Origin: a virus
Direction: 5' to 3' (one strand)
DNA: 43,178 nt
Virus record (IMG/VR): IMGVR_UViG_3300042542_002782
Location: 1 to 43,178 of that record
Below the pieces are notes generated by a model. It was not told the origin of the DNA, did not search any database, and was given only the letters and a program-made list of their open reading frames with translations. This document shows positions 1 to 43,178 of the stretch, piece by piece. The stretch's first letter is position 1. Each line of letters opens with the position of its first letter. A program made the translations under genes and the position numbers.

Positions 1-40
1 GTTTTATTAGCTGCATCGCTTGCTCAAACGTTAAATACAT
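1..40 (-). CDS. 5' fragment of the DNA-binding protein gene (duplicate of the 43091 start)
   Basis: The reverse-strand ATG at 38-40 and the following codons are the same bases as the start of the gene at 42657-43091. The fragment is cut by the window edge; it is not a second gene and disappears when the repeat is collapsed. Confidence 0.9.
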   Translation of the reverse strand, partial: MYLTFEQAMQLIK

Positions 41-60
41 ATCTTATTTTTAAAAAAAAA

Positions 61-84
61 CCGCCTGAACTTCAAAACAGGCGG
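61..84 (-). terminator. Intrinsic terminator of the SSB operon
   Basis: CCGCCTG and CAGGCGG form a 7-bp stem around a 10-base loop (AACTTCAAAA). On the minus strand the stem is followed by nine T residues. It lies 64 bases past the SSB stop and just before the ATG of the next minus-strand gene, so it separates or attenuates two leftward transcription units. The loop happens to contain the AACTTCA motif seen before several start codons. Confidence 0.85.
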
Positions 85-147
85 CCCAAACTAAAGACCA
101 ATGAGTACAACAAAGAAAAAATAAGATAAATATTTTATTTTTGCAAC

Positions 148-504
148 TTAAAACGGCAAATCAGTATCAAATTCTGTTTGTGGTATAACTTCAACTTCTA
201 CTGTTTGCGCTTTTTGACCTGTATTTATTTTTCTGCAATACGAAGCGATAATATCAGTATAGTATTTGCCCTCGTGTTCCCGGTATTCTATTTTACCTTC
301 AATAAAAAGCATATCGCCTTTTTCAAGTTTAATGTTATTCCAATAGCTGACTTGATGCCATTGGGTTTTTTCCTGCCATTCGCCGTTTTTGTCTTTGCTA
401 CTTTCAGATGTTGCAAAGCTAAATTTTGTTAGCGTTTTTTCGCCAAATGTTTTTTGCTCAGGTTCTTTTCCGACCCGACCGATTAGTGTAACGCGGTTTA
501 CCAT
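148..504 (-). CDS. ssb: Single-stranded DNA-binding protein
   Basis: A 118-residue OB-fold SSB. The N-terminus (MVNRVTLIGRVGKEPE) and the central WHQVSYWNN and KGDMLFIEGKIEYREH segments are characteristic of bacterial and phage SSBs. The C-terminus ends in an acidic tip, DTDLPF, the conserved docking peptide for replication and repair partners. It is shorter than host SSBs (about 160-180 residues) because the linker is reduced. It is the last gene of a leftward operon and is followed by a strong terminator. It should coat ssDNA during replication and cooperate with the RecE/Rad52-like pair at 10271-11569. Confidence 0.95.
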   Translation of the reverse strand: MVNRVTLIGRVGKEPEQKTFGEKTLTKFSFATSESSKDKNGEWQEKTQWHQVSYWNNIKLEKGDMLFIEGKIEYREHEGKYYTDIIASYCRKINTGQKAQTVEVEVIPQTEFDTDLPF

Positions 505-718
505 CGTATTTTTTTTTATTTGTTAAAGAATGATTATTAGCTTTTAATTTTCCCTTTGACCAGATATTAAAGTCATCAAAGAAAAATGTTTTTACATCAC
601 CTAATTTATAATATTGATTTTCACGTGTGCAGATAGCTTTATAATTACCCATCGGTAAGTGCTGTATTATTAGCCATTCATCGCCCTCTGTTTTATCGTG
701 AAAAAATCGGTACATCAT
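458..718 (-). CDS. Hypothetical protein, about 86 aa
   Basis: I do not recognise the family. The frame is open from 790, but that start lies deep inside the upstream endolysin gene. The Met codons at 718 and 715 give a modest overlap with the endolysin stop (693) and are preferred, without a clear ribosome site. The product is basic at its C-terminus (GKPRYTNRSGRKRT) and contains a WLIIQHLPMGNYKAI segment. Its end overlaps the first 47 bases of ssb in another frame, which implies translational coupling. No signal peptide or membrane segment is visible from the chosen start. Confidence 0.6.
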   Translation of the reverse strand: MMYRFFHDKTEGDEWLIIQHLPMGNYKAICTRENQYYKLGDVKTFFFDDFNIWSKGKLKANNHSLTNKKKYDGKPRYTNRSGRKRT

Positions 719-1217
719 AAACCCAAAGGTCATATTTTTCAATGACACTAATAAGTATTTCAGCATATTTTTTTTCGGTTGCATATCCACATTTTTTTAG
801 ACCGTGCGCCCATGCTTTATAATTTAATCTGCTTAGCTTTGTCAGGTGCCTGTAATGTTTAGATGTTAGCAGCTTTGAATGATCACGATATGACCACCAT
901 GCGGATTTATACACTTGAAATTTATCGCGCGGTGTATCGTCTTTATAAATAGCATATTTGCCCCTACCGCGATACTTTACGCCAAAGTGATTATTATGTT
1001 TAACGGCTAAACTTGAACGGCCTGCATTGGATTCTATAATGCCCTGTGCTAATGTAATACTTACAGGTATGTTATAAAGTTTCGCTTCTTGCTTTGCAGT
1101 CTTTAAAAAGCGGTTTATATAACGTTCAATGTGGTTTTGTTTTGGCTGCTTTTTTAGTGCCGGGAACGTTGCAGAAGTGAATAGTACTACTGCCAAAATT
1201 AAAATTGCTGTTTTCAT
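693..1217 (-). CDS. Glucosaminidase (GH73/FlgJ-like) endolysin with signal peptide
   Basis: 174 residues. An N-terminal hydrophobic segment (residues 3-19) looks like a Sec signal or signal anchor. The rest matches the mannosyl-glycoprotein endo-beta-N-acetylglucosaminidase family: SITLAQGIIESNAGRS around residues 53-67 with the likely catalytic Glu62, NNHFGVK at 75-81, and an AWAHGLKKCGYAT segment near the C-terminus. It should cleave the glycan backbone of peptidoglycan in the periplasm. A small membrane protein lies directly upstream. It is one of several wall-active proteins in this genome. Confidence 0.9.
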   Translation of the reverse strand: MKTAILILAVVLFTSATFPALKKQPKQNHIERYINRFLKTAKQEAKLYNIPVSITLAQGIIESNAGRSSLAVKHNNHFGVKYRGRGKYAIYKDDTPRDKFQVYKSAWWSYRDHSKLLTSKHYRHLTKLSRLNYKAWAHGLKKCGYATEKKYAEILISVIEKYDLWVYDVPIFSR

Positions 1218-1223
1218 GTGTGT

Positions 1224-1469
1224 TTAAGTTAAAATGTTTACTAATGCTGCGCCTGTTGCATAGCCTACACCATAGCATAGCGCAAGTTTTAAGCGGTCAA
1301 GGTTGTTTTTAGCTTCGATTTGATAGGCAAGGAAGGGCAAGCCTAAAAACGGTCCTATAAACGCCCAAAAAACCATCGGCAAAAGCTGCCTATCTGAAAC
1401 AGCTGAAATATAAAACGTGCTTGCTATCTCGATGATGACAGCAGCTACGAATAGAATTAAATATTTCAT
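1224..1469 (-). CDS. Small membrane protein next to endolysin (possible holin or accessory)
   Basis: 81 residues from the ATG at 1469 (the frame is open further upstream, but that part overlaps the previous gene). There are three hydrophobic stretches: MKYLILFVAAVIIEIASTF, LLPMVFWAFIGPFLGLPFLA and LALCYGVGYATGAALVNIL. The ATG overlaps the stop of the upstream gene as ATGA, so the two are probably translationally coupled. The position immediately before the endolysin fits a lysis role, but a better holin candidate is at 40691-41149. Similar small membrane proteins occur in many phages without assigned function. Confidence 0.7.
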   Translation of the reverse strand: MKYLILFVAAVIIEIASTFYISAVSDRQLLPMVFWAFIGPFLGLPFLAYQIEAKNNLDRLKLALCYGVGYATGAALVNILT

Positions 1470-1639
1470 TTTAAAAGTTGCTCGTTTAGCTGTTTGATTA
1501 CGTCTTTGAATGCAAATGGAAAACAAGTATATTCCCAAAGATAGAAATCACATTGCTCGTCTGTCCATTCAGACCTAAAATGTTTTACCCAATCTATGAA
1601 AGGCATTTTGTTTGCCATGTCGATAGTTAGTTCTGTCAT
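1466..1639 (-). CDS. Hypothetical protein, 57 aa
   Basis: A short gene. From the ATG at 1639 the frame runs 57 codons to a TGA that overlaps the next ATG. The product starts MTELTIDMANKMPFIDWV and ends KQLNEQLLK. It is rich in aromatic residues (FRSEWTDEQCDFYLWEY). Upstream is AACTTTAAGACATACACACC, a variant of the A-rich leader seen before other small genes. The family is unknown. The ATGA coupling with the membrane protein and lack of internal stops support it as real. Confidence 0.7.
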   Translation of the reverse strand: MTELTIDMANKMPFIDWVKHFRSEWTDEQCDFYLWEYTCFPFAFKDVIKQLNEQLLK

Positions 1640-1737
1640 GGTGTGTATGTCTTAAAGTTAAAAAATGCTGTCTTTCCAGCTGTCAGGTTAGTTTTTGTTT
1701 AGCGGCCTGCCTATTCTGGAACTACCAAAACCAAGTA

Positions 1738-1932
1738 TCATTTGTATTCAATAGTTACATTATACCCTAAATGCTCAAGTATTTGCCTAACAATGCTTTC
1801 AGTATCTGTATTATGACATTCAAGTTCAACGCCGTTAACATTTGTTATTGTGCCAAAATCATGACAGCACCCATCCCCGCAGGTGCTGTCATAATCTTCT
1901 AATGTGATGTTAAGGTTTTTTGTAGGTTTCAT
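1738..1932 (-). CDS. Small cysteine-rich hypothetical protein, 64 aa
   Basis: Started at the ATG at 1932; a GTG five codons upstream is possible. The product begins MKPTKNLNITLEDYDS and has a Cys/His cluster, CGDGCCHDFG, plus a later ECH, which could bind a metal ion. The N-terminus overlaps the end of the preceding gene by about 20 bases. Function unknown. It belongs to the run of very small minus-strand genes downstream of the promoter at 3885-3914. About 100 bases without a gene follow before the ATG at 1639; I see no convincing element there. Confidence 0.7.
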   Translation of the reverse strand: MKPTKNLNITLEDYDSTCGDGCCHDFGTITNVNGVELECHNTDTESIVRQILEHLGYNVTIEYK

Positions 1933-2149
1933 TGTAGTAGGTTTCACCTGATATTAACTTATGGCTGCCATCCTCTTGAAGTTTGGCAATCAAGCCGTGA
2001 GCCTCTATTATCTGCTGCTTTTCCATTTCGATGGCTGCTTTGACAAACTCAGGTAAGCATCTAATTGAATGTATTTTGTCTGAATATACTATTTCAATCT
2101 TGCCAGTTTCAATTTGTTGAACTAACCATTCTACTGCTGTCTGTTTCAT
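1910..2149 (-). CDS. Conserved small phage protein (MKQTAVEWL type), 79 aa
   Basis: Start chosen at 2149 (MKQTAVEWLVQQIETGKI), which sits one base past the upstream stop; an in-frame Met six codons earlier overlaps that gene. The N-terminal MKQTAVEWL motif and a central EMEKQQIIEAH helix recur in small hypothetical proteins of Bacteroidetes phages. It is probably helical and cytoplasmic. I know no function. Confidence 0.75.
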   Translation of the reverse strand: MKQTAVEWLVQQIETGKIEIVYSDKIHSIRCLPEFVKAAIEMEKQQIIEAHGLIAKLQEDGSHKLISGETYYNETYKKP

Positions 2150-2150
2150 T

Positions 2151-2306
2151 TCATTTCTTTTTATCAATTAACAAAATTAAACCAATACCAAAGCATAAAC
2201 CGCCAATAAAACAAAATACTAACATAAGATAAAGTTTTTCAAGTGTTAAAGCCATTGTTAAACCAGCTAATAAACCAGCGCAGGCGCTAATAATTATATT
2301 TTTCAT
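2151..2306 (-). CDS. Two-helix membrane protein, 51 aa
   Basis: Started at the ATG at 2306, which overlaps the upstream gene by 20 bases. The product is nearly all hydrophobic: IIISACAGLLAGLTMALTL, then LYLMLVFCFIGGLCFGIGLIL, and a basic tail IDKKK. The tail predicts a hairpin in the inner membrane with the C-terminus in the cytoplasm. Size and topology fit a class II holin or a small superinfection or membrane-active protein, but nothing specific supports either. Confidence 0.6.
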   Translation of the reverse strand: MKNIIISACAGLLAGLTMALTLEKLYLMLVFCFIGGLCFGIGLILLIDKKK

Positions 2307-2619
2307 ATAGAAGGTCATCAAGTTGGTTATGAATTTGGTTGTCAATATAAGCATCGTAATCTGATTCATCTTGACTTCTTAAACATTCTTGCAAAAGTTC
2401 TTCAACTTCATCATAAGTCATATTAAGCATTATTGCAAGTTCATCAGTTGTGTATTCAGTATCATCTATTGTAGTGCTTAGAATCTCAAAAAAAGCATCT
2501 TCATCGGGTTCAAGTGGTACGCCGTATCTGTCGCGAGATCCGCGGCAATATTCGTTATATTCGCCTGTAATAATTAAAATTTTGTCGTTTGGCATTAAAT
2601 AATCTGTTGTCGTTTTCAT
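2287..2619 (-). CDS. Acidic hypothetical protein, 110 aa
   Basis: Starts MKTTTDYLMPNDKILIITGEYNEYC and is strongly acidic (EPDEDAFFEILSTTIDDTEYTTDELA). Residues about 70-90, TDELAIMLNMTYDEVEELLQECL, resemble a helix-turn-helix style repeat. The ATG is preceded at fixed distance by AACTTCT (AACTTCT-N4-ATG). Function unknown. Confidence 0.75.
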   Translation of the reverse strand: MKTTTDYLMPNDKILIITGEYNEYCRGSRDRYGVPLEPDEDAFFEILSTTIDDTEYTTDELAIMLNMTYDEVEELLQECLRSQDESDYDAYIDNQIHNQLDDLLYEKYNY

Positions 2620-2621
2620 TT

Positions 2622-2861
2622 TTAGAAGTTTTTTAAGTTAATAATTTCATTTAATACGTCAAAATAATACTGCACTACCTCAGTAGTTTTTTCATCTGTC
2701 AAATCGTGTACTAATAAATCTGATACAACGCAGTCGCCTAATTCATCAGCAACCATTAAACAAATGTTTATAGTATGTAGCTTTTCTACATCGTTCATTT
2801 GTTGCCAGCGACCAAAGCTATAACGTTCTATTAGTTCGGTTGCTTTATCCTTTGGTGTCAT
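2622..2861 (-). CDS. Hypothetical protein, 79 aa
   Basis: Starts MTPKDKATELIERYSFGRWQ at an ATG that overlaps the upstream stop (ATGA), so translation is probably coupled. AACTTCA lies two bases before the ATG. Phage proteins with PKDKAxELIxRY starts are common and unassigned. The product is helical and acidic, with no signal peptide or membrane segment. Confidence 0.75.
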   Translation of the reverse strand: MTPKDKATELIERYSFGRWQQMNDVEKLHTINICLMVADELGDCVVSDLLVHDLTDEKTTEVVQYYFDVLNEIINLKNF

Positions 2862-3061
2862 TCTGAAGTTAATAATCTGTTTGTTAATGTCTGAATCTGT
2901 TCTATTTCTTCGTACGTAATTTCATAAATTTCGATAATTGATTTTATATCTTGCAAATCATTATCGGCTAATGCTATGTAAAGATTTAAAAGCATTGCTG
3001 AAATTTGTTCTGATGTGTAGGCTTGAATGATTAAGCGGTGGTAGATTTTAAATATTTTCAT
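2858..3061 (-). CDS. Hypothetical protein, 67 aa
   Basis: Starts MKIFKIYHRLIIQAYTSEQ and is followed by helical, glutamate- and isoleucine-rich sequence (IYEITYEEIEQIQTLTNRLL). No known family recognised. The stop overlaps the next gene's ATG, and the start lies within the end of the preceding gene, so it belongs to a tightly packed coupled cluster. Confidence 0.65.
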   Translation of the reverse strand: MKIFKIYHRLIIQAYTSEQISAMLLNLYIALADNDLQDIKSIIEIYEITYEEIEQIQTLTNRLLTSE

Positions 3062-3245
3062 GTATTGTTAAATATCTATCGGTTAACCAAATGCCTATTT
3101 TATCTTCAAGTCTGTACATGTACTGATAAGAATCAGTAAACTTAATATCAATAATTTTAGATGTGTACGGCTTTGTCATTCTGTCATCATAGGTAACTAT
3201 ATCGCCTATGTTAAACTTGCTGGTAAATGTGATAATTCTTTTCAT
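3048..3245 (-). CDS. Hypothetical beta-rich protein, 65 aa
   Basis: Start chosen at 3245 (MKRIITFTSKFNIGDIVTY) because it is preceded by AACTTCACACAATG and clears the upstream gene by 13 bases; the frame is open for eight more codons upstream. The FNIGDIVTYDDR...IIDIKF pattern resembles small SH3/KOW-like barrels used by phage proteins of unknown role. Confidence 0.7.
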   Translation of the reverse strand: MKRIITFTSKFNIGDIVTYDDRMTKPYTSKIIDIKFTDSYQYMYRLEDKIGIWLTDRYLTIHENI

Positions 3246-3258
3246 TGTGTGAAGTTTT

Positions 3259-3498
3259 TTAAAGTTCAATTAAAAATGTTTTACCGGGTTCAAACAAATG
3301 TTCAAAACCTTTTTTATCCATGTCTGTATAAACACCGCATTCAAATGTACTGCCTAATCCGTTGCAGCAAATCATGCTGCCGTAAATCATTCCAGAATCT
3401 GCACTCACTTCAATGTGAGTTTCTTGTAAGTTTTTAGATTCTTCTATAACCCAATACTCAGCTAATAGCGCTGCTTTTAAATCATTAATAGTTTTCAT
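3259..3498 (-). CDS. Hypothetical protein, 79 aa
   Basis: Starts MKTINDLKAALLAEYWVIEE. The ATG has the best example of the leader motif (AAAAAACTTCACACAATG). Cysteines occur in SMICCNGLGSTFECG. It is soluble and acidic. Function unknown. Confidence 0.7.
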   Translation of the reverse strand: MKTINDLKAALLAEYWVIEESKNLQETHIEVSADSGMIYGSMICCNGLGSTFECGVYTDMDKKGFEHLFEPGKTFLIEL

Positions 3499-3531
3499 TG
3501 TGTGAAGTTTTTTGTTGTTAAAGTATGTTTA

Positions 3532-3843
3532 TTATAATATTTTATATCCGTGTTCAGTATGTATTAGTTGTATTTTTTCAATTGTATTATTATATTTTGC
3601 AATTACACCTTCATTATTAAAATTTTCTTCAATAAATTTACCTTGAAAAATAAAAGCTATACCATTTGAGTTTTTTACATAATTAGAATATTTTTCAGCT
3701 ATTTTTCTTGATTGAAAATATAATGATTCTTCATCATTTAATTCAAAACAACAAATACCTTTTAATTCTGTGTTATTAAAACCATTGTAAGATATTTCAT
3801 TTTGCGTTGGTTCAATTTCTGTAAATCTTAAATATGTGTTCAT
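3532..3843 (-). CDS. AT-rich hypothetical protein, 103 aa
   Basis: First gene after the minus-strand promoter at 3885-3914. The product starts MNTYLRFTEIEPTQNEISYN and is rich in Asn, Ile, Lys and Glu; the coding sequence is noticeably more AT-rich than its neighbours, which suggests recent acquisition. AACTTCA-N4-ATG precedes the start. Function unknown. Confidence 0.7.
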   Translation of the reverse strand: MNTYLRFTEIEPTQNEISYNGFNNTELKGICCFELNDEESLYFQSRKIAEKYSNYVKNSNGIAFIFQGKFIEENFNNEGVIAKYNNTIEKIQLIHTEHGYKIL

Positions 3844-3884
3844 AATCTGAAGTTTTTTTGTTGTTATTTAATCAAATCCTGACA

Positions 3885-3914
3885 CGAAGATACAACCCTT
3901 TTTTATATTTCAAA
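3885..3914 (-). promoter_or_regulatory. Bacteroidetes-type promoter for the small-gene operon
   Basis: On the minus strand TTTG (complement of 3911-3914) is followed, 18 bases later, by TATCTTCG (complement of 3885-3892), one base off the Bacteroidetes consensus TTTG-N19-TAnnTTTG. It reads into the gene starting at 3843 and the leftward cluster ending with ssb. An A/T-rich block shared with two other promoters lies just upstream (3917-3939). Confidence 0.7.
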
Positions 3915-3916
3915 CT

Positions 3917-3939
3917 ATTTTTATAAAAATTTTTATAAA
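3917..3939 (-). repeat. A/T-rich palindromic upstream element, copy 1 of 3
   Basis: The sequence ATTTTTATAAAAATTTTTATAAA next to a CAAA (minus-strand TTTG) recurs with few changes at 17694-17715 and 33580-33601, each time immediately upstream of a minus-strand promoter. It resembles an UP element or an operator. Confidence 0.65.
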
Positions 3940-5648
3940 TTTTTTAAATTTATTGAAACGCAGCGCCCCGACATACCTGCAGCAAAACGCGTATTACTTC
4001 GGCGTGATGCGCCTTTAAGCCTTAAAAGAATAGTATTCCATGATATTTGCCAAGGTGTACCGCTTAAAACTTTTTTTACATAAACAGATGTATTTAGTAT
4101 CAATAAGTCGTCACCAATTACGCGAATACCTAAACGCATTAAACGTTCGTTTGCTTCTGCCTGCGATGGCTTAACTGATGGCTGATAATTAAATGCGCAT
4201 TCTACTAATTCTCCTATCGTTTTATTGCCTACATAGTTTTCAGCTTCTATTCGTATTTCTTGACTTAAAATCTGTTGCAAACATCTTTGTTCATCTGTTA
4301 GGTCTTCTTTGTCTTCTTCATATTTGCGCATTTCTAAAATTGCGTTTGCTTCTTCTAATGCTATTTCGGCCGTTACCGGGTCATCGTGCAGCGTATGCCA
4401 CCAACCGCCCATAAGCGCACCAAACTGATCACCTACTGCCCTATCTTCAGTTAATAACGATACTGCGTTTGTGAATAGCTTTATGCTTTTTTGTATGTTA
4501 TCTGCTAAGTTTAGCATTCTCGCCTGAAAACGTGGCCCGAAGTCATCTGTAATAACTTTATTTTTTAGCTTTTCAAGTTCGTTAAATTGTTTCGGGTCGG
4601 GTAACTTCTTTAGTTCCAAAACACAAAAACGCCGCTTATCTGAATCATTAACAAGTTGCGGGTTTATGCTTACAAATAAAAAACAGCTTCTTACAAAATA
4701 ATCAATTGCTTTGCCATCTTTGCCGCCCTTAGCTATTGCAGGTGATTTCTCACTACTTGCGGCCCTTGCTAATCCTATTATTTCCTGCATCCGTTGTGCT
4801 GCGCGTTCATCGTTGCCTTCACCTTCATCAATTGTTACAGGTAACGCATCACTATTTAATTTTTGCCTCACTGCTGGTTCGGTTGCCGCTGTGCCTTGAA
4901 CACTAACGGCAATGTTACCTATAACTTCATTTATAATATTTTCTAAAACCCATGATTTGCCGTTTCCCCTTGGGCCTGTTATCCAAACGTGAGGCCGCCA
5001 TTTTAATATACCTGAAATTGGCGCCAATGCTAACCAACCTGATAATAGTATAGCATCGGCCTTTGTTTGCCAATTCAATTTATTTAACATCTTAGGTATC
5101 ATACCCGCCTCAGTAGGCAACAGCGCGGATTCAATTGGCATATCAATTGCCTTATTATAAACATAGCTGTATTTAGTATCTAAGCCGCCTAAATTGTAGC
5201 GCTTTTTATCCTGTATAAGCTGTTGCCCGGCATGAAATACAACGCCGTTTTTTTCCTGCCATGCACCGCGACCGCGTATGTTTTCAGTATTATAAAAACC
5301 TATTGCATTACAGAAATTTATAAGATAATCTGCCGCCGTGGTAACTTCGTAATTACTATTGTCGCGGTTCGGAAAACTTGTTACCCAAAATTCTAACGGC
5401 GCTATGCTCAATAAATTAGCCTTGTTTATTGTTACAGCTTTATACTTTACAATGGACATTGTTGAACGAATGTAGAAATAGTAAAGCATTTGACCATCTT
5501 CAGTTCCCCAGCCTAACGGCCGAAAATAGCCACCTATAAAACCTTTTTTATCGGTTTCAGGTGCTGATGCTGCTGGCCGTTCTGCTTTAGGTTTCTTTGT
5601 ACTCTGTTTGGGTTTTTGTTCCCAATCAATTGGTTTTTGTTGTTTCAT
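3933..5648 (-). CDS. P-loop ATPase, putative DUF927-like replicative helicase/primase component
   Basis: 571 residues. The Lys/Pro-rich N-terminus (1-35) looks disordered. Walker A is GPRGNGKS at 225-232; the Walker B-like stretch LPVTIDEGE is at 269-277; SINP at 327-330 may be sensor 1. This arrangement fits DUF927/primase-helicase type ATPases of phages, where the ATPase acts as hexameric helicase. Its ATG overlaps the stop of the DnaB N-terminal domain protein (4-base overlap), so the pair may form one replisome unit. I see no primase zinc finger or TOPRIM motif. Exact family uncertain. Confidence 0.75.
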   Translation of the reverse strand: MKQQKPIDWEQKPKQSTKKPKAERPAASAPETDKKGFIGGYFRPLGWGTEDGQMLYYFYIRSTMSIVKYKAVTINKANLLSIAPLEFWVTSFPNRDNSNYEVTTAADYLINFCNAIGFYNTENIRGRGAWQEKNGVVFHAGQQLIQDKKRYNLGGLDTKYSYVYNKAIDMPIESALLPTEAGMIPKMLNKLNWQTKADAILLSGWLALAPISGILKWRPHVWITGPRGNGKSWVLENIINEVIGNIAVSVQGTAATEPAVRQKLNSDALPVTIDEGEGNDERAAQRMQEIIGLARAASSEKSPAIAKGGKDGKAIDYFVRSCFLFVSINPQLVNDSDKRRFCVLELKKLPDPKQFNELEKLKNKVITDDFGPRFQARMLNLADNIQKSIKLFTNAVSLLTEDRAVGDQFGALMGGWWHTLHDDPVTAEIALEEANAILEMRKYEEDKEDLTDEQRCLQQILSQEIRIEAENYVGNKTIGELVECAFNYQPSVKPSQAEANERLMRLGIRVIGDDLLILNTSVYVKKVLSGTPWQISWNTILLRLKGASRRSNTRFAAGMSGRCVSINLKNL

Positions 5649-6256
5649 TGTCTTACTATTTGTTTGCCAACGTTAAACTTTTTGATATTTTGCATTAGAT
5701 CACGTACGGTATCAAAAACATCGTCAGTATCAGCGATAATTGAATTTATCATATTTATGCCTACTTTTATAAGTTCGCGCTGAACATGCTTTTGAATTAG
5801 TATTCGTGCGTGGTATTCTAAATTTGCAGAACTTGCTACCCGGTTTGTTAATTCAGCTAAATATGCAGGGCCACCGCAACGGTATTTTAATTTTTCAGCT
5901 ACGGTAATAATATCTACTACTTCAACCGATTGGCAAAGTTCAAAAATAAGTTTGTGATTATCAAAATAAAAGTGTTCAGGGCTTAAAAAATTAACTTTAT
6001 CGCGGGCGTTATTATCTACTAATATGGCACCTAAAATAACCTGTTCTAAGTCTTTTGAATGTGGGAAGGTAATTTGTTTTTCAAAAAAACTTTGCTCTTT
6101 TTCTTCAAGTGCTATAATGATATTTTGCAGCGTTAAAAGTTGCCGTTCTTTAAGTTGTCTATAATTTTGGCGCTTAGTATCGTCTTTAATATAAGCATCC
6201 ATTTTTAATGCTTCATCTTTTAATTCTGATAGTAGGTTATCCGCTTCTGTTTTCAT
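5645..6256 (-). CDS. Free-standing DnaB N-terminal domain protein
   Basis: 203 residues. After a helical lead (1-60), the segment HSKDLEQVILGAILVDN...LSPEHFYFDNHKLIFE...VDIITVAEKLKYRCGGPAYLAELTNR is the DnaB N-terminal domain, which mediates hexamer assembly and primase contact. The RecA-like helicase domain of DnaB (about 250 residues) is absent, with no Walker A motif. It overlaps both neighbours by four bases (VRR-NUC gene upstream, P-loop ATPase downstream). Inference: it supplies the N-terminal collar to the neighbouring ATPase, or binds host DnaB or primase. Confidence 0.85.
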   Translation of the reverse strand: MKTEADNLLSELKDEALKMDAYIKDDTKRQNYRQLKERQLLTLQNIIIALEEKEQSFFEKQITFPHSKDLEQVILGAILVDNNARDKVNFLSPEHFYFDNHKLIFELCQSVEVVDIITVAEKLKYRCGGPAYLAELTNRVASSANLEYHARILIQKHVQRELIKVGINMINSIIADTDDVFDTVRDLMQNIKKFNVGKQIVRQ

Positions 6257-6627
6257 ATCTCATCCGCTTTAAAGTCTTCATCTACCCAGCGCAAAATATC
6301 ACCGATGCCGCCCGATTTTCTGACTTGTTTAATAAAATTGATTTGTTCTTTTGTAGCTTTTCCGCTAAGGTTTTTAACTTCGAGGGCTGTAAATATAGCA
6401 ATTTTTTTACCTACCATATCTTTAGTTATAATTTTTTCAGTCCATCCGATTAAATCAGAACTACCAACGCATAAGCCAAATGTTATTTGTCGCGGTTCAG
6501 TTATAATAGGGCGGCTGTTTATTACCGCCCGTTTGCCCTGAAATGCTGTGCCCGTATTATTTCGAAATAAAATGCCGTGTTTGCTATGACGTGCTTGAAG
6601 GGCCTTGTATAAGTCTTGTTCTTTCAT
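6253..6627 (-). CDS. VRR-NUC domain nuclease
   Basis: 124 residues, the usual size for stand-alone phage VRR-NUC enzymes. Conserved elements: FRNNTG at 21-26, GSSDLIG at 55-61 (Asp58), ALEVKN at 81-86 (Glu83 and Lys85) and TKEQ at 92-95 (Gln95). These match the PD-(D/E)XK-type active site. Family members cleave branched or flap DNA and are often found in phage replication modules. The stop overlaps the next ATG. Confidence 0.9.
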   Translation of the reverse strand: MKEQDLYKALQARHSKHGILFRNNTGTAFQGKRAVINSRPIITEPRQITFGLCVGSSDLIGWTEKIITKDMVGKKIAIFTALEVKNLSGKATKEQINFIKQVRKSGGIGDILRWVDEDFKADEI

Positions 6628-6628
6628 G

Positions 6629-7045
6629 TTATCTATCTACTATTACTATTGAATTAGGATATTGTTTTAATGCGTTTATGTAATTTTCAACAAACGGCAC
6701 AAAATGAACATAAGTGCCCCAACCATTTGGCGAATCAAACTTACTAAAATAATCAGGTCTATTTTTTAGCAAATCTAAACCTTGTTCGATTATTTCTATT
6801 ATATCACTTGCAAAAATAGTTACTGAATCTTCAAATGACATTTGTATTTTGTAATCTTCGTTATGTACATAATCTTTATGCAGTTGATATGGTCGCCATA
6901 ATGCTTTGTAAATGCCAGCTTGTTCAGCCATTTCACAAAGATTGTGTGTTATGTTAGCACCATAAAGTTCTTCTTTTTCTTCATGAAAATTAACCATGTC
7001 ATAGCTAACATATTTTATTCTGTATAATCCAACATCTAAACTCAT
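6629..7045 (-). CDS. Conserved phage protein of unknown function, 138 aa
   Basis: The segments ANITHNLCEMAEQAGIYKALWRP and SPNGWGTYVHFVPFVENYINA are typical of a widely distributed but unnamed phage family, often next to replication genes. It is soluble with no catalytic signature I recognise. The start overlaps the previous gene's stop by four bases. Confidence 0.85.
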   Translation of the reverse strand: MSLDVGLYRIKYVSYDMVNFHEEKEELYGANITHNLCEMAEQAGIYKALWRPYQLHKDYVHNEDYKIQMSFEDSVTIFASDIIEIIEQGLDLLKNRPDYFSKFDSPNGWGTYVHFVPFVENYINALKQYPNSIVIVDR

Positions 7046-7329
7046 AATGATTTTTTTGATTTAGGTGAACAGCCAAGCCAAAAACTAAATGAAAACTGTT
7101 TAAGTCTATATCCTTTAATTTTATACTTTGCCATTGTTTCGTTAAAAATATCTTGCATTACTTTGTCTTCACATTCGTAATTCATAAACTTAATATCTTT
7201 TTGGCCGTGTTCGTTAAGTTCGGCATTAGCTACAAGTTCATCGAAATCTGCGGGCGGTTCGCTAACAGCATAAACCCGCCTAAAAATTTCTAAAAGTATT
7301 TCGTAATCAGTTAATTTTTTTCGAGGCAT
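7042..7329 (-). CDS. Hypothetical protein, 95 aa
   Basis: Starts MPRKKLTDYEILLEIFRRVY and ends in the basic tail GCSPKSKKSL. No known domain recognised. It overlaps the end of the transglycosylase-like gene by 19 bases and the next gene by four, within one operon. Probably cytoplasmic. Confidence 0.75.
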   Translation of the reverse strand: MPRKKLTDYEILLEIFRRVYAVSEPPADFDELVANAELNEHGQKDIKFMNYECEDKVMQDIFNETMAKYKIKGYRLKQFSFSFWLGCSPKSKKSL

Positions 7330-7784
7330 TGTTCAAATTTTTTAAGGTAATTTAATGTTTCTTCGTTTTGATAGCCATTCGGGCCACCGTTCCACATTCG
7401 CGCTAATTCGCCATAATTAGGATATTTGCCGTACTTTTGCGCGTACACATGGCAATTGATACCCATAGCCGCCCAAAATACGCGCTCAGCTTTAACTGAA
7501 TCAAACATGTCTTTGTGCTGGTAATTTAGCAAGTCTTTAAGGCCAGACCCGGTAACACAAACATCATGAATCTGATATCTGCCAAAAGCGCGACCGCTAT
7601 CACCTATTAAGCTATCTGTATTTTTGGACTCAATTTGTCCAATTGCTCTAATAAAATCTGAATCAGTATCGCATGTGTCGCGCGTTATGTAAATGGTTTT
7701 TACGATAACTTTGGGTTCGGGTTTACTGCCAGCGTAAATAACAGCAGCTATAAGTGCTGTAAATAAAATTATGTCTTTAAGCAT
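7311..7784 (-). CDS. Lytic transglycosylase-like (SLT) protein with N-terminal membrane anchor
   Basis: 157 residues. Residues 5-18 (IILFTALIAAVIYA) form a signal anchor. The lysozyme-like fold is shown by AIGQIESKN at 47-55 with the probable catalytic Glu52, GRAFGRYQIHDVC at 64-76 and ARMWNGGPNGY at 128-138. Such proteins cut glycan strands and act in lysis or as ejection-associated hydrolases. It lies among replication genes, far from the other wall enzymes. Confidence 0.85.
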   Translation of the reverse strand: MLKDIILFTALIAAVIYAGSKPEPKVIVKTIYITRDTCDTDSDFIRAIGQIESKNTDSLIGDSGRAFGRYQIHDVCVTGSGLKDLLNYQHKDMFDSVKAERVFWAAMGINCHVYAQKYGKYPNYGELARMWNGGPNGYQNEETLNYLKKFEQCLEKN

Positions 7785-7804
7785 TAGAATAGTTTTTGTT
7801 GTGA

Positions 7805-8497
7805 TTAAAAAAAAGATAATTGAGTATTATCGTAATTAGTTTTATGGTTTGACCAAATAGCTTCAGTTGTTTTGTGTTTAGAACCATTCATATCAATAAC
7901 TGGTTTAAATTCTAACCAATCAGCTTTTGTATTTTCGCAAACTATTGATTGCCCATTTCTTAGTTTACACCAATCTGCTAATTTTTCAAAATTTATGTTT
8001 TTATTATTATGCTTATATCTATCTCCGCCATACTGATAAGGTGGGTCAATAAACCAAGTTGCTTCTATGTTTTCAATTTCATCATAGCTGCCAAGTTTTA
8101 TTTCCCAATGTTTTATTTTATGTAAATTATCAATAATATGTTTTTTTGTTTTTTCAACATTCATTCCATCAAATGTACCAGCTTTTTTTTGTGGTAATGC
8201 TGCACCTTGACCTGCTATAAATCCTAATAAAGAAATTTCTTCTTGTATTAAGCCATCAGTATTAAAATATTCTCCTCTATTGAAATTTGGTAAATTTAAA
8301 ATATCTTTTTTTGTAGCTTGTTGCAAATATTTCCATAAATTAACAATTACATCGTATTTATCTACAAGCAAAACATCGTTCTGCCAATATTTTAAACTAT
8401 ACCTTGCACTTCCAGCAAAAGGTTCTATTATTTTATTATGCTTTGGTGGTGGATAATAATCTATTATTTTTGATTTACTGCCATAATAACTAAACAT
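7805..8497 (-). CDS. D12-class N6-adenine DNA methyltransferase (Dam-like)
   Basis: 230 residues. Residues 3-10 (SYYGSKSK) and IIEPFAGS at 23-30 form the AdoMet-binding motif of D12 enzymes; DPPY at 151-154 is the catalytic motif. It should methylate adenine in a short target, protecting phage DNA from host restriction. No cognate restriction enzyme is adjacent. The gene is very AT-rich and Asn/Lys-rich compared with the flanking helicase, suggesting recent transfer. Confidence 0.92.
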   Translation of the reverse strand: MFSYYGSKSKIIDYYPPPKHNKIIEPFAGSARYSLKYWQNDVLLVDKYDVIVNLWKYLQQATKKDILNLPNFNRGEYFNTDGLIQEEISLLGFIAGQGAALPQKKAGTFDGMNVEKTKKHIIDNLHKIKHWEIKLGSYDEIENIEATWFIDPPYQYGGDRYKHNNKNINFEKLADWCKLRNGQSIVCENTKADWLEFKPVIDMNGSKHKTTEAIWSNHKTNYDNTQLSFF

Positions 8498-8501
8498 ATA
8501 T

Positions 8502-10007
8502 TCATTTTCTTTTAGTTTTATAAAATTCGTTCCATTTTCGCAATACAGCAGCTTTCAAATCATCGCGGTTTATAGCGTTCAAACCGTGTTTATTGTTTAT
8601 GTATTCAATCGAACCTTTGTCTTTTAAAACCCGGCTTTCAAATAAAAAATAAACCCATTTATCTTTATGTCCGCGCTGAATTTTTAACTGCCATAAGTCT
8701 TCAAGTGTTCGGCTTTTGGCCTGCTCAGTACGTTTTACTTTCAATAGTTCATCAAGTGTAGTTTCATCTTTTACTGCAACGCCTGCAACCTGTTCAATTT
8801 CGCTAACCTTTACAGGTTCAACAAAACCACAATAAGGACATGCAGCGTGTATTTTTTCGTAAGTTCTAAAGCATTCTGTACAATCTGTATATTCAGTTTG
8901 TAATGTATCAGTATCTCGTTTTTTCTTTTGTACGCCTTCTAATGTCCATTCTCGCGTCATTAGTGGATGTCCGTGTAATTTTTGGTTTCCAACGTGATCT
9001 AAAATCAAACATCTGTCTTTACCTTGCATAGGTCTTAAACCGCGGCCAACTATCTGTAAATATAAACTAAGTGACATAGTGCGTCTAAGCATGCCTACAA
9101 CGCTAACAGCTGGTATATCTGTGCCTTCACTTATAAGGTCGCAAAACGTTAATATCTGAATATCGCGATTCGCGAATTGCGATATAATTTCTTTAACTTC
9201 GTTTTCGTGAAAGTTTCCATTTATAGAAACCGCTTTAAAACCAGCTTCATTGAATGCCGCTGCAACGTTATCAGCATGCTTAATATTTACGCAGCTATAA
9301 ATAGCAGGTTCACCCGGTGCCAAACGTTTGTATTCTTCAACTGCATTGCCTGTAATCGCTGGTTTATCCATTTCTTTAAATAGGTCATCAGCTTTATATT
9401 CGCCGTTTTTATCCTTTTTAATCTTTGTAAAATCCGCCAATGGTTTGAAATTGTAATATTCAGGCATCACCAAATTACCCATTTGCACTAATTCAGCGGG
9501 TAACGGCCCTAAAACTAAATCAGAAAAAACATCGCCTAATCCTTGACCATCGCCGCGCCATGGTGTAGCAGTAACGCCCAAAACATAAACAGAATCTTTG
9601 TAGAAATCTAAAATATCCTTCCATGTGCCAGCGTTTGAATGATGCGCTTCATCAATAATTAGCAGGTCAGGTTGCGGTACTTCATTAAGCCTATTTTTTA
9701 AACTTTGAACGCTGCAAACTTGCGCTGGTAAATAATACTGTTTTGGCCTGTTACCCGCTATAAAACCGTGTCTTAATCCGTATCTTTTGCAACGTTCCGA
9801 AATCTGATTGACAAGGTTCTTTTTATGCACTAAGAAATAAACGCGTTTACCTTTACTAACTGCTTCCATTGCCATAAAAATGAACGTTTCAGTTTTACCG
9901 CCGCCCGTTGGTAGTACGAATAGAACTTTTTTATTCCCCTGTCGGTAACTCTCTCTTATGTCGCTTACGCTTTTGGATTGATATTGCCGTAGCTGTATTG
10001 TGTTCAT
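8502..10007 (-). CDS. RadD-like superfamily 2 DNA helicase with zinc ribbon
   Basis: 501 residues. Motif I LPTGGGKTE at 32-40, motif II DEAH at 119-122, motif III TAT at 146-148, motif V SEGTDIPA at 293-300 and motif VI QIVGRGLRP at 318-326 define an intact SF2 helicase. A four-cysteine zinc ribbon (Cys376, Cys379, Cys390, Cys393) follows, as in RadD/YejH proteins that assist recombination and branch processing. Together with the RecE-like and Rad52-like genes across the divergent promoter it fits recombination-dependent replication. Confidence 0.93.
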   Translation of the reverse strand: MNTIQLRQYQSKSVSDIRESYRQGNKKVLFVLPTGGGKTETFIFMAMEAVSKGKRVYFLVHKKNLVNQISERCKRYGLRHGFIAGNRPKQYYLPAQVCSVQSLKNRLNEVPQPDLLIIDEAHHSNAGTWKDILDFYKDSVYVLGVTATPWRGDGQGLGDVFSDLVLGPLPAELVQMGNLVMPEYYNFKPLADFTKIKKDKNGEYKADDLFKEMDKPAITGNAVEEYKRLAPGEPAIYSCVNIKHADNVAAAFNEAGFKAVSINGNFHENEVKEIISQFANRDIQILTFCDLISEGTDIPAVSVVGMLRRTMSLSLYLQIVGRGLRPMQGKDRCLILDHVGNQKLHGHPLMTREWTLEGVQKKKRDTDTLQTEYTDCTECFRTYEKIHAACPYCGFVEPVKVSEIEQVAGVAVKDETTLDELLKVKRTEQAKSRTLEDLWQLKIQRGHKDKWVYFLFESRVLKDKGSIEYINNKHGLNAINRDDLKAAVLRKWNEFYKTKRK

Positions 10008-10179
10008 TTTCGATTTGGTTTAAAGCATTCATAAGTTTAAAATAGATAGTCAATGTTTGAGGTTCTACCTTTGACCAGTATTCAACCGTTTGCCGTCCAA
10101 CATCGGCACGCCTGCAAAGTTCAGAAATACTGATGCCTAAAATGTCGCATCTAATAGATATTTGTTCAAATGTTTTCAT
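9931..10179 (-). CDS. Helix-turn-helix (Cro/CI-like) regulator, 82 aa
   Basis: Started at the ATG at 10179 (a TTG eight codons upstream also fits the frame). The segment DILGISISELCRRADVGRQTVEYWSK is a typical helix-turn-helix; the tail KRKRHKREL is basic. It is the first gene of a leftward operon and sits beside two divergent promoters (10208-10238), so it may bind there and balance the two transcription units. Its 3' end overlaps the helicase start by 77 bases, unusually long for this genome. Confidence 0.75.
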   Translation of the reverse strand: MKTFEQISIRCDILGISISELCRRADVGRQTVEYWSKVEPQTLTIYFKLMNALNQIENEHNTATAISIQKRKRHKRELPTGE

Positions 10180-10207
10180 AAAATTTTTTATTTTTTCGTT
10201 CAATTGT

Positions 10208-10238
10208 GTTGCAAAGTTAAAAACCTTTTTTAATTTTG
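10208..10238 (+). promoter_or_regulatory. Divergent promoter region between HTH operon and recombination genes
   Basis: Plus strand: GTTG at 10208-10211, 19 bases, then TAATTTTG at 10231-10238, 32 bases before the RecE-like ATG. Minus strand: TAACTTTG (complement of 10212-10219) faces the HTH gene, with no clear TTTG. The two overlap, so they should compete and could share an operator for the HTH protein. Confidence 0.6.
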
Positions 10239-10270
10239 TGCTATTATTTAATAAAATATTTTTAAAATTT

Positions 10271-11026
10271 ATGACAAACCAAGAGTATCACCGTAAAACT
10301 GAGTACATCAGTAAATCACTTTTAGACTTAGTACATAAGTCACCCGCGCATTATAAAGCCTATATAGAAGGTGAAAAACAGGCGCCAACTTCAGCCATGA
10401 ACTTAGGTAGTTTAGTTCATAGCGTTGTATTTAATCAGGATAATTACGCCGTTATGCCAGAATGCGACCGCCGCACTAAAGAAGGTAAATTGATTTATGA
10501 ATCTTTTATTGCTGAATCCGAAGGCAAAGAATTATTTGTATCGCTTAAAGATTACGAATTAGCCCTAAACATTAGAAACGCTGTTTTAGCACATCCGAAG
10601 GCTGCGATACTTTTAGAACAGGGCCAAGCAGAAATACCTGTATTCAGTAAAATTGCAGAACTTGACGCTAAATGCAAAGTTGATTTTTTAAACACTAAGT
10701 ATAACGTTTGCATTGACCTTAAAACAACAACTAATTCAGCACCCGGTGAATTTGCTAAATCTGTTTGGAATTATCGCTATCACGTGCAAGCGGCGTTTTA
10801 TATGGACCTAACAAAGGCCGAACGCTTTATATTTATAGCTGTTGAAAAAGAAGCACCATTTAACGTAGAACTTTATGAACTTGACCCCGAAGCAATTGAA
10901 CGCGGCCGCCAAGAATATTTAGCCGATATCGAAACGCTAAAAAAATGCCTTGAAACAAATAATTTTCACGGATATACAACTGATAACAAAATACATATTC
11001 TTTCATTGCCTACATGGGCTAAATAA
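10271..11026 (+). CDS. RecE-like 5'-3' exonuclease (PD-(D/E)XK, exonuclease VIII type)
   Basis: 251 residues from the ATG at 10271. The frame is open upstream to 10133, but that part crosses the divergent promoters and the HTH gene, so 10271 is preferred. MNLGSLVHSVVF at 43-54 (His50), EIPVF at 121-125, VCIDLKTT at 146-153 (Asp149, Lys151) and YHVQAAFY at 170-177 (Gln173) match the RecE/RecB nuclease fold. It should resect DNA ends to leave 3' single strands for the annealing protein encoded ten bases downstream. Confidence 0.92.
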   Translation: MTNQEYHRKTEYISKSLLDLVHKSPAHYKAYIEGEKQAPTSAMNLGSLVHSVVFNQDNYAVMPECDRRTKEGKLIYESFIAESEGKELFVSLKDYELALNIRNAVLAHPKAAILLEQGQAEIPVFSKIAELDAKCKVDFLNTKYNVCIDLKTTTNSAPGEFAKSVWNYRYHVQAAFYMDLTKAERFIFIAVEKEAPFNVELYELDPEAIERGRQEYLADIETLKKCLETNNFHGYTTDNKIHILSLPTWAK

Positions 11027-11035
11027 CTTCAAACC

Positions 11036-11569
11036 ATGACACAACTAACAAAACTTCCAACACTTCAGGACCTATTAGTAGAAAATGAAGACAGCCTTAA
11101 ACAAAATGCGCTAACTGTATTGCTTAATCAAGATCCACCCGCAAAGTGGTTAGTTCAGCACCCAATGATTCGCGATTACCGATATATTCCTATTGAAAAA
11201 ATAGAATACTTACTAACGCGTATCTTTGGAAATTTTAACGTTGAAATTCGTTCAACACAGATAGTTGCTAATAGCGTTGTAGTAACTGTAAGACTGCATG
11301 TAATAAACCCTATTTCAGGCCAACCAATGTGGCAAGACGGCATAGGCGCTGCAGCAATTCAAACTGACAAAGGTGCAGGCGCAACCGATTGGAACGCCGT
11401 TAAAACCGATGGTGTTCAAAAAGCCGCACCAGCTGCCGAAACTTACGCCGTTAAAGATGCTGCCGAAAAGTTTGGTAAAATATTTGGCCGCGATGTTAGC
11501 CGTAAAGGCAGTATGAATTATACTGATTTGCTTAAAAAATCAGCTTTTAATGATGAATTAGAAAAATAA
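11036..11569 (+). CDS. Rad52-like single-strand annealing protein
   Basis: 177 residues. The segments YIPIEKIEYLLTRIFG, VVVTVRLHVINPISGQPMWQDGIGAA and AETYAVKDAAEKFGKIFG follow the Rad52/Sak-type annealing fold (a beta sheet followed by an alpha helix carrying DAxxxxxxxFG). It pairs functionally with the RecE-like exonuclease upstream and with SSB. The start is preceded by AACTTCA-N4-ATG, the only plus-strand instance I found at that spacing. Family assignment (Rad52-like versus other phage annealing proteins) is moderately sure. Confidence 0.85.
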   Translation: MTQLTKLPTLQDLLVENEDSLKQNALTVLLNQDPPAKWLVQHPMIRDYRYIPIEKIEYLLTRIFGNFNVEIRSTQIVANSVVVTVRLHVINPISGQPMWQDGIGAAAIQTDKGAGATDWNAVKTDGVQKAAPAAETYAVKDAAEKFGKIFGRDVSRKGSMNYTDLLKKSAFNDELEK

Positions 11570-11575
11570 AAGTGT

Positions 11576-11583
11576 TATATTTG
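11576..11583 (+). promoter_or_regulatory. -7 promoter box in front of the structured RNA
   Basis: TATATTTG matches TAnnTTTG and begins seven bases after the Rad52-like stop. No TTTG lies at the normal upstream distance. Transcription would begin near 11588-11590, exactly where the first RNA hairpin begins. Confidence 0.5.
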
Positions 11584-11588
11584 TGTAT

Positions 11589-11680
11589 TGATTCGGCACT
11601 ACAATGAATCATAAAAGATATTTAAAGCCCTGAATGATATAGGTAGTAGTGCCCCTATTGATTTCGGGGCTTAGTTTTTT
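11589..11680 (+). ncRNA. Structured RNA candidate: two hairpins with complementary loops and terminator tail
   Basis: Hairpin 1: TGATTC (11589-11594) pairs with GAATCA (11606-11611) around the loop GGCACTACAAT. Hairpin 2: AAGCCCTGAA (11625-11634) pairs with TTCGGGGCTT (11663-11672), one G-T; ATAGG (11639-11643) pairs with CCTAT (11654-11658). Between these stems TGAT faces TGAT, which can form tandem G-A pairs. The hairpin 2 loop contains GTAGTGCC (11646-11653), an exact complement of GGCACTAC in loop 1, so the loops can kiss. AGTTTTTT follows, as in an intrinsic terminator. It could be a roughly 90-nt small RNA, or a regulatory leader of the GIY-YIG gene that starts at 11693. Confidence 0.65.
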
Positions 11681-11692
11681 AAAAAATATGTT

Positions 11693-12415
11693 ATGTTGAC
11701 TTATAAGCAAATAATGTTAAATGGATATAAACCATATTTACAATTTAAAGATTTGTTTGGAAATCCAATGACAAATAATTTTAAAAAAGCAGATTATTTT
11801 AAAAAAACAATAAAAATTAAATTTGGAGATTTACCAGATAATATTCAAGAATTTTATTATGAAACTTATGATTTTCATGATAAAGAACAAGAAATAAATA
11901 TTGAATTTAAATTATTAAAAGAAGATAATGAATGGATTTTATATTGTTCAGAAATTGCAGAATATTATGATTATAAAATTGATAATATAGATGACCTTAA
12001 AAAAAAGGAAAAAGAACATTTAAGTATGTTTAAAAAAAAATATCAATTTGATGATTATTCATTTATCTACATTATAAAATGTATTTATGGAATAAAAATC
12101 GGAGTTTCTAATAATCCTTTTAACAGAATATCACAAATAAAAACTTCAAGCCCTTTTAATATTGATTTATTGCATATTTTATTTATTGATAAAAAACATG
12201 TTTATAAAATAGAAAAAGGTTTACATAAGCATTTTAAAGATAAAAAAATTAGTGGTGAGTGGTTTAACCTAAATGAAATTGATTTAAAAATTATTTATTT
12301 AAGTTATGTTTTGTTTCTTCCATTATATTCATTAGATTTTATAAAAAATGGTGATTTAAGTATTAAAGAATCAGATTTATCAATTTTTGATTTTTATTTT
12401 ACTGATTATTCTTAG
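11693..12415 (+). CDS. GIY-YIG-like (T5orf172/MUG113 type) protein, 240 aa
   Basis: Residues about 122-193 carry the domain: SFIYIIKC then YGIKIGVSNNPFNRISQIKT (the equivalents of the GIY and YIG motifs with Arg145), IEKGLHKHF with Glu174, and SGEWFNL. Residues 1-115 are acidic and unrecognised. The gene is far more AT-rich than the flanking recombination and terminase genes and uses many Lys, Ile and Asn codons, so it looks like an inserted cargo or homing-type gene. Whether it is an active nuclease cannot be judged from sequence alone. Confidence 0.8.
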   Translation: MLTYKQIMLNGYKPYLQFKDLFGNPMTNNFKKADYFKKTIKIKFGDLPDNIQEFYYETYDFHDKEQEINIEFKLLKEDNEWILYCSEIAEYYDYKIDNIDDLKKKEKEHLSMFKKKYQFDDYSFIYIIKCIYGIKIGVSNNPFNRISQIKTSSPFNIDLLHILFIDKKHVYKIEKGLHKHFKDKKISGEWFNLNEIDLKIIYLSYVLFLPLYSLDFIKNGDLSIKESDLSIFDFYFTDYS

Positions 12416-12432
12416 TAATAAATAAAAATAAA

Positions 12433-12464
12433 TTTGCAACTTTCAAATATTACTTTTACTTTTG
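12433..12464 (+). promoter_or_regulatory. Promoter for the terminase operon
   Basis: TTTG at 12433-12436, 20 bases, then TACTTTTG at 12457-12464: a good Bacteroidetes-type promoter. Its transcript would pass through the GTTAC box array before reaching the terminase small subunit at 12873, giving a leader of about 400 nt. Confidence 0.7.
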
Positions 12465-12502
12465 CCATTACGGCAGCCTACTGCTAAAAACGTTCTTTCT
12501 AC

Positions 12503-12720
12503 TTGTTAACACCATGTTACGCCAATTGTAACGCATAAAACGCTGATAATCATAGCTTGTTACGCTGTTACACTTGTTACACCATTTCAACACGTATATG
12601 CGTGTATTTTTTATGTTTATTCTCACATATATGTAGAATATAGTGTAACATACGTAACAGTGTAACATGTACTATATATCAATTACTTATGTGTTACACT
12701 TAATGTAACAAGTGTTAACA
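12503..12720. repeat. Array of about 12 GTTAC/GTAAC boxes (iteron-like)
   Basis: In this gene-free stretch (12416-12872) variants of TGTTAC/GTAACA occur in both orientations: around 12503, 12515, 12526, 12557, 12566, 12574, 12643, 12654, 12660, 12691, 12704 and 12712. Several form inverted pairs, e.g. GTGTTACAC at 12691-12699 next to TGTAACA at 12704-12710. Iteron-type replication origins, terminase binding sites and multi-site operators all look like this. No credible gene is seen on either strand. Confidence 0.75.
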
Positions 12721-12778
12721 ATAATAATAAATAATAATAATAATATAAATAATAATACTAATAATAATATAGATAATA
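12718..12778. repeat. TAA/AAT trinucleotide-rich tract, possible DNA unwinding element
   Basis: About 60 bases made almost only of AAT/TAA units, directly after the last GTTAC box. Easily melted AT tracts next to iterons are a hallmark of replication origins. From 12779 to 12872 I see nothing further except an AT-rich approach to the terminase gene. Confidence 0.6.
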
Positions 12779-12872
12779 GCCTATAAAGCATTTAAAAGCT
12801 GTTTTAAGGCATTTTTATATTAAAGTGGTGTGTAGATATCAAAAGTTATTTAAAGTTGCTTAAAACGAAAAT

Positions 12873-13298
12873 ATGAAAGATACAGGTAGGCCTATGAAAT
12901 TCAAATCACCTGAAGAATTACAAAAGAAAATAGAATCTTACTTTGATTGGTGCGATTCACGAACACGCATTAAGCATCTTGTGACTAAAGATGGTGTTCA
13001 AGAAGTAGTTGAAAGTTTTCCCCGACCTTATACGGTTGAAGGCTTAGCTGTTTATTTAGATACATGCCGCGATACTTTGATAAATTATTCAAACAAGGAA
13101 GCCTTTTTCGACATTATTAAACGCGCAAAGCAGAAAATACTGGCTAACAAGGTTGAAGGCGGATTAGATAGAACTTATGATATGGGTGTTGCTAAGTTTA
13201 TGTTGATCAATAATTACGGCTTTAAGGATAAGCACGAAACAACCGAGGATGACAAAAACATTAACATAAACATTCAGTATCCACCTGAAGCTAAGTAG
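12873..13298 (+). CDS. terS: Terminase small subunit
   Basis: 141 residues. GRPMKFKSPEELQKKIESYFDWC at the N-terminus, PYTVEGLAVYLDTCRDTLINY (helix-turn-helix), and the C-terminal AKFMLINNYGFKDKHE match small terminase subunits that recognise the packaging site. The stop codon shares one base with the GTG start of the large subunit. The GTTAC box array lies immediately upstream, where a packaging site would be expected. Confidence 0.92.
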   Translation: MKDTGRPMKFKSPEELQKKIESYFDWCDSRTRIKHLVTKDGVQEVVESFPRPYTVEGLAVYLDTCRDTLINYSNKEAFFDIIKRAKQKILANKVEGGLDRTYDMGVAKFMLINNYGFKDKHETTEDDKNININIQYPPEAK

Positions 13299-14749
13299 TG
13301 CCGCGCAATATTGACATACAGCTTTATAAGCCACATACCGGGCAAAAACGAATATTAGATAATAAGCGAAGGTTTAACTGTATAGTTTGCGCACGTAGGT
13401 TTGGCAAAACTGAATTGATAACATCGGTTGCATTGCCCTTAATATCACCCGCTGTGTTTGAAGGTAAGTTCGTTGGTATCTTTGTCGATGACTTTAAAGA
13501 TTTTGCGCAAAGCTGGAATAAGATAGTTGATACTTATAAGACTATTTCAGAAGGCGGAATTATAAAGCACAAAGACGAAACATCTAAAATAATGCAGTTT
13601 CTCAACGGCGGCGTTTTAGAAGTGTGGTCCATTGGCGATGAAGGGCGAAAGGATAAAGGGCGCGGGCGTAAGTATCACCGCGTTATCTATGAAGAAACAC
13701 AAAAGATACCGAGCCACATATTAGAATATCACTGGAAAACTGTAAGCCGCCCTACCTTGACTGATTACAAAGGTGAGGCGTTTTTCATTGGTACAGCAGC
13801 GGGTAAAGATAACTATTGGTATGAACTATGCCGCAACGGTGCTAAGGCTGGCAACGTAGAAAAGAATTGTTATAATGATATAGATTTGCCACAAAGCGAA
13901 AACGGCAGCGACAGCTGGATAACGTTTAGAATGGAAACAACAGATAACCCATCTATTGACCCTGATGAAGTAGCCGATGCCAGCCGCGACCTTGATCGCC
14001 TAACGTTTGAACAAGAATACAAATCTGTTTTTGTTGACTATTCGGGTGAAGCATGGGTTTACGTGCTAAAGGACAAAAGCATTCAACAAAAAGTATTTCA
14101 GCCTTCAAAAAAAATAAACTGGGAAACGGAACAGATTTACGTTTCGTTTGACTTTAATAAAATACCAATGACCGCCGCCGTTATGCGCAAAACTACATTA
14201 GCGCCTGATGTATCGGCACGTTCACGTTATCGTTACGGTATACACATCGTTAAAGAATTTAAGATAGGTAGTGAAGAACGCGGCGAGGCTTCAATATATG
14301 ATACATGCCAAGCGTTTCGCGAATGGGTATTTGCAGAAACAAATAAGAAAATAGGTCGTTGGTCTGATACTGCTATTTATCCCTGTACTATTCCGCTACT
14401 GATTACAGGTGATGCATCAGGTGATCGTTCCGATGGTAGGCAGCGCGTTTCTAAAACATATTACGAAATAATACAAGAAGAACTGCAGTTACCCGCGCGG
14501 TTCTTTGTAGTGCCTAAGGCTAATCCCCTGCATGCTGAAAGTTACGTTCAAACAAACACTATTATTAGCATGTGCCCAGACTTTCAGATTTATGAAGATA
14601 AATGCCCGGGTTTACGTATGGATTGTTTGCGCATCAAATCTGATAACAGCAGGCGCATAATTAAAGGCAAAGGTGAAGAAAGGCAGGCCGACTTACTTGA
14701 TAATCTTAGATACTTACTTAACACGTTTTGTCAAGATATAAAACTATAA
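13298..14749 (+). CDS. terL: Terminase large subunit
   Basis: 483 residues from a GTG that overlaps the small-subunit stop by one base. ATPase: Walker A CARRFGKTE at 31-39 and VIYEE near 129-133 (Walker B with catalytic Glu). Nuclease: YVSFDFN with Asp285, LLITGDASGD with Asp372 and a late RQADLLDNLRYL segment form the RNase H-like active site. It translocates DNA into the prohead and cuts the concatemer. Length is standard. Confidence 0.97.
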   Translation: MPRNIDIQLYKPHTGQKRILDNKRRFNCIVCARRFGKTELITSVALPLISPAVFEGKFVGIFVDDFKDFAQSWNKIVDTYKTISEGGIIKHKDETSKIMQFLNGGVLEVWSIGDEGRKDKGRGRKYHRVIYEETQKIPSHILEYHWKTVSRPTLTDYKGEAFFIGTAAGKDNYWYELCRNGAKAGNVEKNCYNDIDLPQSENGSDSWITFRMETTDNPSIDPDEVADASRDLDRLTFEQEYKSVFVDYSGEAWVYVLKDKSIQQKVFQPSKKINWETEQIYVSFDFNKIPMTAAVMRKTTLAPDVSARSRYRYGIHIVKEFKIGSEERGEASIYDTCQAFREWVFAETNKKIGRWSDTAIYPCTIPLLITGDASGDRSDGRQRVSKTYYEIIQEELQLPARFFVVPKANPLHAESYVQTNTIISMCPDFQIYEDKCPGLRMDCLRIKSDNSRRIIKGKGEERQADLLDNLRYLLNTFCQDIKL

Positions 14750-14753
14750 TCCT

Positions 14754-15590
14754 ATGATTTACCGCCCCAAAATTAAAGTACATTCTAATGAAGAAGTAGA
14801 ATATTGGAAAAACATAATAAATGAAAAGCGCCGACAAAACAAAAGTTTGCAGCGCTGGTTAGTTGTTTCAGATGTTCACAGACCGTTTCATAATCAGATA
14901 CTATGGCAAAAGCTATTAAGGCTTATATCTGAACTTGGCGCGAACTTACATGGAATTGTTTTAGCTGGCGATTATTTAGATTTATACACCTTAGGTTCTT
15001 ATAACGCTGAATCATTGGCTAACTTATCGGGCCTAACATTGCAAGATGAATATATAGATGGCTTGCAAGGTATTGACGATATTAACAGCGCGTTCAAAGG
15101 TGCTAAGAAGTATTTTTTATTTGGCAACCATGAAGACCGATACTTCAGGCACATCAAAGAAAAGGATAATGCAAAGTATGGCGGCGCGCTAATAAATCCT
15201 ACTGAAGCCTTATACCTGTACGAACGTGGATGGGAAGTTAAAACAGATTGGCAGTCTGATTATTTCACGCTTGGCAAACACTTAGATATAGTTCACGGTG
15301 TTTACACATCTATTCATGCGGCAAAAGCGCACTTAGATAAAACGCAACACTCAGTTATGTTTGGCCATACACACCGGGTTCAATGTTATCACTCAGGTAA
15401 TAGGGCCGCGTTTAACATTGGTGGGTTATATGATATCAAATCAAAAGGTTTTAGCTATATGCCGCGATTTCAGCGCCAATTGTGGGCTAATGGTTTCGCC
15501 ATCGTCAATATAAATGACAATGGCGATTTTTATGTAGAACAGGTTAACGTTTGGGCAGATAAGTTCTTAGCTAACGGTAAGATGTATTAA
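14754..15590 (+). CDS. Calcineurin-like metallophosphoesterase
   Basis: 278 residues. The metal-binding motifs appear in order: SDVH at 39-42, AGDYLD at 71-76, GNHED at 124-128, a later HGVY, and FGHTH at 203-207. The enzyme hydrolyses phosphoesters with two metal ions; in phages the substrate (DNA ends, nucleotides, cyclic nucleotides or protein phosphate) is unknown. It follows terL by four bases and is cotranscribed with it. A role in defeating nucleotide-based host defence is possible but speculative. Confidence 0.92.
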   Translation: MIYRPKIKVHSNEEVEYWKNIINEKRRQNKSLQRWLVVSDVHRPFHNQILWQKLLRLISELGANLHGIVLAGDYLDLYTLGSYNAESLANLSGLTLQDEYIDGLQGIDDINSAFKGAKKYFLFGNHEDRYFRHIKEKDNAKYGGALINPTEALYLYERGWEVKTDWQSDYFTLGKHLDIVHGVYTSIHAAKAHLDKTQHSVMFGHTHRVQCYHSGNRAAFNIGGLYDIKSKGFSYMPRFQRQLWANGFAIVNINDNGDFYVEQVNVWADKFLANGKMY

Positions 15591-15598
15591 CCATATCG

Positions 15599-15617
15599 TT
15601 GACTTCAACGAGGTGGT
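15599..15617 (+). repeat. 19-bp direct repeat, copy 1
   Basis: TTGACTTCAACGAGGTGGT; copy 2 at 15841-15859 differs at one base. Each begins with a small palindrome (TTGACTTCAA-like). Confidence 0.8.
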
Positions 15618-15621
15618 ATTA

Positions 15622-15709
15622 TAAGTTGGGGTGTGGTGAAAATGATGTTTCTAAATGCTCGCTGTGTCTTATTGATAGAATCGGTTTGAACGACATCAGC
15701 CCCAATTTA
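15622..15709 (+). ncRNA. Candidate branched RNA structure
   Basis: TAAGTTGGGG (15622-15631) pairs with CCCCAATTTA (15700-15709) in a 10-bp stem with one G-T. Inside, TGATGT (15643-15648) pairs with ACATCA (15693-15698), enclosing TTCTA/TAGAA (15649-15653 with 15676-15680) and TCG/CGA around GTTTGAA. The result is a closed stem leading to a three-way junction. It is not a canonical tRNA. No promoter box is evident. Confidence 0.4.
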
Positions 15710-15761
15710 ACGTTCACGGAAAATGAACATTACTATTTTGTGAACATAGCTGTATAAATGG

Positions 15762-15832
15762 TTATGTTACTTTAAGGCCGCAAACTAAAATAAGAATATT
15801 CTTATGTTACTTTAAGCCGTTAAACTAAAATA
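15762..15832 (+). repeat. Tandem pair of about 31-bp direct repeats flanking a palindrome
   Basis: 15762-15792 and 15802-15832 both read TTATGTTACTTTAAG, then a variable GC-rich core, then AAACTAAAATA. The period is 40 bases. The 14-bp palindrome sits between them. The TGTTAC inside each repeat is the same box that dominates 12503-12720. Confidence 0.75.
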
Positions 15833-15840
15833 GCACATCT

Positions 15841-15859
15841 TTGACGTCAACGAGGTGGT
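15841..15859 (+). repeat. 19-bp direct repeat, copy 2
   Basis: TTGACGTCAACGAGGTGGT, 242 bases after copy 1. Its first ten bases are a perfect palindrome. CGAGGT (15851-15856) can also pair with ACCTCG (15883-15888), with an inner CACAA/TTGTG stem that covers the stop codon of the facing gene. Confidence 0.8.
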
Positions 15860-15870
15860 CTAACTTGAAA

Positions 15871-16269
15871 TCACAAATTGTGACCTCGTATAAACATAGT
15901 AGTATAAGGATGGCCGCCGCCTGTAAACATTATACCTTTATAAGGCCAATTGAAATGATTGGTAATATGCAGCTGCCAATGCTCCCACGGCGTTTTATAC
16001 TTAGGTTCTTTAAAGTCAAGCCAAAAATATGCCTTATGCGTTTTAAGTTCGTTATTTAATAATGAAACCCAAGAATAATAACGCGATTCAGATTGTAATA
16101 CAGAATAATGCCGCGATGGTTGCCAGAATTTAAAGCGCTTATATTTTCTGTAAAACTTACGGGTTAACGGAAAACATTTAAACGAATCATTTAGGATTAA
16201 ACCAAGTTCAATATTATCACTATGACCGCTTAATATTAGTTCGCGTATCCATTTAGATTCCGTTTGCAT
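15871..16269 (-). CDS. Hypothetical protein, 132 aa
   Basis: Starts MQTESKWIRELILSGHSDN and is rich in Trp, Tyr, Lys and His (RKFYRKYKRFKFWQPSRHY; PWEHWQLHITNHFNW). No family recognised. It overlaps the sigma factor gene by 17 bases and ends in the hairpin region. Cotranscription with the sigma factor suggests an accessory regulator, but this is inference only. Confidence 0.75.
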   Translation of the reverse strand: MQTESKWIRELILSGHSDNIELGLILNDSFKCFPLTRKFYRKYKRFKFWQPSRHYSVLQSESRYYSWVSLLNNELKTHKAYFWLDFKEPKYKTPWEHWQLHITNHFNWPYKGIMFTGGGHPYTTMFIRGHNL

Positions 16270-17020
16270 ATTTATTTCTTATTTTTTTATACGCTTGTTT
16301 TTCTATTTGCCTGACACGTTCACGGCAAACTTTTAGTTTTTCAGCTACTTGGCTTAAATCTTGCGGGAAGTTATCAAAGTATCTATACCTTAAAACTTCT
16401 AATTCACGGCCTGTTAAACATTCGGTAACTTCGTTGTAAAGTTCTTTTAGTTCTAACTGTAAAACGTGTTTATCTGTTTGATCATCTGATGCAACTTGAT
16501 AAATAATATCGCCATCAAAATTAGTATCGTCTAAGCTGACAAAACCTGTAATACTTTGCGCTGATTTGATAATATTTTCAGGTATGTTTAATTTTTCAGA
16601 TAATAGGTAGCTATCTGTTTCTTCATACTTACCGATTTGGTATTTAACCTGTGATATTCGATGCGGCAGCCTTACGCAGTTTTTCTTAGTATCAATGAAG
16701 TCTTTGATGTAGCGCTGAATCTGAAATAATGCGTAACTAATAAATTTATTTTCAAACGCCGGGTTAAATGTATCGGCCGCTTTGATTAGGCCGAACATAG
16801 CTTCACTAATTAGGTCCATTATATCTACCTGTGCAGTATCGTAACGAAACGCAACTGATGCGGCAAATAACATATTGTGATTTATTAGCTGGTCACGTGT
16901 TGCTGTTCGTTCCTGTTCGAATGTTAGCGGCTTATACTTTTGCGCTTCGGTTAAGAACTGCTGTAGTATACCTTTTTTGTTTCGGTGGTTATTGCCTTTG
17001 ATATCTATATGCTTAATCAT
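16253..17020 (-). CDS. Phage-encoded sigma-70 family RNA polymerase sigma factor
   Basis: 255 residues. Region 2 spans about 44-112 (NHNMLFAASVAFRY...DLISEAMFGLIKAADTF...FISYALFQIQRYIKDFI); region 3 about 113-165 (RLPHRISQVKYQIGKYEE); region 4 about 196-252 (LTGRELEVLRYRYFD...DLSQVAEKLKVCRERVRQIEKQAYKKIR), whose CRERVRQIE resembles the promoter-recognition helix of primary sigma factors. The N-terminal region 1.1 is missing. It should redirect host RNA polymerase to phage promoters, probably for later transcription. Host-type promoter 17661-17691 drives its operon. Confidence 0.95.
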   Translation of the reverse strand: MIKHIDIKGNNHRNKKGILQQFLTEAQKYKPLTFEQERTATRDQLINHNMLFAASVAFRYDTAQVDIMDLISEAMFGLIKAADTFNPAFENKFISYALFQIQRYIKDFIDTKKNCVRLPHRISQVKYQIGKYEETDSYLLSEKLNIPENIIKSAQSITGFVSLDDTNFDGDIIYQVASDDQTDKHVLQLELKELYNEVTECLTGRELEVLRYRYFDNFPQDLSQVAEKLKVCRERVRQIEKQAYKKIRNKYANGI

Positions 17021-17324
17021 AAGTGTAAAATTGATAAAAGTTTAAAACTTGTTGTGATGTACGGCGGCAGATAAACGCGTCTTTGTGTGCGCGTTTCCAA
17101 GTGGTTAGCATTATTTCAGCTTCTTCAAGTGTATTATAAACAAACATAATCCTGTATAAGCTATCTGTTTGTTCTACTTGCGCTTGTTCAAGTGTACACA
17201 TCGCTAAATGTTCAGCGCGTATAAATTCAGGGTGTCGTGTGCTAAGTATCTGAATGCAGTACATAGTATCTGTTTGCGCGTATGCTGCGGCGCTAAATAG
17301 TAAAATAAAAAGTAGTGTTTTCAT
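17013..17324 (-). CDS. Exported SPOR-like protein
   Basis: 103 residues with a clear signal peptide (MKTLLFILLFSAAAYAQ, cleavage after AYA likely). The remainder, YCIQILSTRHPE...DSLYRIMFVYNTLEEAEIMLTTWKRAHKDAFICRR, follows the SPOR fold, which binds denuded peptidoglycan in the periplasm. The start is preceded by AACTTCA-N4-ATG. Its stop overlaps the sigma factor start by eight bases. It may modulate septal wall or lysis timing; direct evidence is absent. Confidence 0.75.
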   Translation of the reverse strand: MKTLLFILLFSAAAYAQTDTMYCIQILSTRHPEFIRAEHLAMCTLEQAQVEQTDSLYRIMFVYNTLEEAEIMLTTWKRAHKDAFICRRTSQQVLNFYQFYTYD

Positions 17325-17388
17325 GTTGTGAAGTTTTTAAAAATTAAAAAATTCGGTTTTGTAGGTTGACCGAAAACCTTTTATAAGG

Positions 17389-17610
17389 TTAATCTAAAAT
17401 TTGATAATTATTGCTATAATGTGGGTTTAAAAAGTTTTCATAAGAAAGACACATTTCAGATTTAGTGTTATATTTTAAAAAAGCATATTCCGAATAACCT
17501 TTAATGCATTTGGATGTAATTTCAGTTACTATCATAACTTGTTTGCCACCTTGAATTCTTGAACCGATTTGGATTTTTGCTGCTAATTTGATTGCTTCTA
17601 AAGTTGTCAT
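17389..17610 (-). CDS. Hypothetical protein, 73 aa, first gene of the sigma operon
   Basis: Starts MTTLEAIKLAAKIQIGSRIQGGKQVMIVTEI. The IGSRIQGGKQVMIVTEIT segment looks like a small SH3-type barrel. AACTTCA occurs upstream but at a longer distance from the ATG. It is the first gene after the promoter at 17661-17691. Function unknown. Confidence 0.75.
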   Translation of the reverse strand: MTTLEAIKLAAKIQIGSRIQGGKQVMIVTEITSKCIKGYSEYAFLKYNTKSEMCLSYENFLNPHYSNNYQILD

Positions 17611-17660
17611 AATCTTAATTTTTTGAAGTTTAAATAATTCCGTTCCCTTATTTGTTGATA

Positions 17661-17691
17661 CAAAATTACACCTAATTTTTAGAACTGCAAA
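17661..17691 (-). promoter_or_regulatory. Consensus promoter for the sigma factor operon
   Basis: Minus strand TTTG (complement of 17688-17691), 19 bases, TAATTTTG (complement of 17661-17668): an exact match to the Bacteroidetes consensus. The shared A/T-rich block lies directly upstream. Confidence 0.85.
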
Positions 17692-17693
17692 TA

Positions 17694-17715
17694 ATTTTAT
17701 AAAAATTTTATAAAA
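17694..17715 (-). repeat. A/T-rich palindromic upstream element, copy 2 of 3
   Basis: ATTTTATAAAAATTTTATAAAA, matching the blocks at 3917-3939 and 33580-33601. It lies between divergent transcription units (sigma operon and tail chaperone). Confidence 0.65.
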
Positions 17716-17735
17716 TATTTTATCTTTTTTTGCCC

Positions 17736-17743
17736 TAACTTTA
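17736..17743 (+). promoter_or_regulatory. Possible -7 box for the tail operon
   Basis: TAACTTTA is one base from TAnnTTTG and lies 18 bases before the tail chaperone ATG. No TTTG is found at the usual distance, so it may be weak or used by another sigma factor. Confidence 0.35.
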
Positions 17744-17761
17744 CAACCAAATTAAATACAC

Positions 17762-18322
17762 ATGATTTTTAGAAAACGAAACAGGGCTGAACAAAACGAA
17801 AGTAATTACCAGAAGTGGCTTAAAACCTACATTCCCGAAACTACAAAGCAGCGCATAGAATTGACAAGAGTATTTACTGACCGCGCTGGTAATAACTTTT
17901 ACATTTTAAAAAATCCTGCAAACCTAACGCGTGAACGTGCGCAAAGGATTGAAGAAGCTATGACCGCTATTGATTTTGGTATTCACAAAACAGAAGTAGT
18001 TGAAAAGCTAAACGGCATTTTAGAAACGGTTGAAGAAATGCCATGGCAAAACATGACACGCGATAAGCTAAAAGAATTTCATACTAAGTCTAAGGACCAA
18101 CTAAACGACATTCTATACAGGCTTAAAAGCGTTAAGTTAGATGATCTATTATTAGAAGCTGGTTTGTATTTTTTTTATATTGATGGCGAAAACCCCTATA
18201 TTATAAATTCAGAAACACAGCAGCGCAAAATGGAAGCGATTAAAAAAGACGATGAATTGCGCGCTTTTTTTTTGAACAGTATAGAACAAATATTGAAAGG
18301 TTCGAGCGCTTTAAAAAATTAA
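17762..18322 (+). CDS. Tail assembly chaperone (short form)
   Basis: 186 residues starting MIFRKRNRAEQNESNYQKWL. By position (directly before the tape measure gene, with a downstream -1 frame open reading frame) it is the G-type tail chaperone. The sequence is helical and charged, with no known motif. Two slippery heptamers lie near its end: T TTT TTT at 18265-18271 and T TTA AAA at 18310-18316, the second just before the stop. The chaperone would coat the tape measure protein during tail assembly. Confidence 0.75.
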   Translation: MIFRKRNRAEQNESNYQKWLKTYIPETTKQRIELTRVFTDRAGNNFYILKNPANLTRERAQRIEEAMTAIDFGIHKTEVVEKLNGILETVEEMPWQNMTRDKLKEFHTKSKDQLNDILYRLKSVKLDDLLLEAGLYFFYIDGENPYIINSETQQRKMEAIKKDDELRAFFLNSIEQILKGSSALKN

Positions 18323-18570
18323 ACTTTCCACGGCTAAACAAAATTGAACCGAACGCAAAACCAAAAAAGAAACCTGCAACATTTCAACATGCACTACAAA
18401 AACTTAAAGAACAAAACCGCGAAAACGATTACATTATAACAAAGGGCGACCCGGTGCAAATGGCAAATGTAAGGTTTTGGGTTATACGTGATTATTACGC
18501 GGCATTAGAACAGATATTAAAAGACAATGATAGGGCCGAACAGGCTAATAAAAAAATAAATAAAAAGTAA
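18316..18570 (+). CDS. -1 frameshift extension of the tail chaperone (T-type domain)
   Basis: The -1 frame relative to 17762-18322 is open from 18256 to the TAA at 18568-18570, which overlaps the tape measure ATG. If ribosomes slip at 18310-18316, the product is about 269 residues, adding 84 residues (KLNFPRLNKIEPNAKPKKKP ... VRFWVIRDYYAALEQILKDN). There is no good independent start codon near the frame's beginning; the sequence is fully protein-like. This matches the lambda G/GT programmed frameshift arrangement. Confidence 0.75.
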   Translation, partial: KLNFPRLNKIEPNAKPKKKPATFQHALQKLKEQNRENDYIITKGDPVQMANVRFWVIRDYYAALEQILKDNDRAEQANKKINKK

Positions 18571-21152
18571 TGGCAGAAATTAAAGACGTTTATAGTTTAG
18601 AATTTAACGGTTCGCAGTTTCAGACTGAAATAAATTCAGCTATTCAAAGCATTGAAGAACTAAATAACGCAATGGCCGAAGGTGCTGATGTTGCTGATGA
18701 ATTAGAATCTGCACAGGCTAATTTAGTTGGCGTTTTAAATACTGAGGCTAAAGGCGTTGAACAGCTAAATCAGAAACGAGATACTTTAGTTAAAACACAA
18801 AAGCAAGTTAATGCTGAATCTAAAGCTGGTGTAGCTGTTGGCAAACAATTAGATGCAACAAATAAACAGATAGCAGTTAGCACAGGGCAGGCGGCAACAC
18901 AGCAGAAAAGTTTTGCAGGTTCGTTACTTCAAGGTGCGCGTAATATAAATGGTTTGCGTCGCGCTGGTATGATGTTGGGTAATGTATTTAGAATGTTAGG
19001 CGGTTTAAATCCGTTTGGTTTATTGCTTACTGTATTGCCTACTGTAATAGATTATATTTTTGGTGCAACAAAAGCACAAACTGCATTTAACGAAGCATCT
19101 AAATCAGCTGTTGAGTCTTATGCTAAAGAAAAAGTAGCATTAGATGATTTATTTACATCACTAAATGATGCTAATGTTAAAGGTAGTGAACGTAGCGCAA
19201 TTATTAATCAAATAAATGAGCAATACGGCGATTATTTACCTAACTTATTAACTGAAGCATCAACAGCTGAAGAAATTGCAGCGGCATATGATTTAGTTAA
19301 TAACGCATTGATAAGAAAAGCTGTAACCCAAGCTAAAACGAATGCATTAGAAGCGGCTACAGGTAAATTATTACAAGATAGAATTGCAGCTTTAGCAAGA
19401 CAAAAAAAGGCACAAGAAGATTTAGATGCTTCAGGAGTTGGTATACTTAGTAGAGATAAAGATGGTGAATTAGTATTTTCAACACCAACTTCAGATGACC
19501 AAGTACGCGCAATAAATAATTTTAAAGCAGCAAAAAAGAATTTACAAAATATAGATAAAGAATTTAAAGAAGAAGTTAAAAAAATAAATGAATCGGCAAA
19601 AGACCTTGAAATATCATTAGGTTTAACTGAAGTAACGCCAAGACCACCAAGACCACCAAGACCGCAAAAACCATTAACAGAAATTAACGCTAAAACTAAA
19701 AAAGAACTTGAGGATTTAAATAAAAGGTTTTTAAGAGAAGAACTTGAACAAAAAGAAGAGCAAAGGCAACAATATTTAATTGAAGAAAAAGTATTTTTAG
19801 ATGACCTAAATAAAGAATACGAAGCATTTTTAGAAGAAAAAAGATTAGCTGATGAAAAAGCATTAGAAGAACGTAGGGCAGCCGAAGAAAAATATTTAAA
19901 TGAAATTAGCTTAGAACGTTTTCAAAAAGAAATTGAAGATCTTGAAACAAATTTACAAGCTGGTTTAAAATATAGGGAAGATAATAGAAATACACAATTA
20001 GCGCAAGATTTGTTATTTTTAGAAAAACAGCGTAATCAAGAATTAGCAGCTGCAACAGGTAACGCTGAACTGCAAGCTAAAATAGATGAAAGCTATAATA
20101 AGAAAAGAAAAGATATTGAAAGCAAAGCTAATATTGATATTCTAAATTTGCGTATTGAATTTTTAGAAAAGATAAAAGAAGCATCTAAAGATTTTATTGA
20201 CCCGGGTACACTCGCATCATTGAATAAACAAATAGCTGATTTAAAATTACAATTAGAAGAAGCTGGTAAAAGCATTGGCGATGGCCTTGAACCGCCTGAC
20301 CCTAAAAAACTTATTGAACAAATAGGTCAAGTAATTACAGGCATTTCCGATTCTGTTTTTTCAGTTCTTAACGCTCAGGTTCAAGCCTACATTTCTGGAC
20401 TTGACAAAGCAATAGATAAAAGCAAATCAGCATTAGATGAGATCCGTTCTAATAGTGAAGATTTTAACGCGCGTCAATTAGAAATTGAAAAGGAACGTTT
20501 AGAAAAGTTGGAAGCTGAACGGGCCCGCGCTGTTGAACGTGAAAAGAATTTAGCATCTGTACAGTTGGCAATAAATGCAGCGATAGCAATTTCAAAAGCG
20601 GCTGCTGAAGGTGGCGCGGCGGCACCTATTACAATAGCCTTAACACTTGCGTCACTTATTGCAGGTTTAGCACAAGCGCGTGTAGCAGCTGGTAACGCGT
20701 TTTATAAGGGTGTTGAATACTTAGAACGCGGTAATAACAAATCAGGCCGCGATACAATACCAGCAATGCTAAACGAAGGTGAACGCGTAATTACAACCGA
20801 CACTAATAATAAGTATTGGGATGTACTTAGCGCCGTACACAATAACAGAATACCAGCGGATGTGCTAAATACATTTTCTAAAGCATATCAACAAGGCGGC
20901 ATTAAAAACGCGCTTGGTGCATTTGGCGATAACGTTAGCCTTAGTTCTGAATTAGGTCAAAAGTCTATATTTGTCAACGTGGCCCAAACTTACGGCGGCT
21001 TAGAAAACAGATTGGAACGTATCGAAAATGTTTTAACCGAACTGCCAAAATACATGCCGCGAACAACAGTTAGCGCAAATGCTAATGGTATATTTAAAAT
21101 AGTAGAACAAAGACAGGCGCGTAAAAACTTCTCGCGTAATTGGTCAAAATAA
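18570..21152 (+). CDS. Tape measure protein
   Basis: 860 residues. Long coiled-coil segments (about 15-115 and 365-660, rich in Glu, Lys, Leu and Gln), a hydrophobic stretch near 135-165 (MMLGNVFRMLGGLNPFGLLL) and an Ala-rich hydrophobic block near 675-715 are typical. A C-terminal GVEYLERGNNKSGRDTIPAMLNEGERVIT segment is a common motif in tape measure proteins. Length sets tail length: roughly 860 residues at 0.15 nm suggests a tail near 130 nm, so a siphovirus. It follows the frameshifted chaperone directly. Confidence 0.93.
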   Translation: MAEIKDVYSLEFNGSQFQTEINSAIQSIEELNNAMAEGADVADELESAQANLVGVLNTEAKGVEQLNQKRDTLVKTQKQVNAESKAGVAVGKQLDATNKQIAVSTGQAATQQKSFAGSLLQGARNINGLRRAGMMLGNVFRMLGGLNPFGLLLTVLPTVIDYIFGATKAQTAFNEASKSAVESYAKEKVALDDLFTSLNDANVKGSERSAIINQINEQYGDYLPNLLTEASTAEEIAAAYDLVNNALIRKAVTQAKTNALEAATGKLLQDRIAALARQKKAQEDLDASGVGILSRDKDGELVFSTPTSDDQVRAINNFKAAKKNLQNIDKEFKEEVKKINESAKDLEISLGLTEVTPRPPRPPRPQKPLTEINAKTKKELEDLNKRFLREELEQKEEQRQQYLIEEKVFLDDLNKEYEAFLEEKRLADEKALEERRAAEEKYLNEISLERFQKEIEDLETNLQAGLKYREDNRNTQLAQDLLFLEKQRNQELAAATGNAELQAKIDESYNKKRKDIESKANIDILNLRIEFLEKIKEASKDFIDPGTLASLNKQIADLKLQLEEAGKSIGDGLEPPDPKKLIEQIGQVITGISDSVFSVLNAQVQAYISGLDKAIDKSKSALDEIRSNSEDFNARQLEIEKERLEKLEAERARAVEREKNLASVQLAINAAIAISKAAAEGGAAAPITIALTLASLIAGLAQARVAAGNAFYKGVEYLERGNNKSGRDTIPAMLNEGERVITTDTNNKYWDVLSAVHNNRIPADVLNTFSKAYQQGGIKNALGAFGDNVSLSSELGQKSIFVNVAQTYGGLENRLERIENVLTELPKYMPRTTVSANANGIFKIVEQRQARKNFSRNWSK

Positions 21153-21154
21153 CA

Positions 21155-21162
21155 TAATTTTG
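21155..21162 (+). promoter_or_regulatory. Possible -7 promoter box after the tape measure gene
   Basis: TAATTTTG lies just past the tape measure stop and 27 bases before the small gene at 21189. No matching TTTG is present upstream. Confidence 0.35.
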
Positions 21163-21188
21163 TATAAACATTTAAACATTATAAAACT

Positions 21189-21314
21189 ATGCCCCTAATT
21201 AAATGCTTACCCGGAGATAACAAATGCATTCAAAGAAACATTAGAACTTTGATAGCTGAAGGCAAACCACAAGAACAGGCGGTTGCCATCGCTTTAAACT
21301 TAGTAAAAAAATGA
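21189..21314 (+). CDS. Small conserved phage protein, 41 aa
   Basis: From the ATG at 21189: MPLIKCLPGDNKCIQRNIRT then LIAEGKPQEQAVAIALNLVKK. The pattern of an N-terminal basic lead followed by NIRTLIAEGKPQEQAVAIAL is a well-known tiny phage family of unknown role, often near tail or lysis genes. The stop overlaps the next ATG as ATGA. Confidence 0.85.
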   Translation: MPLIKCLPGDNKCIQRNIRTLIAEGKPQEQAVAIALNLVKK

Positions 21315-21640
21315 AATATTTAATTATAACTGTTATCGTTTTAGTTTCTGTTTTGCTTTATGTTACAATTGACAATAGCAACAAGCTACAAAAACAGATA
21401 CAGAAAAACGAACAACGAACCCGTGACAGTTTGTCCCAAATATATGCTAAATTTGTGACAAAATCTGATAGCTTGCAAGCGCATATAGATACGATGCAAA
21501 CTACATTAGACAAACAAATAAAACAGTTTAGATATGACCTATCCAGAATTAAGATTATTAAAGTACCGATTGTTAATTACAATTCTGTTTCTGACACTTT
21601 GCTCATTAGCCGCCTCATGTCAGATTACAAAGGTAGATAA
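21311..21640 (+). CDS. Putative inner-membrane spanin-like protein
   Basis: 109 residues. Residues 3-20 (YLIITVIVLVSVLLYVTI) form one N-terminal transmembrane helix; residues 25-90 are coiled coil (NKLQKQIQKNEQRTRDSLSQ ... TMQTTLDKQIKQFRYDLSRI). This topology is that of Rz-type i-spanins, which link inner and outer membranes at lysis. The last 107 bases overlap the next gene in another frame, like Rz/Rz1. It lies among tail genes, away from the holin, which is unusual. Confidence 0.6.
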   Translation: MKYLIITVIVLVSVLLYVTIDNSNKLQKQIQKNEQRTRDSLSQIYAKFVTKSDSLQAHIDTMQTTLDKQIKQFRYDLSRIKIIKVPIVNYNSVSDTLLISRLMSDYKGR

Positions 21641-21992
21641 CGGTTTTTTAATTAGCCGCGACTATGCTGAATTTATTGCCGCGCGTTTTGATAGTTTGGA
21701 TGCCTATAAAATTGCATACGGCGAATGCGTTAATAGATCCGTTGATTGTGATAGCATATTATATAGTGCTGAATCTGTTATTGCAGCAATGAAAGTACAG
21801 CAGCAAACACAAAGCGACATGCTAAAATTAAAAGATGAAATGATTCAAAGTTATGATCGCAGTAATATTATCTGCAATGATTACGCAAAGCAATTGAAAA
21901 AACAAACACGTCTTAAAAAAGTGTGGAAAATAACAACTTACGCGTTTATTAGTGTATCTTTGGGCGCGTTAACATATTTAATACTTAAATGA
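21534..21992 (+). CDS. Overlapping exported protein, possible spanin partner
   Basis: 152 residues from the ATG at 21534 inside the preceding gene. Residues 12-29 are hydrophobic and end in SLAASC, a plausible but imperfect lipobox with Cys29. A helical domain follows (SAESVIAAMKVQQQTQSDML), and the C-terminus has a transmembrane helix (VWKITTYAFISVSLGALTYL). The C-terminal helix is not typical of an o-spanin, so it may be a unimolecular spanin-like protein or a different membrane protein. It overlaps the next gene by four bases. Confidence 0.6.
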   Translation: MTYPELRLLKYRLLITILFLTLCSLAASCQITKVDNGFLISRDYAEFIAARFDSLDAYKIAYGECVNRSVDCDSILYSAESVIAAMKVQQQTQSDMLKLKDEMIQSYDRSNIICNDYAKQLKKQTRLKKVWKITTYAFISVSLGALTYLILK

Positions 21993-23671
21993 ACGACTTA
22001 CTAATATTTTTTGATGGCATACCGCAAGACCTTGACAATTTCAATGGTACTGAATCAGCAAGTTTTGTTTTTCGCCGCAAAGATGAAGCGGGCGATTCTG
22101 CGTTTAGTTTTGCCCCTGAATTAACTGTTGTAGGCGATACCTACGAATATGTTAGGCAGCAAATAATAAACGCGCCTAATCCAAATATTGCAGCCATTGA
22201 AGTACTGATTTATGATACATGCTGTCTAAATTCTGATGGTTCAGACCGCTTATTATTTACTGGCAAAATTGAAGGCGGTTCGGTTCGTTGGTGTACATTC
22301 CCGACATGTGAAGCACAAGTAACTGTAGTTGATAATAGTCAGGATGCGTTAGCTATTAGGTGTTTGAAAAATAATTTTCCATGGGATACTTTAAGGCCAA
22401 ACACGGTAAATAACCAATTTACATTAGGCATAGATGAATTTAGATTTGCGCCTAACATGTATTATTGCAATGACCTAAAACCAAGTGCAACACAAGAAGC
22501 AATAATGATAATAGGCATTTTTATTTTTTTAGTATCAGCGCCTATTTTATTATTTCTTTCAATTGTAAATCCTAACATATTTGAAAACCTATCTAATTTT
22601 ATAGTTGGTTGTGGCCGCCGACATATAGCGCCATTTTTAGATAGCCAATTTAGAAACTTATGTAAGCGCTGTGGGTTAGCTTATCAAAGTAGCTTATTTG
22701 ATGTGGGCGGTTATTATCATAATACCGTTAGAATGGATATTGGTTTTGTGCCCGGTCCAAGAAACGATGGTAATAGTGATTTAAATGATAATCGTGCATA
22801 TTTTGATAATAAACCTAACTTAAACGGTATTCAATTTTTAGATGAACTAAAGCAATGGAATATAGATTGGCGTGTAGTGAATGGTGTTTTACAGATTGAA
22901 CGCAAAGATTATTTTGTAGGTGTTGAATGGTTTAATACTGATAACTTACAACCTAATCAACTATTATCTATTTGCTATGAATCATTAGGTGAACGCCCTG
23001 CGGCTTATGCTGAATATGAATACCCTAAAGATGGTGTTGATAATAGCGGTGATGAAGTTGCGCGCCGTTGGACCGACCGCGTTATAGATTGGAATGCAGG
23101 CAATAATCCACAGCAAGTAGGATTGTTTAGTAAAACATTTACATTTTCAGCTACACAATTTAGATTTGATGCAAATGCGCCTGATGTTAATCCAGTTGAT
23201 AAATCTTTTTATGTAAGCTTTTATCCGTTTGTACAATCGCCCGAAAATGAAGTAGCAATGTTTTTAGAAAAGGGCGTGTCTGCATTTCCTAAACTTATAA
23301 ATTTGCGTGAAGTTGTAAATCAAAACATAAGTGCAGGTAATTTTCAGCGTGGTTTTGGTATTCCAGACGTTGTTTTAATGCCTAATGGAAAACGCGCATA
23401 TAATTATAAATGGTACGTTAAAGAATTGCCGTTTGTAGCTGGCAACGGCCAATCATACGACACCGCCTACCAGCGCCTATTTTACATTGATGACCCGCGC
23501 CTGACATCTGTAAAAACGCGCAAAGTTAATATATCAATTTCAGCTGATTGCGACCTACTTACTACTTTAGATATTGACAAATATGTTACAACTTCACAAG
23601 GGCAGGTGCAAATTACTGAAATAACCTACGATACAAATAATAATTCATTAACTATACAAGGTTTAATTTAA
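21989..23671 (+). CDS. Putative tail/baseplate protein, 560 aa
   Basis: Starts MNDLLIFFDGIPQDLDNFNG. It lies third after the tape measure gene, where distal tail or tail-associated proteins are encoded. It contains Cys pairs (DTCCLNSDGSD, WCTFPTCEAQ), one internal hydrophobic stretch (IMIIGIFIFLVSAPILLFLS, about residues 173-192) and a C-terminal ITYDTNNNSLTIQGLI typical of baseplate-hub beta domains. No exact family recognised. It shares one base with the next gene. Confidence 0.7.
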   Translation: MNDLLIFFDGIPQDLDNFNGTESASFVFRRKDEAGDSAFSFAPELTVVGDTYEYVRQQIINAPNPNIAAIEVLIYDTCCLNSDGSDRLLFTGKIEGGSVRWCTFPTCEAQVTVVDNSQDALAIRCLKNNFPWDTLRPNTVNNQFTLGIDEFRFAPNMYYCNDLKPSATQEAIMIIGIFIFLVSAPILLFLSIVNPNIFENLSNFIVGCGRRHIAPFLDSQFRNLCKRCGLAYQSSLFDVGGYYHNTVRMDIGFVPGPRNDGNSDLNDNRAYFDNKPNLNGIQFLDELKQWNIDWRVVNGVLQIERKDYFVGVEWFNTDNLQPNQLLSICYESLGERPAAYAEYEYPKDGVDNSGDEVARRWTDRVIDWNAGNNPQQVGLFSKTFTFSATQFRFDANAPDVNPVDKSFYVSFYPFVQSPENEVAMFLEKGVSAFPKLINLREVVNQNISAGNFQRGFGIPDVVLMPNGKRAYNYKWYVKELPFVAGNGQSYDTAYQRLFYIDDPRLTSVKTRKVNISISADCDLLTTLDIDKYVTTSQGQVQITEITYDTNNNSLTIQGLI

Positions 23672-26127
23672 TGGCTTATACTTTTAATAATATTCAGATT
23701 GACCATATAGATAGCAGCGGAACTGTAATTGATAACATTGCAACGTTTACGGCTGCAACTATACCGACATCGCCTATTGAAGGTTTTACAATGGGTAACA
23801 AAATCAGATTAACGCTAACAATAAACAGTACAGGTGCAAATAGTTTTTTGAATAAGTTTCTTAGGTTTAACCCTGCGCTATTTACAATTAACAATACTAT
23901 AAGCGGCTTCAATTTTGGATATGAAACGCCTAACCCATTAACAGCAACCCCACAACAAGCGTTTTTAAACTTTGCCGCGCCATACTTAGATAACATTTAT
24001 TGCGCAATGTCAATGAGTGCCGCACCGCACAATACAGCTACAATTGTATTTGAATTTTATATTACACAAGATGTTTTAGATTATCTACAAAACAGTTTAA
24101 CGCCACAAAACACAAAACGTTTTTTAAGTTCACGCGGTCAGGGCATTGATTTGCAAAACTTATATCAATCTGTTTATAGTACATTAACTCGGTCAATTGG
24201 TATTATTGCAACTGTATTCGATTATGCTGGTTTTAGCCTTGCAGCATTTACACCAACAGGTAACAGATTTTTACGTTTGCCAATTGCCGCGCGTTGGTAT
24301 AATTCAGATATCGATGGCGATACAACAGGCATGCGATATATTAAAGAACTTGAAATAACGTCAGCATCACAAGTAGCAGCGGGTTTAAATGCTTTGACCG
24401 ATGTAACAGCAACAAGTGCGCAATTAAATAGTGCTGCAATAGCTAATGGCATGTTTACGGTCAATGGTAATCAGTTAGCCATAGGTGAAGACAATTCTGT
24501 AAGAATATTATTAAGGGGCGACGCGTTTATAGGTTCGGCCAATAACCCTGCAATAACAGATGTTAGAATATTACTTTTTAGAATTGATGCCGCAACAAAT
24601 ACGGCTGATTTTGTAACTGATTTAAATTTAGCTGATGCTTTAATTCCACAAGCAACACCGGGCAGCGGTCAACTAAACGGCGCTATTTATTCGCCATCGG
24701 ATTGGTTTGAAAACGTACCAGCTGCCGATGACATAGAAGTACAATTTATCATTAACGGCACAATGCTTACTTTGAATGGTCAATATTACATAGTAGTAAA
24801 TATTCACGATTCTGTTAACCCTGATGAAGTCACATCACATATATCCCCGCTTTTAACAGCTACTTACACGCCGCCTGCAATACCAACTATTACAGGTTAT
24901 CTTAGCACTTACAATACAGAATATAGCGGCAACGAATTAACCATTGCACCGCACCAACGTATTAAAGCAAGATTAGAAATTGATAAAGCAAGCTATGTAA
25001 CCGCGCTAAATGCTATTGGTTTAGTAGGTACTTTTGATGGTAGTGTAGCGGGCATTATTTGTAAACTTACAAACGTACCGGGTGTAGTTAATCAAGTGCA
25101 GGGCTTTATACCAGCAGCGCCGCCAATTACAACTGCTGATATGACTATTGTAACTAATGATGCAACCGATTTAGTTTTAGATTGTATTTTTAGAATAGCT
25201 GAAGAATACGCTGGTACATCAACTGAAATAACGTGGACTGTTAGTCTAAATCAGGTGACTACAATTTCAGGCATAACTCAATTAACGCAAATAGATTTTG
25301 TACAAAAATTGGATGTTGATGTTTTCGAAAATGATGCAATAACACCTAACTTATTAAGCATTAAGTTTTACGATTTAGAAGATTATATAGTAGGTATCAA
25401 AACCGAAATAATTGACATTTGCGATGCTAACCAAATAATAGCGCAAGTAGAAAAAGACCCATCCTTTTCAGGTTCTATAAATTTTATTGCTACTATTTAC
25501 CCTGCAAGCGAAACAGGCGATACTAATAATAATGCCATTGAAGAAGAATCAAGCTGGGCGCCAATTGTAGTACAAATGCAACAGTTAACAAGTGCTAAAC
25601 TTGCCGATGTTGATGCATCATTTGCGCCATCTAATGAAGCTATTTTTAAAATAAACGTACAGCAATTAACGCAAGGGCAGCGTTATTGGGTAACAGGTAT
25701 TGCATATCAGCAGGTGCCAGATTATTGCCCTATTGGCTTAGTTGCGCTTACAAGTACATCTACTTATAGAACTGTTGGCGTATTACCTTTGTGGACAATT
25801 ACAGGTGATCCAACCGCGGTTATAGCTGAAATATTAGCACATCCCGATTATGTAGGTGGTATAAATATAGTTCAAAATAACTTTGTTGATAATGCTAACA
25901 GCCCCATTGGCGTTTTAAGTTACGCGGGCAATATTGTAACAGCAATAAAGATTAGCGATACAATTCCAATAGCTTATTATAGGTTTATTGTTGATGCTGA
26001 CTTCGACCCGGGCACAGGGCCACACACAATAAGACACGAAATTTTAATATCAGTTCCAATACCTGCGCCAAGTTTAATACCTATTGTAACTTTTGACAAT
26101 AACTATAAATGTAGCGATTTAGGATAA
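23671..26127 (+). CDS. Large tail structural protein, 818 aa
   Basis: Starts MAYTFNNIQIDHIDSSGTVI. The product is rich in Thr, Asn, Ile, Ala and Val, with repeated beta-strand patterns and few charged runs, as in multidomain (fibronectin/Ig-like) tail proteins. There is no signal peptide, coiled coil or enzyme motif. The position between the putative hub and a further tail gene supports a virion role such as a tail tip or tail spike. No specific family recognised. Confidence 0.65.
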   Translation: MAYTFNNIQIDHIDSSGTVIDNIATFTAATIPTSPIEGFTMGNKIRLTLTINSTGANSFLNKFLRFNPALFTINNTISGFNFGYETPNPLTATPQQAFLNFAAPYLDNIYCAMSMSAAPHNTATIVFEFYITQDVLDYLQNSLTPQNTKRFLSSRGQGIDLQNLYQSVYSTLTRSIGIIATVFDYAGFSLAAFTPTGNRFLRLPIAARWYNSDIDGDTTGMRYIKELEITSASQVAAGLNALTDVTATSAQLNSAAIANGMFTVNGNQLAIGEDNSVRILLRGDAFIGSANNPAITDVRILLFRIDAATNTADFVTDLNLADALIPQATPGSGQLNGAIYSPSDWFENVPAADDIEVQFIINGTMLTLNGQYYIVVNIHDSVNPDEVTSHISPLLTATYTPPAIPTITGYLSTYNTEYSGNELTIAPHQRIKARLEIDKASYVTALNAIGLVGTFDGSVAGIICKLTNVPGVVNQVQGFIPAAPPITTADMTIVTNDATDLVLDCIFRIAEEYAGTSTEITWTVSLNQVTTISGITQLTQIDFVQKLDVDVFENDAITPNLLSIKFYDLEDYIVGIKTEIIDICDANQIIAQVEKDPSFSGSINFIATIYPASETGDTNNNAIEEESSWAPIVVQMQQLTSAKLADVDASFAPSNEAIFKINVQQLTQGQRYWVTGIAYQQVPDYCPIGLVALTSTSTYRTVGVLPLWTITGDPTAVIAEILAHPDYVGGINIVQNNFVDNANSPIGVLSYAGNIVTAIKISDTIPIAYYRFIVDADFDPGTGPHTIRHEILISVPIPAPSLIPIVTFDNNYKCSDLG

Positions 26128-26152
26128 AATTTTTTAATTTAATTTTTATTTG

Positions 26153-26160
26153 TATCTTTG
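26153..26160 (+). promoter_or_regulatory. -7 promoter box placed eight bases before a start codon
   Basis: TATCTTTG matches TAnnTTTG. Its expected start of transcription falls at about 26165-26168, on or next to the ATG at 26168. The upstream region is T/A-rich without TTTG at the right spacing. Confidence 0.55.
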
Positions 26161-26167
26161 CGAATAT

Positions 26168-27121
26168 ATGTTAGTAAATTATTCTGTTTCATATACGCCC
26201 GAAATTAGTAGGACATATTCATTTAAGCAGCCCGTACCGATTCGGTATGCCTGCCCTGTTTTGCCGCCTAATTTTATGCAAAACGAAACTGATGCATGGA
26301 ACTGTAATTTATGCGGTTCTGATTTGCCGTTTTATATTCCGTATGTTGAAGGCGATATTATACCATTTCAAACACAGGTAACTGATAATTACAATCAGCC
26401 TAACAGCGTTTTAGTAGCAGGCTTTCAAACAAGTACAAGTACATCGCATTATGTTGTAGTTAGCTTATATGATTGTTGCGGTAACTTAGTATCAGAATTT
26501 ATTGATGATTTTTCAGATAGTTACCACGTAGGACAAAGCCTTTCAACGGGTAGCATTCAAACGTGGTTTGTTAATACAGGTTTGTTCCCAGCTGATTTGG
26601 ATTGCTTTAGATTGTACATTGATTATTACAAAATAAATCAGATAACTTTAGAACCTGAAATAGATAAAAGGTTATTTACAGAATACTATAAAAAAGTCGA
26701 AGGCTGTGGTAACTTAAACGACACTTCACTAATTTATAGTACTTATGCAAATTATGATTGTAACGGTAATTTTTACGGAACTTTGACTAACTATTTAGGT
26801 TCTAACAATACGCCGTTTTACAATTCGCTTCGTATCTTTGGAACTGTTGAGTTCTTTGGCGATACTGAAGCGATAACAGAAAATGACAGAAATGTAGTTA
26901 TTAGTAAAGATATAACAGAAAATTACGGCATTATTTCGGGCGCTGTGCCACCGTTTTACATTAAGTTACTACAACAAGCTGTGAGAGGCAATTACGTAAC
27001 TGTTGATGGTGTGCAGTATCAAAACTTTAGATATGATTCTAAACCTGAAGATAACCGTATGTTTTTGTTAGATTTGTCATTTGACAAAAAATGTCGATTA
27101 GATAACAAACAATGTAGATGA
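26168..27121 (+). CDS. Cysteine-rich virion protein, 317 aa
   Basis: Started at the ATG at 26168 (MLVNYSVSYTPEISRTYSFK); an ATG at 26150 in the same frame lies upstream of the promoter box and is rejected. Cys pairs: NCNLCGSD, YDCCGN, EGCGN, DCNGN and the C-terminal KKCRLDNKQCR. The product looks like a beta-rich structural protein with no known domain. It is located between tail genes and an Ig-containing protein. Confidence 0.7.
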   Translation: MLVNYSVSYTPEISRTYSFKQPVPIRYACPVLPPNFMQNETDAWNCNLCGSDLPFYIPYVEGDIIPFQTQVTDNYNQPNSVLVAGFQTSTSTSHYVVVSLYDCCGNLVSEFIDDFSDSYHVGQSLSTGSIQTWFVNTGLFPADLDCFRLYIDYYKINQITLEPEIDKRLFTEYYKKVEGCGNLNDTSLIYSTYANYDCNGNFYGTLTNYLGSNNTPFYNSLRIFGTVEFFGDTEAITENDRNVVISKDITENYGIISGAVPPFYIKLLQQAVRGNYVTVDGVQYQNFRYDSKPEDNRMFLLDLSFDKKCRLDNKQCR

Positions 27122-27159
27122 GGTCGTAATTCATTTACAAATATTTAAAAACAAAAAAT

Positions 27160-28035
27160 ATGAATATTTCTTTTATAAATGGGTTTTTGGGCGCGTTCGG
27201 TGTTTGCCCGCCTTGCATAGATGAGGATAATGCCCCTAACTACCTTTGCGACCCTTGCGATTCAACTGTATACAGCGGTGGTATTGCTGGTTGGTTTGCA
27301 AAAAAATGTAATTACGAATTTGCCGATATTACAGATTCTACTGAATGGGAAACTGCAATAGCTGATAAAAACGTTTTTGGCCGCGTAAACGGTTCACGTA
27401 TTAGCGGTGGTTTGCCTGCACCTGAATTTACTACTAAGAAACGCGGTAGCTGCGGACAGGAGGAGGTAGTAAAACAGTCGCGTGTTGTATCACTAACTGA
27501 TGCAGAAAATGACCTTACATTTACGATTGATGCGCTTTACAATTTCCTTTCAAATCCTGCTAAAGCTGCTGGTTATGAATTTGGTTTTGTAACTTGCGAT
27601 GGTAGATTTTTAGGTTGGTATTCAAATGTAACTGTTAGACCGTTTTATCAGATTGCAGAAACTGATGAAGATGATGCTTACTGGACCGTTGAATTTAGAT
27701 ACAATGAACAATTAGGTACATTTAGCCAATTATCTTTGGACTTCTTGCTAACATTGCCTTATAACGTTTGTTGGGTTACTTCAATTGTTGTAACTGGCAC
27801 AGGCAACGTAACAACTGTTGGCGATGGTCTTACATTGCAAATGCTTGCTGCTATTCTGCCATTAAACGCTACTGATGCTACTGTTACATGGTCGGTTGTT
27901 AACGGTACAGGTACTGCAACTATTAGCAGTGGTGGTTTGCTTACTGCTACTGCACCGGGTTTAGTTACTGTTATCGCAACAGCTAATGATGCTTCGGGCG
28001 TAACTGGTTCACTTGTAATTACAATTACACCATAG
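27160..28035 (+). CDS. Putative major tail protein with C-terminal Ig-like (BIG2) domain
   Basis: 291 residues. The N-terminal half has cysteine pairs (CPPC at 16-19, CDPC at 30-33) and KRGSCG near 94-99. Residues about 205-291 form a BIG2-type Ig domain: SIVVTGTGNVTTVGDGLTLQ, DATVTWSVVNGTGTATISSG and GLLTATAPGLVTVIATAND. Ig domains at the C-terminus are common on tail tube and capsid proteins and aid surface adhesion. The single-gene, well-terminated context (terminator 28045-28069) fits a highly expressed virion protein. Tail tube identity is inference. Confidence 0.65.
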   Translation: MNISFINGFLGAFGVCPPCIDEDNAPNYLCDPCDSTVYSGGIAGWFAKKCNYEFADITDSTEWETAIADKNVFGRVNGSRISGGLPAPEFTTKKRGSCGQEEVVKQSRVVSLTDAENDLTFTIDALYNFLSNPAKAAGYEFGFVTCDGRFLGWYSNVTVRPFYQIAETDEDDAYWTVEFRYNEQLGTFSQLSLDFLLTLPYNVCWVTSIVVTGTGNVTTVGDGLTLQMLAAILPLNATDATVTWSVVNGTGTATISSGGLLTATAPGLVTVIATANDASGVTGSLVITITP

Positions 28036-28044
28036 TATTTATAA

Positions 28045-28074
28045 GGGCGGTTATATAATGTAACCGCCCTATTT
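28045..28074 (+). terminator. Intrinsic terminator after the Ig-domain protein
   Basis: GGGCGGTTA (28045-28053) pairs with TAACCGCCC (28061-28069), a perfect 9-bp stem with a 7-base loop, followed by a short TATTT. It separates the tail genes from the portal gene 14 bases later. Confidence 0.8.
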
Positions 28075-28087
28075 AAAATCAAATAGA

Positions 28088-29818
28088 ATGAACATAGAAC
28101 AGTTTTACGAATTTTTAAATACTGTAAATGCTACAATACTAAACCCGCCTGTACACCCATTCAAAGCGGATTGGAAGCGTATTTATGAAAGCATTAAGCC
28201 TCACTTCTACGGTGAAGTGCCGCCCGCGTTAGATAAAGCATTTCCAAATGAAGATGAACAGATATTAAACTATCGTAAAAATACATATCAGCCTAAAACA
28301 GAATCGCCATTGGTTAAGGCAATAACCGAACTGCATAGGCTGTTAAGTTCAGCTAAGCATTCTGTTAGGTTTGAAAATATGGACATGCAGCAATTCGCAG
28401 AAAATGAAAAATTTGGCGAAAATACTTTGCAGTCTTTTGTATTTTCTGTTTTTATTCCCAATCGCGTACTTGACCCTAACGCCGTTTTACTTATCGAACC
28501 TAAAGGCGAAGGTATTGAAACCGATAACGTGCGCGTTAATGTAGATATGAAAGTAATACAGTCTGATAGGATTGTTTTTAATGACCCTGAATACAGACTT
28601 CTAATATATAAAGGCATATCAAAAAATAAATATGCTACCTTAGGTATTGAAAACCCGCTATACTATCACATTGTTACCGATATGTTTTACGCACAGGCCC
28701 GCGCGTATGGTGATAAAACAATGTTTGAGGTTATCTATGAACATAACAGCGGTATTATGCCGTGGGTTACGCTTGGCGGTCGAGTTGTACCTAAATATGA
28801 TACTTATGGCAATACGTTTAAAATTTATAAGTCTGATTTTAGCCCTGCAATACCGTATCTTAACGATGCTGCTATTTTTGACAATCAGCATAAATCGGTT
28901 ATGCTTGCGACATGCTTCCCTATTAAATTTGTTGAAGGGGTTGATTGTAACAGCTGTAATGGTGTGGGCCGCGTACCTGATCCAAATAATTACGATAATA
29001 GCATAACTTGTAAAACATGTAGCGGTCATGGTAAAACGTTAAGCATTACGCCATTGGCAGCGTATAACCTAAATCCTACTACATCTAAGTTTGGCGATAA
29101 TGATAAGCAGCAAGTTGAACCTATACGTTATTATAGCCCCGATGTTTCGACTATTCAAGAAACTAACAAAGTAGCTTCTGAAGCATTAGGCAAAGCAGAA
29201 CAAGTACTAAATATAAATCGCAGTTTAAAAGCTGCACAATCGGGCGTGGCTAAAGAATTAGACCGCGAACCAGAATACATAGAAGTAGGTAAAATTAGTG
29301 ATGATGTTTACGCGCGTTATAAAGATGTGTTGCGTATTATTCAAGCCATTGTATTTATGGATACTGAAAGCGCGATAATGGTTAACCCGCCTATCAGTTT
29401 TGACCTTAAAACAGAAACAGAATTGATGGCAGAATTTGCACTATCACAAAAAGGTTTACCAACTGCTATACGTTATGAAAGTTATATTAGCTATGTTGAT
29501 CGCCGTTATAATTCTGATGCAATAGCGCGCCAAATAGCTACCATTTGCGCAATGTATAATAGTGCCTATCTTTATACAGTTGATGAACGCGTAAATTTGT
29601 TAGCATCGGGCCAAATAACAGAAAAGGATGCAATAAGCGCGCAGTTTGTTTTTGATGCTGTTACAGAATTGTATTACGATGAAGGCTTTGATATTATGAA
29701 TAATGATTACACAGCTATTAAAAATGCTATTGATGAAAAGTTAGCACCGCGTTTTGATGCTGTTGCAAGTAATGTAATACCCGAAGTTAATATGGATGAA
29801 TTTAATAATGCTGAATAA
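28088..29818 (+). CDS. Portal protein with inserted DnaJ-type zinc finger
   Basis: 576 residues. The gene lies directly before the head morphogenesis gene, in the classic portal position, and has a portal-like size and helical C-terminal half (EALGKAEQVLNINRSLKAAQ). Residues 287-314 carry CNSCNGVGR ... CKTCSGHGK (Cys287, Cys290, Cys308, Cys311), two CxxCxGxG motifs as in the DnaJ zinc domain. This is unusual for a portal and probably binds one zinc ion. It would form the dodecameric DNA channel. Confidence 0.85.
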   Translation: MNIEQFYEFLNTVNATILNPPVHPFKADWKRIYESIKPHFYGEVPPALDKAFPNEDEQILNYRKNTYQPKTESPLVKAITELHRLLSSAKHSVRFENMDMQQFAENEKFGENTLQSFVFSVFIPNRVLDPNAVLLIEPKGEGIETDNVRVNVDMKVIQSDRIVFNDPEYRLLIYKGISKNKYATLGIENPLYYHIVTDMFYAQARAYGDKTMFEVIYEHNSGIMPWVTLGGRVVPKYDTYGNTFKIYKSDFSPAIPYLNDAAIFDNQHKSVMLATCFPIKFVEGVDCNSCNGVGRVPDPNNYDNSITCKTCSGHGKTLSITPLAAYNLNPTTSKFGDNDKQQVEPIRYYSPDVSTIQETNKVASEALGKAEQVLNINRSLKAAQSGVAKELDREPEYIEVGKISDDVYARYKDVLRIIQAIVFMDTESAIMVNPPISFDLKTETELMAEFALSQKGLPTAIRYESYISYVDRRYNSDAIARQIATICAMYNSAYLYTVDERVNLLASGQITEKDAISAQFVFDAVTELYYDEGFDIMNNDYTAIKNAIDEKLAPRFDAVASNVIPEVNMDEFNNAE

Positions 29819-30669
29819 TGGATTTTAATAAACCCGAACGAATTAACGACAAAGCATTAGAAATTTTACAAAAGCGGTTTAATAAAGTAGAACCGAAATT
29901 TGTAAAACAAGTTGTTGATTGGATAAATAAGTTTAGAACTACATCTGGCAATTTAGTAAGGTCTAAAGAAAACATAGCGCGTTTAAGTTCGTTTAAAACT
30001 GCTGTTAATAGGTTTTTAGAAAAGGCTGGTTATAATGTAATGGTTTCGGCTTTTTTAGAAAACTTTGACGAAATTGGCGCTAATACACAACTTGCGCAAC
30101 AAGAATTGAACGGCATTGATATAACAAAAAGTTTTTTAAACCCATTTAGAAGATATGCTGTTAATAATGTTATTGCTGCAATGCAGGGCCAAGGCTTAAA
30201 CGTAAACCTAATAAACCCGCTTAAAAATGAATTGTTAATTGCAGTAAATCAAGGCAGCAGTTTAACAGATGTTGTTACTTCGATTGCAGGTCAATTAACA
30301 ACAACTGAAGCAAGGCAAGGCGTTTTAAAAAGAATTAGTTTACAGGCATCACGTGACGCATTATTACAGTATGATGGTGTAGTAAACGAAGCGGTGCGAA
30401 AGTCTTATAAGATGGATGCTTTGCTTTACGTTGGTTCTATTGTTAAAGATAGCCGCGCACAATGTGAACGATGGGTACAAGAAGATAAAAACGGCAAATT
30501 AGGTTTGATTTTATTTGAAGATTTGCAAGATGAAATAGATTGGGCAGATAATAACGGTACTGGTATGATACCCGATACAACGCCCGAAAACTTTTGTCAA
30601 AATCGCGGCGGTTATAATTGTAGGCATATCGCTTACCCGGTACGTTCGCAAAACTATATTAAAAAATAA
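29818..30669 (+). CDS. Minor head / head morphogenesis protein (SPP1 gp7 / Mu F type)
   Basis: 283 residues; its ATG shares a base with the portal stop (TAATG). The C-terminal part, SIVKDSRAQCERWVQEDKNG ... IPDTTPENFCQNRGGYNCRH followed by IAYPV, is the conserved end of phage head morphogenesis proteins (the CRH...P motif). It probably sits inside the prohead beside the portal. Confidence 0.9.
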   Translation: MDFNKPERINDKALEILQKRFNKVEPKFVKQVVDWINKFRTTSGNLVRSKENIARLSSFKTAVNRFLEKAGYNVMVSAFLENFDEIGANTQLAQQELNGIDITKSFLNPFRRYAVNNVIAAMQGQGLNVNLINPLKNELLIAVNQGSSLTDVVTSIAGQLTTTEARQGVLKRISLQASRDALLQYDGVVNEAVRKSYKMDALLYVGSIVKDSRAQCERWVQEDKNGKLGLILFEDLQDEIDWADNNGTGMIPDTTPENFCQNRGGYNCRHIAYPVRSQNYIKK

Positions 30670-30672
30670 CAC

Positions 30673-31299
30673 ATGAAAAACTTTCAAAAAATACTTAAAG
30701 ACCGAGGTTATTATACAGGAACCATTGATGGCATAGTTGGGCCCTTAACACTTACAGGTGCTAAGCAATGGATTGATGCGGAAATGAATATAAGAGGATG
30801 GGTTAAGCCTGTAAATGATTTAGTTTGGATTAGAACAGACCAAACATTCGATAATAAGTTTTCAGATTATTGTATCAGATTTAATAACCGCATCGCCGAC
30901 ATGATTTTACCATGTAGCACAACACCCGGCGATTTTATTGTATTTAATCCTTTGACCGTTGGCGGCATTACAGGTAGCGCGGTTGCATGTGAGCAGCAAG
31001 TGATCGGCTCACATAAATTTGTTACTGCACGTGATTGGAAACACCTTTGGTTAAATGCGCCTTATTTTTTTCAAGCGGGCGCAATAGAGATTTTTCGCGA
31101 TAATACACGTGACCGCAAGTTAGATAAAACAGTTAAAACTAAAGGTTGGTACGGCATCAACTTTCATCGTGGCGGCATCGGTCATGCTGTTGATAGTTGG
31201 TCAGCTGGTTGTTTAGTTGTTCCTGATGTGAGATGGTTCGAAGCTATCAAAATATTTCAGACTAATCAACTTATTAACTTTACACTAATAGAATTATAG
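30673..31299 (+). CDS. Peptidoglycan-binding protein with YkuD-like catalytic motif
   Basis: 208 residues. Residues 4-35 (FQKILKDRGYYTGTIDGIVG, then PLTLTGAKQWID) form a peptidoglycan-binding type 1 domain. Residues 162-185 include NFHRGG and DSWSAGCLVVPD: His165, Ser177 and Cys180 match the HxxG...S-x-G-C pattern of L,D-transpeptidase (YkuD-like) domains found in phages. No signal peptide is seen, so it may reach the wall via the holin or the virion. Its place between head genes suggests a virion-associated or lysis enzyme. Confidence 0.8.
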   Translation: MKNFQKILKDRGYYTGTIDGIVGPLTLTGAKQWIDAEMNIRGWVKPVNDLVWIRTDQTFDNKFSDYCIRFNNRIADMILPCSTTPGDFIVFNPLTVGGITGSAVACEQQVIGSHKFVTARDWKHLWLNAPYFFQAGAIEIFRDNTRDRKLDKTVKTKGWYGINFHRGGIGHAVDSWSAGCLVVPDVRWFEAIKIFQTNQLINFTLIEL

Positions 31300-31300
31300 C

Positions 31301-31492
31301 ATGTTAGTAATAAAAGCAAAGCATAAAACAAACGGTACTGAATACCAATTTACGCCCGCGCAATGGTACGCCGAACAGCAAACAGGTAATTATAACTATC
31401 TCGGTACTATTCACGTATCAGAACCAGCGCAACCTATTCAAAGAACAGTAACCCCTAAACGCGGCTGCGGCTGCGCAAATAAACGTAGATAA
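31301..31492 (+). CDS. Small protein with Cys/Arg-rich tail, 63 aa
   Basis: Starts MLVIKAKHKTNGTEYQFTPA and ends TPKRGCGCANKRR. The tail, with two Cys and several basic residues, is like that of small capsid-associated proteins of Bacteroidetes phages. Tightly spaced between neighbours (one base each side), so cotranslated with head genes. Function unknown. Confidence 0.75.
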   Translation: MLVIKAKHKTNGTEYQFTPAQWYAEQQTGNYNYLGTIHVSEPAQPIQRTVTPKRGCGCANKRR

Positions 31493-31493
31493 T

Positions 31494-31856
31494 ATGCCAA
31501 GATTTCACAAATTTGTTATTCAGCTTGAATACAACGAAGAACCGCTAACACTTGATGAACTCCAAAAAGATTTTGATGAAGCTGTTAAAATTGAAGATTA
31601 CAAAGCAGCGGCAAAAATAAAAAAACAAATAGATGAACATCTAAACACAAATAAAGAAACTGAATTTGTTCTTGAACTTGAAGACTATTGTTATATTGAT
31701 CTTGATGAAGTAGCAACATTCTATAAATCAGAATGGGATGATGGCGAAAAATTTACTAAGGTTATTTTAAAAAGCGGTTTTGAATTGCCGCTAAGTATAT
31801 CATTTGAAGATTTTACTAAATTTTTTTTTAACATAAACACACGTGAAAATGCTTGA
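31494..31856 (+). CDS. UVR-motif protein, 120 aa
   Basis: Residues about 18-48 (LTLDELQKDFDEAVKIEDYK followed by AAAKIKKQIDEHL) form a UVR-type helical hairpin, a protein-protein contact motif known from UvrB/UvrC. The remainder is an acidic beta-rich region. It overlaps the scaffold gene start by eight bases. Function in head assembly or elsewhere unknown. Confidence 0.7.
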   Translation: MPRFHKFVIQLEYNEEPLTLDELQKDFDEAVKIEDYKAAAKIKKQIDEHLNTNKETEFVLELEDYCYIDLDEVATFYKSEWDDGEKFTKVILKSGFELPLSISFEDFTKFFFNINTRENA

Positions 31857-32673
31857 CAAATTTGTAGAAAAACTGGGTATTGAACCCGAACTAATTTCAA
31901 AATTAGAATCTAACGAAATTACATTAGATGAAGCCGTAACAGGTTATGTATCTAAAATTGAACGTACCGTACATGAACGTTTAGGCAAACAGATTGAAGA
32001 AGCTAAAAGCGCTGAATTATTTGGTGCTGCATACGCAAAAACAGAAAAACAGATTGCTGATGCCTTTGCTATTGACTTAAAAAAATATGAAGCAATAGAC
32101 AAAAAAGATAGATTTAAAACTATTGTTTCTGATTTGAAGAATAGCCAAGTCGAAATGATTGAAAAGCTAAAGCAAGAATATACATCTGCTGATGCGCAAA
32201 AGTTGCAACAGCTAACGCAGCAGTTAGAATTAGCCAATGCAAAGCTAAATGAAAAAGAAATGCTAATGCAGCAGGCTATTAAAGAAGAACAAGGTAAATT
32301 TCAAAGCTACATCAAGAATCAACAAATAGATAAGGTCCGCGGTTCTTTAGTTGAATCTGTAAAAAATGCACGTTTAGCGCCTAAAGAAATGCGCGCCATT
32401 TTAGAAGCTGAAATTCGTGAACGCGGTTTTGATTTTGAAATTGATGGCGATTCTAACATATGGGTTAACAAAGATGGTAACCGCGTAAAACATCCATCTA
32501 AACCAACGGAAAACTTAAAGTATGAAACGCTATTTGAAATTATTGCAGCTGAATATAATTTTGAAAAACAAAGTAACGGCGGGCAAACAAAAAGTTTTGA
32601 GATTGACGAAAAAACAAAAAGCGGTATTCATCCAGCGCGATTAAAATACATGCAAGATAATGGTTTAATTTAG
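31849..32673 (+). CDS. Capsid scaffolding protein
   Basis: 274 residues from the ATG at 31849 (an in-frame GTG two codons upstream is possible). The centre is a long acidic/basic coiled coil (about 40-165: KQEYTSADAQKLQQLTQQLE and similar). The C-terminal segment GIHPARLKYMQDNGLI is compact and basic, as scaffolds use to bind the capsid protein. It precedes the major capsid gene, with an inverted gene between. No protease motif is seen. Confidence 0.8.
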   Translation: MLDKFVEKLGIEPELISKLESNEITLDEAVTGYVSKIERTVHERLGKQIEEAKSAELFGAAYAKTEKQIADAFAIDLKKYEAIDKKDRFKTIVSDLKNSQVEMIEKLKQEYTSADAQKLQQLTQQLELANAKLNEKEMLMQQAIKEEQGKFQSYIKNQQIDKVRGSLVESVKNARLAPKEMRAILEAEIRERGFDFEIDGDSNIWVNKDGNRVKHPSKPTENLKYETLFEIIAAEYNFEKQSNGGQTKSFEIDEKTKSGIHPARLKYMQDNGLI

Positions 32674-32701
32674 TTTGTAAGTTAGGTTTAAAGTTTGTCA
32701 G

Positions 32702-32726
32702 GGCAGTTCGAAAGGGCTGCCTTTTT
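32702..32726 (+). terminator. Intrinsic terminator after the scaffold gene
   Basis: GGCAG (32702-32706) pairs with CTGCC (32717-32721), followed by five T residues. It ends rightward transcription before the inverted ParB-like gene. Confidence 0.75.
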
Positions 32727-32735
32727 AAATTAAAA

Positions 32736-32758
32736 AACCCCGCTGTTTTTGCGGGGTT
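32736..32758 (-). terminator. Intrinsic terminator of the ParB-like gene
   Basis: AACCCCGC (32736-32743) pairs with GCGGGGTT (32751-32758); on the minus strand the stem is followed by a T-rich run. It lies seven bases past the ParB-like stop and back to back with the scaffold terminator, so convergent transcription is blocked from both sides. Confidence 0.8.
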
Positions 32759-32764
32759 AATTGT

Positions 32765-33496
32765 TTAGTATCTAAGGTTAACTTTATTTCTACTTCTATA
32801 ATTATAAATTTCTTCAATTAAAGTTAAATAAGATGTTTGATTATTGCAGTCTTGTAAAGCAGTTGGTTGTATTTTTAATTTTTGCAAAAAATCACTAAAA
32901 ATAAAATTAGGATTATTAAATAATGATATCATAGCATAAACATAAGACCTTCTTCTGCAATTTTTATAATATGGTTCAGTTAATAAAATTAAATCAGCTT
33001 TTTTTTCAGCTTCAAGTAAATTATGAACTTTAAATTTACCATCATAAAACAAATTTAATTTTACATCTCTTGAATTAGATAATAAACTCATACATTCATT
33101 ATGACCAAAATTATATTTATTTTTAAAATCACGATATACAATATAATCTTTAAAACCTAAATTACAATAACCCTCTAAATAATCTTCAGCATTCCAATTT
33201 TTTGAATTTGCATTTAATATTTGAACTTCTCTTAAAGTATAACCTTTCATAATAATATAATTTAATGGCAATTTCAATTCTTTGATAGCTTGAAATCTAT
33301 GTTGGCCATCAATTATTTCATAATTTTCATTTACAATTATAGCAGTAAATAAATAATTATCACTAATTGATTTTTTTAACCTATTTAAATGTAACATATT
33401 TTTATTTCTGTTACCATTTATAGGTTTAAATAAAAAATAATCTGTTGTTGTGTGAACTTGGATACTATCCATTGGTTCGCTTTGAAATGTATTCAT
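32765..33496 (-). CDS. ParB/DGQHR-domain protein (inverted accessory gene)
   Basis: 243 residues. The ParB/sulfiredoxin-like nuclease domain is at about 34-100: LNRLKKSISDN, then IIVNENYEIIDGQHRFQAIK with DGQHR at 63-67, and NANSKNWNAEDYLEGY. The C-terminal half is unrecognised. It is the only minus-strand gene inside the structural block, has its own promoter and terminator, and is markedly AT-rich (Asn, Lys, Tyr, Ile), all typical of a moron. Possible roles: DNA binding, nuclease or superinfection defence. Confidence 0.85.
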   Translation of the reverse strand: MNTFQSEPMDSIQVHTTTDYFLFKPINGNRNKNMLHLNRLKKSISDNYLFTAIIVNENYEIIDGQHRFQAIKELKLPLNYIIMKGYTLREVQILNANSKNWNAEDYLEGYCNLGFKDYIVYRDFKNKYNFGHNECMSLLSNSRDVKLNLFYDGKFKVHNLLEAEKKADLILLTEPYYKNCRRRSYVYAMISLFNNPNFIFSDFLQKLKIQPTALQDCNNQTSYLTLIEEIYNYRSRNKVNLRY

Positions 33497-33547
33497 AATA
33501 AATATGGGTTTAATAAGTCCGCCCAGAACTATAATTATATAATGTCA

Positions 33548-33577
33548 CAAAATTACTAACTGTTTTTAAACTGCAAA
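33548..33577 (-). promoter_or_regulatory. Promoter of the ParB-like gene
   Basis: Minus strand TTTG (complement of 33574-33577), 18 bases, TAATTTTG (complement of 33548-33555), with the shared A/T-rich block directly upstream at 33580-33601. Confidence 0.75.
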
Positions 33578-33579
33578 AC

Positions 33580-33601
33580 TTTTTATAAAAAATTTATAAA
33601 A
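33580..33601 (-). repeat. A/T-rich palindromic upstream element, copy 3 of 3
   Basis: TTTTTATAAAAAATTTATAAAA, next to CTGCAAA exactly as at 17685-17715. It sits between the divergent ParB-like and capsid promoters. Confidence 0.65.
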
Positions 33602-33621
33602 TTATTTATTTTAAAACATCT

Positions 33622-33629
33622 TATCTTTG
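33622..33629 (+). promoter_or_regulatory. -7 promoter box of the major capsid gene
   Basis: TATCTTTG matches TAnnTTTG, and the same eight bases occur at 26153. No TTTG is present 18-21 bases upstream; the region is A/T only. Transcription from here gives the capsid mRNA a leader of about 110 nt. Confidence 0.6.
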
Positions 33630-33639
33630 CAGTAACGAC

Positions 33640-33743
33640 CTCTCACAAAAATAGGGTGCTGCGGCACAGAAAAAAAACAGAACGCTGGCAGCGTGGAAAA
33701 TGCCAAACAAAAAACAATTTTTTATATTATTAAATTACAATAA
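33640..33743 (+). promoter_or_regulatory. Structured 5' leader of the major capsid mRNA
   Basis: Three short stems: GTGC/GCAC around TGCG (33656-33667), ACGCT/AGCGT around GGC (33682-33694), and TGGCA (33686-33690) with TGCCA (33701-33705), which competes with the second. These GC-rich stems stand out in an otherwise A-rich leader that ends ATAAATG. They may stabilise the abundant capsid mRNA or regulate its translation. Confidence 0.45.
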
Positions 33744-35462
33744 ATGTCAACTATAAAACTCGCTGATGCGTGGAAAATTATAGACATATCGCTGAATAAC
33801 AACAGCGGCATGCGTTCTATGCCATCTCCAAACATCGGTCTTTTGCAATTGCTTGTTAGCAGCGCAAATAAAGCCGCATCACAAGTTAAACTTGGCAACG
33901 TTCAAGCCGTTGAGCAAGGTAACGGTAAAGTGTACAAAGTTGCACGCCGTTTTTTCCCACGTCTTTCTGAATCTAACGCTACTTCACTTGAATATTGCCC
34001 AACTGATGGCGATGTAGTTAAGCCGCTTTATGATGAAGTAGAAATTACTAACAAAACAGTTTCTCAGAAAATTAAAATTGACGATGAGTTAATTCGTTGT
34101 ATCAAAGAAAGCCGCGCGGATTATCAAAACAGCTATGTTAATGAAGTTCTTAGAAACCACATTAACAAATTAGGTAAAGAAGTTGCAACGGTTGTAGCTA
34201 ACGGTGGTTTTGTTGGTTCATTCGTTAAGTGCGATTGTGCTGATCCTGCTGTTACTTCTAAGTCTTTGCCTTTGTTCCTTTCAAGTGGTTTGGGTATCAA
34301 TCCTGTTGGTGAATCTATCTTAGATAGCGACCGCAAACAAGCTGAAATTGAACAGCAATTGATTCTTATCGGTGGTACTTTGCTTGACCAATACCGCAAA
34401 GCGCGTGTTATTGCATCTGGTAACGATAATGGTTTTGATGCTTCACTACTTGACATCACACGTTCTATCTACTACGATACTAACCTACCTGCTGCATTAG
34501 GTAACACAAGCGACATTATCGCAATGGCACCGGGTGCGCTTCAACTTGTAACTTACGCAAAGAACAAAGGTCAGTTTACTTATGACTTTGAAGATCAAAT
34601 GAGAACTACTGTGGTAGATCCGTGGTTAGGCATCGAACATGACGTTGTTATGTCTTACGTTAAATGTAATGACGAAATTGAACTATACATTCAATTCGCT
34701 ACTAACTGGGCGGTAGTTGGTATGCCTAAATGCTGGGCAGTTAACGACTGTTTATTTGATGGTGTACTTGATGTATTTAAATATCAAGTTGTTTGCGCTG
34801 ATACAGGATATTGCGACATTGAACCAGCTTGCGGTTTTGTTGCTGCACCAAATGCTACTGATGCAACGTTCTGCGAATCTGCTGATGCTTGCGATGTAGC
34901 ATGTAATGCTGTGTTCTATTCTAAATCTGTAACAGGTGAATTGTTTGAAGGTATTGAAGTTGATGTAACTGATGCTGTTGCAATTCAAATTAACGGTTTG
35001 CCATTTAGCGTAGGCGGTTCTTTTGATACAGGTACTTCGGGTGGTGCTAATGGTTTTGTTGCCGCTGCTCAAGCTGCACTTGCAAGTGTTGGTTCTATCT
35101 TTACCGTTGCAGGCGGTTGGGATGGCACAGGCTTAACAATCTTTGTTTTCGGTAACAGCACCGTTACTTCGGTTGTAATTGTTTCTGCTACAGGTTCAGA
35201 TGTTGCGCTTACAGTAAGCACTGAAACACTTTACAATGTTTACAGCGCTTCAACACCTTCAACAGGTGCAACGCTTACTAACCTTGATTGGGTTTTAGAT
35301 TCAAATTCATTTGATGGTGCGCCTACTGCACAAATTTTAGGCGAAACCAATGTATTTGGAACTTATAGCAATTTCTACACTACAAGTACTAATACAGGTG
35401 CTGCACAGCTTATCATTACTGATAGCGTTGATTGCAACGATACTTTTAACGGTACAATTTAG
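33744..35462 (+). CDS. Major capsid protein with C-terminal extension
   Basis: 572 residues. It follows the scaffold gene and has its own promoter, leader and terminator, as expected for the most abundant virion protein. The N-terminal two thirds (VEITNKTVSQKIKIDDELIR ... APGALQLVTYAKNKGQFTYD ... VVDPWLGIEHDVVMSYVKC) has the pattern of HK97-fold capsid proteins of Bacteroidetes phages. The last 210 residues are Cys-rich (CDIEPACG, CESADACDVACN) then Thr/Gly/Val-rich, suggesting surface domains. Codons here look more regular than in the morons. Confidence 0.85.
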   Translation: MSTIKLADAWKIIDISLNNNSGMRSMPSPNIGLLQLLVSSANKAASQVKLGNVQAVEQGNGKVYKVARRFFPRLSESNATSLEYCPTDGDVVKPLYDEVEITNKTVSQKIKIDDELIRCIKESRADYQNSYVNEVLRNHINKLGKEVATVVANGGFVGSFVKCDCADPAVTSKSLPLFLSSGLGINPVGESILDSDRKQAEIEQQLILIGGTLLDQYRKARVIASGNDNGFDASLLDITRSIYYDTNLPAALGNTSDIIAMAPGALQLVTYAKNKGQFTYDFEDQMRTTVVDPWLGIEHDVVMSYVKCNDEIELYIQFATNWAVVGMPKCWAVNDCLFDGVLDVFKYQVVCADTGYCDIEPACGFVAAPNATDATFCESADACDVACNAVFYSKSVTGELFEGIEVDVTDAVAIQINGLPFSVGGSFDTGTSGGANGFVAAAQAALASVGSIFTVAGGWDGTGLTIFVFGNSTVTSVVIVSATGSDVALTVSTETLYNVYSASTPSTGATLTNLDWVLDSNSFDGAPTAQILGETNVFGTYSNFYTTSTNTGAAQLIITDSVDCNDTFNGTI

Positions 35463-35476
35463 TTTTAATGATTCAA

Positions 35477-35498
35477 GGGCGGGAAACCGCCCTTTTTT
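35477..35498 (+). terminator. Intrinsic terminator after the major capsid gene
   Basis: GGGCGG (35477-35482), loop GAAA, CCGCCC (35487-35492) and six T residues: a stable tetraloop hairpin with a T tract, 15 bases past the stop. Confidence 0.92.
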
Positions 35499-35512
35499 AA
35501 AAATAAAAACAC

Positions 35513-35878
35513 ATGGTTAACTATTCAAAAAAAATAGCACAAGCATTAACAATAATTCGAAAATATTACGGCGCTATAAATGTACAGCGTACCGATAATG
35601 AAGATGTTGTTTACTTATTCGACTACACAACACAAAAGAAAACAATAGGCAGCGAAAAGATTAACAAGGCTGTTGAAAAGGCCGTAAAGCAAAATGATTT
35701 TCCAAAGGATATTTATTATTCAGAGGGCTTATTATCTATAATTAAAATAGAAGAAAATGTACAACAACCCGAAACCATCGAAACCGAAACCGTTGAAGCC
35801 GTTGAAGCCGAAGAAATAACCGAAACTGAACAGCCAAAAAAACGCGGTCGCAAAAAACAAATAGATGCTGAATCTTAA
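35513..35878 (+). CDS. Hypothetical protein with acidic linker and AT-hook-like tail, 121 aa
   Basis: Starts MVNYSKKIAQALTIIRKYYG. Residues about 82-108 are a Glu/Thr/Val-rich linker; the C-terminus, QPKKRGRKKQID, resembles an AT-hook (core RGR flanked by basic residues), which binds the minor groove of AT DNA. In this position proteins are often head-associated; it could contact packaged DNA. It overlaps the next gene by 14 bases. Confidence 0.7.
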   Translation: MVNYSKKIAQALTIIRKYYGAINVQRTDNEDVVYLFDYTTQKKTIGSEKINKAVEKAVKQNDFPKDIYYSEGLLSIIKIEENVQQPETIETETVEAVEAEEITETEQPKKRGRKKQIDAES

Positions 35879-36845
35879 TACACCTAATTGCTTAGATAAT
35901 TATATCATATCACTTAACGGCTGTTATCCTGTAGGTACAGTTCCGACAAGCGGTTATTATTTAGAAAATCTTGAAGGGTTAACTATAAATAATGTCGCAG
36001 CGGTTAGTAGTGAAGCATTGGTTTCAGCTACGGCAACGGTTCGCGAAAAGATGTATTTTGCTGCTGATATAGTTGAAAAGCGCTTAAAGGCCGTTTTAAA
36101 TGCGCGTGGTATAAAGCTAAACAGCATTGGCAGTTTATATTCTGTTTGTCAAGTTTCAAATTCTATTGATATGCCCGTTGTTGCTAACCGCGGCATCAAA
36201 GTATCTAAAAAATGGATTAGTAGCCCACAAAGCCGTATTTATGTAGATTCGGTACGTTTTAAAAGTACGGTTAATGCAAGTTCAACAATTTATGTAACTG
36301 ATTATGCAGGCAATATATTATTTAGTCAGGCTGTTACTGTTTTTGCAGATACGGAAATGCACATATTTGTTAAAAAGTTTTTTAATGAAGATGTAATTTT
36401 AATAACGATAGACACTACAAATGTAGCGCCTTATCTGTACACTTGCAATGCTGCATCTAATTGTAAGCCTTGCGGCGATATAGTGCTAAATGTTGAAGGT
36501 TGGAACGGTGTTAGCGCTTCGCCTTCGGGTTATTTAGGCGCGTGTGTACGTGTTGATTGTGTTGATACTGATATTATCTGTCAGTTTTTAGACCGATTAG
36601 GTATGACAATTCTGTATCAAACAGGTGTGCAAATTTTAAAAGAATGGGTATCGCCTAACAACCGTTTGAACCTAATCAAAACACACGGTAACGAATGGGC
36701 AAATGTTAAAATAGGTGAGTGGGAAAATGCCAGCATTGAAGCTTTAGATAATGAAATTGATAATATTATTCAGCTGTTAGAAACTGATCGCTTTTGTTAT
36801 AGATGTGAACCACGTTTAAGAATGTACCCAATGTTCCCCGGCTAA
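35865..36845 (+). CDS. Putative neck/connector protein, 326 aa
   Basis: Follows the capsid gene by one gene, where head-tail adaptors lie. Residues about 46-75 are helical (SEALVSATATVREKMYFAAD); the centre is beta-rich; Cys pairs occur in CNAASNCKPCGD and CYRCEP. Larger than usual adaptors (100-200 residues). No exact family recognised. One base overlap with the next gene. Confidence 0.6.
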   Translation: MLNLNTPNCLDNYIISLNGCYPVGTVPTSGYYLENLEGLTINNVAAVSSEALVSATATVREKMYFAADIVEKRLKAVLNARGIKLNSIGSLYSVCQVSNSIDMPVVANRGIKVSKKWISSPQSRIYVDSVRFKSTVNASSTIYVTDYAGNILFSQAVTVFADTEMHIFVKKFFNEDVILITIDTTNVAPYLYTCNAASNCKPCGDIVLNVEGWNGVSASPSGYLGACVRVDCVDTDIICQFLDRLGMTILYQTGVQILKEWVSPNNRLNLIKTHGNEWANVKIGEWENASIEALDNEIDNIIQLLETDRFCYRCEPRLRMYPMFPG

Positions 36846-37411
36846 TGAATATATCTGAACGCTTAGAAATACTTGCACAGGTTGTAAATGACGATAATAC
36901 AGCGCGTAGAATATCACAGGCTGCCGCTATTCAAGTCATTGCAGAATATAAGCAAAGGATATTTTTTTTAGGCTTAGATACATCAGGCGGTTCAATAGGG
37001 CAATATTCAGTAAATCCGTTTTATATAAATCCGTTAAGCCTTACAACTGTTTCAGCGGGCGGCATAAAACCACAAGGTAAAAACGGTCAAAGTGTTTTTA
37101 AAAATGGCAATCCGCATAAAACAAAGTATTTAACACAAGGTTATAAAGAACTAAGAGATTTAACAGGCCGCCAATCAAATACAGTTGATTTAAATTTCAG
37201 CGGTTCATTATTTCAAAGCATTAAAGTAACTGAAAGCGGTAGTGTTAGCGCCATAACTTATACAAATGATGAAATGGCAAATATAATGGTTTTTAATGAA
37301 GATAGGTTTGCAAAAGATATTTCAACCGTATCAAATGAAGAACGCGAAATGGGCGAAATAGCCGCGCGAAACGAACTATTAGCAATTTTAGAAGAAATCG
37401 ATTTACTATAA
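36845..37411 (+). CDS. Putative tail-completion / neck protein (gp10-like), 188 aa
   Basis: The segment KTKYLTQGYKELRDLTGRQS followed by NTVDLNFSGSLFQSIKV is typical of phage neck proteins that carry the [Y/F]xxLR...TG...V.L..TG.L..S pattern. A C-terminal NEEREMGEIAARNELLAIL helix follows. The start overlaps the previous stop by one base, the end overlaps the next ATG by one. Confidence 0.65.
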   Translation: MNISERLEILAQVVNDDNTARRISQAAAIQVIAEYKQRIFFLGLDTSGGSIGQYSVNPFYINPLSLTTVSAGGIKPQGKNGQSVFKNGNPHKTKYLTQGYKELRDLTGRQSNTVDLNFSGSLFQSIKVTESGSVSAITYTNDEMANIMVFNEDRFAKDISTVSNEEREMGEIAARNELLAILEEIDLL

Positions 37412-37983
37412 TGTACGTAACACAAAACATAATAACCGAACTAATTAAGCAGATTGATACTGCAATGGCAGCCGTAAATGTAAACGTTAACGGTAATGGC
37501 ATAGCTGTAAAAGATACTGCTGGGCAGGTTGTTAGTTTAAATGTTACGCAAAACGGAACACGTAATTATGTTGGCATCACAGACACCTCGGGAGCGGGCT
37601 ATTATATCCGTACTAATGGTATTGTTTCAGAAACAAGAAAAGCCGCGAATACTAAGCGCGGAAGTTGTGGTATCGAATTGGATGTGCGTGTTCCATTTAA
37701 ATTAGTTTTTTGGAACTTATGCGCTGATCCGCGTATGTTATTAGATTCGGTTAAGTTTGCGCTGTATGGTGCGAATTTTAAAGGCGTGCAATGGCAATAC
37801 GCAATAGTTAACCCGCGTTTGTTTCCTGTATCAAATGAAATATTGCCGTGGGTAGTTTACGCTGCTGAAACAGGCAAAGATGCAAAGACATTGCAAAGTT
37901 TAATGCAAATAGTAAGTATTGATTTTGAATTACGTTATGATTTTAGTCTTACAGAAAAATGTAAGCCGTTTGCGATATGTTAA
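37411..37983 (+). CDS. Putative tail terminator-like protein, 190 aa
   Basis: Positioned after the gp10-like gene, where tail terminators are encoded. The C-terminal part (TLQSLMQIVSIDFELRYDFS) suits that fold, but identification is by position. It contains TKRGSCG at residues 81-87, a short motif also found in the putative tail protein at 27160-28035 (KKRGSCG). The gene ends before a strong terminator. Confidence 0.55.
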   Translation: MYVTQNIITELIKQIDTAMAAVNVNVNGNGIAVKDTAGQVVSLNVTQNGTRNYVGITDTSGAGYYIRTNGIVSETRKAANTKRGSCGIELDVRVPFKLVFWNLCADPRMLLDSVKFALYGANFKGVQWQYAIVNPRLFPVSNEILPWVVYAAETGKDAKTLQSLMQIVSIDFELRYDFSLTEKCKPFAIC

Positions 37984-38026
37984 GAATCACTATGCCGCCA
38001 AATTTCGCTACCTTGGGGCAATTAGT

Positions 38027-38055
38027 AGGGGGTTTTAATCAATACCCCCTTTTTT
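38027..38055 (+). terminator. Intrinsic terminator after the neck genes
   Basis: AGGGGGT (38027-38033) pairs with ACCCCCT (38044-38050), loop of 10, then six T residues including the last base of the stem. Confidence 0.85.
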
Positions 38056-38078
38056 AGAAAATATTTAATTTTATATAT

Positions 38079-38417
38079 ATGGCTTGTTGTAATTGTTGTG
38101 AAAATACGTTAAATTTGGGCTGTCTTAACAGTTGTGATGCTGTATTTAATACGGGTATTGTTGTTGATGCGCTAAATGAAGGCGTTTGGGTTTTGCAGCT
38201 TAGTTTTGGTAGTATTTCTATTTATTACAGCATTGATGTTTTAGATGGTGAAACAGTTATTTTTACAATGACAAACCTAAACGAAAATTACACATATACT
38301 GGCCAGATAATTGACCCTAACGGTGAAGTAGTTAAAATTGAAGTTGATGGCATCGAATACGATTGCATTGAATTTAGTACTAAAGTAGGATTATATAATA
38401 ATCAAATAAACTTATAA
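38079..38417 (+). CDS. Cysteine-rich hypothetical protein, 112 aa
   Basis: The N-terminus MACCNCCENTLNLGCLNSCD has six cysteines in 19 residues, followed by a beta-rich domain (VVDALNEGVWVLQLSFGSIS ... YTGQIIDPNGEVVKIEVDGI). It starts the tail fibre operon. The Cys cluster may bind metal or form disulfides in the virion. No family known to me. Confidence 0.7.
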   Translation: MACCNCCENTLNLGCLNSCDAVFNTGIVVDALNEGVWVLQLSFGSISIYYSIDVLDGETVIFTMTNLNENYTYTGQIIDPNGEVVKIEVDGIEYDCIEFSTKVGLYNNQINL

Positions 38418-38420
38418 AAA

Positions 38421-39179
38421 ATGATAGACATAGTAAAACTCGCTAACGGTAATGTCGCTTTGTATGATACAACAAGCGGTGATTTTTTAAGCAGTTTAAG
38501 TCCTGATATTGTAGAAATACAATGCAATATTAACGGAACTGTTAAAGTTATTCAAGATAACGGTAATGTTGAATACTTTGACCCTGCAAACATTTCTAAT
38601 ACACAGGTTTTGCCAGCTGCCGCAATTGCGTTTTCAGGTAATTGCGCTGACCTTGCTTTACTACTAAGTACAGATTTTTTTTTTGTAGTTAGTGGTGGCG
38701 GTGTTAGTGATTTAGCTACGGTTTTAGCAGCGGGTAATAGTGCAGGTGCGAACGATATTGACATGAACAATAACGATTTGTTAAATGTCGGTTTGATAAA
38801 TGGTGTTGCTTTTCCTCAAACGCTACCTATCGAAATACAGTTAGCTGCATCTGATGAAACAACAGCACTAACTGCGGGCACTAATAAAGTTACATTTAGG
38901 CTGCCAGTTGCATTTACGCTTACGGCTGTTCGTGCTTCATTAACAACGGCACAAGCAAGCGGTTCTATATTCACCGTTGACATAAATCAAAGCGGTTCAT
39001 CTGTTTTAGGTACAAAGCTAACTATTGATAATACAGAAAAAACATCTGTTACGGCTGCAACTCCTGCAACGATTACAACAAGCGCGCTAACTGACGATGC
39101 CGAAATTACAATTGATATTGATCAGGTCGGTAACGGAACGGCAACAGGTTTAAAAATTACTCTAATCGGAACAAGATGA
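38421..39179 (+). CDS. Tail fibre / receptor-binding type protein, 252 aa
   Basis: Residues about 96-125 (VSDLATVLAAGNSAGANDID followed by MNNNDLLNV) are the phage fibre motif LxxVLAxGNxxxxxDI that often precedes fibre tips. Residues about 134-252 form a lectin-like domain common in environmental phages: FRLPVAFTLTAVRASLTTAQ, TKLTIDNTEKTSVTAATPAT and AEITIDIDQVGNGTATGLKI. It probably helps bind the host surface. It overlaps the next ATG as ATGA. Confidence 0.8.
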   Translation: MIDIVKLANGNVALYDTTSGDFLSSLSPDIVEIQCNINGTVKVIQDNGNVEYFDPANISNTQVLPAAAIAFSGNCADLALLLSTDFFFVVSGGGVSDLATVLAAGNSAGANDIDMNNNDLLNVGLINGVAFPQTLPIEIQLAASDETTALTAGTNKVTFRLPVAFTLTAVRASLTTAQASGSIFTVDINQSGSSVLGTKLTIDNTEKTSVTAATPATITTSALTDDAEITIDIDQVGNGTATGLKITLIGTR

Positions 39180-39985
39180 TAATAAATCCTTACGTTTTTG
39201 GTGCTGCTTTTGACTCTGATGCGCAAGCGTTTATTACGGCAGCAGGCTTGACAAATCCAACGCAACAAAGTGCGATAAATACACTTGTAGTTAGTCTTAA
39301 AGGCTACGGTATTTGGACAAAGATGAAAGCTATTTATCCGTTTGTCGGTGGTACTGCAAGCACTCACAAATGGAATTTGAAAAATCCGTTAGACACAAAT
39401 GCAGCGTTTAGGCTTGTGTTTAATGGTGGTTGGACTCATAGTTCTAATGGTGCGCTTCCAAATGGTACTAATGGATATGCAAATACTTTTTTAAGCCCTT
39501 CTACGTCTTTAACAAATAATAATACTCATATGAGTTATTATAGTAGAACTAATACACAAGGTGCTAATAAGGGTTTGATAGGCGCATCGGTTGGTGGTTC
39601 TTTTATACCTTTGTATACAATTTACGGACGGTCTGGCAGTAATGTTTTTTTTATGGATTCTTATAATTATAATACAAATAGAAATCAAGGAGCAGAAACA
39701 ACAGGTCAATCGTTTTTATTAAGTACAAGGATTTCAAGTTCATCATTTAAATCTTTTAGAAATAATTCATTAGTAACTACAGGTGTAAATGCAAATATAG
39801 ACAATATAACAGGTATAAACTTCCCTATTTCGATAGGTGGTTTAAATTTAGGTGGTAGCGTAAGTCAGTTTAGTGATTTTCAATGCGCATTTGCATCTAT
39901 CGGTGACGGCTTAACTGATACAGACGCTGCTAATTTTTACACAGCCGTGCAGGCATTTCAAACAACTTTAGGTAGACAAGTATGA
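39176..39985 (+). CDS. Tail fibre/receptor-binding protein (LamG-like), 269 aa
   Basis: Starts MIINPYVFGAAFDSDAQAFI. The conserved stretch KAIYPFVGGTASTHKWNLKN PLDTNAAFRLVFNGGWTHSS NGALPNGTNGYA (spaces mine) is widely seen in structural proteins of Bacteroidetes phages that carry a concanavalin/LamG-like adhesion domain. The centre is Ser/Asn-rich (SYNYNTNRNQG). It is followed by a four-base overlap with the next gene. Likely receptor contact. Confidence 0.8.
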   Translation: MIINPYVFGAAFDSDAQAFITAAGLTNPTQQSAINTLVVSLKGYGIWTKMKAIYPFVGGTASTHKWNLKNPLDTNAAFRLVFNGGWTHSSNGALPNGTNGYANTFLSPSTSLTNNNTHMSYYSRTNTQGANKGLIGASVGGSFIPLYTIYGRSGSNVFFMDSYNYNTNRNQGAETTGQSFLLSTRISSSSFKSFRNNSLVTTGVNANIDNITGINFPISIGGLNLGGSVSQFSDFQCAFASIGDGLTDTDAANFYTAVQAFQTTLGRQV

Positions 39986-40203
39986 TACAAGTAGGACTTT
40001 TAACAGAATCGCAAAAAAATGAGATTGTCGGTCAGCTTTACGACGAAGACAGCTATTTTAACCCAATTCAAGATGCAAATGACAATTGGATAATTTCAAT
40101 TGAAGAAATAGACCAATGTGTTAATCCTGAATTTCAATGGGTAAAAACACTACCTTTGATAGACTATAAACCTAAACCCGAACCACCATTCCCACCTTTA
40201 TAA
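39982..40203 (+). CDS. Small conserved tail-region protein, 73 aa
   Basis: Starts MIQVGLLTESQKNEIVGQLY and ends in a Pro-rich tail (PKPEPPFPPL). Small proteins of this type commonly follow receptor-binding genes in phages of this group; some act as fibre chaperones or cap proteins, which is unproven here. The start overlaps the previous gene (ATGA) and the end shares a base with the next. Confidence 0.75.
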   Translation: MIQVGLLTESQKNEIVGQLYDEDSYFNPIQDANDNWIISIEEIDQCVNPEFQWVKTLPLIDYKPKPEPPFPPL

Positions 40204-40691
40204 TGCTATCCCTTATAACACTATCAATATTTGCAGCCTTTGCAATTAAGTTTTTGCATTATTGCATTGGATCACCTATTCAGGGCGAATATTATTCTGG
40301 GCGTATATTTTCCGCTTACGGCAAGTTTATTTCTAAACTGTACTTAGACTTCGAAGCAAAAGAAAAAAACCGCGTATGGGCAAAATATAACGCGTGGAAG
40401 CAAAAACGCGATAAGGAACTAAACGAAGAACTGCAAAACAAAACAGCTAATGAAGCTGATACTATTTATAAAGAATATTTGCAGCAAGTTCAAGACATTT
40501 ATAATGATGTAGAAAACAATATGAAAAATAACCCTTGGTCTATGCTTGGCGCTTGCCCTATCTGTTTTGGTACATGGGTTTCATTATTTACATTTACATT
40601 CTTTGTTATATTTGTTCCCCTTCCGTGGTGGTATATCTTCATAGGTACGCCTACCGCGGTTATTGTTTCACGTTATATTAAAATTTACTGA
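40203..40691 (+). CDS. Membrane protein with C-terminal CPICFGTW motif, 162 aa
   Basis: One N-terminal hydrophobic segment (LITLSIFAAFAIKFLHYCIG), a charged helical middle (about 45-115), and a C-terminal membrane block (CPICFGTWVSLFTFTFFVIF and WWYIFIGTPTAVIVSRYI). The CxxCxGxW motif resembles that of DUF1360-type membrane proteins. It precedes the holin gene by a one-base overlap, so it may be part of the lysis cassette. Confidence 0.7.
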   Translation: MLSLITLSIFAAFAIKFLHYCIGSPIQGEYYSGRIFSAYGKFISKLYLDFEAKEKNRVWAKYNAWKQKRDKELNEELQNKTANEADTIYKEYLQQVQDIYNDVENNMKNNPWSMLGACPICFGTWVSLFTFTFFVIFVPLPWWYIFIGTPTAVIVSRYIKIY

Positions 40692-41149
40692 TGGATTCCC
40701 TGACTATTACCGCCGATTCTTTACGTATTGCAGCTGATTCGCTTAACTATTTTATGAAAGTTTTGCCCGAAATTAAACAGCAACTTTTTATTTTAAAGCC
40801 GCTTATTATTTGCCTCAGTTTTTTACTATTAGTTGATTTTTTAACAGGCGTTCGTAAAGCTAAAGCATTAAAAGAAAAAATACAGTCGCGCGGTTTTAGA
40901 CGGACAATAAACAAAATGAATGATTATTGCTTAGCGATAATTTCAAGTCAGGTTTTCACGTGGATGTTAGATTTGGATTTTACACTTAGTTATTACGTGG
41001 CTTTGTTTGTTTGTGGCATTGAACTAAAATCAATATTTGAAAACGTTAGTCAAACAACAGGTGTAGATATAATTGGTTATTTTAAAGGTTTTATTCCAAA
41101 TCCTAAAAATATATTAAAAAAGCCCGGTAAAGATACCGAGCCTAAATAA
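40691..41149 (+). CDS. Phage holin (Holin_4/TIGR01593-like)
   Basis: 152 residues. Transmembrane segments at about 32-52 (LFILKPLIICLSFLLLVDFL), 78-98 and 100-118. The LVDFLTGVRKAKALKEKIQS RGFRRTINKM pattern (D-x-x-T-G-V, basic patch, S-R/K-G-F) is the signature of the phage holin family 4. It should permeabilise the inner membrane for the endolysins at lysis. Last gene of the rightward operon, followed by a terminator. Confidence 0.88.
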   Translation: MDSLTITADSLRIAADSLNYFMKVLPEIKQQLFILKPLIICLSFLLLVDFLTGVRKAKALKEKIQSRGFRRTINKMNDYCLAIISSQVFTWMLDLDFTLSYYVALFVCGIELKSIFENVSQTTGVDIIGYFKGFIPNPKNILKKPGKDTEPK

Positions 41150-41169
41150 TGTTTGCTCTTTTGCTGTTT

Positions 41170-41349
41170 TCATGTGTGGCCGCTGTCTTTTTTAGGCAGC
41201 GGTTTTTCTGTTTGTGCTAACTTAAAAAAGTTTCTAAGCCATAATTCATTAACTATTATGTAACCAGTATCATTGTAAAACTTTTTGTTTTCGCCCGCTT
41301 CAAATAATTGCCGTTCGAATGTTTCTTCAAATGTCGGTAAATTTTTCAT
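41170..41349 (-). CDS. Hypothetical protein, 59 aa
   Basis: From the ATG at 41349: MKNLPTFEETFERQLFEAGE NKKFYNDTGYIIVNELWLRN FFKLAQTEKPLPKKDSGHT (spaces mine). The ATG overlaps the upstream stop (ATGA), strong support for translation. The last codons form the terminator hairpin of the opposing late operon, so the two transcription units end across each other. Function unknown. Confidence 0.75.
   Translation of the reverse strand: MKNLPTFEETFERQLFEAGENKKFYNDTGYIIVNELWLRNFFKLAQTEKPLPKKDSGHT
41180..41207 (+). terminator. Intrinsic terminator of the late operon
   Basis: CCGCTG (41180-41185) pairs with CAGCGG (41197-41202), followed by five T residues. It lies 30 bases past the holin stop and inside the 3' end of the convergent gene 41170-41349. 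Confidence 0.85.
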
Positions 41350-41741
41350 TTTAGAATGCTTAATATTTTATGTGTGTCATATTGAATAATTGCCGCCACT
41401 TGAATTATTTTGTTCTGTTTAAAGTATTCATCCGCGTCATATTCTTTGCCGTCTATATTGACAGTATTACGGTCATATAAAGCAAATTCACAATGCAAAT
41501 TATATCGGCTTGACATAATTGATTTAAACAAAAATAAAGGTATGTAATTTTCTGATTTAGGCAGCTGCTTAAGTAAGTCAAAGTTTATACATTTAGTGTG
41601 ATTAGCGTAAACAATCCAAACTGAATACTCCGCTGGTATCATTCGCTGAATATCGCACATTGCATAACCTACTTCGCGTTCAGGAAACTTACTGACATCA
41701 ATATTAAATAGCTTATTGACTGATTCAACTACGCAATTCAT
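41346..41741 (-). CDS. Hypothetical protein, 131 aa
   Basis: Starts MNCVVESVNKLFNIDVSKFP. Soluble, aromatic-rich (YANHTKCINFDLLKQLPKS). The spacing (overlaps at both ends) shows it belongs to the leftward cluster that begins at 43091. I recognise no domain. Confidence 0.75.
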   Translation of the reverse strand: MNCVVESVNKLFNIDVSKFPEREVGYAMCDIQRMIPAEYSVWIVYANHTKCINFDLLKQLPKSENYIPLFLFKSIMSSRYNLHCEFALYDRNTVNIDGKEYDADEYFKQNKIIQVAAIIQYDTHKILSILK

Positions 41742-42123
41742 CCTGTGACCTATTAAAAGCTACATAAGTTAATTTTTTGCACTCATCTAAATACCATTCA
41801 ATCTGCGATTCAGGCAAAGTTATTGCCATAGCTATCAACTCAGCAACGGCGCCAACATTTTCATAAGAAGTTGTATTTAGCAATTCTCGTTCTTCAGGAT
41901 TTGCAGCCTTTTCAAATGTATTTACAAATAGATTTATAGATGTGTGCAAATCCATAAAACGTTTTTTCATTTCAAATTTTAGTTTTTTAGGTTCAAACTG
42001 TGCAATGGCATATTTTGCCGTGCTTAGTGCGCCTAATAGCAGCCAAATGTTTTGTGTTAATTCGTTTACTTTTTGCTCACCAATCTTATCAATTAGTGCC
42101 GCTTTTTTTTCGTCATTCGTCAT
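41725..42123 (-). CDS. Hypothetical helical protein, 132 aa
   Basis: Starts MTNDEKKAALIDKIGEQKVN, helical throughout (NIWLLLGALSTAKYAIAQFE and MKKRFMDLHTSINLFVNTFE). No membrane segment long enough to be sure. Family unknown; overlaps neighbours by 11 and 17 bases. Confidence 0.75.
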   Translation of the reverse strand: MTNDEKKAALIDKIGEQKVNELTQNIWLLLGALSTAKYAIAQFEPKKLKFEMKKRFMDLHTSINLFVNTFEKAANPEERELLNTTSYENVGAVAELIAMAITLPESQIEWYLDECKKLTYVAFNRSQDELRS

Positions 42124-42292
42124 GTCCTTTCAGTTTATTTTGAAGTTCATCAATTTTGTGTGTAAAAATGTCAATTCTTAATTCTAATTCGTCATCGTAA
42201 GGTTCTTCATTTTGAATCCACAACAAAGCATCTAAATAGCCTTTTTTGTATTCAAGTATCTTTTTTAATCTTAGCTGTTCTGTACGTGTCAT
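42113..42292 (-). CDS. Coiled-coil hypothetical protein, 59 aa
   Basis: From the ATG at 42292: MTRTEQLRLKKILEYKKGYL DALLWIQNEEPYDDELELRI DIFTHKIDELQNKLKGHDE (spaces mine). A helix-turn-helix hairpin of charged helices. It overlaps the next gene's start by 11 bases and follows the MazG-like gene by six bases. Confidence 0.75.
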   Translation of the reverse strand: MTRTEQLRLKKILEYKKGYLDALLWIQNEEPYDDELELRIDIFTHKIDELQNKLKGHDE

Positions 42293-42298
42293 AGTTTT

Positions 42299-42655
42299 TT
42301 AATATGATTTACCATGTTTGTAAGGCCTTGAAGCATTATATTGTAATTTTGATTTGATGTGAAAATCTAAATCAATATTAAACTTATGGCTAAAATCCAA
42401 TAGTCTTATTATTGCATCAGATATTTCATCCTGTACCGTGTCTTTGATATTTTCTTTAAAACGTTCGGGCGTGCTGATATTTTTGTATTGCAAAATATCT
42501 GTTTCGGTTGCCCACTTATTAGCGCGGTCCGCTTCAATCGCTTCGGCTAATTCGCAAACAGTAAGCATAACTACTTCGGTTAATTTGCGTTCATCTTCCC
42601 AAAATCCGCGCGCGGCGTTACCTTCATGTATTTCTTTTGCTAATTCGTTAAACAT
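42299..42655 (-). CDS. MazG-like nucleoside triphosphate pyrophosphohydrolase
   Basis: 118 residues. CELAEAIEADR (Glu35, Glu38) and DEISDAIIRLLD (Glu77, Asp80) give the ExxE...ExxD metal-binding motif of the all-alpha NTP-PPase fold; YNASRPYKHGKSY is a typical phage MazG C-terminus. It hydrolyses NTPs or dNTPs and may lower (p)ppGpp or clean nucleotide pools during infection. Located one base after the DNA-binding protein gene. Confidence 0.9.
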   Translation of the reverse strand: MFNELAKEIHEGNAARGFWEDERKLTEVVMLTVCELAEAIEADRANKWATETDILQYKNISTPERFKENIKDTVQDEISDAIIRLLDFSHKFNIDLDFHIKSKLQYNASRPYKHGKSY

Positions 42656-42656
42656 G

Positions 42657-43091
42657 TTATATAAATTTTACTAATTCATCAATTTTAGGAACTCTAATAT
42701 ATTTTTTCTTTTCAATGCTATTCATAATTCGAACCCGCGATATGCCAAAATATAAACATGCTGCATCTACCGACATAAAGTTAATAATTGTATCATTTGT
42801 TAGCATAGCTTTTACATGCCTGTTTTGTTTTGGTATTTTGCCTAACTGTTCTTTTGCTGCATTTCTATTCTGAATGTATTTATAAACTGATTCTGCAGTT
42901 ACTAAGCATTCTGTTTTTATATTGCCTAAAGAAACAAAATCTTCAAAATGCTTTACAAATATTTCATCGGGTTTTGCTTCGGTTAAATATCCAAAATTTA
43001 TTAGCTGTCTTATTCTGGTAGCAGCATAGTTAGGATTTTTAGCGCCGTTAGGTTTTATTAGCTGCATCGCTTGCTCAAACGTTAAATACAT
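42657..43091 (-). CDS. DNA-binding (HTH-like) protein, 144 aa
   Basis: Starts MYLTFEQAMQLIKPNGAKNP. Two excisionase/MerR-like patterns: EQAMQLIKP...ATRIRQLINFGYLTE (residues 6-37) and MSVDAACLYFGISRVRIMNS IEKKKYIRVP (about 107-136, spaces mine). This suggests tandem helix-turn-helix units and a regulatory role. It is the first gene after the SSB terminator, so it may rely on read-through. Its 5' end is duplicated at bases 1-40 because of the circular overlap. Confidence 0.7.
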   Translation of the reverse strand: MYLTFEQAMQLIKPNGAKNPNYAATRIRQLINFGYLTEAKPDEIFVKHFEDFVSLGNIKTECLVTAESVYKYIQNRNAAKEQLGKIPKQNRHVKAMLTNDTIINFMSVDAACLYFGISRVRIMNSIEKKKYIRVPKIDELVKFI

Positions 43092-43178
43092 ATCTTATTT
43101 TTAAAAAAAAACCGCCTGAACTTCAAAACAGGCGGCCCAAACTAAAGACCAATGAGTACAACAAAGAAAAAATAAGAT
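43052..43178. repeat. 127-bp terminal direct repeat (copy 2)
   Basis: Exact copy of bases 1-127. It contains the first 13 codons of the minus-strand gene that starts at 43091, and the terminator hairpin described at 61-84. Confidence 0.95.

Follow-up and report, generated by a model that had tools for sequence, protein, structure and literature searches.

An RNA leader with kissing loops, probably an undescribed control switch of Flavobacteria-type phages

The locus

The DNA analysed here, called the window, is a viral stretch of 43,178 nucleotides (IMG/VR record IMGVR_UViG_3300042542_002782). Between the gene of a Rad52-like annealing protein (11036-11569) and the gene of a GIY-YIG protein lies a small structured RNA with two hairpins, the loops of which are complementary to each other. 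The features are as follows.

11567..12428, plus strand: exchangeable module (RNA and gene), missing from empty-site relatives, with AAAAATAAA at both edges
11576..11583, plus strand: -7 promoter element TATATTTG of the Bacteroidota type TAnnTTTG, seen in the sequence
11589..11611, plus strand: hairpin P1, stem 11589-11594/11606-11611, 6 bp, from the fold; 5' end of the predicted transcript
11595..11602, plus strand: K, the loop-1 octamer GGCACTAC, pairing with K', from sequence and covariation
11612..11624, plus strand: A/T-rich linker of 13 nt, partly conserved (AAAGA..(G)TTATT in relatives; alignments A2 and A3)
11625..11672, plus strand: hairpin P2, from fold and covariation
11625-11634/11663-11672, plus strand: P2a, 10 bp with one G-U, part of P2
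11635-11638/11659-11662, plus strand: internal loop TGAT/TGAT of P2, seen in the sequence
11639-11643/11654-11658, plus strand: P2b, 5 bp, part of P2
11646..11653, plus strand: K', the loop-2 octamer GTAGTGCC, exact complement of K in the sequence and conserved like K
11663..11680, plus strand: 3' arm of P2a and T-run (11675-11680), predicted intrinsic terminator; the T-run after P2 is kept in relatives
11693..12415, plus strand: gene of a GIY-YIG/T5orf172 (MUG113) protein

The promoter box, hairpins, complementary loops and T-run had been proposed in a first-pass annotation of the bare sequence, and its coordinates are right to the base. It placed the GIY-YIG gene 13 bases downstream; the gene does adjoin the RNA, but its start codon at 11693 is 12 nt past the T-run. 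The octamer GGCACTAC occurs a single time in the window, and the fold of the RNA strand beats all but one of 200 shuffles (z -2.55 and -2.97). An out-of-frame ATG overlapping the start-codon region (ATGTTATG, window 11689-11695), a few bases upstream, is seen in many relatives.

Covariation and spread of the RNA

Pattern scans of IMG/VR, filtered for loop complementarity, yield a larger and divergent set of relatives. Alignment A2 consists of 28 sequences, and a covariance model was built from it without the kissing helix. The model matches, aligned using this A2 model, make up alignment A3 of 85 sequences. The relatives are mostly metagenomic contigs, many of them near-identical, and the shuffles preserve dinucleotide tendencies only approximately.

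In A2, 97.7% of the cells are paired and two-sided changes are found at 19 of the 28 pairs. Its kissing helix is paired in 224 of 224 cells (100%), with compensatory changes at five of the eight pairs, and 0 of 500 shuffles reach the observed pairing or covariation score. In A3, 98.3% of the base-pair cells are paired, compared to 32-52% in slid controls, and 26 of the 28 pairs show two-sided compensatory changes. The covariation score of 0.673 compares with 0.183 for shuffles and a maximum of 0.147 for slid controls. Two-sided changes are present at all five modelled pairs of P1 (99.3% of cells paired), at all ten pairs of P2a (98.3%) and at all five of P2b (98.4%), while the kissing helix is paired in 97.3% of cells and shows compensatory changes at six of its eight pairs. 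A covariance search had been proposed earlier as a check, together with the possibility that stems or loop complementarity would turn out not to be conserved in homologous loci. The outcome is the opposite, as both are conserved and compensatory changes are found in both stems and in the loop-loop helix of the 85 aligned relatives. The window RNA with its complementary loops is confirmed as real, far beyond chance.

There are 26 distinct P1-loop octamers among the 85 RNAs, and all eight kissing pairs are kept in 80 of the 85 (G-U allowed). The kissing helix is 7 bp long and shifted in register in L240 and L231; L295 has a perfect 8-bp pair in a different register, and L281 has seven pairs. Only L294 (800-893) contains two real loop mismatches (GGTCTGAC vs GTGAGAGC), and it is perhaps a recombinant or a decaying copy. 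The linker between P1 and P2 measures 13-16 nt in this family.

Each RNA-bearing record that was searched has one strong copy of the window-type sequence family. A covariance-model search of about 800 Bacteroidota genomes, with the best 10 candidates scored per genome, found one divergent member, L218, in a Flavobacteriaceae genome; absence from the other genomes means little, as such a first look scores only these 10 candidates. An exact-pattern search of 398 Flavobacteriales genomes gave no match, and a genome scan with the group-1 pattern, which excluded the larger group, gave 29 matches with none passing the kissing filter. The promoter type, the L218 match and the cultured phages described below indicate that the family is carried by Bacteroidota-type phages.

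Promoter, terminator and position before genes

The Flavobacterium promoter consensus is TTTG/TANNTTTG, with the -7 element at -12 to -5 (PMC6847099). This element is present in nearly all relatives, and the group-2 members have a TTTG-N17-TATATTTG promoter in which the upstream TTTG is about 17 nt away. From the location of the -7 element at -12 to -5, transcription in the window is predicted to start at about 11588, at the base of P1.

A co-directional start codon is located 0-44 nt past the T-run in 137 of the 139 instances of the first set, and the two exceptions are overlapping loci on a single contig. In the second set, 66 of 70 instances have a start codon within 23 nt. A promoter-like element between the RNA and the next gene is seen only in a single contig without a nearby gene. 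In L064 the RNA is intact with no gene behind it, and the promoter is altered to TATATTTT. Of 39 ordinary terminators in the same isolate records, nine have a start codon no more than 50 nt behind them, compared to 4 of 4 kissing terminators under the same strict filter, a small sample that is supportive. Position alone is only moderate evidence, as most genes of a phage module point the same way with little space between them. Taken together, the locus has the anatomy of a cis-acting attenuator, i.e., a promoter, a short leader with an intrinsic terminator and a start codon, with no intervening promoter.

In the broad set, the next gene encodes DUF6291, a DnaD-like helicase loader or an O-like initiator, either directly or after one small ORF, and a helicase/primase comes after the replication protein. 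Judged by these annotations, the genes behind the leader form the phage replication operon in most relatives. The suggestion of the first-pass annotation that the RNA is a switch for the GIY-YIG gene is therefore too narrow: the RNA does precede that gene, but it is also found before methylase, CoiA-like and HNH genes and chiefly before genes of the replication operon. Leaders of like design stand before NUMOD4/HNH homing-endonuclease genes in L166 (~8431, minus strand) and L193 (~7085, minus strand) and before a methylase-type gene in L252 (~10989), which suggests that mobile genes either bring such leaders along or insert behind them.

An exchangeable cassette in the lineage of the window

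The Rad52-like gene is located 5' of the RNA, and in most of the 80 viral relatives of this gene that were examined the RNA follows directly after it. The loop pairs among these relatives are GGCACTAC/GTAGTGCC, GCAACCAC/GTGGTTGC, GGTCTCAC/GTGAGACC, GGCTTCAC/GTGAAGCC and GACTTCAC/GTGAAGTC. Alleles A and B have identical linkers, P2 stems and tails, and their difference is essentially limited to P1 with its loop and the facing P2 loop.

In this lineage, the RNA and the gene behind it are a swappable cassette before accessory genes. The empty-site relatives L037, L040 and L041 pick up again at window position 12429. Mapping the RNA allele, or its absence, on the tree of the Rad52-like gene requires 31 changes, vs 31.5 with shuffled labels, i.e., the alleles are randomly scattered. 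Of two identical Rad52 genes, one is followed by allele B and the other has no RNA. The genes behind the RNA encode the GIY-YIG protein, a ParB-type DNA methylase, a CoiA-like nuclease and an unknown protein. In the RNA-less relatives L004, L053, L062 and L074, the gene at this site has an ordinary leader and its own TATCTTTG promoter. A code linking loop to cargo is ruled out, as alleles A and B, read with a manual correction of the start-codon frame, each stand before at least three kinds of genes.

Kissing terminators in cultured phages

Cultured phages were inspected for the same architecture in the intergenic region ahead of their replication protein. It is found in the Flavobacterium tooticki/lillamy/hattifnatt group, 11b, the elemo phages, Olleya phage Harreka, Polaribacter P12002S and Tenacibaculum Gundel_1. 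In Cellulophaga phi13:2 it is seen by eye (CTCTCACAA/TTGTGAGAG) and missed by the detector described below, and Riemerella phage RAP44 has no such leader before its replication protein. These versions consist of a promoter, a hairpin, an A/T-rich linker and a terminator hairpin, with loops complementary over 7-9 nt. They stand at the same place, but their sequence is not alignable to the window RNA, and BLASTN against isolate phages and plasmids found no homologous RNA. Their linkers are longer, about 20 nt by eye.

Two loop layouts can be distinguished. In the first, that of the window, K directly follows the P1 stem and has 3-6 nt behind it. In the second (tooticki, elemo, Gundel), 2-3 nt precede K and the P2 loop has a longer tail, as if the two loop types had exchanged places.

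A detector for a promoter, a hairpin and a terminator hairpin with complementary loops was run on the window and seven isolate phage records. It gives 12 matches, eight of them with a promoter just upstream, and one of the matches is in the window. In 20 Markov shuffles (718 kb of strand), the mean is 7.4 matches, 0.15 with a promoter. The detector thresholds were set once the family was known, so the evidence lies in the comparison with shuffles and not in the absolute count. In tooticki6-1 (L314), a second kissing-terminator leader with other loops (11583-11690) stands before gp032, a gene for an HNH endonuclease, besides the one before the replication operon.

Comparison with known RNAs

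No known class had been recognised at first sight, and the same holds for Rfam. Rfam release 15 gives no match at the gathering threshold for the window, 13 relative loci and two isolate genomes; up to E 10 there are only chance microRNA-type matches elsewhere, in an Rfam set that may lack the guanidine-IV model. Among the papers searched, none describes this leader RNA. The class is new to Rfam, and its likely working principle has a precedent in one riboswitch class.

That class is the guanidine-IV riboswitch (mepA/GGAM-1 motif), in which P1, a linker and P2, an intrinsic terminator, are followed by the start codon, and pairing between the P1 and P2 loops is reported to impede closure of the terminator stem, possibly through stretching of the linker (PMC7736828, PMC11611296). 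The phage RNA likewise has P1, a terminator hairpin P2 and loop-loop pairing, upstream of genes. However, these genes are for replication, endonucleases, methylase, CoiA-like and unknown proteins and not sugE/mepA guanidine exporters. The 8-bp kissing helix of the phage RNA is also freely variable in sequence, it is found in Bacteroidota phages, and such a strong kiss may need no ligand.

Other systems share single aspects with the leader. The rep genes of plasmids (pT181/pIP501 type and IncI/IncB type) are under antisense-RNA-controlled attenuators and loop-loop pseudoknots, and they resemble the phage RNA in that kissing loops in a leader set the expression of a replication initiator. However, the phage RNA carries both loops on one sense RNA and needs no antisense transcript. 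The put antitermination RNA of HK022 resembles the leader in having two stem-loops at the extreme 5' end of an early phage transcript; it is not known to include its own terminator hairpin, and loop-loop complementarity is not its defining feature, which sets it apart on the level of description. Type III toxin-antitoxin operons have the same order of elements: a promoter, a pseudoknotted RNA, there in tandem repeats, a terminator and a ToxN-like toxin gene. A type III antitoxin is ruled out here, as the RNA is a single unit that is not repeated in tandem, and the diverse proteins encoded behind it match no toxin. Terminase genes downstream in the window brought a phi29-type packaging RNA into consideration; it is ruled out, as there is no Rfam match and most relatives adjoin replication genes and not terminase.

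A putative conditional terminator

We suggest that the RNA is a cis-acting leader with a built-in conditional terminator, in which the kiss competes with completion of the terminator stem; on the sequence evidence we consider this fairly probable. Transcription is predicted to begin about 1-3 nt ahead of P1, so P1 would fold first. The loop K' of the half-made terminator hairpin P2 would then pair over 8 bp with K in the P1 loop, and the kissed P1-K-P2b rod would compete against closure of the bottom of P2a. If kissing wins, the polymerase would read through into the gene 0-44 nt downstream, while if P2a closes first, transcription would terminate after about 90 nt. The balance might be set by a ligand, a protein, the growth state or the RNA itself. 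In most phages the leader would control the replication operon, and in the lineage of the window it would serve as a portable control cassette for accessory genes.

The linker of 13-16 nt would have to span about 32-33 stacked layers (6 + 8 + 5 + 4 + 10), i.e., about 90 A. By this geometric estimate the 13-nt linker of the window would be almost fully stretched, which makes a competition between the kiss and P2a plausible. However, the linkers of the isolate phages are longer, so the tight-linker argument is weaker there and not universal. The isolate phages with the same architecture at the same place speak for a conditional terminator, and so do the RNA-less relatives that use an ordinary promoter and leader. 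Besides the kiss, no conserved alternative antiterminator pairing is seen, which counts against it, as does L064, which has the RNA without a gene and with a changed promoter.

The first-pass annotation had offered two options, an independent small RNA or a terminator-type switch. The placement in 137 of 139 instances fits the switch better, and the switching itself is a prediction. A stand-alone phage small RNA of about 90 nt, with both ends locked by the kiss, acting on host or phage targets in trans or as a protein decoy and leaving the downstream gene to leaky termination, is unlikely but deserves to be kept in mind. It would account for the complete gene anatomy from promoter to terminator, for L064, which keeps the RNA with no gene, and for the single strong family copy per record. 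However, the near-constant spacing of 0-44 nt to a co-directional start codon, with no promoter between, would then be hard to explain. At least 26 loop versions imply that there is no common loop target, and the architecture recurs before unrelated genes, sometimes twice per phage.

It can also be speculated that the leader is a dose-dependent terminator, in which the loops recognise each other within and between molecules. Terminated sense-strand leaders would build up with the number of phage genome copies. By kissing nascent leaders in trans (K with K'), they would shift termination in the replication operon, similarly to the antisense RNAs for plasmid initiators, so that the expression of the initiator would gauge genome copies or co-infecting relatives. 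We regard this as improbable. Mutually complementary loops are complementary between molecules too, and replication initiators are controlled in most relatives. Loop alleles are swapped among close relatives while the remainder of the RNA stays identical, and independently of the tree of the neighbouring gene, as expected if loops define compatibility groups; the alleles would be such groups if this reading were true. However, proximity should favour pairing within one molecule, loop turnover is explicable by compensatory drift and recombination, and the leader also stands before endonuclease and methylase genes, for which control by copy number would hardly be meaningful.

Even less credible is a plain strong terminator or insulator between operons in which the loop-loop contact only stabilises the structure. 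P2 is indeed a good intrinsic terminator between gene modules, but it has a promoter to itself about 90 nt upstream and would thus cut short the very transcript to which it belongs. Its position is also tight before genes, and the kissing helix, needless for an insulator, is kept across 26 loop sequences. Chance complementarity in A/T-rich phage DNA is refuted by the conservation with compensatory change and by the shuffles, and with no remaining support it can be dismissed.

Read as a conditional terminator, the leader would be an undescribed RNA class. It would occupy a key point of control, the replication-operon promoter, in many phages that infect one of the bacterial phyla most abundant in water and gut. 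It may help to explain the onset of replication in these phages, and as cultured phages are among the carriers this is testable at once. Kissing between a 5' hairpin and a terminator loop, until now described in a single riboswitch class, may be a general, modular form of transcription control. The freely changing loop-loop helix suggests a programmable design principle, and the leader provides a means of controlling genes in Bacteroidota.

Further elements around the Rad52-like gene

Among isolates, the Rad52-like protein is most similar (48% identity) to a protein of a phage assigned to candidate division TM7, an odd host given the Bacteroidota-type promoters of this phage family.

Empty sites directly after the Rad52-like gene in L014, L026, L031, L037-L039, L043, L058 and L068 contain another promoter-like element (e.g. 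TACTTTTG), with a hairpin and then a strong terminator (CCGCTGTTC...GTGCAGCGGTTTTTTT) behind it. These may form one more small RNA, whose loops are not complementary.

Window positions 12500-12740, past the GIY-YIG gene and ahead of the terminase genes, contain dense inverted and direct repeats of the TGTTACA/TGTAACA type, for which Rfam gives chance microRNA-like hairpins only. The array is kept in empty-site relatives and could be an origin or a regulatory site.
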